Source: Coptis chinensis
Taxonomy: Eukaryota; Streptophyta; Magnoliopsida; Ranunculales; Ranunculaceae
Reading direction: 5' to 3'
Length of the DNA stretch: 64,000 bases
NCBI GenBank assembly: GCA_015680905.1
Contig: JADFTS010000068.1
Coordinates: 62,001 to 126,000, forward strand
The notes under the pieces are model-generated. The model made no database searches. It was not told the origin of the DNA and saw only the letters and a program-made list of their open reading frames with translations. A program made the position numbers and the translations under genes. Below, piece by piece: positions 1-64,000 of the stretch (its first letter is position 1; every line of letters begins with the position of its first letter).

Positions 1-1390
1 CTCTCAGGTTCCTTTTGTCTAGTTAGGGACATATTTTGAGCTGTATAATTTCCCAAGCCTGGAAGATAAGTTTAACGTACATAGCCCTATAAAAATAGAA
101 CAAGCCCTTAACCTCGAAAAAGTTGTTACTTAGATGATAGATCCAATGACTAAACAGTGACGTACTTGAGCCTTACACTTGATTTACACTTGATGATTTG
201 TATGTATTTGTGAACTAGTCTATAAATTTAGAGAATCTTCTCGAATAAATTGGATTGCATAGAGCAGTATTTTTATGTACTAATTTGAAACTCGCCGCCA
301 TAAATTATGCTTGATTGAATGAGGTTGAGCGATGAAAAATCGACCCGGTGTTTCGTTTCCCGCCGCACTAAGAAATCACACACTATTTAGACTTTCTAAA
401 TAATTAGAGAATCAAAATTGAGAGCTTTGGATTGCAGGATTTGCAGGTGTGCTCAGAGTCTCATACCGCCTGAGTGAATTCTTTAAGCATCAAATTCACT
501 GTTCATTACTTCAGTGTTGAGCACCTAATCTGGGCATCTGGCAGCATTATTATGGGTATGACCCGATTATGTACAAATCTGGTCCCTCTTTGTACGTGCT
601 ATAAAATGACCATTATACTGGTACTTCTTTCCTGTGTTCAAGGTGCATTTGTGTGCGGATGGTCTGATAAATGATGTTCCAAAGCATTTATTGAGAAATA
701 TACGTTTATCCAACCAAAAACAATTCTTAGGGGAGCATGTATTGTCGTGCTAAGGAGTTGCCATTGTTACAGTTAATGATCCTTTGAGACAAGTTTTTAA
801 ATATTCCCTTGAGAAACAGGCATTGATAATAACAACTTTGGAAATGCACGTGGCACATTGGTACCATGCCATAAGCGAAGAATAAAAAAAACTGAGCACA
901 TAAATAATCACTTCATAAAAGTTTAATTTATTTGCCTAGTTAAAATGCACAACAAGTACAAGAAGTTGCGGGGAACAATTTTGCCTAGTTTTTGCTAGAA
1001 TGCTTGATGCCACAAGGAGGCAGAGACCAAGATTCTCATTCTCCTGCTACTAACTCGTCCTCTCCTGCCAATCCGGCCTACTCGTAGTTAGGTTGCATTA
1101 CGCGTGCGTGTCTAACTAGCAATTTGTATTAAGAAGGAAGAATAGAATTACAAGAGATAGATTCTCAATTGTACTGATACTTTAATTCTCATAAACTTGT
1201 TACTATCCTCACAAGACACGAAATGCAATCAGCAGGCTCCAAAAAGGCCCACCATCACTGGAGCAACATTTACTCACTTGTGTACCGGACACAACAACCC
1301 ACATGACTACCCACAACCTTCTTATCTCTAGTGTTCACAGATGCGTACAACTCGTATTAAAAACACCTAACAATAGGAGCCATTCCAGCA
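1..1390. other. Intergenic DNA, no gene recognised
   Basis: AT-rich sequence with many stops in all frames. The longest open stretch (474-674) has no recognisable domain. I see no repeat, RNA gene or exon cluster here. The end nearest the OVATE gene probably holds its promoter. Confidence 0.5.
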
Positions 1391-1400
1391 CTATATATAC
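1391..1400 (+). promoter_or_regulatory. TATA box of the OVATE-family gene
   Basis: CTATATATAC lies 105 bp upstream of the ATG at 1505. That is the expected distance for a plant TATA box followed by a short leader. The leader (about 1425-1504) is A-rich with no upstream intron sign. Inferred from position and sequence only. Confidence 0.45.
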
Positions 1401-1504
1401 AGTTATGCGCACAAACACACACCATATTATATATTCAGTGCCATAGAATTATGTCTAAAAGAATATCACTGTAAACACTTCTTTAATTTTAACTTGTACA
1501 AGCA

Positions 1505-1810
1505 ATGGAAGCTAAGAAACTCACTGAGAAGAGAATGAAGAAGCATTCGAGACACTACACAGCTACACTAAGCTTTTCAGCGAGTTTGCCCAATGACGTT
1601 CAAGGGGTGTATGCTGATAGTATATGTGCAGTGAAGTACACTATGGACCCATTTGTAGATTTGAGAGAATCAATACTAGAGATGATCAAGAATGTGGGCG
1701 TTCGGAACTGGGAGGAGATGGAGGAGTTAATTTATTGTTACGTGGTTCTCAATTCGTCCGAAATCCATGGATTTATTGTACAAGCTTTCCTTAGTTTATG
1801 TTGTTCTTAA
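1505..1810 (+). CDS. Small OVATE family protein (transcriptional repressor)
   Basis: A 101-residue single-exon protein. Residues about 40-96 match the OVATE domain: a Val-Lys-Tyr-Thr-Met-Asp-Pro-Phe start, then DLRESILEMIKNVGV, WEEMEELIYCYVVLNSS and a closing HGFIVQAF. The first 20 residues are Lys/Arg-rich (KKLTEKRMKKHSRHY) and could serve as a nuclear localisation signal. OVATE proteins are plant nuclear repressors that act with TALE homeodomain partners and TRM proteins to set organ shape and cell growth. This member is short: many are 150-400 residues, but small forms with little beyond the domain exist. The ATG is chosen because it opens the only long frame and follows a TATA box. Codons are intact and there is no sign of decay. 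The nearest neighbour is a Copia fossil starting about 235 bp downstream. The family call is firm; the exact subgroup is not. Confidence 0.85.
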   Translation: MEAKKLTEKRMKKHSRHYTATLSFSASLPNDVQGVYADSICAVKYTMDPFVDLRESILEMIKNVGVRNWEEMEELIYCYVVLNSSEIHGFIVQAFLSLCCS

Positions 1811-2045
1811 TAATTCTTTTAATTTCTTTTCGTGAAATGAATAAGATGTTCTATTAAGTTAACACAGAACTCATTCTAGACTTCTAGTATACGCAGCTGG
1901 AAGTTTTTGAATGATTTTTTTTCTTATTCTTTCTGTCCTACACTAATCAAGTAATCATAGTAAACCTTTTGTGCTTCTCTAGCTCTGGCAATTCACTGAC
2001 AAGAAAGATGTAATTTGAAGCTAGGTTCATTACAGTATTACACCA

Positions 2046-2362
2046 GGTAGAAAACAACAACCAAAGAGACAAAACACAAGATTTATAGTAGTTCGGTGCT
2101 ATTGCGGCAACCTAGGTCCACTGGAGAAGAAAGAGATTTATTGCTTGATTGATTTTTAGGGTTCTATTACATAGATATATATAGGCACAACACAAGTGCA
2201 CAATCGTCTGTGTTGTTTCTAAAAAGAGTGGAGTCTTCCCTTTATAGAAACACACAAATCTATTGAACCATCCGCGAACCGACTAGAGGCGTGCAGCGGC
2301 TTCATCTTGCACTGGCCCGAAGGGCACACGCTGTCTCTTTCTTCTCCCACACTCCCCTCAAG
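2046..2362 (-). repeat. Downstream LTR of the Copia fossil
   Basis: Shares long blocks with 6739-7005, including AACACAAGTGCA and the run GAGTGGAGTCTTCC. It carries about 65 bp not found in the other copy. Confidence 0.7.
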
Positions 2363-5300
2363 TTGGTGCGAAGATATCTAGCGAGCCCAATTTGGAGGAG
2401 TATATCATGGAACTTGGAAGCTGGAAGTCCTTGGTAAAATGTTTGCAAGCTGTTGGTCACTACAAACAAAGGAGGTAGTAACAATGTTAGACTATACTTT
2501 TCACGCGACAAAATGACAGTCCAACTTCAATATGCTTAGTTCTCTCATGGAACACCAGATTTTTTTTGCGAATGTGCATTGTAACTTGATTATCCGCGGT
2601 AAAAGTGTAGTTGGCATATGCAAACCAAAGTATAAATCCTTTAGAAGGGCTCGCTACCATATAATTTCAGCGGTGGTGGAAGCCATAGCCCTAAAGCGAG
2701 CCACCACATTCTATTTCTTGCTCTTCCAAGTGACCAAATTACCTCCCACAAAGGTACAATAACCAGAAGTAGACCACCAATCAACTGGACATCATGCCCA
2801 ATCAACATCTGTATATGTAGTAATAGATGTATGCCCATTTTCTCGCATCCAAATACCTCTACCTGACGACCCTTTCAGATATTGCAATATTCTAGAAACT
2901 ACATTCATATGTTGAGTCCTTTGAGCTGTGCATAAAGCGACTAACCAAACTTTTATGCATAAAAATATCTGGTCGGGTAATAGTTAAATATATTAGTTTA
3001 CCAACTAATCGTTGATATTGATCAATGTCAGTAAGAAGATCACCGATGTTGTCCAACTTGGCTCCACTATCAGTTGGAGAATCAGATGGTTTTACCCCCA
3101 GCTTTCATACTTCACACAAAAAAATCCAACCGCATACTTTCTTTGATTAAGAAATATGCCCCTCTTTAAATAGGCAATTTTGATCCCAAGAAAGTACTTC
3201 ATAATACCAAAATCCTTGATGGTGAATTTCTTGTGTAGTATAGGTCCTTGAGCTTAGAGATTTTGATATGGTCATTACATAACTAACTATGTCATCAACA
3301 TAAATAAAAAACAACAACCAAGCATGACCTCGCTAGACTTAACAAATAATGAAGGATCAACATCACTCCGCTTAAGACTGGTCATGACTATAACAGAACT
3401 GAGCTTGGCATACCATGCTCGTGGAGATTGTTTAAGTCCATAGATAGCCTTTTTTAACTTGTATACTAATCCAACCTTAGCCTCCTTTGGATGTCCAGGT
3501 GGGATGCTCATATACACTTCTTCTTTAAGATCACCTTATAAGAATGCATTTTTAACATCCATCTGAAATAATTTCCAGTCTTGATTTACAGCTAGAGATA
3601 CAAGAACTCTAAATGTGTTCATCTTTGCAACTGGTGCAAAAGTCTCCTTGTAGTCCTGACTATATGTTTGGGCGAATCCCCTTGCAATGAGTCGAGCTTT
3701 AGGCCTCTCTAAAGAACCATCACTGTTGAACTTGTTTCTGAACACCCAACGACAATCAACTGTCTTCTTTCCGTAAGGTAGCATAACAATCTCCCAAGTT
3801 TTTTTCTTGTCTAGAGCCGCGAAGTTCTTCTTGCATTGCCTTTCTCCATCTTGGGCCGAGAATTAGCTTCTCTAAAGTTCTTTGGTTGTTTGCACATCAT
3901 CGACTAAACTTAAGAAAACATGATGAGATGAAGTGATATTGGCATAGATTATATACTCCTGTAGAGGATATGAAACGTCAAGCAATGAATAAAAATTCTG
4001 ATGAGTCACTGGAGGATGTCATTCTCTATAGGATTTATAGTAATCCTTGAGAGTTACTGGAGGTCATCTCTCTCCTTCAGATTGTCGAGGAACTGGATGG
4101 GCTTGAGAATCAGGTGTAGCGCGCACGTGCCTTAGTTCTTCAGTGGGTGAGGGCGCACGCGCCTTTGTCTGAATAGGCCCAACTATAATAGGCCTAACAC
4201 GAGAATCAGAATCAAGAACTTTTGCAGTGAGAGGGTGCACGCGCCTTAGTTCTCGATGGGTGAAAGAAGCGCTGCACCTCTATATATGTGCAATGTCTTC
4301 TTCAAGACAAAAGCCAATAACTTCAAGGTAGGAACCATACCTTCACCAATCTTTTTGGGAGGTGCCAAATCTGCAAACACTCCCGACCAATTCCCAAACA
4401 CGCTAGAGCTTGAAAGAAAGCTTGATTCTACAAATCATACATCCGCGAGACAACCAGGTTTTCCTATGGCGGATTGTAACATATGTAACCTTTACGTGTG
4501 GTAGAATAACCAAAAAAATACATCGAGTTGCTTTAGCATCAAATTTATCTCAATGAATAGTTTCTGTCGATGTACATAACAAACACACCGAAAACCCACG
4601 GATGAGGAGATCCAACGACCTAGACTTGAGAGCACTTCCAATGGTGACTTAAAACCAAGAACCCGACTAGGAAGGCGATTAATCGGATAGGCAGCCAGCT
4701 TAAGGCGCCATGAGACCAATATTGCCTAGGAACATTCATGCCTAACATAAGAGCCGCGAGTAGTCTCAAGAAGATGTTTGTTTTTCTTTACCACACCATT
4801 CTATTGAGGTGTGCCAACCACGCCTAGTTTGATGAATTATCTCCGGCTATGAAGGTACTCAGAAATGCACCCTTTGCAAAATTCATGCCATCTTCGGATC
4901 TAAACATCTTGATTTTTAGCACCAAACTGATTAGTAACCATATTGTGAAAATCTTTGAAAACAATCACAACCTCGTCTCTTGATTTCAACAAATATAACC
5001 ATGTAGCACGAGATTTATCATCAATAAACAACACAAAATACTTATAGTCATCATAAGAATTAAAGGGAGCAAGTCCCCATTAATCAAAGTTGATTAACTC
5101 AAACAAATTATTAGACATAGTATCACGAGTTTGGAAAAGTTAAACGAGTTTGTTTAGAAAATTGACAAACATCACAAACATCATCGAGTTTATAGAAACA
5201 TCGCGGAAACAAATTTGATAGGATACAAACTAGATGGATGCCCACATCTTTTATGCAAAATTGCAAAGTCGACTTTCAACTAAACCACTAGCTTGACCGC

Positions 5301-6738
5301 CTTCTTATGAGACTTCAACAAATAGAGCCTTATTGGAATAAATTCCTTCACCAATCGTCCTCTTGACTTTCGATCCTAAAAGACGATAGAGTTAGGAAAA
5401 AAATGACATCACAATTTAAAAAAATTTATAATTTTTCCAACGATAGAAGTTGGACAAGGAAGGAAGGAACAACAAAGCGTCACTCTTGAGACTTAAATAA
5501 AAAAATCCACTGACCCATTACTTATAATGGGAACGGTGGATCCATTGGCTATGGAAATATTATGTTTTTTGGTTTTGGACACAAAATTATGGACAGAGGT
5601 AGGGCAATTAGCCATATGATCAGTAGCCCCCGAATCAATTATCTATGAGTTACTATTTTTTGGCATAGTGAAATAAGTATGTAAATTACCTGACACATGA
5701 GTTGAGACATATTGACCTTTGCTAGATGGCATGGACTTAGTGAGTTGTTGGAGAATTTGACTCAACTTATGACTAATATCTGCGTTGGAAATTGATGTCT
5801 CAGTTACTGCATCATGATCTTTTTTGGACAGTTCCCTTTTAAGATACGGATGTAATTTCCAATAACGGTCCTTGGTGTGCTAGTTTTTTTCACAATGATC
5901 ACAGTGAGTCGGTTCCCTTTTTCCCTTACTTTTTTTTGAATCCCTGCGACTTCTTTCGAAAATCGTTTTCTGCCAGTAGTATAGTAGATTCAGAGATTGA
6001 AGACTTCAACTCAGAGTTCATGGTTTTCTTCCTTGTTTCCTCTCTCTGAATAGTTGCACAAACAGCAGCACTTGAAGGAAGAGTGCTTTCAATTAGAATA
6101 TTATTTTCCATATTTTCATATTCTGGTTTAAGACTACAAAATATTGCAAAGATTTTATCCTCTTCAGCCCGTTTCAAAAAGTCTTTAGCATCTCCTGGTG
6201 TATGGGCGATATATGTTTAACTCATCCCACAATTTCTTCAGATTCCCAAGGTGTTCTGTAAAAGTCTTCTCATCTTGTTGCAAAACACTGATTGTAAGTT
6301 GAAGTTAAAAAACACAGGCAGAATTATTATGGTTTCCGTATAAATCTTCAATTGAATCCTACATCTCTTTTGCAGAATCAGAGAAAGTAAAAATTCCAGC
6401 AGTAGTTGACTCCATCGAATTGAGTAACCAAGATCGAACAAGCTGATCATTGGAAATCCAATTCTTATATTCGGCATCATCAATGGCGGGACACACTTTT
6501 GCACCAGCAATGAACCCTAGTTTTTCTTTTGCCACCTAGAGATAATGAAATAGCCCTAAGACCAAAATATATAGTTTGTTCCATTCAAAAGAATTGATGG
6601 CGTTTTCAACCGGGATTTGATTCGATCTCTGTTATTCTGACAAACTTTGGGTTTGGTTTTGGATTTGTCATAGTTTTTTTTTTTAAGTAAGTTGAGGTTG
6701 ATTGAGAGAAGAGATTAAACGCTCCGCTCGATACAATA

Positions 6739-7005
6739 TGAAAACAACAACCAATCAAAAAGACAAAACACAAGATTTATAGTGGTTCGGTGCTATTGCG
6801 ACAACCTACGTCTACTGGAAAATAAAGAAATTTATTGCTTGATTGATTTTTAGGGTTATATTACAGAGATATATATAAACACAACACAAGTGCATTAATT
6901 GTCTATGTTGTTTCTAAAAGAGTGGAGTCTTCCTTTTATAACACACAAACCTATCGAAATCTATCGAACTCTCTTTCTTCTCCCCACACACCCAAACATC
7001 CACTA
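6739..7005 (-). repeat. Upstream LTR of the Copia fossil
   Basis: Partner of 2046-2362. On the minus strand it starts near TGTTTGGGTGTG and is followed by a TTGTATCGAGC stretch that resembles an initiator-tRNA primer-binding site. Confidence 0.7.
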
Positions 7006-8862
7006 ATAAGGATGAATAACGAAATGCAAGCACGTACTATGTCAAATTGTCAATTACAAAATGATGGTAAAAGTAAGCTAACTTCTAGTAATTAATGATA
7101 CTAGTCGTACTTGCTCAGACCACCCAGACCCAATGAGCTACCAGTTACAAAAGCAAATGTTTTCTGCCAGATGTGTTTACGCCTAGATGGCTTAAGTACC
7201 AGTTCAGAGTCCGTGACGTGCACAAAAAGACACCGAAAATTTTGACACTGGTACTTTCCTGGCAATTTCAGGGAAAATTGTGGTTTCAGCCCATTGAAAC
7301 TTCAGCCATTTTCAAGACGTAAATCATTTTTCTCGTTCTTAGTTTGAAAATGCAGGTAACAAATTGGACTCCTCACTCCTCAGCCACTATGGCCAATTGG
7401 GCATTGCGTTTTTTTGTCATTGACTGTATTTTCTTCATAAATCCCTTTCGATTGCTTTGCTCTTAGTACAAAGCAGAACACAAGTTTGCTTTAGACCTTT
7501 TTAGTCTCTTTTTTTCTCACTATCCACTTTAGACCTTTAGTCACCAAAAGAAGAAACAAACATTTTTCTCAACAAGCAACTTGAATTGGTTTCCTGGGGA
7601 CAGGTTAGGGAAAATTCATAGACTTGGTCAATTAGAGTCATAAACGAAACTGCTAAAAATATGTGATGCCGCTAATTAGAACTCAATTTAGACACTTCTA
7701 ACACTTCTAAATAACTATTAGAATTCAATTATATACCGCTAGACCTACTAATCCGACTTACTAATTCATGCCTATTGATTTACATCAAAACACGAGTTCT
7801 GCCGTGCATGTCAATGCAAACCGGCCAACATTGCCAGAATGAGATGATTTTAATTTACATAAATAAATAAATTATATAATTAAAGATGGAGAGAAAAATA
7901 TTTTGTTTTTAACCCACTTTTTCCCTGAATATACTTCTCATTAATTTTTTTTTTTTTCCCCAAACCCTTATACAAATCTCTAAAATCTTCTGTTACACCC
8001 ACCAGATCACTCATTCTGCAAGTTTGCAACAACTAAAATTACAACTTCCATTTGTATCTTCTATTTTACCCATGAATTGAGATTAAGTACATTTGCCAAC
8101 AAGGCTTTCGTTGTACCCAAACTTTGTATAAGTTTCTCATCCAAGTATAAAGAAATGTCATCTCTCATCATCGTCTTATAACAAGATATCCACTATTTTT
8201 TTTTTTAAATGACAATTAATAGTTCTATAATGATTTTGTTTTTAAAAAATAAGTCATAAAAAATAAGAGTTAAAATGAACAATGATAGAGGAAGAGGAAA
8301 AATCATAGTTTTTTTTTTGTTTGGTAAAGATGAAAAAAAGTAGAGAAATATGAGAAGAAAGAAAAACTTACTTAATTGGTTTTACATTTTTCACTTAAGA
8401 GAAAATGTAATACCAAGAATCTTACTACTTGGCTCAACAAGCATCAAAAAGTATAAGTTCATAGTTAATTTGATAGATTTGTTACTTGGCACTAGTCATT
8501 CCTAAGAATATTAAAATCTAATTTATCACTTAGTTAAAATGTTATAGTTTTTTTTTTTTTTTTTTTAAAAAATAAAAATGTTATTGTTGTTGCACATATA
8601 ATATTGGCTTGCAAACATGTTCATATTACTTCAAGTTTAACTTACATAATTTATCTAATAGTATACACATCATCATACTTGCCTTAACTTGGTCCACTAT
8701 GAATGAGTGGCTTGCTGCAGAAAGTGATGATATCAGGTTTCACAAATATAAAACTTAAGAACATTTTTTTTAGCTGAATCACCAACTAACATTAATACAA
8801 TCTTATATAACTCCGGCTCATTCATAATTATCATTGAACCATGCACATAGCCCTCCCTCTCC
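7006..8862. other. AT-rich intergenic DNA
   Basis: No gene, RNA or clear element recognised. The stretch contains several poly-T and poly-A runs (for example near 7950, 8200 and 8550) and ends in a pyrimidine tract leading into a CA microsatellite. Confidence 0.5.
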
Positions 8863-8867
8863 TCTCC

Positions 8868-8903
<36 letters not shown>

Positions 8904-10336
8904 AATATGGTCAATCCAAGTTGACTTTTCTATTGTATGTACTTGAAAAGAGATCCTAATTTCCCCATCTAGTGGGGAAAAATTCTAATTGGCTCATCTA
9001 GATGGGGGTAATACTAGTTAACCCAACAACTTATTGAGTCTTAGTTGAAGAGAAACTGTGAATTATGATCATATTATCTATGGTCATTAGATCTTTATTC
9101 AAGAGTGGAATTCAATTAAAGATGGAAACTAACCTAGAATCTCTAATAATTACATAAACAATAAAAAAATGAGAGAAATGATCAATGCTTTTATTTTTAA
9201 TCTTACTTCTTATTTATTAATTTATTTTAGGAAAATATTGACGGGCCTATAGTGATTCTTCTACCGCCATTAATTGATTCTGATTTATTTCCATTTTGTT
9301 TTCTTTCTTTCTTAAATGCCTTTTGTTATTTTCACTTAATTTCTTAAACATTATTGAAGTAATATTGCTATACTAAAGTCTACACCCAAAACGTTATAGA
9401 TGCCAACTCTCGATGACATGCTCTCCATGATCCCCAATTTCATCTTTTAGCTTCTACTTAAAACACTTTTAGGTAATTTATATATTTTTTTTTTCCGTTA
9501 CTCACCACATTCGCATATCACCATTTCACCTCTTCCCTAAGCAAATTGAGTTGATTGCAAGTTAAGTCATGTTCCATTAGACAACATATATTCGTTAGAG
9601 AAAAAAAACTGTAACTTACGTACCATCTAGTGTTCCAAAAGAGATGAATTAATAAATAAAGGAATTTAGGGGAGTTTTGAGGGGACATATAGTTATTATA
9701 CAATTTCAATCAATTTTAATAAAACATTCAAATATGTTGAGACTTGAGAGCACCTTAGCTTGAAAGAAAAAGAACAAATTGAATATGAGAATAGAGTAAA
9801 TTTTTACAATTGGACTATGGAACAAGTTATTGATAGTAAATTGCACAAGAGGCGGCGTTACCTTTTTCATCTCATTGATTGATTAGAACGAATTTGTGGA
9901 CAAGCTTGTCCACAAACATCAATTTTTCATTGGTCCAATCAATTTTTAGGCAGAAAAACACACTTTTCGGGGCAGCTAAATAGTTTTTTCAGGAAGCAAA
10001 ACCACCAATCAGCACTTGATGTTTTTGTGGACAACAAACAGTTGCCTTTCCACAAATTTGTTCGGTTGATTGATTGACAAATGTGTATTTGATTCATTAA
10101 TAATAGAATAGTGGTAGACAATTTTTTTAGTTTATTTATTTTATTTGATTAAAAAAATATCATAATCAACATTATTTCAGCATCACCTAAATTGATAATA
10201 ATATCTCAAATGAAAAATAATAAAAACATACAAAATATCTTAACCTCGATCAATACGCCCCAAGTAACGTATCACTCTCACGTCTCAACAAGAAATTAAA
10301 TAAAGTGGTCACCAAAGCAAGATTAGCCGTAAGTAA
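8863..10336 (+). repeat. 1.5-kb tandem duplication, copy A
   Basis: Begins at a CT tract and CA microsatellite (about 8863-8899) and ends at AGATTAGCCGTAAGTAA. The same sequence in the same order occurs at 10463-11978. The first 150 bp (to about 9030) form a separate dispersed repeat with a third copy, inverted, near 30588-30805. A conserved 60-codon minus-strand open frame at 9939-10121 is identical in copy B, but it resembles no family I know and its identity may reflect recency only. Confidence 0.9.
9893..9916. repeat. Perfect 24-bp palindrome in copy A
   Basis: TTTGTGGACAAG is followed directly by its own reverse complement. The matching site in copy B (about 11549-11572) has one mismatch. 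A further imperfect inverted match (AATTTGTGGA) lies near 10050, so the segment from about 9873 to 10080 could be a small hairpin element. Confidence 0.7.
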
Positions 10337-10462
10337 AAAAAATTAGCGAGATGACATATTTTGTTTTTCTTTGACATGTTTCATAGTAAAACAATGACCT
10401 AATAAACAACTTAGGGTTAGTTAGTGATGCCCCCTAGATTAGCCAATTAGGATTCTCTCTCT

Positions 10463-11978
10463 CTCTCTCTCCCCCACACACACACACACAAAACCTGGTC
10501 AATCCAAGTTGACTTTTTTTTTTTGTGTGTCTTGAAGTAGATCCTAATTTCCCATCTAGTGGGGAAAATCCTAATTAGCTCATCTAGTTGGGCGTATCTT
10601 AGTTAACCCAACAACTTATTGAGTCTTAGTTGAAAGAGAACTGTGAATTATGATCATTTTATGTATGGTCATTAGATATTTATTCAAGAGTGAAATTCAA
10701 TTAAAGATGGAAACTAACCCTAGAATCTCTAATAATTACATAAACAATAAAAAAAAAAAAAAGAGAAAATGATCAATGCTTTTACTTTTAATCTTACTTC
10801 TTATTTATTAATTTATTTTAGGAAAATATTGACGGGCCTATAGTGATTCTTCTACCGCCATTAATTGATTCTGATTTATTTCTATTTTGTTTTCTTTCTT
10901 TCTTAAATGCCTTTTGTTATTTTTCACTTAATCTCTTAAACATTATTGAAGTAATATTGCTATACTAAAGTCTACACCCAAAACGATATAGATGCCAACT
11001 CTCGATGACATGCTCTCCATGATCCCCAATTTCATCTTTTAGCTTCTACTTAAAGACACTTTTAGGTAATTTATATTTTTTTTCCGTACTCACCACATTC
11101 ACATATCACCATTTCACCTCTTCCCTAAGCAAATTGAGTTGATTGCAAGTTAAGTCATGTTCCATTAGACAACATATATTCGTTAGAGAAAAAGAACTGT
11201 AACTTACGTACCATCTAGTGTTCCAAAAGAGATGAATAAAGGAATAAAAAGGAATTTAGGAGTTTTGAGGGGACATATAGTTATTATACAATTTCAATCA
11301 ATTTTAATAAAACATTCAAATATGTTGAGACTTGAGAGCATCTTAGCTTGAAAGAAAAATAACAAATCGAATATGAGAATAGAGTAAATTTTTACAATTG
11401 GACTATGGAACAAGTGATTGATAGTAAATTGCACAAGAGGTAATATGAGAATAGAGTAAATTTTTACAATTGGACTATGGAACAAGTGATTGATAGTAAA
11501 TTGCACAAGAGGTGGCGTTACCTTTTTCATCTCATTGATTGATTAGAACGAATTTGTGGACAAGCTTGTCTACAAACATCAATTTTTAGGCAGAAAAACA
11601 CACTTTTCGGGGCAGCTAAATAGTTTTTTCAGGAAGCAAAACCACCAATCAGCACTTGATGTTTTTGTGGACAACAAACAGTTGCCTTTCCACAAATTTG
11701 TTCGGTTGATTGATTGACAAATGTGTATTTGATTCATTAATAATAGAATAGTGGTAGACAATTTTTTTAGTTTATTTATTTTATTTGATTAAAAAAAATG
11801 TCATAATCAACATTATTTCAGCATCACCTAAATTGATAACAATATCTCAAATGAAAAATAATAAAAACACACAAAATATCTTAACCTCGATCAATACGCC
11901 CCAAGTAACGTATCACTCTCACGTCTCAACAAGAAATTAAATAAAGTGGTCACCAAAGCAAGATTAGCCGTAAGTAAG
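10463..11978 (+). repeat. 1.5-kb tandem duplication, copy B
   Basis: Direct repeat of 8863-10336, offset about 1.6 kb, with small differences only. Compared with copy A it has one extra 72-bp internal unit (11370-11513) and lacks about 20 bp between two ATCAATTTTT repeats near 11580, a typical short-repeat deletion. It ends about 400 bp before the ATG of the EEP gene and so borders, or forms part of, its promoter. Confidence 0.9.
11370..11513 (+). repeat. 72-bp tandem duplication inside copy B
   Basis: The unit starting AATATGAGAATAGAG occurs twice in a row (11370 and 11442). Copy A has it once, so this arose after the 1.5-kb duplication. Confidence 0.85.
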
Positions 11979-12179
11979 CCACTAAAATTTCTTATTGATC
12001 AAAATTTATAGAAGTTGTCGGTGGAAATTACTAAAATATCAAAAACAAACCCACCTTAAAAATTTTAAAAGGAAGACAAGACAGAGGTCATATACTCATA
12101 TCATCATATGCATGAATCAAATAATTTCATAATCACAAAACGAGTACATGTTTCACATTAGCTTAGCTGGACCCAGTCA

Positions 12180-12394
12180 CAATCCAGCCCAACCCGGCCC
12201 AGCTCACTTGATTCTCATTCTTCTATCATCTCAAAAACCATACAACAACAAACGTTTCTCTCTTCTCTTCTTCTTCAAAACTTCTCACATTTCAGCTTCT
12301 TCCTTAAAAAACCATAAACACATTCATAGGAATCTTTCTCTTTTCTATTCTTATCTATTCTTTCAACAACAACAACACAACAAGTGCTTTGTTC
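12180..12394 (+). promoter_or_regulatory. Probable 5' leader of the EEP/EF-hand gene
   Basis: A pyrimidine-rich stretch (TTCTCTCTTCTCTTCTTCTT near 12255) with ACAACAACAA runs, typical of plant 5' UTRs, ends at the ATG at 12395. No convincing TATA box was placed. The start site is inferred only. Confidence 0.4.
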
Positions 12395-15300
12395 ATGGTG
12401 AGTTTCTCTTCTTTTTTATATATTTTCATTCCTTGCCTTGTAACATAGACTCTTGTATTGGTTCATTCCTTCATTTGGCATCAAAGTTATTATCTTTCAT
12501 CGTTTTTAAATGATGGTCATCTATTGTTTTCAATCATATTGTTCTCAAATTTGGTTTTCTGTTTTATAAATAGGCTGTAGATTCAAATTTTGTGAAGAGT
12601 ACTTCGGGTTCTATTGTTCAAGAGAGTAGAAGGAAGGGAAGGATTTCCAGAATTGTGAGCCATGCATTAGTGGCTGAACCTTGTATTTCTTGTACTACAT
12701 TTAACATTCTGGCTCCCATTTACAAAAGACTTGACAAGGAGGTAAAAAAAAAAAGAATGGTCATTTAGTTTTTGTTGAATTATCTGTGTATTTGGAACTT
12801 TGGATTGATGCATTGGTGTTTGATGTAAAAAAACAGAACCAAAGTTGTCGCGAGAGCGAGTATAAGGTGTATTGGTTAAGCAGGAATCAAAGCATATTGG
12901 ATAGGTTGTTATACGATAGATCGTCCATTATATGCCTTCAGGTGAGACTTTGTATTCCTCGTGTTTTGTTGTTTATTTGTGTCTTTTATTGGCGTGTATA
13001 GTTTACGGTCTTTGGATGCTGAATTGGCTTTTTGTTGGTAGGAATTTTGGGTTGGAAATGAAGAGCTGGTTGACATTTATGAGAAAAGATTGGGGATGCT
13101 GGTTATATAAATTTCAAGCTTGCAAGGACGAACAATCGGGGAGATGGTATGGTCTTTCACCATTTCTAATTGGTTTGTATTGGTTGGCTATCATGTTGAA
13201 ATTCTCTGTCAAAGTTGGAATACTCCATGTTGGAGCTTAATCAAGGATGTGGTACTGATTATTTTTTTTTTTATTACGTGAGCAAATTCATAAGGAGTTC
13301 AATTCAAAAATCGTGTCATCGTCAAAGTTAGGAGACTTGGTCTAATCACCTTGATAACATCTTTAAAACTTAGAAGACATGAAAACTTGACAAAGATGTT
13401 TTGTGTTTGATATTAATGTTTTGTTTACTAAACAAAGATGTATGCATACATTATCTTGGTGGAAAGAAGTCATTTTCAAGCTATATTACTTTCCTCCTAC
13501 CTAAAATAGATACTATATCACTTGTTTGTGTTAGGTGAAGTATGTGACCAGAATGGCACTGCCAATCACCTCCCATGGTTTGGGTGGATAATTATTTCTA
13601 ATATGCTTTGAAAGTTCATTAAATGGAGTAAAAGAAAGTCAGGACTTAAATAGTAATCTTCAAATCTAATGATAATACCCGTCTGTCTCTGTACTTACAA
13701 CTCTTGCTACTGCTTCTTACCTGGAATTTTGGTGCAGTTGGATGTCCGACTTACCTTCACATGTACAATTTTAAAAGTTGAATGTGGCTGGGATCGAGCT
13801 ATGCCAGACAAAGTTGATCTAGGATTCACTGATTCATGATCCACCATTATGCATTAAGGTTTTCATATGTGTATGCAGAGAAATTATATGTATTTTTGGT
13901 GTTGTTCAAAACACTAGATCTCTTTGAGGCCTCTCAAAACATTCTTTAGTCCATTATCTGACGAATATTGTTTGACGTTATCTTAGGACTTTGAAAACAG
14001 AAAGTCTGGTCTATTTATACCTAGCCACTGGGCTAGTAAGTACTTTTTTTTTATATATATGACTTCCACGAATAGAGTCTGTTGCTGGTTAGGTTCTCTA
14101 GAAAAGACCCAACCCGTTTAAATTTAATCTGCATACAGACACTTTTTGGGGATTCAAACCGAAATATGTGGTGAATTAGAAAGTCTTATATCTGTACATC
14201 CTCAAGCATTCCCATTCCACACACTACCCACTGTCAGTAATTCTTTGTACTATACGTTCTTCTTCAGTTTGTCAATAACAAAGAAAGGTACATGAAGATG
14301 AAGAGGAATATCAGTAAAAGTGTGACTGTTGATACGTCATTTTGTGTCTTTACCAAAGAATAAGAAAAATAGAAAAAAGGAAAGGATCTAGTTTACCATT
14401 GTTATTTAGTCCAAGCTTGTGCTGTAGTGTCTCCTCACTCCTTTTTTCTGAAGAAATATATCTTTTTTATTGCAGGTTTGCTTACTGCTGTACACAAGGA
14501 TTACTTTCGGATTGTAGATTATAGAGATTTGCTCTTCAATGACTTTGGAGACCGCGTTGCCCAGATTTTACACGTGGAATCAGTCATACCGTTTTGGCAA
14601 TGTTTGAATGGAGACGTTCAGCAAGAAATCCTCATTGTGAATACCCATTTGCTATTTCCTCATAACTCTAGCCTGTCTATTGTACGACTGCATCAGGTAG
14701 ATAAACTTACCTTTATATATTATATTATTATTCTATCTCATTTGTTTTAGTTCCATTTTTCTTTCCCTAGTCAAGAAAGCAGAGTTCTTAGCTTAACGCC
14801 TACTATTTTGTGTAATAGGTATATAAAATTTTGCAATATGTGGAAACATATAAAAAAGAGAACAAGCTTAATTCCATGCCCACCATACTCTGCGGGTGAG
14901 TTTTTCATTTATACTTCTGCAGTTGCTGTCTTGTAGATATTGTGAAACAAAGGTGTCTAATATTTTCCCGTTACATGTTGTTCTGAAGTGACTTGAATGG
15001 GAGCAAGCGTGGGCACGTTTACAAGTTCCTTAGGTCGCAAGGATTTGTTTCATCATATGATACTGCACATCAGTACACTGACAGCGATGCAGATGCACAC
15101 AAGGTCATTATATTCGGTTTCACATTTGTATGGTCGTTGAAGAACATCCCTTCATTTAGTCTCATGACCTATCAATTTGTATTTTAACTATTGTGGTTTC
15201 TTCTGACTACAGTGGGTTAGTCACCGCAATCATCGAGGAAACATCTGTGGTGTAGATTTTATATGGCTTCTAAATCCTACAAAGTACAAAAAACCGTTAA

Positions 15301-17153
15301 AGACAAGTTGGAGTGAAGCTGTGTTTAGTATCATTAAGGTAAGCAATTGGTTCTACATATATTGCACTTTCTTCGAACACGTTTATCAGTTATAGTTGAT
15401 GTGTGTGTCAGGATGTTGCCTTTCCTACGATTCATTTGAATTGAGGTATGTCAACTATTAGAAAGTTGGCATATTGAAAAGGAAAAAGAGAAATAGCATT
15501 TATATAGTCTTAAAACATGCTATACCATTGTTAAAATGATCGTGTAGCCAACTTATTTGCTTATTTAATTGGCAATATGACATTGAAAGTTCTGACTCCT
15601 TCACTAGCAAAGGCTCTGTGAAATGAAAACCAGCTAGGGGAAATGTCAAGCACTTGTTCTTTTGCAATATTTGGTAGAAAGAGACACTTAGGCACACACA
15701 CCTCTGGTCTCGGAAGGGTGCTTCTTCCCGTCCAGAGCATTCAAGACTTTTGATCTTTTTTCAAAAAAATTATTTTATTTTTATGTCTTCTATAGAGGTT
15801 TAGCTCAAAGCATGAATATCTGTAGTAGGCAGTGGATTTCCCATATTATTGGATTTGATTAGTTTCAGCCATCCTCAAATATTTACATTGTTCATTAGTT
15901 GGTCTTGGCTCCCTCAGCCGCCAGCACAAAGAAAAATGAAAATAAGTTAAGAGTCCATTCTTGATTCTTCTCCCCAGTCATACATTTTCTTCAATTATAT
16001 ATGGATCATAGCCATGCACCCTTGTGTGTCAAATTCAGAGATATCAATTGTATTTTTATTTTTAATCTTGACCCTTTTGGAAGTAGCAATCGACTGCACA
16101 TTCAATTTTCTATTCCTCATCCTAAAGTTCTCTTCTCTCTTCTTTCAGTACCAACTTATTGAGGCTTCTCTGTTGGAAACTGATGCTTTTGCCTTTCTCA
16201 AGGCTGATAGCCCTGGCAGTATATTACCTTCTCAGGTTTCAGTGAAGCACTTCATCAGGTACTGTACATTCCACTATAGTGATTTACTTTATCGATTCCT
16301 ATAAAAAAGTAACTCTAACATTACAAATTTACAGCTATGCTTGACTGGTCATCCTCATGGACTTAGTGCTGAAGAAACAAAGGACTTGTGGAATAAAGCC
16401 GACATAGATGGGAATGGTGTTGTGAATTACAAAAATTTCAAGTAACTTACTTTTAAATATCCTTCTTTTTTTTGGGTAACACTACACTACATGATGTTTT
16501 CTCCAATCATTTTACTGGTGAACTATCATTCAATTTCGAGTACAATATTCTTGTATGGTATACTGTACTCAATGAGTAATGAGCTGTATCTCCTTTATTT
16601 TCTGCTTAATGAATTAATCAGTGTTTGTTAGCCAAAAATAAAATAAAATAAAAATTACTGTAGGCAATAGGTAGAAGCTCTAAGCCTCTTGAAATGAAAA
16701 TGTTTCAGTGGATGTGTTATGATTAGTGCACTTGAGCTAATTAGTTATGCACTTAGGCAACATGGTTAGTATTAATCGTAAAATACTGTAAACCTTAATG
16801 AACAAAGATTCCTTCCAGGATTTTTGTTTAGCTTTTATGCATTAAATGGAGCATGTAGTAGCTATATTTACTTATGTACTTTATGAATATGATTGTCAAT
16901 CAAGTTGAATTTGGCATTGCAGAAGCGAATCTGGAATCCAGCAAGGTTTGAGCTGACAGAAAAAGGTTTTGAAGACGGAGGAGCTGAGGAGACAGAGGAG
17001 CACTCAGTTGGTTTTAATGTTAAGAATGCAGATCTTTTCCCCAGTGAAGTGGAGAAAGGAACTTGGCCTGAAGATTACTTATTATCTGATCATGCACGGC
17101 TGACAGTGGTGTTCTCACCTGCAAGGGTGCCATGTTCTCCTACAGTCTGCTAG
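12395..17153 (+). CDS. EEP-family nuclease with EF-hand, At1g02270-like; three 1-base losses
   Basis: Exons read as 12395-12397 (ATG only), 12574-12741, 12837-12941, 13042-13146, 14476-14696, 14819-14895, 14989-15103, 15213-15338, 16149-16258, 16335-16441 and 16923-17153. The product resembles the Arabidopsis At1g02270 calcium-binding endonuclease/exonuclease/phosphatase protein, a relative of CCR4 deadenylases. Visible parts: FNILAPIY near the start, the metal-binding Glu opening exon 4, NTHLLFPH, GDLN in place of the usual GDWN, a Trp-Val-Ser-His block, an EF-hand loop DIDGNGVVNY, and the catalytic LSDHARLTVVF close to the C-terminus. Three single bases appear missing: one G of a G run near 13095, one T near 16220, and one G near 16433 (which would restore the EF-hand Glu). 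With these restored the length would be exactly 457 codons including stop. Its substrate is not established; it may act on RNA. It is either an early pseudogene or mis-assembled. Confidence 0.85.
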
Positions 17154-17344
17154 TCAACACACAAGCACTCAGGAAAGGTCCTGATTTTGAAAACATAAAG
17201 AAAAAAAAAAGAGAAAAAGTAAAAGAACTAAAAAGAAGAAAAAACGATTTTGTAGTTCAAAGATAAATGTATTTACATAGGAAGATGATCCTCATTGTAA
17301 AAGCATGTGTAACACTTACCTCCCAGTATACTGTGTATATAGTA
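17154..17344 (+). other. 3' flank of the EEP gene
   Basis: A-rich downstream sequence, likely 3' UTR. It is cut off by the Helitron starting at 17345, and would have continued at 30306 before that insertion. Confidence 0.4.
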
Positions 17345-17371
17345 CTAGGGTATGCCCGTGCCGTACGGCAC
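17345..17371 (-). other. Helitron 3' terminus (hairpin plus CTAG)
   Basis: Plus strand CTAGGGTATGCCC followed by the self-complementary GTGCCGTACGGCAC. Hairpin followed about 10 bases later by CTRR is the family signature for termination of rolling-circle transfer. Confidence 0.85.
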
Positions 17372-19429
17372 TGATAGAGTCGCCTACTTGGCGCTTAACT
17401 CAGAAGCGACTGAACTTGAACACACCCCTCTCCCCCGTTTTGATTCTATTATACTGGCTATTGTTCTATTTATGGTCAAGAATGATTATTAGGCTGAGAA
17501 ACTCGACATCACACTAACTTGAACCACCTGAAGGGTGATTTGGATAGAACCTCCCCATTATTTGATGATTTTCCAATGTTTTGGATCATGTTAAAAGGCT
17601 GCAAAGACAATTCTCATTCAATAAATCGGGTAGTGATTTGCACATATGTTCTAGACTCATTCATCTAAATGGACTTAAACATAGAAGAACATCAATTAAG
17701 CCAAATGAAATAAGAACAATATGAGAAACAAATACATAATCAGACTCCAACAAGTGGTTTGAATGAGGACATCAAAACAGTACCAAAAAGAGCACCCACA
17801 AAAGTACGCCAAGAACAAAAAAGTAGCAAAAAGTACAGATAACATTGTTGACAATCATAACTCTTCCAAAACCCCAAATCGTTAAGCCAATGTCAATGTC
17901 ATTATCATAAATCCCAAGCCTTGAGGAAACTTCATCGAAGAAGTATGTAATTATCCTGCTTTAAATTAGTTAAATTGGTGAGTAGGGAAATACTATATAT
18001 ACTAAAGAGAAGAAGAAATTTACAATTTAGAAGTGAAACAATGAACGATTGTATTCACCTCTAGACTCTTTTCTAGTTTTGGAACAAGCAAATATGTAAC
18101 ATTCCCAAAACTCAAACAATTACAAACCTATGACACGTGGTTTTATAGTCAAATTTCGGCAAAGATCTCCTCTCAGATTTTTAACATTTCATAAATATAA
18201 ACCCGCATAACCTGAAAATCACAATCATATATTTCTCATTGGTTAATCCATTTTACTTAACCATCTCGACAGATGCCGGCCAAATAACCCGCTTACAAAA
18301 AATGAGACCACTTCAACATTATGACTTAGTACACCAAAGTATTTGACCTAATGCGGATCATCAAAGCACCTCATTACAAAGTCATTACGAAAACACAAGT
18401 AAAATACATACATCGAGTCCCATAACTATCAAAAGGTCTACACCCATAACAAATGATATTTACAATGTATACATATACCATATTTTCTAAAATTTTCATT
18501 GGGGTAGTTCCATAAACGCGACTTTGTGTAACGCTAATAAATCAAAGAACAAACAATAGCCACCGAAATGCTACCTACACTAAAATACCTATAAAAGCAA
18601 CAGAACCAAATCAAAGCTCAAATCAATCAAAATTAATACTTTTTGACAAACCCAAAACCAAAAAATAGAACCCTTAATAAATAAGCAAATAAATACCTGT
18701 AACAACACCAGAAGAAGCTCAGAGTAAACCTTTACATAGAAGAAAACAAATAATTCATCTCTGGCTAAACGATTTTAAAATGAATTGAATCTTTACATGG
18801 AAAATCAAAGAGATTGAGTTATAAGAGAAGAGATGTTACTGTTTCACTTGATTTGAGAATCGTGAGAGATCACTAAGTTATAGTGATTGGCCAAGGTCCC
18901 ATCGTCCGCTCATGGATGAAAAAATTAAACAACACAATAAGTAGAGAGACCAGGGAAGGAAAAATGAAAAATGAAAAGGAACATACACGAGAATCGTGCC
19001 AGAGATCACTAAGTTTGAAGATATGAGAATTGAAATTTCTTCGTTCGAATAAATACCATATAAACAGACGTCACCATTTAGTAGGAATTGAAATAGATTT
19101 GTATAGAACTATAAATTCAAGTGTTGTAAGATCAAAAAAGAAAAATTAGGGGGAAAAATAACTAACCAAGGTTAAAAAAGTTCTTTAACTATCTTACGAC
19201 AAAATGTAATTACACACCAACTTCATAAAACCTACATAATTTGAACGAAACAAATTAACCAAGTAAGAGCAAATACAAATGTATCAATTTGATGACTATA
19301 AATTCAATGAGAAACTACTCAACACGGACTATAAATGAAAAGAACTTACGGATTATAGTAAGACTTACGGGTAAACAAAGTTTGGGGTGTGACTTTCTCT
19401 AATTTGGAGGAGGAGAATAATCGATTAAT
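17372..19429. other. Helitron 3' non-coding region
   Basis: AT-rich, no open frame of note and no captured gene that I can recognise. It lies between the helicase C-terminus and the terminal hairpin. Confidence 0.5.
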
Positions 19430-22400
19430 GAGAAGAAGTGCACCTTGATAGTCGCGACATATAATTGACCGTGGCTGAAAACTTGGTCACGAAGGTCAAT
19501 CCCCACATCTTCACCGATTGTCCTTGTGACTTATTTATAGTCATTGCATAAGCAACACGCCGCAGAAAACCGTCTTCTTGTCATATGAAAAGGAAAATCG
19601 AAGACGATGGTGACAAAGATATTCTTGGAATAAATGCATGATTACCCGCTTTTTCACCAAAAATTCTTGTGAAAAGAACGTGAGGGTCGACGGTGGACCA
19701 CCATCAATCGGGTTCCATTGCATAATCCATCTTTGGGAGCAATATTTCGCAACAACATTATAGGACAACCGACTTTTAGGTTGAGACGAAACGGGTGGTA
19801 GACAATTTGGATCAAGTGAGTTTAGGTACTCATTTGGGTATTGATTAATATTGGTTGGATTCGTTGCATCCTCGTCACCATCTTGTCTGCAGCTAGAAAG
19901 AGAGTACTTTCCCCCAGGAACATATTTAAAAGCTGCTGCATTAATATCATTGACATCATCATTGCGTCTGGATAGAATTGTCGTATTTCGGTTAAATATT
20001 CTCGTGTAACCGTGGTAGGTTGATTTAGCCGAGGATATGTAGTAGAAATGAGATCCTCGAAGATTTGCACATCGATGAATTGTTGATGGTAGTTCAACCT
20101 GTCTCGCTTGGGTCACTTCCTATCTAATTAACCAGAAAATAGTAATGAATATTAGTACGAATAAAAATAGTACAAAGAATGATGCAAATGAATATCAATA
20201 TTAAGCAAAATAGTACAAAGAAAAATACACGTTTGGTACCTCCATTAAGAAATTTGCGAGCGCTTGATATTTGCAGAGTTTCCATTTTCCAATCGCATGT
20301 TTTGGGCAAGAGTTAGAACATGAATGTGACTCGGAGGAAGGAAGACCGCAGGAAGCACACAATCGTGCTCGAACCCCTTTGGGTATAACCGGAAGGCATT
20401 GTGAAGTCACCACCAAGTACAACCTATTATTCCACCAAAAGGTTTATTATTGTCGCGAGTATCCTTAGTGTCGCGATCAATCGCCTCCACACAAAACTTA
20501 TTTTGCATTGGGACTTCATCCCAAATAATAAGTTTAGCTTCCACTGAATAATTCGGCATGCATTGAATTCTTACTAAACCCACAAACACGAGGTATCAAG
20601 AATATCTAGTGGGATCACGAAAGTCGAGTGAAGCGATCGACCACCAGCCAATAGTAATGAAGCTATTCGGATGAAGCGACCATAATAACAATATGCCCCT
20701 CAAAGACGACCGTAGCGGCGATTGTGTTGTAAACAAAAGTTTTGCCTGTTCCTGCCGCTCCATTCAAAAGAAGAGTTTCCCTAAATTTTGGGAAACGGAA
20801 TCTATCAACATGTTGATATGAAAAGTTGCTCTGCATTTAGGAGAACCACGTTGCCATGTGCTTTTGCATTTTGAGGATCAAACTGAAATTGTCGCTGGTC
20901 CCATATGAGTCGGTTTGCAACAACTAAGTTCCATCTTGTAGTTAACAAAGGCAACGCATTAGCATTAGAGGGAAATTAGCCGATGATTTACGACTCTATC
21001 AAAATCTCATTTAAGAGAAATAAACCATAATCTTGCACTTCAGCAGGGGTAGGTTCTGGAATGTTGAACATTGTGTGAAGCTTATGTGGAAGGTCATCAC
21101 ATATATTTTCCCAAAAATCATTCCACAATGTTTGGGGTTGCAAAGGATTGCACTCTGCGAGAATAACACAAAATAGTCGGCGAAGATGATATCCAGTCTG
21201 CATGATTGAAGCTTCCTGTAGACATTGCACCCATTCGCTGTCATCTTCCAGAAGTCCACGTGCAACACATGCATCTTTAAAAGTTGGAAGTGGAGGACCA
21301 TTATCAATCCTTTTCAGATCATCAAATGATTGAGGTCCTTTTAAAACGGTTAGAAGTAAGCGCAAGTAAAATCGCTCACCGGAGTTAGGAATTTGGCGAA
21401 ATACATTCTACCAATAGCAAATTTTTCCCTCGTATCCTTCTTGTCCAAGTCTGAGATTGTTTGTTCCAGACATAGTATTCGGGGAACTCTTGATAAGTGA
21501 GGCTTCTTGCTCTTAAATCTGATGCACAACAATCAAAGAAGGCAGTCAAAGTTGACTTTTGGTGCTCCGCCCTTGATAGTATATCATGTATTGGTTCATC
21601 AGCTTTATAAACTACGCGGTGCATTCCAGGGAGATGAAGTGCCAAGCGCACAACTGTGGGAATCTCCTCATGAAGATGAAAACTTAATAATCTCCAAACT
21701 GCTTCCGGTGGGCCAATGTATCTCGCATCCAAGTATTGTTGGATCTCATCCAACTCATTCAACACTATTGTTGTCATGTCATGCCCTTTAAATATATACT
21801 TATGAATGTATTTAACACAACGGATCCCAGCACAAACTTCGACATTAATATGGCAGTTGAACATCTTAGAAAGATAAGGATTATAAGGAACAACATCCCT
21901 GTTATCAACTGTATGCCCCCTCACAATATATGATCTACCATTGTCACGACGACGGTAGATAGGATATCCATCTTTATCCATGGTGGTAGCATCTGCAAAA
22001 GTCCGGGGATAGTGATGCTTGCATCTACCATTTACCATGCATGGAGAGTTAGGATTATTTAGTCCACATGGACCATGAACCATACATGTGAGGACAGTCC
22101 GAAATAACTTCGGTTCGGTTTACGGATCGAAACTCGCACATACAATCGCGATCAACTTGAGCGCGGTATCACGGATCTTGTCGAATGTCGGAGATATATA
22201 AGTGCATGCATATGGGGCAACCCGCGTTTCGGAACTCAATGGTGTAGACATGTGCAACGGCGATTACCAAGCACACCTTTCTTTTAATTTCATTCATCAA
22301 GGCCCTTCGCTTTAGTTCAAAGACCGCGGGCCCGACCTCTGGTCGATGAGTTGCGGTTTGGTGCTTTCGGACAATGCCTCAACAACCGTCCCCAGTCGCG

Positions 22401-25018
22401 GATTTGCGGTCATTGTGAGAAATATATCGGGATGCTTATTGTAACGCAGGATGACCATTGAATCCTGAAAATTTCGAACATGTTGCCTAGGTCTGCCGAC
22501 CAAGATCTTTGGTAAGACCACTCGTCTTCCAATCTGGTTTGGGTCGAAAGCTTCAATTGTAACATCGATGATACCTTGATAAAGTTCATTTCGAAGCTTG
22601 TCTTCTTGAGCCTATAATATCTCATTTTGTTCTCGTTTCGATCCACGCCCATCCATCCACCGAAACTCTTGAAATAGTTTGTGCCAGCGTAAGATTGCGG
22701 GAATATTCTCCGTATGCAAATATCCGATAAGAGTAGAAATCCATCTGTGTCAATCGGTCATTAGTATTTGAACGCCTCATATCAGGTGACCACCCAAGCT
22801 CTCCATAAGGAAACATTAGCACATAATGCAAAGGCAAGTAAGCTGGATGACATTCACTGATCTGCATGAATTCTTGCCCTCCTTTAAGATATATCACAAT
22901 ATCCCTCATATTATCCCGCTCGCTGCCATCCCCAGGTAAAATGACAGCAATCTCATCTGCGGTTGGCAAGTTATAACGACGTCTGTCTCTAGTAGCATTG
23001 TAATGCAAATAAGCAGGTACATTGAAGTTCTCACCATGTTGAAGAGAGGCAGATCTAAGAACATCATATGCATGGCGAAAAGTAGCGAGAAAGCAATTAT
23101 CTTTGGAGCATAGTTGCATGAATTATCTTGGAACATCGTGTTCAAACGGGGATTCTGGTTGGCGATATCCAATGCGAAGACTGGGATCATATATGTAAAA
23201 GCCGAGAGTAAGTTGGCTGCCGCCCGATTAATCGAATTAGAGATCCAGTTCTATGGCGACGAATCCCATGTATAGTAAAAGGCCTTGGACCTCGTCCAAT
23301 AAAGACACGCTCATTTCCTCCAAGGCTCGTAAATCACGAAAGCTTGGTTGTATTGTCTCATGTACTTCGAAATGACTTTGACTTGCGATCATTTCCATCA
23401 TATAAAGCTTTAAAATGGAGGTAATGGCGTAGTGGAGGCAATTTGACTTTCCCTTGCAAACAACAAGTCCCGAATCGAGGACGTGATAATGATGAATCTT
23501 TTAGTCGTTCATCCATCCAATGGAGTGCATTACAAAATGGACACTGAACATCCATTCTCCCCAAGGAGTGTCTTCCTTGTTCAATCGGGGCGGTTAGAAA
23601 CAATATTGTCAACTTCGTCTTCATCATCACTTATGTCGGCATTATTAGCGAGAAATTGGGCCGGTCAAAATCATTATGGTGAAACTCCTCACAATATTGT
23701 GCAGGATCCCCAAATGGTTGTTGTCTGCAAGATAAATAATTGTATATATTTTGACAAAGGTGCTATTTTATTGGTATTCCAATTTCAATAAGTGTGAAGA
23801 AGTATACCGCAAATTTCGGTTAGTTGATGATGATGTAGAAGCTGCATTTGTCGAATGTGATGTTGGATGGACAAAGGATGAGGTAGAAAACCTACGATTC
23901 GCAGCGTCTTTGCCAAGAAACTTGTGATGTTAGGTCGGATCTTATGGTTTTCTTTGAAACTATAAACCAAACCACAAAGAACCAAGAGAAAGATGTAATA
24001 AACCACGTACTAACCTTGCATTTTGGTGAGATGGTGTTGGTACAAAGTTCTCATTGGTTGAATGTGGAATTGCATGAGGAGGTAATCATACGGAAGGAAG
24101 AGATACATGTACTACAATGAAACTTGCACAGGTGAGTTATATATAGATTTTGATTAAAGAAAATCGCTAAGTGAAGTACTCACGTGTTGTTTTGATCCGA
24201 TGAATCAGCATGGGCACTTGATGTGACACGTTCTTCGGGGAGCGTAAATAGCCTTACAGGATTAAGGAATGATAGAGATTTCCGAAGAGACTCTGAAGAA
24301 GAAAGACGTCGGTATGGTGTTGCATGAGGTGTAACTGGACTATTATGTGTTTGATGCTTATCAGCTTGAAGTGGAGTTTGTGGAAGTGAATGAGAGTCAT
24401 TCAATGTTGAACTCATCAGTTGGTGGTCAATGACATGATGGGTGACTACTTGTGCACTTTGGATGGTGAAGTTTGTGCTGCCAATTAGGTTAGTGCTCCT
24501 TTCTCTTTCCCTTCGAGCACGTTGTCCTAGTATTCTATTTGTTATCTGCACCTAATTATAAGTATAATCAACCGAATAGATTGGGAGAAAGAGGAATGCA
24601 TGGATGATAGCAAAGATGGTAGTTAGTATTAAAATTAGAAAACGTGAAATGTAAAGATGGATGACCACATGCAACACAGTTGGTGGGTAAATATTATACA
24701 TATAAGCAGGCATTAAATGGAAGTTATTAAATAGCGATGAATTTACTACAATTATAGTGTACAAAACACCTTTTGACAATGCATGAGCAATTATAGTATT
24801 ATTTTAATTAAAGCTTTTCTTACATGAGAACCGGATGGCGGGAGAAGTGCTTGATGCTTGTCAGCTTGAAGTGGAGTTTGTGGAAGTGAAGGAGAGCCAT
24901 TCAATGTTGAACCCATCAGTTGGTGGTCAATGACATGACAGTTGCCAATTAGTTTAGTGCTCCTTTCTCTTTCCCTTCGAAAGCACTTTGTCCCTAGCAT
25001 TCTATTTGTTATCCGCAC
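19430..25018 (-). pseudogene. Helitron Rep/helicase (RepHel) remnant
   Basis: Scattered minus-strand blocks match the plant Helitron protein in order. First come N-terminal segments rich in RRERERST (24180-25018), then a zinc-finger block beginning MDVQCPFCNALHW (about 23560). The Rep domain follows, with HMH (the HUH metal site, 22206-22214), RYNKHPDIFLTMTANPR (about 22410-22460) and the two-tyrosine YIHKY (21796-21810). The PIF1-type helicase has Walker A GAAGTGKT (20738-20761), Walker B WDEVPM (20506-20523) and MTINKSQGQ near 19520. RepHel nicks and transfers the element and unwinds DNA. The frame changes many times, with stops and lost segments, so no intact protein can be made. All catalytic motifs are still recognisable, which points to moderate age. 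This is plainly not a host helicase gene. Confidence 0.88.
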
Positions 25019-25640
25019 CTAATTATAAGTATAATCAAGCCGAATAGTAAAGATATGAATGCATAGATAATAGCAAATATGGCAGTTAGTATTAAAATTA
25101 GAAAACGTGAAATGTAAAGATATGAATAAAGTAGTCAAGGATAATAAGTGATCGAAGACCCAAAAATTAATAAAAGCAAATTGTAAATGAATAGATGGAT
25201 GACCACATGCAACACAGTTAGTGGGTAAATATTATACATTTATACATATAAGCTAGCATTAAATGGCAGTGAATTTACTACGATTATAGTGTACAAAAAC
25301 ACCTTTTGGATAATGCATGAGCAATTATAGTATTACATTTTAATTAAAGTTCATCTTACATGAGAATCGGATGGCGGGAGATGAGATAGAGGAACACTAT
25401 CTGATGGGCGCTGCACATTTATAAAGCAAAAGAAAAAATAAGACAATGCAATATATATATAAATTGGTGTAGAAAAATAATTCAAGTAGGGAAATGAGAT
25501 TCATAAAGTCGATATATTAAATGGCGTTGAAACACCTTATGGACCACGATACATCGCCATTACATTTTTTTTTTTAACCGATGGCGGAGATTAGATAGAG
25601 GACATTTATAAAACAAAAGAATAAATAAGGCAATGCAAGA
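24340..25640 (-). repeat. About 500-bp tandem duplication in the Helitron N-terminal coding region
   Basis: 24357-24840 and 24855-25375 share long runs in the same order: the Gln-Thr-Pro-Leu-Gln-Ala-Asp-Lys-His coding block, the stretch starting TTAGTGCTCCTTTCTC, and ATGACCACATGCAACACAGT. A third, shorter copy (GATGGCGGAGA... to AAGGCAATGCAA) follows at about 25575-25640. The duplication has given two diverged copies of the same coding segment. Confidence 0.8.
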
Positions 25641-26122
25641 GAGAAATACACGGAAGCCAAGAGGTTGAAGATTGAGCTATATCTTGGGGAACAAAGACAT
25701 GTTTGTTTTGGTTTGAAGGTTCCTTAAAGGAGTCCATAGGGCATTTTCCTTTGTCAAGAATTGGTCGTAGGAAGCTATAAATATTTGAAAGAGAGTTCAA
25801 AAATGTGATGTAAAACCAATAAGAGGGTAACTCAAAGTATGTTAATAGAAGTTATCAATACACGGGGCGAAAGGTGTCGTTGAGGAGTAGGTGGTCAAGG
25901 TAGAGTCCATCTTGAACTGGAACATAAATATTGTTTTTTCTTGTTCAAGGATCCTTATAAGGGTCTATTGGACGTTTGCCCTTATCTATGGGATCTGTAG
26001 AAAACAAATAGAAATAGATACTCAATAAAACCTACGTAAAACAAACATAAAAAGATAGGTGGGGATAACATACCATTGAAAGTCGAATCTACAATGAAAA
26101 AGGGTGCCTAAAAAAAAGACAA

Positions 26123-26370
26123 AGCAGTAGTGATTATTTTGCATGTAAAGGTAGTAGTACTTAGGCGTAAACACAGATAAAAATTAGGTGGCAATAAATA
26201 AAACAAAAGGGATTTAAAAAAGTAGAGGGTAGCTGACGGTAGTAAACCACGAGCAGTGATTATTTCACATGTAAAGGTAGTAGTAGGGTTTCGCATGTAA
26301 ACACAGATAAAAATTAGGTGGCAGTAAATAAACAAAAGGGATTAAAAAAATTAGACGGTAGTAAACCACG
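26123..26370 (+). repeat. Tandem pair of about 120-bp units
   Basis: Both units hold CATGTAAAGGTAGTAGTA, ACACAGATAAAAATTAGG and GGTAGTAAACCACG in the same order, at 26123 and 26251. They are non-coding and lie inside the Helitron. Confidence 0.8.
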
Positions 26371-26944
26371 CCGAAATTTTAAAAAAAAAAAACAAATGAG
26401 AAATAAAAATCAGACGATTTAGTTACATGCTTTAATTTTAACCAAAAGGGAGAGGTAAGACTTGGCACTTAATTCATTTGGGTGAACTCCCACTTCTCTT
26501 GAAGTAATTTACAGTATGGAATTGTGAACCTCCAGAGCATGACAAACAGATGATCCTTCTTGCGACTATCCATATTCTCTCTTATTTATTTTGTGAAACA
26601 ATGACAGAGGAAGCTGATTATGTTGTAGTACCTAGTACCCAATATCCCTTAGTATATTTTCTTATCAATTCTATAAGTCCTGACCAACTAATTAATTGCG
26701 TAATTGTTTACTTGCGACTTAACACAGTCTTCATTTCTTCGAATATCCATCACAACAGGTAGCAGCCTACTACCCACCGAAAGTACTCCTGCCCTTCCAA
26801 ATATCTATCTAATGGCTTCAACACACTGCTCTCGAGTCTCAAACTGTCAGGGCCTTTTTACTGTCTCTCGAGTCTCAAACTGTCCTTCTGGGTTGGAGTG
26901 AGAGCTGCAACTTTGGATTGATCAGCAGGCTTAACATCCCTAAA

Positions 26945-27110
26945 TTATGATCTAAATCTGCTCCACTCAACAATCTCAGTTAGCGTCTGTGCGAACAATC
27001 GTTGATCTAAATCTTTTCCACTCAACAATCTCGGATAGCTGCTGGGTGCCAAACGACACATTTATACCATTGATCCACATATTTTCCACTAAACCTTGGA
27101 TATCGAGGTT
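26945..27110 (+). repeat. Degenerate tandem repeat, about 60-bp unit
   Basis: TGATCTAAATCT, CCACTCAACAATCTC and similar words recur at about 26947, 27002 and, more weakly, 27070. Non-coding. Confidence 0.5.
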
Positions 27111-27319
27111 AAATTAACCATTCATCCTTGTAACCCGCTTACAATAAATCTAAGTGGACTACTTAGAACAACAAGATATAGGATATGAAACTGAATTTTA
27201 ATATTGAAAAGATCCAAACCAGAAAAATCAAATTGCAGAGTAAAATTCAGGAAGATAAAGACTTTTATTGAACAATTGCTGTTATATATACCGTCAAAAT
27301 ACTACACCTATTAGTGTTC

Positions 27320-27665
27320 TAGAAAACGGCCTATTAGTGTTATTATTAAAACGGCCTATTTATGTGTCTGAACATTCTTGGATTGCTGTTTTAGTGTTAT
27401 AGGATTAAGTTATTTAATTACATTCTTGGATTGCTGTTATATATACCGCCAAAATACTACACCTATCTTCCTGAATATTAATGTGTCTTATTATTAATTA
27501 ATGTGTGGAACATTGTTTTAAAACGGCCTATCAATGTCTGAACATTAAAACGGCCTATCAATGGTATAAATGTCTATAACAGAAGCTATTAACACCTTGG
27601 CTCCAATGTCTGAACGTTGATAACATAAGCTATTAAAACGGCCTATCAAGATATTAATGTGTCTA
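27320..27665 (+). repeat. Cluster of AAACGGCCTAT repeats
   Basis: Five copies of AAACGGCCTAT (near 27323, 27348, 27523, 27549 and 27634), each followed by variants of CAATGTCTGAACATT or TATTAATGTGTC. The spacing is irregular, so this is an expanding degenerate repeat, not a clean array. Confidence 0.7.
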
Positions 27666-28149
27666 ACATTGCTTTTGAACTTCAACACACTTGATAACAG
27701 AAGCAACAGATGACCACCACTTAAGCAAATAAAATGTTAGAATCATCGAAAAGATATATCCCATCTTAAAAATTATATATATTCCCTGTGTGTAAACAAA
27801 GATATATATATATCTTTGTGCTTTATATATCCCATCTTAAAAATTATTTTCCCTGCTAATTGGAGAAAACAGTGAACCTTTCAGTGGGGAATATTTATCT
27901 TTATTGGCAAGTGATGGAGCCATTTAGTAGATTACCTAGATTGTCACTAAGTGATGGAAATATTGCAAAGGTAAGTTCAGCAGACCTTGCTAATCAAGTA
28001 AGGGAAGAAATGATTATATTCACTCCCATTTACTCTGTATATGTTTTTTTTTTTGTTATGATGGCTGATTCTCTGATAGACAATGACCTTCCTTGATCCA
28101 ACTATAGAAGCCATGTTGCAACTGATCCAAGTGTTTCGACTAACAACTC

Positions 28150-28559
28150 ACTATTTCTAATGAAGTCTCCAAATGTTGGGAGTTATCCACATTTTGATTT
28201 CCTCAAAATGCCAAATGGACTCACCATCATTTGATACTATCTTTGTCATAATAAGTCTAGAAGTCAAGAATTCTCATAGTAGCCTTCTCATAGTTTCTGG
28301 CTACTTGACTGGAAAACCGTTTGAGTACTCTTCCACCAAGTCTAATCCTCATTTCTCTCTTTTCTTATTCCTACGCACGTTCCCTCCTTTATATTTCTTT
28401 ACTATATTCAAAAGCAAGAAAACATCATCCTCTTTTTCAAAAGCTTCCCCCCTTCTCTTTCCTTTTCATAATACCAAGCACCCTCTCCATGCTTTCTCAC
28501 TACCTCTTCACACTTCACTCCTTGTTAAGTTGTTTCAGCTTTCATGCTGTGTCTTTCTG
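28150..28559 (+). promoter_or_regulatory. Captured promoter and leader of the receptor-kinase fragment
   Basis: A CT-rich leader (TTCTCTCTTTTCTTATTC near 28352) follows a TTTATATTTC TATA-like site near 28390 and runs into the ATG at 28560 in an open frame. Assigned by context only. Confidence 0.35.
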
Positions 28560-29040
28560 ATGGGGAAAGCTTTGTTTCAGCCAGTTTTTCCAGTTATACT
28601 AACACTTCTTTTCATGCTGCTATCTCCTTATGATGTTGTTGCTATTGAACCAAGTGCTAGAACTGATGGGGAGGCTTTAATACTGTTTAAAAAGATGATT
28701 CAAAGAGATCCCAGTGGAGTTTTGTCAACATGGGAGCTAAAGAATGATCCCTGCACTTGGAATGGGGTTTCTTGTAATCTTGGAAGAGTAACACAGCTTG
28801 ATCTTAGCAACTCCAATCTCGCTGGTACTATTACTTTCCATCCATTTACATCACTTGACTCACTATCAGTACTTAAACTATCCTCGAACTCATTTACTTT
28901 AAATTCATCATCTTCATTGTTACAACTTCCATTTGGAATTGAACAGCTTGATCTATCTTTCACAAGAATGGCTGGTACGATTCCAAGTAGTTTTTTCTCC
29001 AAGTACTCAAATCTTGTTTACGTCAATCAGAGTTCTCCTG
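28560..29040 (+). pseudogene. BRI1-like (BRL2/VH1-type) receptor kinase, captured 5' fragment
   Basis: The frame from the ATG at 28560 gives a signal peptide (MGKALFQPVFPVILTLLFML), then an LRR N-terminal cap with LSTWELKNDPCTWNGVSC and two or three leucine-rich repeats (RVTQLDLSNSNLAGTI, LSVLKLSSNSFTLNSS, IEQLDLSFTRMAGTIP). Similarity stops after SNLVYVN at about 29015-29040; another 25 unrelated residues run to a stop at 29123. The real protein is about 1,100 residues with many LRRs, an island domain, a membrane helix and a kinase, none of which is here. Upstream (about 28150-28559) the sequence looks like a native promoter and CT-rich leader, so promoter, leader and N-terminus appear to have been taken together. 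It lies inside the proposed Helitron, opposite to the RepHel strand. If expressed it could yield only a small secreted LRR peptide. Confidence 0.75.
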
Positions 29041-29939
29041 GTTCATGTCTACAATGTCTAGATTGTCAATCCGGTAAGAAGCTACAGTATGTCTGTTGTA
29101 CTACTATATCTTCTCATAGATAAACAAAAATTATCTTTTTTAGAGTTACTAATAAAAATTAGTGGATTTCAAACGCCTCAAATTCAAGGGTATAAATTTC
29201 AAGAAATTAGCAATCATTCAATCTAGGGGTTCGATCAATCCACATAATTTGAGGCGTGTTTTTTCTGACATCAGTAAGAGAGTTCGATCAATCCACATAA
29301 TTTGTCGGTTGAAGGCTTGGAGAAATCAACAACAATTGGGAAAATAATTGGGGGTGCAAAAAAAAGCAAATAAAAAAGAAAACAAGTCGTGCATCTGAAA
29401 ATTATGTGTTGACGTGAACATACACAAACCTTCATATTATAATCTAACGTAAGACTTAGATTTCAGCATCTCCTCTTCATATTCAACGTGGTTTTTCTTT
29501 GTAAGTTTGAAACTTTCATGAACAAAAGATACACACATTTTTTGCAGTTTTTAAGTCTTGATTGAAAACTACTAATCCAAAAGATAATTGGTCTTCCACT
29601 GATGTACATGTGGGTTTATTTAATTTCATAACATTTCTAGATCAATCATCACATGTGTTTCCAAACAGCTTGATATGGAAGTGGGAAAAAAACAGCTTGA
29701 AAAAAACAGATTAAATATCGTACAAACCTCAACAAATCACTGATAACCACGTCCAAACAGCTTGATATAGAAGTGGGAAAAAAATCGTCTTGAATTGAAA
29801 AATAGTGTGGAAAAAGGGGTACATTGCGAAAATGGGAAGATGTTTTAGCATTTCTTTTGAAGCAAAGTAGTGCTAAAGATCACAGAACATCATATAATAT
29901 ACAAATGAACAACTAAATCTGGTGTATCTCAGATCTAAA

Positions 29940-30130
29940 CATCTGCAAGTAAGGTCTTCGTTACTCACCAGGGGGTTGTGGTTGTTGTGGAAAGAAAAGC
30001 ACAGTGAGGCGTGGATACCGTGCTCACCGCGAAGTTCTTCGAACCGAGGTGTATACCGCTGGTTCTCGACAAGATGAGAAAATGGGTGGGAGTGATGGGG
30101 TTAGAGGCGGATATTGGAAGGAAATGATTA
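29940..30130. other. GC-richer island near the Helitron 5' end, possible exon fragment
   Basis: Base composition rises above the AT-rich surroundings. On the minus strand an open stretch reads ITPTHFLILSRTSGIHLG and ends at a donor-like GGTGAGTAACG. The plus strand is also open for a while. I do not recognise a family. It may be another captured exon or simply a local composition change. Confidence 0.3.
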
Positions 30131-30305
30131 TTTTTTTTTTTTTACCTAAATTAGAGAAGAAGAGATATCATAGAGCTGCTATTAGCTTAAAAATCAAAGA
30201 CACTACCTAGATGAATTTGAAAGTCTTGAAGTATAAAACTTAAAAAAATTACAATTCTGACCATTAGATGGAGGCCCCACACCACCATTGTTTTTATTAG
30301 ATAGA

Positions 30306-30587
30306 TATTGTAGGTCACACATTAAATAGGTTCGAAATGGCCAACTTACTCATGGGCGTCATGGCAGGTGTACGGGAATATATTGTAACTACCATAATTC
30401 AATACCTCCAATCCTAGATGTCCCTGAAGGTGTAGAGGCAACTGCCTTGGGCAGGTAACACATAAGATGACTAGACAACTTCAAGTGGTTGTAAACTACA
30501 AAGCATAGTGAAGTTAGGAGGCCATCATTGAGTTGTTAAATGATTGCCACAAGATATATCGCATCAGAGGTAAAGTACTTGCAGTTT
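30306..30587. other. Flank beyond the Helitron
   Basis: No gene recognised. This should be the original continuation of the EEP gene 3' region before the Helitron inserted. Confidence 0.4.
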
Positions 30588-30805
30588 TTTGTTGGGTTAA
30601 CTAGTATTACCCACCTCCACCTCTAGATGAGCTAATTAGAATTTCCACCTTACTAAATGGGGAAATTAGGGTCTCCTCTCTAAAAAGTGAACTTGGGGAA
30701 ATAGGATCTCCTTCCTAAGTACACACAAAAAAAAAAATAATTTGGATTGACTGTATATTTTGTGTGTATTTGGTGTGTGTGTGTGTGGGGGGATCCCAAT
30801 CTAGT
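30588..30805 (-). repeat. Inverted third copy of the dispersed repeat
   Basis: Reverse complement of the start of the 1.5-kb duplication (about 8880-9030 and 10480-10620). Matches include GTTGGGTTAACTAGTATTACC, the paired GGGGAAATTAGG segment, the CA/GT microsatellite at one end, and TTGGATTGACT. It is more diverged than copies A and B are from each other. Likely a short non-autonomous element, class unknown. Confidence 0.75.
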
Positions 30806-30926
30806 GGGTGACCCTTTTTTGTTTAATGTGCTTGTTGTTTTTGTTTCTTGAACAATTTTCATTCAACAATAACTTGTCCCGTTTACAAGTCTTTCAGTTG
30901 TTTTAGAAGGTAGTGCATGATTTAAC

Positions 30927-31920
30927 ATGTCTGAAGTCCTTGCCAGGTAATCTCAATCTTTTTTCACGTTTAGAATCGTGTTGAGATCATTTCTGTAACC
31001 TTATTCTTTTTAACGTTTCATTTAACATGTCTGAATTTTTTTTGAGGTAGGTTTTGTTAGTATTAAATATTGTAATCATCAGCATTTAAACTAGGAAGGT
31101 TATTCACTTCCTATCGTGCTGCAATTTGAACATGCTATTTCTGTAAGATTAATATATAAATTTGCACTTGTATTGATTGTCACTTTGTGTACGGTGTTAC
31201 ATCAATAGTGTTTCGTGGTATCAATACTTCTAGAACTAAACCTGACGTCTCTATGCATTGTGTTCGAATGCCTTTGTTCGTATTTTACATCGTGTGGTCA
31301 TTCTTTTATGGCTTTTGTCGGTTACTAATTGAAGCTGTCCGTTATATTAGACTCTGAGCCGCCTGGTAAACAATTTATGAAATTGTTCTTATGCAGCTTA
31401 TATTTTGAGCTGATGTATTACTGGCTCTGTGTATCTGCACACGTATAGGAGTATAGGACTAGCGTATTTGAACATCATATGTAACCTTTAGAACCCATAA
31501 TCAGTTTGCTTTACATTTCGTTTAATATGCCTAAAATTCTTGTCTGGTAGATTTTATTTTATTAATATTAATTATCACAATTGTTAGCATTTAGTTTGGA
31601 AAAGTTATTAACTTATTATCATGTTGCAATTAAAACATGCCATTTTCGTAAGGTTTATATGTGCTTGCATTTGTATCGTTTTTTACTATTGACTGTGTCA
31701 ATAGTATATTATAGTATCAATACTTCTTGAACTAGAACTAACGTCTTTATGCATTGAGTTGAAATGTTCTAGTTATTTTACCTTGTGTGACCATTCTTTA
31801 ATGGGGTTAGTCTTTTATATCAATAGAAGATGTCCATTATATTAAACTTTGAAATGCCTGCTAACCTTAAAGATTTACGCAATTGTTATTTTGCGGCCTT
31901 ATTTTTATGAGCTGTGTAGA
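30927..31920 (+). repeat. Diverged direct duplication, about 400-bp units
   Basis: 31018-31425 and 31521-31920 share words in order: TTTAACATG/TTTAATATG, a TTAGTATTAA-type stretch, GTATCAATACTTCT, ACGTCTCTATGCATTG/ACGTCTTTATGCATTG and ACC/GTCATTCTTT. They are clearly older than the other duplications here. A short extra start occurs at 30927. Non-coding. Confidence 0.7.
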
Positions 31921-31929
31921 GAAAACGAG

Positions 31930-34900
31930 ATTTTTTTTTTCTCTTCCACGTTTAGGGCGCACTCCGCGGGAATAAAGCGACTTTGCGGCATTCCAGTGTT
32001 TTAGGCGCGACTCCAAGGCCAGAGTAAGCCCCGACTGGCCGGCATTCCAGTGTTTTAGGCGCACTGCATCGTCAGAGTAAGCGCACTGCGCTAAGTCTCT
32101 TTTTTTCGTGGGCCTCACTACAAGAATCAAAATTTGTTTTGGTATAAAAAACAAAATCAAGGTTTTGGAAAACCTAACTTTTCCAAAACAAAAAAGAAAA
32201 GAGATTATAAGAGAGCAATTCTTTGTGAGTTGAGTGTTCATTCTTTGTGAGTGAATTGAGAGACTTATGTCTGCTATCTCGACATCTAGTAAAGCTTGGA
32301 ACTCGCGGTGTGGGACGTAGGCAAATTGCCGAACCACGATATATCCTTGTCTTGTGGTTGGTTCTCTTTTGCATTAATTGTTTTACTTTATATGTTTGTT
32401 ATTTGATATTGAGAAATGTTGGGATATTGCTTGGAGGGTGTTGAAGTCTTGTCTATTGAGAATGATCGATCCTTGTGTTGGATTGATCCGTTTGTTGTGG
32501 GTAACGTTGTTTCCGCACTCATAAACTCACAACAATTGGTATTAGAGCATAAGTATACGACCTAGGATTTTGAGTTTAGTGCTCGAAATTTGTGTAGACA
32601 AGGTGTTCGATTAAATTCCGAGGTGAAACTGTTTTTTTTTTTGGGTTATTGTGTGTAACTTGAAAGATGGCTCCTAAGATGTCAAACGCAAGGTTTGAAG
32701 TAGAGAAGTTTAATGGGAAGAATAACTTTGGGATTTGGCAAGTCCAAGCAAAGGACATCCTCATCCAACAAAGGTTTGCCTGAAGGCTTTAAAGGGGATT
32801 AAATCTAAAGTGAAAGTATGAGTAATGATGATTGGGAAGAGTTCGATCTTGGGGCTTGTTCATCAATCCGGTTATGTCTTGCTAATGAGGTCATGTATAG
32901 TGTGATGGGAGAAAATACCACCAATCGGTATTTGGCTCAAACTAGAGTCTATGTATATGACCAAGAGCATGACGAACAAAATGTACCTTAAGAAGCGTCT
33001 TTATCGGTACATGATGGTGATGGATGGTTCAACGATGCAAAAGCACGCGTGAGTTCCGTCGGCGTCTAGCGGATTATTTGAATGTTGGTATGAAGATGGA
33101 TGATGAGGATCAAAGCGGCATGTTTAATATTCTCCTTGCCGAAAGCTATGAGCATCTAATGACTACATTTATGAATAGATAAGGCGTCGATCTTGACGAA
33201 GTTCGAGTGTACTTCTTTCTTATGAGTTAATGAAGAAGACACGCGTAGAGAATAACATTGATGCGAGGTCGGGGGCTAGTGGCAAGAGGAAGGTCGTATG
33301 AAAAGGCTTCTACAAGCAATGAGAAGTCTAGGTCCAAGTCAAAGAAGCCTTTGACACATGTGAAGTTGCTACAATTCGCGATGAAAAGGGACATTACGCA
33401 AGTAATTGTCCCCACCAAGAAAAGAGAACAAGAGATATGGTAAGAAGAAAGGTAAGCCAAAAAATTGAGGCAAGTTATGCTTCTCCCGGCGGGGATGAGT
33501 TGAGTCTCCGTGTGTTCACACAAGACTATATGGCGAAAGGTGGATTCTTGATTCGATGTTCCTACCATATGTGTCCGAATAGAAAGTGGTTTACTTCTTA
33601 TGAGAGCATTAATGGTGGTTCCGTTTTGATGGGTAATGACGTTGCTTTGTAAGATCGGTAGGAATTGGGCGATATCTGAGGTTAAGATGCATGATGGTAT
33701 AGTGAGGACTTTAACTGATGTGAGGCATGTTCCTGAGCTAAAGAAAAATCTTATTTCTCTTGGTACCTTGGATTCCAAAGGCCACAAGTTTGTGGGCGAA
33801 GGTGGAGTCCTAAAGATTGTCAGTGGTTCTTTAACAGTTATGAAGGGTCAAAGACACGAAACCTTGTATACTTTGATGGGTAGTACAGTGATAGGCGATT
33901 TAGCAGTGGGTGCATGTAGTGATAATTCTGAATGCACTAAGATGTGGCATATGCGACTAGGGCATATGAGTGAAAAGGGTTTGTCCGAGTTGTGCAAGCG
34001 GTGGTTCTTGAAAGACTTGAAGAAGCCAAGTATGGGTTTCGTGAGCATTAAGGCCTATGGGAAGCGGTGTAGAGTCAAGTTCAAGTCAAGCAAGCACACG
34101 ACCACATGCATCCTTGACTATGTGCATCACGGATGTTTGGGGACCCTCTAGAGTGGCTTCAAAAGGAGGTAAATCCGCTATTATGTCTCATTCATTGATG
34201 ATCATACCCGCTATGTGTGGGTGTATATGATGAAAACAAAAGATGAAATGTTTGAGACATTTAAGAAGTGGAAGGCAAGGGTTGAGAATCGCGTCTGCGA
34301 TAGGAAGGTAAAGACACTACGGTCCGACAATGATGGTACGTAATATACCTATGAGACCTTCCAAGAGTTTTGTCGCGAACATGGAATTGCCGGACAACGA
34401 CAATCGAGGGGGCACGCCCAATGAGAATGGAATGGCGAGAGGATGAATAGAACCTTGCTTGAAAGAGCGAGATGTTTGTTGTCTAATGCCGTCCCCAGGC
34501 AAAGAGTATTGGGCGGAATCTCCATGTCCATGGCGTGTTACCAGTATAATAGGTCACCGCCCAAATTATAGATTGCAAGACACCTTATGAGGTGTGGTCG
34601 TAACCCCACCGTGATTATAGTATTTTTGGCGAAGAGTGTTTGGATCGACCGCTACTACCATGTGAGGGAGAGCAAGCTAGATCCTAGAACTAAGAAAGCC
34701 ATATTCTTAGGGCTTCGCAAAATGGGGTAAAGAGATACTGATTGTGGTGTCTAGAAGACCACAAGTTCCCCGGGTCGCCAGAGATGTTACGTTTGATGAG
34801 ACTTCCGTATTATCTTCGAGTTTGCGGAAAAGAGTCGGCGAATGGTGAGTCTATAGAAGTTCAAGCCACCGAGCTTGAGTTGTCGATGCGCCAGATGACC

Positions 34901-35255
34901 GGTTCATGATGAGGTACCAAATCATGGAACCACACAAAAACAGAAGAAGAGCAAAAGCATCCACAACTTGTATTGGGTGACCCTAGGCCAAAGAGACAAG
35001 TTAAAGAAGTGCACAAGTATGGGCACGGAGAAGCCGAAGAAAACACTATGGTCGATGGATTTAGTGGCATATGCACCAATATCAAGATGATGAGCGGATA
35101 GTTTCAAGGAAGTCGTTAGAGATGCTCATTATAGAGATTGGTTGGTTGCTATGCAACAATAGATGGAGTCTCTTGATAAAAATCACACATGGGACCTAGT
35201 TTTATTGCCAAAGGGCAAAAGGACTATCGGCAGTAAATGGGTGTTCAGAAAGAAA
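31930..35255 (+). mobile_element. Copia-type LTR retrotransposon fossil, incomplete
   Basis: An LTR-like segment (about 31930-32535) ends in CACAACA and is followed by a primer-binding-site-like TTGGTATTAGAGC. Then come gag (from about 32665; EKFNGKNNFGIWQ), a protease region, a pre-integrase zinc segment with MWHMRLGHMSEKGL (about 33943) and an integrase core. The body stops just inside reverse transcriptase, and no 3' LTR was found. Part of the LTR resembles that of the element at 39334-44926 (GGTTTTGGAAAACCTAAC), so the two are related families. Broken, with many breaks; age cannot be read from LTRs because only one is seen. Confidence 0.75.
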
Positions 35256-35877
35256 GAGGTCCTTCCTGAGTCCGACAGAATGGACAGTAACACCTGGCTG
35301 AAAAAACACCGTCTGCACAAAATATTGGCGAAAAAGTACAAATAAATAAAATAGTTCTGAAGAGAAAACATGTTGCAGTGCGAGGAAAAATTTCTGGAGG
35401 ACTAAAAGCTGCAATTGTGAAAGCTTACACACAATCCTTCATTTCATTTACTGAAGGTCTAAAGCCATTGTTTTTGATACATCAATTTTCTATATGCCTT
35501 TGTCCAGATCTCTATATGCCTGTGTCTGGCTATTCTAAATGACCCACTGGAGATGCTCCTAGTAGTCTATGTGAGCACATGTGATCTCCATAGGGTTTCC
35601 CTTAATTATCTAGACTAGTACTACGCTATCCTAAATGCAGTTGTCCCAAATATGAACCTCTAAACACCCCCTCCTTTCTATACCAAGCCTTTGGCATGTT
35701 TATGTATCGTCCAATATTGCAATGAATGAGGCTGGTCTACCTTCTGTTTGGCAACTTCCTCAAAATAGTTGGTCAGCTCTTACTTAAGAACTCAACACTG
35801 GATCTATTCGCAACAACTACCTTGATCTCCATAAGAACTAAAAAAACCAAGATCCAAAAGCAGTTTGTCCAACAACA
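35256..35877. other. Non-coding DNA
   Basis: No gene recognised. TCTATATGCC occurs twice near 35491 and 35511, and poly-T follows at the right edge. Confidence 0.4.
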
Positions 35878-36024
35878 GTTTTTTTTTCCTATTATCATTT
35901 TTTTGTTTTTGATAGTTAGAACTTTATTCACTTAAAACCTCATTTCCCCGGTGAAGGTGGCAATCGAACCTAAGACCTTGGGCACAACCTCCCAAGTTTT
36001 AACCAGCACGCCACTTGACACCTT
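35878..36024 (-). mobile_element. Probable tRNA-derived SINE
   Basis: On the minus strand a head with A-box-like TGGCGTGCTGG is followed about 35 bases later by B-box GGTTCGATTGCC, the polymerase III promoter pair of a tRNA. Then come a body (TTCACCGGGGAAATGAGG) and an A-rich end at about 35880. Length near 145 bp suits plant SINEs. No target duplication was checked. Confidence 0.55.
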
Positions 36025-38320
36025 CCTATCATCAATAAAAGTTAATATATTGATGTATCTTTGGAAGATCAATAGCCAAATGCTATTTTTTCAAGGACCA
36101 GAACCCCCAACCGCAGTACACCCACACGCGAGAAATACTTAAATGCGAAAAAGCCAAAACAGAAAAAGGGGCAAACGGGCTAACACCACCACCAATGTGG
36201 TAAAATCAGCACTGCAGCTAGCAAGTCAGATCACCCCCACCCTCTCCCTCCCACCCCACTTCCATGCTGCCTCTCACGTACATAATCAGTCCTCGTCCAC
36301 TCCCCCTCCTCTTCTCCATCATACTGAATAACCTTCATGTTTAGCAAAGCTTTATAAGTGTTGCGGTCATCCACAAACGCCATCGCTTTCTCTGCCGCAA
36401 AAGCATAAAGCTTTAGTTCCCGAGAAAACAGGAAGAATATGAGCAGAAAATCCACAACCTATGTCCAGCCATTCAACTATGAAGAGATAGAACAATGTAT
36501 AGCCTTTTTTTCAAAAACTAGCTGAAACAGGTGTTTCAACTTCCCATATCTTTTTTCAAGGAAGACCCCTCATTGTTGTCCTCTTCCCTAGTTGGTTATG
36601 GACATGCCTCCCCACATCCACTAAACTACTCCTGATATTGTTCCTTCCTTCTTCCCCCCACCTGATCTCAACCAAGTTCTAGATCCAAGTCCAGAAGTCC
36701 CACAGCCACTATACAAAAGCAAGCCAAAGTTTACCCCTATCCTCTCAGGTACACACAAAGCTTCTGATTTCCTAGCGAAGCCGCACCAATTAAGACCAAA
36801 GAACGTCTTACTGATGGGAATCCTCATAACTCCTAGATCTTGTTCTAACGTTTGTAAGGTTAATAAATGGACAAAACTACATTTTGGTAAAATTATGACA
36901 TACTTTACGTGCTGCTCAAACCTTTTGAAACTTAACCTCTTGTACTCTAAGAAAATTTAGTTAGTTTATTTTGGTCACATCACCTATGTATATAACAAAC
37001 ACAATACACCCTTTCTTATATGTGAGTAGAGTGATCCTGGTGTCTCATATTGTAATTAGAAAACAAAAATGGAGGAGAAGCGTGCTATATAGTAAAAGTT
37101 ACAAAGAAAAAGATCTAATGAAACCCAATAAAACCAGCAGAAAACAGCTAACCTTGCAGCCTTCTCCACTGTGCGGCTTCACGCATCACTTTTAGCTCAG
37201 CCTAGAGCATCCAAGAAATTGTCAAACAAAATAATTAAACTAAAGAACGGAATAACATAACAATATATACTTTGAAGGGATCTTGCATTTGATGATAAGG
37301 TGCTATAGGCCCTACTTCCATCGCTTTAGTTTTAATTTTTAAAGAATATTTAATATAAGTAACACCACTTCCCTCACAGACCAGTAATACCTCTATGTAG
37401 CGGAAGAACTATGAGAATACTCATAAGACCTAGTAAACAGCCGGGGCTTGGCTAAATTAATAGAAAAGATTCAGCTACAAAACTAAGTCATATACATATG
37501 CTCAGTAACAATAGAGATCCCATGGAACGACACAGAGTGCACAAACACATCGGTTTTCTATGGGGATTGTCACAGCTTTAGTAATGCTGATATCTTGTAA
37601 CTGATGATGGAGAAAAGTGGAAGACAAAATGTCTCACAAATTGAGTACAACCACAAGCAAGATCTGCATACAAGTTTGACGACTGATATCACCTACATTG
37701 TTTTTCTTTATGTCAAAGATGTTTCTCTTACCAAAAATTCATGCCACATGGATCTGCTGCCTGAAAGGTTCCCAATTTTTTTAGCCCAAAATCTGATCCC
37801 TGCACGTCATATCAACTTTCTGCAGAAAATGATGGCGAGAGCGGAGGACGTCAAGTTGGTCTCTTTACTCCAGACCACAGTTTACTGCAAGAGATTTTAT
37901 TTTTCAATCTTAACAAGGCGACTAAGCTAGAGAACCGGCAATTTGACTAGCCGAGATAATCAGGATCAAGCACTTCCGAAACAGCCCATATTTTGGACGC
38001 AAGGTTCCTCACTAGATGGAAACTTACACAAATGATTTACAATGACGTGAAGCCGATAACTCCAAAACAGCTCTAGTATTTTTTTTTTTTTTTCAACTGC
38101 CAGAAATTTGTAGCTATTTACACGAGCAAAATGCCAAGAAGCATGGTGCAAGGCCACGATTAAAACCTTGCAGTTGTCGTCTGGATGCTTGTCATGGAGG
38201 AATTTGAACTACTCCAGCCTCACCATTTCCACTGTAAGCAGAAACATTTACTGATAAAGCACCTGGCACGTTTCCTCCAAGAAGTTTGGGAAAACAATTT
38301 ATCACGTATATAATGCTCAT
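36025..38320. other. Mostly non-coding, no gene named
   Basis: Two small GC-richer patches stand out: a minus-strand open stretch at 36231-36455 with AFAAEKAMAFVDDRNTYKAL, which I cannot place, and a proline-rich open stretch near 36650-36830. 37960-38320 is probably the 3' UTR of the TOM1-like fragment. Confidence 0.4.
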
Positions 38321-38824
38321 TTAGATGGGACTTGCTCTTGATGCCTGCAAAATGTCAAGTTAGGTCAGTTTGTGCTTCAAACATAACTAATTAACTAGAA
38401 TAACTAAGTCGGGGCCGCGCGCTAAAGCTAACATGTAAAACCTGATTCTGGGAGGAAGTCGCAGAAGTCCAGCGCTGAGAATTATGCATCGCCACTGTTG
38501 TGTCACTCATGAAGGTCACTATGTTCGATTGTCTTTCACTATCAACTGCAACTGCAGGAGGCAATTCCCTCATAATCCATAACACATAAGCTGAGGGTAC
38601 GGATGAACCTGGTGAACATCACAAAGATGGAACCTTAGATTCATAGAAATTTCTAAAAGTTTTTTGTTATCAGGTACACGTTCTTTGCTGAAGGAATTTT
38701 GATCATTCATTTAAACAAAAATGAAGACGTGAAAGAAAAACAACGTACCTATGAAGTAATACAAAAAAACCAGAATCGACGTTAGTATTCCATTCACATC
38801 ACTTGGATGCCAATGGTACAGAAG
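38321..38824 (-). pseudogene. TOM1/CAND-like multi-pass membrane protein, last three exons only
   Basis: Three minus-strand exons with good splice sites: 38749-38824 (LLYHWHPSDVNGILTS followed by a hydrophobic membrane segment), 38442-38608 (SSVPSAYVLWIMRELPP, then a polar tail ending SSQNQ) and 38321-38344 (ASRASPI and stop). Phases join cleanly, giving 89 codons. The PSA-x-VLW-x-MRELPP block and the ASRASPI end resemble tobamovirus-multiplication-protein-1-like/CAND seven-helix proteins, which sit in the tonoplast or plasma membrane. I found none of the upstream exons before the glutaredoxin-like fragment and Copia element. Either they lie beyond an unusually large intron or only this 3' piece is present; I prefer the latter. 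The reading frames are undamaged, so the duplication or truncation may be recent. Confidence 0.65.
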
Positions 38825-39328
38825 CTGCAATTAAGAAAACAACTTAGAGAGGGTATATGCATGCCAAGCTTAAAAACTGTAAGATAATCAAGATTGTCAG
38901 ACCTCCAAAAGGCTTGTAACATTCAAGGGTCAACAAAGAACTTAAAATAAAAGACAGTAACGGACCAAGGGTGAAGGAATTAGGAGATAACAATAATGAA
39001 GGGATTCATTCACTTTGGTCGCTGTGGGGAGGAGTTGAGAGATATCCCACTCAAGCACTTCCTATTCAGATGGGAGATTATTATAGGTGGCTGAATGGAA
39101 TCGAGGTATTATCGTATAAATGGTTGTTTTAGTTGCCATTTTCTTTCTCCTTTCAATCTTTATACTGTAGGTCACCTCATCGGATAAATTTTTCAAACGA
39201 AAAAAGATTTGGTCACACAAACAGCTCCAGCAAATAAACGAAACTAAAAGTTAAATGTACAGAAGACGACATTTGCTCACCATAAACGGCTAAGGCTCCA
39301 GACATCGCTCAGCAGCACATTGGGCATA

Positions 39329-39333
39329 CAAGC
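39329..39333 (+). repeat. Target duplication CAAGC, left side
   Basis: CAAGC precedes the left LTR and recurs at 44927-44931 after the right LTR, as expected for Copia integration. Confidence 0.85.
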
Positions 39334-40017
39334 TGTTGGAGTTATCCCTCACATGAGGAGAGAAACCGAGCCGACAGAAACGGCTTAATTCGGCATCGCT
39401 GACAAGTCGAGCGGCGCCAGCCTTTCGAGATAGAAGCGCGACTTCGGCCGAGTTCCAAGAACATAGGGCGACCAGCTCAAAGTGGCGCCAGCGCTCGGCT
39501 TCCAGGCCTTCGACTTCGGCGCTTCAGTGGCCGCCCGCTTCGAGCATATTTTTGTGGGCCTTGCTTCAAGATTACCCATGAAATTTGGTTTTGGAGATAA
39601 AACCAAAAATCAAGGTTTTGGAAAACCTAACCTAACGAGAACCAAACAAGTCGGAAAGGATTGGAATCCGGACTAAAAACAAAGAGAGAACCTTTTACTG
39701 AGATACAACCCGTAAAAGAGATAAGAGTGATCTAGTAAGGAGAGACCGAAAGGAGAGATTGTAATCTTCCTTCCCATTTTATTAAGAACTGGCTCTTGTG
39801 GAAGTAGGCATCATTGGCGAACCACGGTAAATCTTTGTGTTGTGGTTTGTTGTTTAACCGCTTTTACATTATTATATGTTGTTGATAGTTGTTTAGTGAG
39901 TTGGGCATGTTAGTATAGGTTGTAGTTGATATTTAGATTTTGTCCCGAGCAAAAGTGTGTTCATACAAGTTATCCGCGGTAGTGGGGAACCGATTGGTAT
40001 TGGTGTAATCCCCAACA
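39334..40017 (+). repeat. Left LTR of the Copia fossil
   Basis: Matches 44239-44926 over its length. Starts TGTTGGAGTTATCCC, ends GTAATCCCCAACA. Confidence 0.9.
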
Positions 40018-43000
40018 AGTGGTATCGAGCCTTGGTTAGAATAGCCTTAGGGTGTTATCCCAATCTTTGTCGGCGTGGTGTTTGACGAAATTCCCGAGAA
40101 AGATTTGAGGTTAAATAACTTGTAGAGATGGACCATTCCGCGAACACTCGTATGATGAGTCCGAATAGGAAGAACTACACCATCCGGAAAGCCAAGATGG
40201 AAGACTTGCTATACCGCAAGGACTTGGCACTTCCCATCGAGAATGAGGGAGTAAGACCGAAAAAGGCGATGAAATTTGAGTGGAAAAAGCTTGACGTAAA
40301 AGCTATTGGGTACATTCGACAATGGATAGACGACGATTGTCTTTCACCATGTGGCCCAAGAGACTACGACGCCCGATCATGGAAGAAACTTCGAAGACCT
40401 TTATGAGAGGAAGTCGGTGGAAACAAAGTGCTAGTCGTTAAGAAGTTTGCGGAACCGGCAAGTACCAAGAAGGTTCTTCAATGTCCGAGCATCTTAATGA
40501 AGTACGTAATATCATCAATCGATGCATTTGATGAAGATCAATTTGGGAGACGAAGTTGAGGCTTTGTTTCTATTAGGCTCTCTACCCGAAAGTTGGGAGA
40601 CATTAGCGGTTTCTCTACATGGAGCGGCCAAGGATGGAATTGTTACCATGGAGATGGCTACCACGCCTTTGTTGAATGAGGAGACTAGAAGGAGTGCAAG
40701 AAGCGACTCTTCTAACTTCGAGGTCCTTTTCACGAGAAACGGGGAGAGGTCGGGCGAAAAACCATCTCGCTCTAGAGGTGATGACGTATAAATCTAGGGG
40801 TGAAGCTAGAACTCCTAAGGCGCAGAGGCAATGTTACTATTGTGCCACCAAAGGCCACTTCGATATGAGTGCGTAACACACAAGAGGGATGAGAAGAATA
40901 ACCGTGGTACATGAAGACATGGTGCGCAGGAACGGAAACACGCAGAGATACTACCGCACTAGTCGGCGACCTAGTGGGAATTGTGTCGGTTGTGGTGTGT
41001 CTTTGTCTTAGTACCTCATGTCGATACGAGTGGGTGATAGATCTGAGGAGCATCCTATCACGTCACACCGCGACGAGGGATTCTTCACTACCTACAACCG
41101 TGGTGAATATGGTGAAATAAGGATGGGTAAATGATGGAGTCTCAAAGATTATAGGCATTGGAGATGTTCATGTAGAAACCAATGTCGGCTACACCTTGAC
41201 ACTCAAGGATGTAAGACATGTCCCCGACATCACGGCTAAGCTAAGCCTAATTTCGGGGAAATTAGATGATGATGGCTTTGTAAACTCGTTTGGTAACGGG
41301 GTATGGAAACCGAAAGCGGGTTCCATTGTAGCGACCGAGGAAAGAAAACTTGCTCTCTTTACAAAACACGGCTAGTTTGTGTAAAGCGTAAGCGAATCGT
41401 GCGTAAGAAGCTTCATCGAGCGTGGCACAAGAGACCGCGGTCACATGGGCATAAAAGGGATGGAAGTTCTTGCTAAGCAAAAGGCCATGCCGGACATTAA
41501 AGGTACACATTTAAATACATGTACTCATTGTTTGGTAGGAAAGCAACACGGTGTCTTTCCAAAGATTCCCGCCTCACGAAAGGACAATCGTCCCTGAACT
41601 AGTGCACACGGACTTATGTGGTCCTATGAGAGTGAAGTCCCACCGGGGAGCTTCATACTTCTTGACATTCATTGATGATCGTCCAAGAAAGATATGGGCC
41701 TATAGTCCGAAGACCAAGGATGAAGTACTTGGCGTGTTTGAGAAATTCCACAAAGGTGGAAAGAGAGACCGGAAGTTGTTGAAGTGTATTCGCCGGATAA
41801 TGGGGGTGAGTACATTGGGCCATTTGAAGAGTATTGCGAGTCATGGGATTCGTCCATGAGCGCACCGTTCCCAAGACACCGCAACGAATGGAATAGCGAG
41901 AGAATGAATGAACCGTACCATTGTAGAGAGGATAAGATGCATGCTATCTCACTCTAAGCTACCTAGAAGCTCTTGGGTAGAAGCAATGCGTCTGTGGCTG
42001 CATGTGATCATGTGATCAACTGTCACCGAAGAAAGCCTCTCATAGTGATTATCCGGAGAGAGTATGGTCGGCGCAGATGTTGATTATGGATACTTGAGGG
42101 TATTTGGGTGCGGGGCATTTGTGCATATTCCGAAGGATGAGAGATTCAAGCTTGATGACAAAGCCAAGCGGTGCATTTTTCCGGGTTATGGAGATGAAAA
42201 GTTTGGTTACAAACTCTATGATCCGATTAACAAGAAGGTAATCCGAAGTCGAGATGTTGTGTTCTGGAAGACCAAACCATAGCGGACTTTGAGGAGGGTG
42301 AAGAAGCCAAGCTTTCACCAATGATCTTGTTGATTCGAGAACCGAAGTTCCTACCGTGGAACGTCGCGAAGGCATTGAGAATCACAGAGAACCATGAGTT
42401 TGAAGCTCATGATGAGAATCCTATTGCTCATGATGGGATAGAACCTATTGGGTATAGAAGATGCGATGAGATGCATGAACCACCACCGAGCAAGCGAAGT
42501 GTATCCTCCCGAGGCACCGGCGGAGATGGGGCAAGGAGGTCCGACGAGAGGGAGAATAGCTTCAACCGGTATCCACCACATACGTGCGTCTTCTACTATC
42601 GGATGGTGGAGAACCTATGTACTATCAAGAGGCACTTGAAGGTACGACAAAGAAAAGTGGTTGAAGGCCATGCATGACGAGATGGATTCTTTGCATAAGA
42701 ATCACACTTATGAAGTTAGTTGAGAAACCCACGGGGGAGAAAAGTTCTCAAGAATAAGTGGATATACAAAGTCAAGCATGAGGAGAACAATCCTCACCCA
42801 AGGCACAAAGCTCGCCTTTGTTGTGAAGGGATTCGGTCAAAGGAAAGGGATTGACTTTGATGAGATTTTCTCTCTCCTGTAGTGAAGATGACTTCTATCC
42901 GGGTGGTATTGGGTATGGCCGCAAGTATGAACCTAGAGGTTGAGCGGCTAGATGTTAAGACGGCTTTTCTTCATGGAGACCTTGAAGAAGATGTCTACAT

Positions 43001-44238
43001 GGACCCGGCCGGGGGTTTGAGGTCAAAGGCAAAGGAGCACCTAGTATGCAAGCCGATAAAGAGCTTGTATGGGTTGAAAGCAAGCACCGGTGACGATGGT
43101 ACATAAAGTTTGATTCCTTTATGGCGAAAGCAAGGATACAAGAAGTCCGCTTCCGATCATTGTGTGTTTGTTCGGAGATTTCCGGATGGGGATTTCATTG
43201 TGCTATTCTTTGTATGTGGATGATATGTTGATAGTTGGCCCAAACATCAACAAGATATCCAAGCTGAAGAAAGACTTGAGTAAGTCCTTTGAGATGAAGG
43301 ATTTGGGTCAAGCAAAGCGGAGATACTTGGGATCGCGGATCACTCGTGACGAAAGAGTGGGAAGTTGTGGCTTTCTCGAAAGCTACATTGAAGGTGTTGA
43401 AGAGATTCAACATGGATCAAAGCGAAACCCGGTCGGTTATCCGCTTGGTGGCCAGTTCCGCATGACCAAAGAGATGTGTCCTAAGGGGTGAGCATGAGCA
43501 GAGTCGGATGGAAAAGATTCCTTATGCATCCAGCTGGGCGGTTGATGTATGCCATGGTGTGTACTAGGCCGGATATTGCTTTTCGCCGTTGGGGTTGTAA
43601 AGCAGATTTACATCAAATCGGGTAAAGAGCATTGGGAAGGTGTTAAGTGGATATTGAGATATCTCAAAGGCACTTCCAAATCATGTTTGTGCTTTGGTGG
43701 AAGTAAGCCCTTACTTGAAGAAGGCTACACCGATGCGCATATGGCGGGTGATGTTGACTTCGATGAAGTCCACCTCCGGTTATCCGGTTTACTTTTGCGG
43801 GGGAGCGGTTTCTTGGCAATCTAAGTTGCAAAAGTGTGTTGCCCTCTCCACTACTGAAGCCGAGTATATTGCAGCCACCGAAAGGTTGCAAAGAGTTGCT
43901 ATGGATGAAAAGGTTCTTCGACGAACTAGGGCTAAAGCGTAAAACAGTTTTGTAGTTCTATGTGACGGTCGGAGGCGCCATCCACTTGAGCAAGAATCCG
44001 AAGTTTTCATTCTAGATCCAAGCACATACACGTCGCGTTATCATTGGATTAGAGAAGTACTTCGAGGACAAGCATTTGTGTATCGAGAAGATCCATACCG
44101 ACAAGAACGGGTCGGATATGATGACCAAAGTCTTACCGAAAGGTAAGTTTGATGTTTGTTGTGCTATTGCGGAATGGCGACACTCCTCTGATTTGGCAAT
44201 TGCATGGAGGTATCCCCCTCACCGCTCGGGAGGGAGAT

Positions 44239-44926
44239 TGTTGAGTTATCCCTCACATGAGGAGAGAAACCGAGCCGATAAACGGGCTTAATTCGCATCG
44301 CGACAAGTCGAGTCGCCTTGCTCGAAGGCCAGATAGCGACTTCGCGACTTCGAGTTCCAAGAAACATAGGGCGACCAGCTCAAAGTGGCCAAGGCCAGCT
44401 CGGCTTCCAGGCCTTCAGTAGCGACTTCCAGAGTAAGTGCGCCAGGCGAGCATATTTTTGTGGGCCTTGCTACAAGATTCCAAAGCGAAATTTGGTTTTG
44501 GAGATAAAACCAAAAATCAAGGTTTTGGAAAACCTAACCTAATGTAACCAAACAAGTCGGAAGGATTGGAATCCGGACTAAAAACAAAGAGAGAACCTTT
44601 TACGAGATACAACCCCTCAGAAAAGAGATAAGAGTGATCTAGTAAGGTGAGAGACTGAAAGGAGAGATTGTAATCTTCCTTCCCATTTTATTAAGAACTG
44701 GCTCTTGTGGAAGTAGGCATCATTGGCCGAACCACGGTAAATCTTTGTGTTGTGGTTTGTTGTTTAACTGCTTTACATTATTATATGTTGTTGATAGTTG
44801 TTTAGTGAGTTGGGCATGTTAGTATAGGTTGTAGTTGATATTTAGATTTTGTCCGGAGCAAAAGTGTGTTCATACAAGTTATCTGTGTAGTGGGGGAACC
44901 GATTGGTATTGGTGTAATCCCCAACA
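44239..44926 (+). repeat. Right LTR of the Copia fossil
   Basis: Partner of 39334-40017. Starts TGTTGAGTTATCCC, ends GTAATCCCCAACA, followed by CAAGC. Confidence 0.9.
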
Positions 44927-45300
44927 CAAGCAACCCATTCTCATTGCACTGTGGGCACTGAACTGACAAGCCATCATCACTCCCATCTGGACTAATTTTA
45001 CGACTTCCATTGCAATTATAATATAATATGAAGCACATTCCTCCACACCCGTCCACACGGATTTGGTGATCAGTGGATCGATCCTCGGCAATCCTTCTAA
45101 TAACTGCATGCTCATGCAATGTCACAACAAATCTGCACCACCAATATATCTCCCCTTAATGAAAAGCCTTGGAGGTACTACTCTACTATCAAGGATTCTC
45201 CACATTTCTTCCCCTCAGTACTCCAAATGCATCGATACATCTCTTTCGTGGAACAAAATCTTAAAACTATCCAACGTAAAACCGAATACTCTGGCAATCC
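44927..45300 (-). pseudogene. Glutaredoxin-like Cys-rich protein fragment, interrupted by Copia
   Basis: On the minus strand, blocks match the plant glutaredoxin-like family that ends in a zinc-ribbon-like tail: SFKILFHERDVSMHLEY, LFIKGRYIGGADLL, then GCGG..CF, NCNGSRKI and CPQCNENGLL. The last codons continue on the other side of the Copia element at 39309-39333 as VCPMCC and a stop. The protein family binds glutathione or iron-sulphur clusters and acts in thiol redox control. This copy was already dead: there is an in-frame stop after MHLEY and a frame change after GGADLL. The N-terminal half is absent; similarity begins at about 45300, directly beside the FAR1-related gene's 3' exons on the same strand. 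No expressed product is expected. Confidence 0.75.
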
Positions 45301-45309
45301 TAAAACCTC

Positions 45310-48300
45310 ATCCAGTTCGGAGACCTTCCCAACAACATCTAATCTCACTCTCGATCACCCCTGCAAAACAAATACAACACGTTAATGCCTTCGAGTTTAC
45401 ATTAGTTTAGTAAATATGGTCGATTGGTGAGAAAATATATCCTAGAAGATAAATGTAATTACCCCGAGAAGGCGGAGGAGCCATTGGAACCTTAGAAGAA
45501 GAAGGCTGTTTGAAAAAGAATTCAAGCAATAAATTCAATAATGAAATACTAAGATTTTGAAAATACTAATATTAAATAAGTATATACATAGTTCAGGATA
45601 TAACCTTCCAAATATAACTACTCAATATGCAGTACCTACCTTGTGATTGAGGTTTAGGCCATGTACACGTAGTCTTCGTGATGGCCCGTTTCACCGCAAT
45701 TTCCACACCTGGCGATTCGAGATCTTCCTTTCCTTTTATCAAATTCTCCGTAGCAACAAAACCACACGCACCTATATTAGAACAAAAAATTGAGAATTAT
45801 ATTGAGCTTTGGAAACCAAAATTGAGCAAATGGCGCATACCTACCACTCGTAAAATGTATCTCCTCTTCTTCTTCGCTCAAATCGGCTGATTGAGCACAT
45901 TTCCTCACACGTTTTGAGTTTGTACTTGGACCTATTACATACACATAGCATTGTAGTTATTAAAAAAAATAGAAGTACTAGCAACGCAACATGTTTAAAA
46001 ATTATAGTTCTTCAATAATATAGATACTTGTATTGGAAAAACTAAAGCGGTGAACATAACTAGTTACCCCCAATTTCTCGATGTAATTCTGGGCACGTGG
46101 GTTTTGTATGCCCAACAACACCACATTCACCACAACTTTTCTTCCTTGTCTCATTGTGTCCTTTAAGTCTTTTTGGTCGACCTTTAGGTGCTACCTGGGG
46201 TGGATCACGTATGAGTTCTAAGTGGGCCGCATCTCTGTGAGTATCTGATGGCTCCTCAACGGGAACTTGAGGATTTTCTTCAGCAGTTGATGGGATCTCT
46301 TTTGACATAAGATAAGAATGTAGGAAATCTTTGAACTCTTCACTAGCTTCTTTAGTTTTGGAGGCCTTCAAACAAATATTCTTGCAAATCCCCATAAGCT
46401 CACTATAACAAATAGCAGAAGTTGCTTCATTATGAACATTAACTGAAGTAACAGTAGGAATGACTGTTTTCACATGTCGCGTCCACCTCAATAAAATGCA
46501 ACTAGAGGGTATTTCAGCGACATCTTCATTTTTAAGACGGAAATTATGTGTCGGCATGGAAAACCAAATGACTCAAATAGACCACAAGAACACTTGGCTT
46601 TTTTATCAACAACATTGTATTCCACAATAGACTTGCAGTGCCTATACAAATGACGATGCAAAGTGTAGTAACGAATATTGTCACCTTGATGATCCGTTAT
46701 TGAATCAACAATGTACAATGCCTCTTGCTGCAATTGCATCTTAAACACATTAAAAGCCGCCCGTGTATAGATGGAGTTCGCCTGATTTTCATACTCAGTC
46801 AGGTGGGTCACAATTACCGGCTTGGTTGTCAGAGTAATAACTTCTTCTTCGTGCTCACGGTGCCGGATCTTCTCAAGTGCTAGCTCCATTTTTCCATAGA
46901 GCTCAACCATTTTTAAACCAGGCTTTACATGAAGCCGTATAACAGAGTTCATGCTTTCACAACGTTGGTTGGTTCTACAACCACAAAAGAATGCGCCTCG
47001 AAGATATGCCTCTGCCCACCTCATCCTCTTTTTGTATATCTTCTTCACCCACTCATGGTCATGGACCTGGTGTGCTCATTCTAACAAATGTTCCCACATT
47101 TGGTCAAACTCTTCTTCTGAACATTTCATAAACATGAGTGAACAAAAGTCCCTTTGAAACCCAGAGACACGGACATTGTCAATACAATTTTTCAGAACGT
47201 GCCAAGCACATAAGCGATGTCTAGCACTAGGTAAGGTAGCTTTAATAGCCTTGCGAATTGCATGATCACCATCTGTTATGACCGACTTAGGTGCCTTACC
47301 ATCGCCGAAGAAAACGCTCTAACGCCCAAATGTAAAAACGCTTTCGACTCACTAGTCATAACGCAAAAACCAAATACAATAGTTTGTCTATGATTGTTCA
47401 CTCCAGCAAATACGACAATTGGCATTTTGTATTGATTTGTCCGGTATGTTGAATCAAACAATAACACATCACCAAAACAGCTGTAATCTGCACGAGACGC
47501 CGAATCGCCTGAACAATCGACCAATTGGCTAAGTTCATTCAAATTTCAGATGAGTAGTAAAATTCTGGATCAATCTTCGACTTGTTTTTCATGCAGGAAA
47601 CAAGTGTGCTAGCATCTCCATTCATATAATAAATTTTCCTCATCCTGGTCATATAATTATACAAATCCTTTCTTATGTAACCAACTTTACAAAACTGGCC
47701 AGCCCTATAAACAAGAAAATCCATCACTTGACATTGTCTAATGCCCACATCAATTAGACTCTTTGCCAAAGTTGCATCTTCACTGCCCATCTTTCTATGT
47801 GAGCGACCAAATATCGAACTAGGATAAGGCACAAGTGGATGAGTGTGTTCAGCAACAAACTTATTAACAACCCACATATTGCATTTAATATCAAAAATCA
47901 CTTCAAAAATCGCAAGACACTTGCATCTAGATAACTCACGTTGTTTTCTTTTGTGTTCCATATTCAAATATTTCACCTCTCTCTCACCTTGGCATGAGCA
48001 CACAAAATTTCTTTTAACCGGGATATCTTTATGAAATCGGTAAACACCTTTGCGTACACTAAACCCAACAACCTTGGCATACTTTCGTTGTAGAACTCAA
48101 ATGCCTCGTTCTTTGGTTTTAAAACGCATTGAAAACATGATTGCATTTTCATCTAGATCTTCCCCCCCAACTTACCACCTAATAGATCGAAATCATTCTC
48201 ATTAGTTTGTTCACTTCTTGCATCCGCTTCATTTGATGTCCTTCAAAACCTTCAATTTCACTAACACTATGGTCATCCATCGATTCATCTTCGCCTTCCA

Positions 48301-48325
48301 AACTCACATTGGTTGAACCTTCCAT
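45310..48325 (-). pseudogene. FAR1-related/MULE-type transposase gene, several breaks
   Basis: A main minus-strand exon runs from ATG 48325 to about 46060. In order: an acidic start (MEGSTNVSLEGEDESMDD), a FAR1 DNA-binding region (KVVGFSVRKGVYRFHKDIP, RNFVCSCQGEREVKY), a MULE transposase core with the first Asp in LLFDSTYRTNQY (about 47445) and second in VITDGDHAIR (about 47275), a SWIM zinc finger (CSCGLFESFGFPCRHI, about 46545-46600) and a CCHC knuckle (CGECGVVGHTKPTC, about 46090). Smaller exons with plausible splice sites follow near 45910-45846, 45775-45653 (second knuckle CGNCGETGHH) and 45500-45460 (proline-rich). Host FAR1-related factors and MULE transposases share this build. There are about five breaks: a stop near 47076, and frame changes near 48180, 47542, 47310 and 46540. 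No terminal inverted repeats were found, so host factor versus transposon is open. Confidence 0.75.
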
Positions 48326-48329
48326 AATA

Positions 48330-49569
48330 TTTATTTCGATTAATCAAGAATCACTTTCCTCATAATTATCTACGACATGCGTCATTACACATATTTGTAG
48401 CCCAATCTCTGTCTTCATTAGAGATATCCACCATCACTTGATCACTATAATATGGTAATAATATAAATATGCATTCATTACTTCTTGCACTATAAGTGGA
48501 AAATAAAATAAACAACAAACAAAGAGTATACACGTGGAGCAACGTTAATTTGAAGTTAAAATTTCATTTTAAAATAAAAAATAAAACAGACAATAGCATT
48601 TTAGGTTCACAAATAAATTATTAAAGATTCACCTTTGTGCCATGAAGGGACAAAAGGTGAAGGTGAGTAATGTGTAACGATAATTTAAGCAACGGAAGCA
48701 AGTCAAAAGAAACTAGCAATAAAATTAAACTCTCCTTATTATGTGACATAAGAAGATAAGCAAGTTCAATATGTGATTAAACTCTTCCTATGGAGCTCAA
48801 TATTTACATGTCTTGAATCCTAGAATTGAAAATATGATCAATTTCAATTTTCAAGGAGTAGAATACCTACATAATTGGCAATCCGGCCAGGCCAGGAATC
48901 TACTTATAAACTATCACTACTTCTCTCGTTATTACGTTGTATAGTACTATAGTTCTTTCAAGATGTGATTCCATAACTATAAAAGAGGAGGTAATACTGT
49001 TCCAACATCATTTTTTTTTTTACATTTATGCTAGAAAAAGTGACAATTCAGTTTCTTTGGTCTCAAGGATTGTTTCTACTCTTGCATGTGTCATGTGTGC
49101 CACTAAAATTATAGGATCGACTAACAATGCCAAAGATGATATCGGGATGAAAGTAAATCAGTTTAACGGTACACCGGTACAATCGCTTTAACCGATCCAC
49201 CCTCCCCCTCCCCGCGGTATGCCTATGCCGAATCACATTTCTAACTAATAATTATTTTTTTCTCACCCACTTGCTCATTTATTTCCTCGCATTTTTGCCA
49301 TGAAGCATCGTGGTTCGTGATCTCTCAACTCTTTTTCACTTAATCACATTATTACTATACACACTTTAGCACAATCACATAAATATTCTAGATTATAATC
49401 TGGTACCTACTTTAACTCAATTTTGCAATCTCCCCATTCGCCTATTGCACATCTCAAGAGTTTACAAACAAATTTAGTGCAATAAGATAACTACTACTAC
49501 ACTTAAATTTCTGAACGTGCCAAGTTCAACAATAAAATAAGTGTTTCTTATCTAATATGCTTTTCTGCC
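48330..49569. other. Non-coding DNA
   Basis: No gene recognised. Probably the promoter side of the FAR1-related gene, then AT-rich sequence with a C-rich patch near 49200. Confidence 0.4.
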
Positions 49570-49690
49570 AACAGAAAGGGGTTAGGGCATTGCCAAGACA
49601 TCGTGTCTAGTAGCGATCAACGCTCTTAGCCTTAGTAGATAGTACTCTCGCCTAGCACATTTAATTCGCGGATTCTCGATGGCATCGGTG
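49570..49690 (-). mobile_element. 5S-rRNA-derived fossil (Cassandra-type LTR or 5S-derived SINE)
   Basis: The minus strand reads TGCACCGATGCCATC, AATCCGCGAATTAAATGTGC and GGCGAGAGTACT, a degraded version of plant 5S rRNA from its loop A region through the internal promoter A-box. The 3' half keeps only weak similarity and ends GCAATGCCC. A true 5S gene would be far better conserved. Plant Cassandra elements carry 5S sequence in their LTRs and some SINEs start with 5S; either could leave this. Ends unresolved. Confidence 0.6.
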
Positions 49691-50762
49691 CATTTATATA
49701 GAGGAAACCATGATATATGTGTGAAAGTCATAAACAAGCAAGAAAAGCAAACCATTGAACCAAAATATACATGTAAAAAAAACTTGTGTTTGCCATTGAA
49801 GACCAAGCACCACCATATGTAAATACTTGGATATTTTGAAACTAGATATTAATTCACTAATCAATCCATAGAAAAATTTCATGAACTAAGCCTAAATTAC
49901 TAAATACTCATATCCAAACCTGAAGGAGTATCAAGGAGTATTTGAGAGATGCCCAATCCGAGTTTGAAATGCAGAGGATTTCTCTTAGAAGATAGTGAAA
50001 AGAGAAACAATGGAGATGAACTCAGTTTAGTGGAGATGAACCCGAAAAGAGAATGAGAGTTTGGCGCTAACTGTTTTCCTTTTCTTTTTTTCGAACAAGC
50101 CCGAAGTAAATACCGAATTATTTATTTCACTTTCCAATTTTTCCAATTTGAACGATGGTTATTAGGTTGGGATTAGTTTTTGGATAAATTTGGTATTTCA
50201 TGTATTTGTTTTTTTTCCAAACTAGTTTATCCGGTTAACAAGTTTGTAGTGGATTATGGATTTCCCAACAAAAATCAGATGTGGGGCTGAGATTAGTGCA
50301 CATTGGAATGCATTGGAATGCCAGTGCATGGAAGCAAACCTCTTTTTTTAACTATCACCTAGTATTATTTTCAACGCTTTTTTAGGATTGTTGTTATGTT
50401 TACTTGTATAAGGCTATCAATGTTAATTATGGGTATGCCAGATCGATACTCAATAACTAACACACCGCAAGTCGTCTTCTTTAGTTCTTTCCATTTAGCT
50501 CATTCTAACTTCCAGCAATTGACACGTAACTAGATGATGTGCACACTGCACGTTTTTCTAATGTTGAAAATAGGAAATCAAGAATCTTTTTGGGAGTGCT
50601 GGTCATGACATTTGATTTATAGATATACCTTCCTAATTGTTGTAAATGTTTTTTTGTTTGCTTCAGAAAAAGTCGTACAAATCAACAAGATAAGACTTGT
50701 TTTCAAAGTTGTTTTGTGAAAAACTTTTGTTTGTGTTTGGATCCTTTCTCTGTTGGTTTATT
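49691..50762. other. Non-coding DNA
   Basis: AT-rich; no gene, RNA or element recognised. Confidence 0.4.
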
Positions 50763-51040
50763 ATTTTCTTTTTCGTTTTTAAAATTTACAAATGTCTTTG
50801 TGGGAACGTTGGTAATGATAAATGTCTCTGTTTTGCTCTTATTTGTAAAAGATGGTGATTTATTATGTTTTTCGTTCTTAAAATTGGCAAATGTCTTGTG
50901 GGAACGCTGGTAATGACAAATGTCTATTTTTTGTTCTTATTTGTTAAAGATGGTGTCGTATCTTCTTGTTCATTCTTAAAATTGACAAATGTTTCTGTTT
51001 TGTTTTTATTTGTAAAAGATGGTTTCTTTTTTTCACTACG
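50763..51040 (+). repeat. Tandem repeat, about 105-bp unit, 2.6 copies
   Basis: Units start at about 50778, 50880 and 50978. Each has TTCTTAAAATTGGCAAATGT or a variant, GTGGGAACG(C/T)TGGTAATGA, and TTATTTGTAAAAGATGGT; the last unit lacks the GGGAACG part. The plus strand stays open across it, but the translation is just the repeat and resembles nothing known. Confidence 0.75.
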
Positions 51041-51759
51041 AGTAGGAAACTTGTTTCACTATTTAAAACCTTTTTCAAAACTTTCTTTTTTATCCCAAAG
51101 GTTTTTCTTTTACAATACATAATTAACTGATAAATGCCTTTCTGAAAATGTTGGTTAATGTCATTTTTTGTACTAGTTTGTTTTGGAATATTTAAAAGTA
51201 TCCTAGCACCTCAACGGCCTTCCTTAGTTCCTTCCCATAGCTCTTTCAAACCACCAGCGTTGCACACGTGACAAGTATTATATGAATTGGTAGGTTAAGG
51301 GGAAAGCATATTGGATTCATTGTGCAGAAAAACGCAAGTCGGATCCTGCAAAGACGTCGTTGCAGGCAGACCATTTGTTCAGTATCACAAAAAATGCTTA
51401 CTTAGAATAAGGATTCAAGGCGAGGATAACGTCTCTATGTAAAATATATCTGGATTCCGTGAGTCAGACAGTCGGGAGAGAGTAGCGTCATTATATTGGT
51501 CGACAGGCGAGCAGCAGCTATATATATAGTGGTGAGAGTGTTCGAACAACGATCAGATCCCTTTACGTGTTGGTCTCAAGTGGCTGGTACTTAGCATAAA
51601 AACATTAGGGTAGCTTGATAGTGTGTCTCACTCTCGGGGTGTGGTAGTCAAATCAACAGCATATTGGTAGCCAGCGGCTTCATAGACATTGTTTCATTTG
51701 GTTCACACAATATTAAGTTGGGGCCCCTGACTTCAAGTCTCGGATTGCCAATTCCTGAG
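51041..51759. other. Non-coding DNA
   Basis: No gene recognised. A GC-richer patch (51300-51660) may be part of an unrecognised repeat. Confidence 0.35.
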
Positions 51760-52224
51760 CTAGTTCCATCCCACAATCAGCCCTTGTTGATACTCTTCAA
51801 CGTTGTTGGAACCTTGAGGTTGAAAGCGAGGAGAGTGCACGAATGCAGGACTGATGGTGTGATGAATGCCAACACCTGAGAAGGCTTTTCGTCCATTCAT
51901 TCCCATGTTTCTGTGGATTGTGGTGAAGCCGATCTGCATAACAGACTCGTTGGGATGGTCATCATTTAATGGAGAGTACGGTAGAAGAGGATGCACAGTG
52001 AGGAAGTCTTCCCAGAGCTTGTCCTTTAATGGCCTGGGACATAGACTATAAAATTGGGAAAGCAGGATTGACCTGCGATTGCGCAAGGTGTGCACTTTGA
52101 GCTCCTGCTTTGGTGACCAAAACCTTGCTTGGGTTGACCCTTGACACAAGGTAAATGGTATGGGATCAAGGTCATGTCTGAATTTTAGTACTGCGAACAT
52201 GAGGGCCATACCACTCTTTCTCAA
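51760..52224 (-). CDS. Unrecognised 154-codon open frame
   Basis: The longest open frame in this part of the window, with moderate GC and a balanced amino-acid mix (for example LLSQFYSLCPRPLKDKLWED near the middle). No signal peptide, membrane segment or motif that I recognise. An 80-codon minus frame (52221-52463) abuts upstream in another phase. It could be an exon of a decayed gene or an unknown transposon protein, or chance. No function is offered. Confidence 0.25.
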   Translation of the reverse strand: MRKSGMALMFAVLKFRHDLDPIPFTLCQGSTQARFWSPKQELKVHTLRNRRSILLSQFYSLCPRPLKDKLWEDFLTVHPLLPYSPLNDDHPNESVMQIGFTTIHRNMGMNGRKAFSGVGIHHTISPAFVHSPRFQPQGSNNVEEYQQGLIVGWN

Positions 52225-52524
52225 CTGGTGGTTATCGGTGCTCTGCCCACACCATTAGAAAAAGGTAATACTGAGCTGACTATAGACGCTTGCCTGTCCT
52301 TACGTGACTTATCTCCCTCACCACTACTTTGATTTGAATTTAGAGACTGATACTTAACTATACATATATGGACCGCTCCTTTATCCTTTAAAGCATTCTC
52401 TCGCTCACTTCTCTCTTCCTTTTTATGAGAAAAACACACTGTTTGAAAACAGTAGAGGTTCATTCTTTGTTTTTGTGAAGCTGGTGCTTAATCATGAGCA
52501 TTTTATGGCATTGGTGATTTGATT

Positions 52525-53276
52525 CCCCGTCACAAACTTCACACTTCTCTCACCTTATAATACATATACCTTCAATCCACACTACACCATAACAGGCTAT
52601 TTGCAACGACAAAAAGCCGTTGTGAATAATTTTCGCAACGCTTTTTAAACATTGTAAATAGGGCGTGGGTAAAGTGTTGGAAATTTTTGAACGGTTAAAA
52701 AGCGTTGCAAACAAAATTTTCCAACGGTTACTAACCGTTGCAGAGTGACTATTATTAACGGTTAAAAAACATTGCGTAGTTTGATTTGTAACGATTATTG
52801 ATGATGCTTTAATATTTATTTTTTGCTTTGCAACGGTTTACAATCGTTACTAATGTATTGATATAGTTAAAAAATTTATTTTAATTTTTTTCATGCCCTA
52901 AACCTGCACCTCCTGGTTTCATATAGATGCAAATAAAATTACCAATACTTTTTCACACCATTTGACAAGTAAAATAAACACAAGCAAACACATGAAAAAA
53001 ATATTATATTCATTGAATCATATATATAACTTCAAAAGAGTTTTGAGGGTTACAAATTCAGATTTACTAAGAGTTACAAATTTCTATACGATTTTTCAAG
53101 CAATTCCGAATCTTCAAAATGCAATAACAAGCATTAGTGACGATGTCTTCACTCAATATAAATCCTAGTACCGCTCCACAAAGCCCATCTAATTCCAAAA
53201 AAATCACAAAACAAATAATGAACTCAGAAAAACAATCATACTAATTAAATTCATGCAATTAATTAAATACTTGACA
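52525..53276 (+). repeat. CACTA-type terminal segment, tandem copy 1
   Basis: Contains CACTACACCATAACAGGC at 52584, a CACTA-family terminal inverted repeat start, followed by many subterminal copies in both orientations of AACGGTTAAAAAGCGTTGC or its parts. No transposase seen. No matching opposite end was found to the right. Confidence 0.7.
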
Positions 53277-54027
53277 CCCCGTCACAAACTTCATACTTCT
53301 CTCACCTTATAATACATATACCTTCAATACACTACACCATAACAGGCTATTTGAAACGGCAAAAAGCCGTTGCGAATAATTTTCGCAACGCTTTTTAAAC
53401 ATTGTAAATAGGGCGTGGGTAAAGTGTTAGAAATTTTTGAACGGTTAAAAAGCGTTGCAAACAAAATTTTCCAACGGTTATTAACCGTTGCAAAGTGACT
53501 ATTATTAACGGTTAAAAAGCGTTGCGTAGTTTGATTTGTAACGATTATTGATGATGCTTTAATATTTATTTTTTGCTTTGCAACGGTTTACAACCGTTAC
53601 TAATGTATTGATATAGTTAAAAATTTTATTTTAATTTTTTTCATGCCCTAAACCTGCACCTCCTGGTTTCATATAGATGCAAATAAAATTACCTAAATAC
53701 TTTTTCACACCATTTGACAAGTAAAATAAACACAAGCAAACACATGAAAAAAATATTATATTCATTTAATCATATATATAACTTCAAAAGAGTTTTGAGG
53801 GTTACAAATTAAGATTTACTAAGAGTTACAAATTTCTATACGATTTTCCAAGCAATTCCGAATCTTCAAAATGCAATAACAAGCATTAGTGACGATGTCT
53901 TCACTAAATATAAATCCTAGTGCCGCTCCACAAAGCCCATCTAATTCCAAAAAAAATCACAAAACAAATAATGAACTCAGAAAAACAATCATACTAATTA
54001 AATTCATGCAATTAATTAAATACCCCC
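53277..54027 (+). repeat. CACTA-type terminal segment, tandem copy 2
   Basis: Direct repeat of 52525-53276 with a 752-bp offset and few differences. Includes the second CACTACACCATAACAGGC at 53332. The pair must have arisen by recent tandem duplication. Confidence 0.8.
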
Positions 54028-54889
54028 TCAAAGATAGACCATTTGTTGTCTACTCCCATATCTCGACGACATAAACAATGATTACATAAAATCGGTGCAT
54101 AAAAAGAAAATCTTGTAGTAACTTGATGAGTTGAAAATTGAGAAAATAGAGAGTGAGGTTTAAGTTTTTACCTTAACAAGGAGCTTGAAGTGAGCATGAC
54201 TCATTAGATTGGGAAGCAATTCTTTTGGCCTTCTTGTTTTTCCTTTCATAAAATCGATACCCTACACAATATACCGAACGACAACAAAATGATCTATCAA
54301 GCTAAGAAAGAACTTGCACGAGTGATAGGTCTTACATGTAAAGGGACCTGTACCCATGACTCAAAAATAAATTTCCAAAAGTCCACATAAATATATTATG
54401 AATTAGCTCACTTATGCAAATCTCATCAGATATACAAATGAACCTGATTCAATAGCAATTCACATACAAGACCTTTATCGATCGAAAAAGAAAAACTAAC
54501 GAGTAAATAGGAGATTACCAATCAAAGGATCATTTCCCTTAGAAAAGTCTTTCATGCCCTCCTAATATAAGAATTCCCATACAACTTCTCCGTAGACGTT
54601 CTTGAGGATGTCAAAATTAAAGTTTCCCATACTTACCTATATATGATTCCTATCTCTTGAGAATTGCACTAAAATGTGGGATTCAGTGGTGCAAATTCCC
54701 TCATGCAATCAAACACACCCTAGTTCTCAAGCCACTTTATAAACAAATCAAGAGAGAAAGACACAAAAGCAAATAGATTCCTATATCAACGACTCATTGT
54801 ATATTTAGAATATACCATTTTTTACCTTCAAACATAACTTCTCATAAGTCATATCTAGCCAAAAGAAAGACTTAACCATTGAATATCAC
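54028..54889. other. Non-coding DNA
   Basis: AT-rich; could be inner sequence of the CACTA-type element whose end lies to the left. No gene recognised. Confidence 0.35.
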
Positions 54890-55135
54890 CAAATAACCAA
54901 CGGTGATTAGTATTTGAAGGAATAATTAGTGTTGATGCAAATGATGAATAAACTTTTCTATAAATCACCATATTTATATTATATTTTGATACACAGCTTT
55001 AAACTACCGATGTGGGACTATTTATCTCAACACGCCCCCTCATGTGTGGGGGGACTTGACCCTAAAACATGGACTTTTATTCTAATGTGTGACATGGAGC
55101 ATTTAGCAAACATAGCCTGCTCTCATACCATACAA
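54890..55135 (-). mobile_element. Possible TRIM-like LTR fossil, partial
   Basis: Minus strand: ATGGTATGAGAGC (primer-binding-site-like) near 55126, a G-rich tract ending ATGAGGGGGCG, then TGTTGAGATAAATAGTCCC and CACATCGG as an LTR start at about 55034. Only one LTR-like part seen. Weak call. Confidence 0.35.
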
Positions 55136-56172
55136 ACTTTGGAGCAGCCAACTGAAAACCGATTGGAAATGAGTGGAAAGGCCCCAGGATTTATACCAAT
55201 TATTTACCTCACAACAGTTTGAAATGGAAGTTCTAAAATTCTTGTCATATACAGCAAAACAGGACGTAACTTTCAATATTTCTTGAAGTATTCAAATGTA
55301 TCAGGGCATAACTTACATAAGCAAAGCAAATAGACTCGTACTAATAGAAATTTAACAAAGTAATTATAATAATGAAAAAAAAAGAGGGTGAGAAAGAGAG
55401 ACCTTGAACTAGCGGTCCGTTGTTCCGCAATAACTTTCCTCCGACTTCGACGCCAAAAAGTGTTGGCAATATTGGGTTCACTATGTGATAAACTGCTTCA
55501 ATGAAAAGAGATTAAGTTACGGTCTTGTAAAAGTAACTTTAGCATTCACTACAACGGACAAATGCACTAAGCTGGAAACATAGTCCAGTTGTCAGTTACT
55601 CATTATTAGAGATGGAAATATCGTACTAGAGCTCAGTTGTCAGTTACTCATTTTCATAAATTTAGAAAGAACTGAAAATGATTAGTATGGGTATATTTGT
55701 CTTTTTGCTGTTATTTATTTGTTAGGATAATGTTAGTTGGAAGGTGGCATAGCTTGTTATAAGAAAATGGCAAAAGTATGATTTTAGTATGGTAGTGGAC
55801 TTAATAATGCATGTTTGTAACTAAAATGTGTTGATGGAATGATGGCTGATGTTAGGTAGTATATAATATTTAATGTTGTATTTTTTTGGGATGAGTATAT
55901 ATTACTTAAATAAAGTTTGGAACCAAGTTTGCCGAACCAAGTTTGCCATCCAGCGTACACTTAAGGTCACTCGTAGGCCGTAGTTAAAGAATGCGCGCGT
56001 CTGGTTTTTATGAACAATAGTTGTAGACTTTGGACTCCCATTAGCTGATGAAGTGATGAGCACCTAATATCTAGAATTCTTAAAACAAGAACATAACCTT
56101 ATAACCATAATAAGACTAAACAAACAAGAACATAAGACATCATATTTTGAAAATATATTCTTAAAAAAATAT
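55136..56172. other. Non-coding DNA
   Basis: No gene recognised. AGTTGTCAGTTACTCATT occurs twice near 55586 and 55634, a small local duplication. Confidence 0.4.
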
Positions 56173-56488
56173 ATTTTCGCACCCCCATTTTTTTTTCCAT
56201 AATTTCTATTATTGCACCCTTAGCTTATATGATCAATTATGAGTTGCATATGCTCCTGCTCCTAGTATTAATGCGTTGAAACAATCGTGTATATTAAATT
56301 TGTATATTTTGAGTTGCATATGCTCCTGCTCCTAGTATTAATGCGTTGAAACAATCGTGTATATTAAATTTGTATATTACACGATTGTTTCAACGCATTA
56401 ATACTAGGAGCAGGAGCATATGCAACTCATAATTGATCATATAAGGGTGCAATAATAGAAATTATGAAAAAAAAAAAATGGGGGTGCA
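56173..56488. repeat. Foldback element (long inverted repeat)
   Basis: Left arm about 56173-56303 and right arm about 56376-56488 are reverse complements. They run from GCACCCCCATTTTTTTT through GCATATGCTCCTGCTCC to ACAATCGTGTA. The left arm's inner 70 bp is duplicated once more (56306-56375), so the hairpin carries an extra unit. No coding. Such MITE-like hairpins can feed small-RNA production if transcribed. It ends 121 bp before the CACTA element. Confidence 0.88.
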
Positions 56489-56608
56489 AATCCTTATTAT
56501 AGTTTTGACATTTTCTAGCTAATTACTTATACTGAAGTAGAGTTTCTATCAAATCTCTGGGGGTTCATGTATTCTAGATCAGTCTGCAATCATGTGATGA
56601 TCTACTAA

Positions 56609-56640
56609 CACTACCAAAAGAACGACTTTACCCGACTGAC
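56609..56640 (+). repeat. Left terminal inverted repeat of the Pack-CACTA
   Basis: CACTACCAAAAGAACGAC followed by TTTACCCGACTGAC. Pairs with 63411-63442. Confidence 0.92.
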
Positions 56641-57016
56641 TATGGCTGTCGCGAAAGGTATTACCCGACAGACCAAAACCGCCGCAAGACCGTCGGAAAA
56701 TGCTCGGTCGGCATAGGCTTCTGACGGTTTTTATTGGTCAAAACAGGCCGTCGGGGTTGAGGACCTTTGCCGACGGACATTCCTACTGTTAATATCCGTC
56801 GGATATGCCGGCTGTCAAAAACCGTCGGATAGTTGCTGCTGTTAAGAACCGTTGGATAGTTCTGCTGTTATGAACCGTCGGTTAGACCAGCTGTCACCAG
56901 CCGTCGGATATGCCAACTGCTAGCCGTCGGGTAGTTTGCTACTAGACAGTTTTTATCCGTCGGGTATTAGTTCTTTATTTAAAAATATATTTTTTATAAT
57001 AATTGTTTCAGGTACA

Positions 57017-58794
57017 AGGACTGAATGCGCGTCATGACAGATTTTTCGTGCTCCCACTGCTCGGTTAGAGCCTTCTGCTTTTCCTTTAAGAGAGAGAGCT
57101 CTGCCTCAAGGCGACTCAGCCTATCTTTCGATGCTCTGTCTATGTCGTTCATCAAAGAAAGCCTCTCCATCTCCTGCTTCAGTACAGATCGGTTGATCTC
57201 ATCCAAGGCAGTTGGTTTTGAAGTAATTTCCATTTTCAATTTTGCAGCTGCCTCATCAACTAGATCAATAGCTGGAAGAAACATGTTCACATTAGCATTG
57301 GTAGCTTCAACCACTATGAAAACCATTCAATCGAAGCTGAGTGCTCTGTGATATAGAACTTCTGATTACCTTTGTCTGGAAGAAAGCGGCCACTGATGTA
57401 CCGATCTGAAAGAATTGCAGCTGCTACAAGTGCACTATCTGATATTCGGACTCCATGATGCAACTCATACCTTTCACGCAATCCGCGTAGTATAGAAATT
57501 GTATCTTCCACTGACGGTTGATCAACATAAACTTGTTGGAAACGACGCTCTAAGGCAGGATCTTTTTCAATATATTTACGGTATTCATCGAGTGTTGTAG
57601 CACCAATACATCGCAACTCACCACGACCAAGCATAGGCTTCAAAAGATTACCAGCGCCCATCGCACCATTTGTGGCACCTAAGATATTAATACCAAAATA
57701 TCAATAATATCTAGTTCTAAATTACAAACTCAATCTGAAGATAACTGATAATAGAGTGAACTAGCCAAGCCATATAAAATGATATGGATGGAGATAAGAA
57801 TAAAGTCAAGTGAGTCTATGTTTGTTTTTATCGGTATAAGAATCTCTGACAAGTCTTCATTGATCAGTTTATACAAAAACATAATGCATTCACCTTTGCG
57901 AAGCTTGAAAGGAAAAAGTAAAAGAATAAGTTGATAGACTTATCCAACAAAGAAGATTTAATATTAAAGAAGATCAACGGACTACTACACCAAATTCAAG
58001 CAGTATACTGGAATCACTTTTGAAATCTATAAATCTCATGAACTTCCGTAAGGTATCTGAAACTACGGGGTGAAAAAATGATGGATTCTTCAATTTTTTA
58101 GAGTAAAATATTGTACCCATATCAGGTTGAATTACATTAAGCAGAATCCAACGAAATGAACTACATACTCAACAACTATTTACGTAAAACATCTGAAAAA
58201 CATTGCTAGTAAGTCGTAACCCAATCAAAGTGTTTTTACCTGCCCCTACAACAGTGTGGATCTCATCAATAAAAAGAACAATTTGTCCTTCTGAATCAGT
58301 CACTTCCTTCAGGACAGCTTTCAACCTGTCCTCAAATTCTCCACGATATTTCGCACCAGCAATAAGCGCACCCATATCAAGGGATATCAACTGGTAATAA
58401 AAGGTCTATTAGACCAAGTATGATAAAATCAAAAGGCAAAAATCATCATTATCGAGGGACCTAAAAAATTATGAGACAAATCTAATTATCAACAGAAACA
58501 GAAAACATAGGTACATTATCGAATGTTATTTAAAAAATTACATTTATTAATAAAGACAAGCATGTGGTCGTACTTAAACTTTACTATCATATTCTTACGG
58601 CTCAAATGACTTCTATTAATCTGACAATGGACGACAAGATATACATGAAAGCTGCAATTTGTATGGTTGCACCTCTATAAAAAGGCCATAAGAAATTTTA
58701 AGATATAAACTTCGGTAGGACCCTTGTTTAAATGCCTACCTTGCGATTCATCAAAGCTTGAGGGACATCTCCTTGCACAATTATCTGGGCAAGC
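57017..58794 (-). pseudogene. ClpB (chloroplast ClpB3-like) chaperone, four captured exons
   Basis: Minus-strand exons with GT-AG borders: 58740-58794 (AQIIVQGDVPQALMNRK), 58240-58390 ([20 protein letters not shown] and the Walker B stretch [14 protein letters not shown]), 57370-57678 ([20 protein letters not shown], then [20 protein letters not shown] with the arginine finger region) and about 57017-57271 (DLVDEAAAKLKMEITSKP and the start of the coiled middle domain, to SVMTRIQS). ClpB/Hsp100 proteins are ATP-driven disaggregases of about 900-970 residues. Only part of the first ATPase domain and the beginning of the middle domain are here; the Walker A, N-domain and second ATPase domain are missing. 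Wording such as [20 protein letters not shown] suits the plastid ClpB3 type. All four exons are open, so capture is recent. The last exon ends at the element's left subterminal repeats. Confidence 0.88.
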
Positions 58795-58899
58795 CTGGAA
58801 ATTTACACATGAAACAGACGAATGAAAGAGAGGAAGAATATCAGTTTATTGGTAAAGAAGATTGTAAAGGAAAAAATATATATAAACCAACGGAAGCCT

Positions 58900-60187
58900 G
58901 CCTCCCAGAGTAAACACCATCTCCTGGGCCCTTTGTTACAGGAAGGGACTCCCCTGTTAGAGAAGACTGAAAATTCAAAAGGAGAACAGATCAGAATTTT
59001 AAGAGGGTGGAGGGGTATTCTCGATTGCATAATGAGTTTTAAAAAGGGACGGTCATTAGATAGTAGAGTCACCTGGTCAATTTTTAACGGGTCTCCCTCG
59101 AGGAGACGAGCATCGGCTGGTACTATGTCTCCAAGTTTTATACTGATGACATCTCCAGTAACAAGAACTGCTGCATCTTCTTCGTTCCACTTTCCATCTC
59201 GAAGTACCTATTTTAGTTTCATGAACCCATAACAATTTTAGATACCACATGGAAATGAAACAAATTCGAAAAACGTCACTCAACTTATTATTTTTACTCT
59301 TCACTTAGAATATCACTGACTTACTACTATCAAGCCTAAAATATCATTATTTTCACCTAAATGACCCCATCACTCAAATTCTAGTTTATTCTTTATCTAA
59401 ACCCAACACTCAATTTCTCATCATTAGGCATAATACTGAAAACTATACCAACTCCAAACAACTAAAGTCGGCTTCCAAAAGCAGATTTCGGCTTGAAAAA
59501 AGCCTTTTTAAAACCAATGGTGTTCATAACTTCTTTAAAATAGATTCTAAACAACAGCTATAATTATCAGATGCAGCTTAAAATTAAAACAGATCAGTGA
59601 AGAAAACAACTAAATGCAAACAGAAAACCTGTATAAGCAAAATCTGTTCAATCTAGTACCTTAGCCTTAGGGGCTAGACGCGCCATAAGAGCTGCAGCAG
59701 CATTTCCGGCATTATTTTCCTCAATGAAGCTAATCGTTGAGTTAATAACAGGTAGAGTAATAATCCCCACAAAATCCTGCCAGTCAGGAGGCTTTCCCAG
59801 CAACACAATTCTTAAAAATCAGAACAAAATCACATAAAACAAACAAACAACTTCATAAAACACATAATTTAAGCTCACCCCTCCATTTGCTAGTGCTATA
59901 GCCATAATTGCAGCTGCTTCCATGACCCAAGACAAAGGGTTCCACATGAAGCCTAAGAACTTCAAAAACTTACTTTCCTATAAATACATAGAAATGAAAG
60001 AAAGATCAAATTTTGAAGCAAAATGAATAAAACAAACGGCATGTAGAAGAGTGTCAATGAAACAAACCTTCTTTTCCTCTAACTTGTTATGACCAAAAAT
60101 GACTAATCTCTCTTCAGCACTAGCACTTGTTAAACCATCTTTACTACATCTCAAATTCTCAAATACTTCTTCAATGGGTATGTTTTC
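58900..60187 (-). pseudogene. Plasma-membrane H+-ATPase exons 1-5, captured copy 1
   Basis: Exons 60068-60187 ([19 protein letters not shown], 40 codons), 59879-59977 ([20 protein letters not shown] plus a membrane helix, 33 codons), 59660-59797 ([14 protein letters not shown], then [20 protein letters not shown], 46 codons), 59073-59207 ([35 protein letters not shown], 45 codons) and 58900-58966 ([20 protein letters not shown]). These cover the cytosolic N-terminus, first membrane hairpin and most of the actuator domain with its TGES dephosphorylation loop. The P-type proton pump energises the plasma membrane; the full protein is about 950 residues. The first codons, the later membrane part and the regulatory tail are absent. 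The acceptor before exon 3 reads TGCTG where copy 2 has TGCAG, so exon 3 of this copy may be skipped. After GVYSG the sequence no longer matches the family. Codons are otherwise open. Confidence 0.9.
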
Positions 60188-60403
60188 CTGCACTCAAAAC
60201 ATCACAAAACTCATCAAAAAACCAAAAAAATGTACTTTACATGAAAAAGAAGAGATAAACAAGTACCAAATCCACAACTTCCTTTAACACAGCTTCAAGA
60301 AAATCTGAACAAAAGAATATCATGTAGATCTATCAGGTTTATATTCCAGAACGTATGTCAGGTTAGAAAAAGAACAAACCACCAGCAGTATTATCCGTCT
60401 AAC

Positions 60404-60523
60404 CTCAATAAGATTTCTGTCTACTGAGAGCTTGTTCAGGGTCAAAGTTCCAGTTTTATCACTGCAAAGCACATCCATGCCTGCCATTTCCTCTATTGCT
60501 ATCATTCTCTTCGTGATGGCTCC
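60404..60523 (-). pseudogene. H+-ATPase phosphorylation-site exon, captured separately
   Basis: One 40-codon exon: [20 protein letters not shown] then [20 protein letters not shown]. It has the invariant DKTGT whose Asp is phosphorylated in P-type ATPases, flanked by GT and AG splice sites. In an intact gene it lies downstream of exons 4-5; here it lies upstream of exon 1 of copy 1, so gene order has been shuffled. Confidence 0.9.
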
Positions 60524-60796
60524 CTACATTAGTTAAATTCCAAAGGCATCACTGTTATCAAATTTTGTAAACCACACAAAATCGAAATTAAAAAACCTGG
60601 AAAAGTACTCTGACAAACCTGACAAACCTGTTGAGCTAGGTGATGGGAACCAATTCAGAGGTGAAGTTCCCACTATAAACGCATTACACAATGAGATTTA
60701 GTGTGCAACTTAAAGATGTAACCAAGGGATGCACATACACGGTACACACAACAAAGAGTAACAAACCAGACATTTCACAAAAATATTTCATCTTAC

Positions 60797-60889
60797 ATTT
60801 TTCTTTAAAGTCTTGGCAGGCTGTTCATCCTCGTCCTCATCAGATGAATCATCCTCAGAACTGCTACTGTCCTTGGTGACTTCGCTAGG
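60797..60889 (-). pseudogene. Acidic Ser/Asp/Glu exon, nucleolin-like
   Basis: A 31-codon stretch, PSEVTKDSSSSEDDSSDEDE then DEQPAKTLKKN, between an AG acceptor and a GTAAG donor. Acidic serine tracts ending PAK-x-x-KK are typical of plant nucleolin N-termini and of some HD2-type histone deacetylases. Low complexity makes the exact parent uncertain. The exon structure shows that it comes from a host gene. Confidence 0.55.
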
Positions 60890-61144
60890 CTGCCAGAAAG
60901 GAGAATGAATACAACAGTCAACCCATATGTCATCTAAACCCACCAAAACAAGTTTTATACCAAAGTAATGAATACATCAATGGGAAGTGAGACCTAAGAG
61001 GCGAAGACTCTAGAACGATGTTGGAGGAAATTACATAGTAAACTAACTAACAATTGACAAAATATAGTGACAACGATATTCAGAAGGTCCACTCCTTACT
61101 GGCAATGAAAATAATCAGCACAACAGACGCTCCAAATTTCAGAA

Positions 61145-62165
61145 GGTTCACTTTTGCTTTGAGGCAGTAGTGTGTACTCCCCAGCAACAGAACCCAGCAT
61201 TACAACCCGGTCAATCTAGATTGTTACTTTCCCGAATGAGCTCTGTCATTGGATTAAAAAAAAAGCCAGTTTCAGTTTCTGATAATAGTGAAGCTTAATA
61301 AAGCTGTCAGAATCTATTTCTTTTGTCTTGTTTTCTTAATTGATGATTAATTGATTATGCTGTCAGAATCACTTTCCCAAATTTGCTCTTGTTCTTACAG
61401 GTAATGTGAAGTTTTTGACTTTTTGGAGGACTATCTAGTGCCCATGCAAAGCCCTCGTCCCACTCAGGAGTAGGACCAGTCGAAACAACCTGAAAAGTGA
61501 AAACAAACAGTGTGTTCTATAAATGTTACATGTACTGGAAGCATATAAAGGTCATGAAAATGGAAGGAGAAAGTAATTTCAAATTTGGATCTGGATCTGT
61601 AACAACTTTCAAAGCAGAGTGGCAAATGAAATGCAATGACGTTATGGAAGGAGTCAACAAAATCTAACTGACTTTTCATGCAACATGCATGATATATGAA
61701 TTAGCTAATATTCTTATATAGCACCTAAGCAGCAGCTACTTCAACATAATGCCGAATCACCGCAGGAGTCTAGCTTCCATATGAGGGAGACAGTAGAGGC
61801 TACGTACCCTTCATGGGCAATTGGGCATGTATTCAAAGAGTGAAAGTTGGATGCCACAGAAGAAAGGTGATGTGCAGCCACTTCCGGCGAATAAAGTTCC
61901 AAATTATGACCATGAAGTGAAGCAATGACCCACATAATTTTCAATGATTTTATTTATCTCCGAGGTTGTTTACCATTTCCTTTCAAGGGAGGGCAGGAGT
62001 TTAGCTCAGAAAAAATTACACTATTTTTACTTATTATTCTAAATATGAAAGCTCATGATAGAATTGAGGCAGCTCATGATAGAATTGAGTGAAGCACTTT
62101 TTCTTACCTGCATCTGCCTGGGCGGAGTATTTCCAAGTGTGATTTTGCAGTAGACACTAGCATTG
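61145..62165 (-). pseudogene. C2-domain exons, CELLULOSE SYNTHASE INTERACTIVE-like
   Basis: Three minus-strand pieces: 62108-62165 (NASVYCKITLGNTPPRQMQ, then donor GTAAG), about 61379-61489 ([36 protein letters not shown]) and about 61145-61253 (SSFGKVTI, stop, [20 protein letters not shown]). They resemble the C-terminal C2 domain of CSI1/POM2-type proteins, which link cellulose synthase complexes to microtubules; these are giant armadillo-repeat proteins over 2,000 residues long and only the C2 part is here. The second and third pieces would be one continuous exon in the parent, but about 120 bp lie between them, flanked by a repeat GCTGTCAGAATC. A stop lies in the third piece. A neighbouring C2-domain family remains possible. 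Confidence 0.75.
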
Positions 62166-62375
62166 CTGCATCAGCCACATTATTTGGTTCAGCTGGTACA
62201 AGAGAAAGGATCAAAATTCAAGATGAGTTCAACTCGGTTTCAGCTCAGCTGAGTGACTCATTAGTCAAGTTTCACCCAGGCCTGAATTAGCGAGCAAGTT
62301 TCACCCAGATCAGTGAAGAAAACAACTAAATGCAAACAGAAAACCTGTATAAGCAAAATCTGTTCAATCTAGTAC

Positions 62376-62899
62376 CTTAGCCTTAGGGGCTAGACGCGCC
62401 ATAAGAGCTGCAGCGGCATTTCCGACATTATTTTCCTCAATGAAGCTAATCGTTGAGTTAATAACAAGTAGAGTAATAATCCCCACAAAATCCTGCCAGT
62501 CAGGAGGCTTTCCCTGCAACACAATTCTTAAAAATCAGAACAAAATCACATAAAACAAACAAACAACTTCATAAAACACATAATTTAAGCTCACCCCTCC
62601 ATTTGCTAGTGCTATAGCCATAATTGCAGCTGCTTCCATGACCCAAGACAAAGGGTTCCACATGAAGCCTAAGAACTTCAAAAACTTACTTTCCTATAAA
62701 CACATAGAAATGAAATAAAGATCAAATTTTGAAGCAAAATGAATAAAACAAATGGCATATAGAAGAGTGTCAATGAAACAAACCTTCTTTTCCTCTAACT
62801 TGTTATGACCAAAAATGACTAATCTCTCTTCAGCACCAGCACTTGTTAAACCATCTTTACTACATCTCAAATTCTCAAATACTTCTTCAATGGGTATGT
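62376..62899 (-). pseudogene. Plasma-membrane H+-ATPase exons 1-3, captured copy 2
   Basis: Exons 62784-62899 (from [12 protein letters not shown], missing the first two codons and the acceptor), 62595-62693 and 62376-62513. Nearly identical to copy 1, introns included: the shared block is about 62306-62899 versus about 59592-60180, and I count about nine differences. Copy 2 keeps the normal TGCAG acceptor before exon 3 and TLLVINS where copy 1 has TLPVINS, but has NNVGNA where copy 1 keeps NNAGNA. So each copy has decayed separately after an internal duplication of the element. The block's outer side breaks at about 62899 into the element's own right subterminal region. Confidence 0.9.
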
Positions 62900-63410
62900 A
62901 GTGAAGGAAAGTGAATATTTTTTAAGGATTAAACATGCAAAAACTAGAAAACGAAATCAGAATGGCGTCGGTTCATAATTACCTGTTCAGGTTGAGAAGG
63001 GCGTCGGTGCAATGAAATTCAAGGGCGTCGGTGCAATGAAATTCAAGGAAAAGCTATTGCAGAAGGAAGGAAAAGCTGAAAACTCGGCAGTTTTAGAGTC
63101 GGTTTTATTATTTTAATTATAGGGGTTTAATTTTTCATGAAATTTTAGAGCGTGGGAAGTGAAATCTTTGCCGCCTGATAATTGAATAGATATGCCGACG
63201 GTTAAGAAGTACGGCCATATTTTGGTGTCTGTTGGAAACAAACAATGGTTAAATCCAGTCGAACTAGCCGATAGCTAAAAACTCTCGGGCAACTGTCGGA
63301 CAGAACTAAACAATTGGAATACCTCTAGGACGGATGGCCAACTAATACCCGACGGATAAAAGGCGTTGGTAACTTCCTATGGTTATAAACCGTCGGGTAA
63401 TTTTTCTGAA
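62900..63410 (-). other. Right subterminal region of the Pack-CACTA
   Basis: Holds a 24-bp direct duplication starting GGGCGTCGGTGCAATG (about 63000 and 63024) and CCGTCGGGTA-type subterminal repeats near 63185-63400. In this family such repeats bind the TNPA-type protein. Any transcript of the captured exons would probably start here, since they all read leftward. Confidence 0.6.
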
Positions 63411-63442
63411 GTCTGTCGGGTAAAGTCGTTTTTTTGGTAGTG
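63411..63442 (-). repeat. Right terminal inverted repeat of the Pack-CACTA
   Basis: GTCGGGTAAAGTCG ending TTTTTTTGGTAGTG, reverse complement of the left end with one or two changes. Followed by TAA. Confidence 0.92.
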
Positions 63443-64000
63443 TAAGTTAATCTACTAGCAAGTAGCAACTACATATGAGGATGTGGAGACTGACCATCCC
63501 TGAGTTAGTTGTTATCTAAAGAGAAGTTAAAGATCCAACATCTCACAACTGTGTTTTTGTGCGTGTATCAGCCAGGCTGGTTGGTTAATTAACCAGATAC
63601 AGTCATACAGATAAGAGGCAAACTATTTCTTCAAGAAGCAAGTATTAAAATTACCTGGAATGAGGAGATCAGCTAGTATTCAGTCAAGTTCTGTAATGAT
63701 GTATGCTCCTGCTTTTTAACACTGTAAAAGTAAGAGACAATATTCAAATACAAATATACAACTAAAACTTCCTAACAAATAAAGCTAAGCTAACTAGCAG
63801 TGAAGGCAGCATAGATACATACATAATCAGCAGAGCGAAGGAGAAATGAAGTTCTAGGCTTATTAAACGAACGTGTAAAATTCTTTCCTATCAGTCAAAC
63901 AGTCCTTAGTTCTTTTCACTTACAACATTCTTTTCACTTGCAACATTCTTTTCAATAGCCTGTCTCACAAATCACAATAAATTTTAATAAATTAGATCCA
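63443..64000. other. Flank of the Pack-CACTA, no gene recognised
   Basis: AT-rich; no exon or element recognised up to the window edge. Confidence 0.4.

Follow-up and report, generated by a model that had tools for sequence, protein, structure and literature searches.

Positions 56609-63442 of the window, the whole 64-kb stretch of DNA that was analysed, hold a structurally complete non-autonomous CACTA element. From left to right, the element and its target site comprise:

56606-56608, no strand: left copy of the target site duplication, TAA, by direct reading
56609-56636, plus strand: left terminal inverted repeat (TIR), 28 bp, by pattern match and TIR comparison
56637-57010, plus strand: left subterminal repeat region, nine copies of CCGTCGG, some in a tandem array with a period of about 26 bp
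57011-58794, minus strand: ClpB fragment, by match to ClpB 6dju, Pfam and splice sites; exons 58794-58740, 58390-58240, 57678-57370 and 57271-57011, three GT-AG introns
58905-60304, minus strand: H+-ATPase fragment A, six exons, by AHA2 alignment and splice sites
60404-60654, minus strand: H+-ATPase fragment B, the terminal part of one exon plus a complete exon with the DKTGT site
60797-60889, minus strand: acidic exon of 31 codons with AG and GT borders
61110-61242, minus strand: further coding-like piece with an in-frame TAG; putative donor C2/CSI-like
61370-62172, minus strand: C2-domain fragment, by Pfam C2 and a dysferlin C2 match; exons 62172-62108 and 61489-61370, one GT-AG intron
62306-62899, minus strand: H+-ATPase exons 2 (partial) to 4 again, duplicating 59590-60183
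62900-63414, plus strand: right terminal region, three copies of CCGTCGG and a 24-bp tandem duplication at 62997-63048
63415-63442, minus strand: right TIR, 28 bp, by pattern match and TIR comparison
63443-63445, no strand: right copy of the target site duplication, TAA, by direct reading

The preliminary description of this DNA had placed the element at exactly these coordinates and had reported TIRs, subterminal repeats and a TAA duplication, all of which were borne out. The two TIRs, whose ends read CACTACCAAAA, are inverted, begin with CACTA and are identical at 27 of 28 positions. The inverted repeat extends beyond them (56609-56641 and 63410-63442, 94%). A TIR pattern with one ambiguous position and up to three mismatches matched twice in the window and never in 100 shuffles, while the control, the short motif CACTACNANAAA by itself with one mismatch, was not enriched (10 matches against 7.75 expected in the window). 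The same TIR pattern gave no matches in viral contigs and none in prokaryote genome contigs, which agrees with plant DNA. Twelve of the 13 copies of CCGTCGG in the window lie inside the element, as do all seven matches to CCGTCGGRTA (0.06 expected). The left 402 bp hold 12 occurrences of GTCGG or its complement and the right 300 bp hold five, compared to means of 0.9 and 0.5 and maxima of 5 and 4, respectively, in 500 shuffles. A subterminal stretch of 22 nt is also perfectly inverted between the ends (56951-56972 and 63340-63361). Together with the TAA that flanks both sides, the two ends represent a single insertion.

H+-ATPase sequence makes up three of the captured pieces. Fragment A begins close to the N-terminus of the plasma-membrane H+-ATPase and reaches the SSLTGES region; its joined exons align to AHA2 without a gap, and 151 of 187 residues are identical to AHA2 5ksd. 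The acceptor of its fourth exon (59797) is TG rather than AG. Fragment B, a short piece, gave no Pfam match, but 44 of its 49 residues are identical to AHA2 chain 288-336. It corresponds to a later part of the H+-ATPase gene, yet it sits upstream of fragment A. The third piece is the second copy in an internal duplication of 594 bp, whose copies are identical at 585 of 594 positions, and in this second copy the acceptor AG that is missing from fragment A is intact.

The remaining cargo was identified with varying confidence. The ClpB fragment matched ClpB 6dju with an E value of 2.8e-103, and AAA_lid_9 and AAA both exceeded the Pfam cut-off. The C2 fragment scored 29.2 bits against the Pfam C2 model (E 1.2e-06; cut-off 22 bits) and matched a dysferlin C2 domain at E 9e-4. 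The piece at 61110-61242 had no significant match and left the C2 score at 29.2 bits whether it was included or not; we assign it tentatively to the same putative C2/CSI-like donor. Similarly, the acidic exon gave no significant Pfam match, the best being a sub-threshold Treacle hit (E 0.37), and we regard it as putatively nucleolin-like. It is likely but unproven that this exon represents a fourth donor. The preliminary description had counted at least four donors and had named them as H+-ATPase, C2/CSI-like, nucleolin-like and ClpB. Searches recovered the H+-ATPase, ClpB and a C2-domain protein, so that there are at least three donors and probably four, but the labels CSI-like and nucleolin-like are tentative. 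Its statement that the interior is almost entirely host exons and introns was a little strong: the 18 listed exons total about 2.1 kb of the 6.8-kb element, and parts of 60655-61369 and 62173-62303 lie outside the assigned cargo.

Twelve introns each fall entirely inside a single donor block. Of the 24 dinucleotides at their borders, 23 are GT or AG, a regularity that is partly by construction because the exon borders were set with GT and AG in view. Since introns are present, the cargo is of genomic origin, and capture from cDNA is ruled out. Functional whole genes are ruled out as well, since none of the pieces from H+-ATPase, ClpB and C2 is complete. Third-position GC of the captured exons is 0.38, which is merely compatible with a dicot. 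The cargo is decaying: one acceptor has been lost, there is an in-frame TAG, and the exons of the two H+-ATPase copies differ by three nonsynonymous changes and one synonymous change (pN 0.011, pS 0.014), although so few as four differences leave room for weak selection. The internal duplication, the lost acceptor and the TAG were absent from the preliminary description.

No transposase family was found in the element by six-frame Pfam scans in which stops were rendered as X (E up to 1), in keeping with the earlier report that no transposase was visible. A blastn search of the 64-kb window (E 1e-8) found the cargo nowhere else, the internal duplication excepted. Over the 9.4 kb on the left side of the element, the only domains recognised (E up to 0.01) belong to a FAR1/MULE-type gene at 47.2-48.1 kb.

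Because TIRs, a target site duplication, subterminal repeats and multi-gene cargo in one orientation occur together and a transposase is missing, the element is almost certainly a non-autonomous CACTA (En/Spm) transposon of the Pack-CACTA kind, as first proposed; this degree of confidence applies to the class and not to the route of capture. An autonomous relative elsewhere would supply a transposase that binds the TIRs and the CCGTCGG repeats, and the element, if mobile, would move in trans by cut and paste.

Plant transposons that carry pieces of genes have been known for about twenty years. The original Arabidopsis Pack-CACTA paper is reportedly that of Catoni in 2019. As described in the available text of PMC8903248, Arabidopsis and maize Pack-CACTA elements share with ours CACTA ends, a target site duplication, the lack of a transposase and coding DNA that sometimes comes from multiple loci, but the annotation there drops singletons, whereas our element is considered here from the one copy in the window. 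Tgm-Express1, a CACTA element of Glycine max, is 5.7 kb long; five unrelated host genes have contributed pieces of exon and intron to it, with GT-AG borders at the introns, according to the accessible part of PMC1947982. Our element, putatively also from a dicot, resembles it as a CACTA with multi-gene exon and intron cargo, the comparison covering architecture. The donor genes differ, and in the same part of that source Tgm-Express1 is inserted in a known gene and undergoes splicing, whereas our element is known from sequence alone. In the portion of PMC5105172 available, the Tpn1 family of Ipomoea nil has 28-bp TIRs, subterminal repetitive regions and target site duplications that, but for one exception, are 3 bp long; its elements average 7,081 bp, and in its non-autonomous members the interior is replaced by captured host genic regions. 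Each of these features has its like here, the TIRs being compared by length; TIR letters beginning CACTAC were not found in the main text of that paper. CACTA-like elements of Chenopodium are likewise from a dicot and have captured pieces of host genes, but these are few, short and adjacent to a transposase coding region that the element itself carries, as given in the accessible text of PMC8978399.

With Tgm-Express1 and the Tpn1 family as precedents, the suggestion that a dicot copy with several donors is unusual carries little weight. The single orientation that had been noted does hold, all recognised cargo lying on the minus strand, but as an oddity this is weak. Fragment orientation in Tgm-Express1 and the Tpn1 family was not found in the available texts (the word is absent from that of PMC1947982), so our judgement rests on arithmetic: four independent donors would share one orientation by chance in 1 of 8 cases, a figure that falls to 1 of 32 for six independent blocks.

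On balance we think it probable that the interior was built stepwise, host DNA being copied in during faulty break repair within the element, with template switching. H+-ATPase fragment B preceding A, the presence of the 594-bp block twice and a 14-bp direct repeat that overlaps the border of this block at 62306 would all fit such a history. A 21-bp repeat in the intron of the C2 donor lies off the block borders, and a 24-bp repeat is about 100 bp away from one, which speaks against it; short two-copy families in repeat finding are often due to chance. The second copy followed by B is also the order found in the H+-ATPase gene itself, so a simpler history may account for B and A being scrambled. 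A rather unlikely route to the same element is fusion of close sister CACTA insertions, with the DNA between them being mobilised anew, a mechanism proposed for Arabidopsis Pack-CACTA in the accessible texts of PMC13317346 and PMC8903248. No remnant TIR (up to three mismatches) and no CCGTCGG copy was found between the donors, although under the fusion model inner ends are themselves deleted. Fusion would have to occur several times over to gather four donors, and the twice-present block is simpler under template switching; none of these points is decisive. We regard it as scarcely credible that the ends come from different elements with ordinary host pseudogenes trapped between them. Each end is single-copy in the window, which leaves some room for this reading, but the near identity of the TIRs, the matching TAA and the 22-nt inverted repeat oppose it, the last two leading us to reject it, and adjoining pieces of several unrelated genes in one orientation do not resemble an ordinary host locus.

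It is very improbable that the cargo forms a transcribed chimeric unit with its own function, through exon shuffling or small-RNA control of H+-ATPase, and with its orientation selected. The shared strand of every recognised piece would suit such a unit, as would the eight of 18 exons that are flanked by AG and GT and whose length is a multiple of three; strung together, with the partial exon 62897-62784 first, such exons are readable on paper for 306 codons. Captured exons of Tgm-Express1 are indeed spliced into host transcripts, as described in the available text of PMC1947982. However, followed upstream from the first exon, the genomic frame runs into stops within nine codons, the cargo has a lost acceptor and a TAG, there is no synonymous excess between the two H+-ATPase copies, and the orientation of four donors falls within the chance computed above. 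Still more doubtful is a one-direction cassette in which symmetric exons would be spliced into H+-ATPase/acidic-exon chimeras, or small RNAs would tune the parent H+-ATPase genes, with both order and orientation selected. The captured fragments are most likely non-functional baggage; if transcribed, they are possibly spliced as cassette exons.

No published description of this copy was found in the literature searched. Searches of paper texts with the TIR core gave no paper on the subject, judged by title, and among the matches listed for CCGTCGG with CACTA and transposon none, by title, concerned plant CACTA ends. The copy is new, but its kind is already known and it constitutes no new class. 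With several donors, a twice-present block and markers of decay, it offers a clean and readable example of exon shuffling by plant transposons, and with knowledge of the parent genes its duplicated block could be of use in dating a part of the assembly. The one literature match for H+-ATPase with CACTA capture was a durum wheat genome paper.

The preliminary description placed the element at 56609-63442, and this span proved exact. The left end reads CACTACCAAAAGAACGACTTTACCCGAC and the right end, inverted, reads CACTACCAAAAAAACGACTTTACCCGAC, the two terminal inverted repeats (TIRs) differing at 1 of 28 positions. When up to three mismatches were allowed, the combined TIR pattern was found at two places in the window, which are the two ends, and in none of 100 shuffles. 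The short motif CACTACNANAAA alone was not enriched (10 matches in the window at one mismatch, compared to 7.75 expected), so the evidential weight is carried by the full TIR. TAA is present at both flanks, as had been claimed. Subterminal repeats, likewise reported, were found at each end as copies of CCGTCGG: 12 of its 13 copies in the window lie within the element, nine in the left 402 bp and three at the right end, and none falls between the captured genes. In addition, the subterminal regions share a 22-nt stretch in perfect inversion. The full-TIR match, the TAA, the CCGTCGG copies at the ends and the inverted stretch together indicate that left and right ends are of a single family and form a single insertion. 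Some 120 bp left of the element, at 56176-56490, lies a foldback (inverted-repeat) sequence about 315 bp long, which contains about two repeats of a 70-bp unit.

All recognised captured blocks are on the minus strand.

Captured blocks of the element, by decreasing coordinate
62899-62306, minus: H+-ATPase exons 2 (partial) to 4, second copy (block 1)
62172-61370, minus: C2-domain protein, two exons (block 2; Pfam C2)
61242-61110, minus: further piece listed with the C2-domain block (block 2; adding it to the C2 exons did not raise the C2 score)
60889-60797, minus: acidic exon (block 3)
60654-60404, minus: fragment B of the H+-ATPase gene, a pair of exons around the DKTGT motif (block 4; AHA2 match)
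60304-58905, minus: fragment A of the H+-ATPase gene, six exons starting close to the N-terminus (block 5; AHA2 match)
58794-57011, minus: four ClpB exons (block 6; ClpB match)

Fragment A matched Arabidopsis AHA2 (5ksd) with an E value of 1.6e-97 and 151 of 187 residues identical. Fragment B, to which a Pfam scan assigned no family, was identical to AHA2 chain residues 288-336 at 44 of 49 positions. The ClpB piece matched ClpB (E 2.8e-103), and the C2 domain scored above the Pfam cut-off (29.2 vs 22 bits), with a weak match to dysferlin C2 domains (E 9e-4); this donor may be CSI-like. The acidic exon, putatively nucleolin-like, had no significant match in Pfam. At the level of sequence matches, three of the "at least four" donors originally proposed (H+-ATPase, ClpB and a C2-domain protein) are thus established, while the acidic exon is likely the fourth.

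The earlier observation was confirmed in nearly all points, including the Pack-CACTA class; the view that a dicot copy with four donors is unusual is weak. In soybean, the 5.7-kb element Tgm-Express1 holds pieces of five unrelated genes, exonic as well as intronic; the borders are GT-AG and the pieces are spliced as cassette exons (PMC1947982). For Tpn1 of Ipomoea nil, 339 elements have been identified, with 28-bp TIRs and a mean length of 7,081 bp, and the non-autonomous members are known to carry captured host sequence in place of the interior (PMC5105172); 28 Tpn1 types are cited as carrying a broad range of captured gene fragments (PMC8195511). Host gene fragments are also present in Chenopodium CACTA elements (PMC8978399), and in maize the Pack-CACTAs hold more distinct captured loci than any other Pack-TYPE elements (PMC8903248). 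Given these precedents, a dicot copy with four donors would be nothing unusual, and the element is an ordinary representative of an already known kind. A single shared orientation has a chance of 1/8 for four independent donors and 1/32 for six independent blocks; nothing on fragment orientation was found in the available portions of the precedent papers. No prior description of this very element turned up in the searches made of open-licence texts.

Twelve introns lie fully inside single donor blocks. Of the 24 dinucleotides at their borders, 23 read GT or AG, the exon borders having been set with GT/AG in view. Such introns point to genomic DNA as the source, and their retention rules out capture from cDNA. 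Joined, the H+-ATPase exons align with AHA2 without gaps. The sole exceptional border precedes the fourth H+-ATPase exon, whose acceptor is TG in the main copy vs AG in the second copy. Of the nine differences between the copies of the 594-bp block (59590-60183 and 62306-62899), four fall in 351 coding bases (three nonsynonymous and one synonymous; pN 0.011, pS 0.014), four are intronic and one is at this acceptor, which is the pattern that unconstrained sequence would show, from a small number of differences. An in-frame TAG lies inside the piece at 61242-61110. In two alignments each for H+-ATPase and ClpB, the element deviates at residues common to both references; examples are a change of P to T within the VPGD motif and one of D to G following 'GAM'. 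GC3 of the captured exons (0.38) is compatible with a dicot host, short of proof.

The interior looks to have been built stepwise. Fragment B lies upstream of fragment A although it comes later in the H+-ATPase gene; the 594-bp block is found in two copies at a distance of 2,716 bp; and its border at 62306 is overlapped by a 14-bp direct repeat. All three features are consistent with template switching during repair. Short repeats of 21 bp within the C2 donor's intron and of 24 bp about 100 bp past the block are less telling, and two-copy short repeats often arise by chance. Counting against template switching, the second copy and then fragment B stand in the gene's own order, so the assembly may have been less convoluted than a scramble. 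Capture of the interior by fusion of neighbouring insertions, a model set out in PMC13317346 and PMC8903248, is a less likely alternative. As to movement, six-frame Pfam scans revealed no transposase at E values up to 1, in agreement with the preliminary description; an autonomous relative would thus be needed to supply it, judging from the superfamily.

Elsewhere in the window, FAR1, MULE and SWIM domains distributed across several frames at 46491-48096 (minus) mark a gene for a MULE-type transposase or a FAR1-like relative, and Copia-type retrotransposon pieces with GAG pre-integrase and reverse transcriptase RVT_2 lie at 33630-34148 and 43114-43488 (plus). A leucine-rich-repeat receptor-like gene, which may resemble a BRI1-like receptor, is represented at 28164-29120 by its N-terminal part (plus; LRRNT_2, E 1.2e-12). 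Long direct duplications occupy 8884-11977 (one alignment of 981 bp at 94%, another of 556 bp at 95%), and a head-to-tail duplication of about 750 bp with 97% identity is present at 52519-54023.
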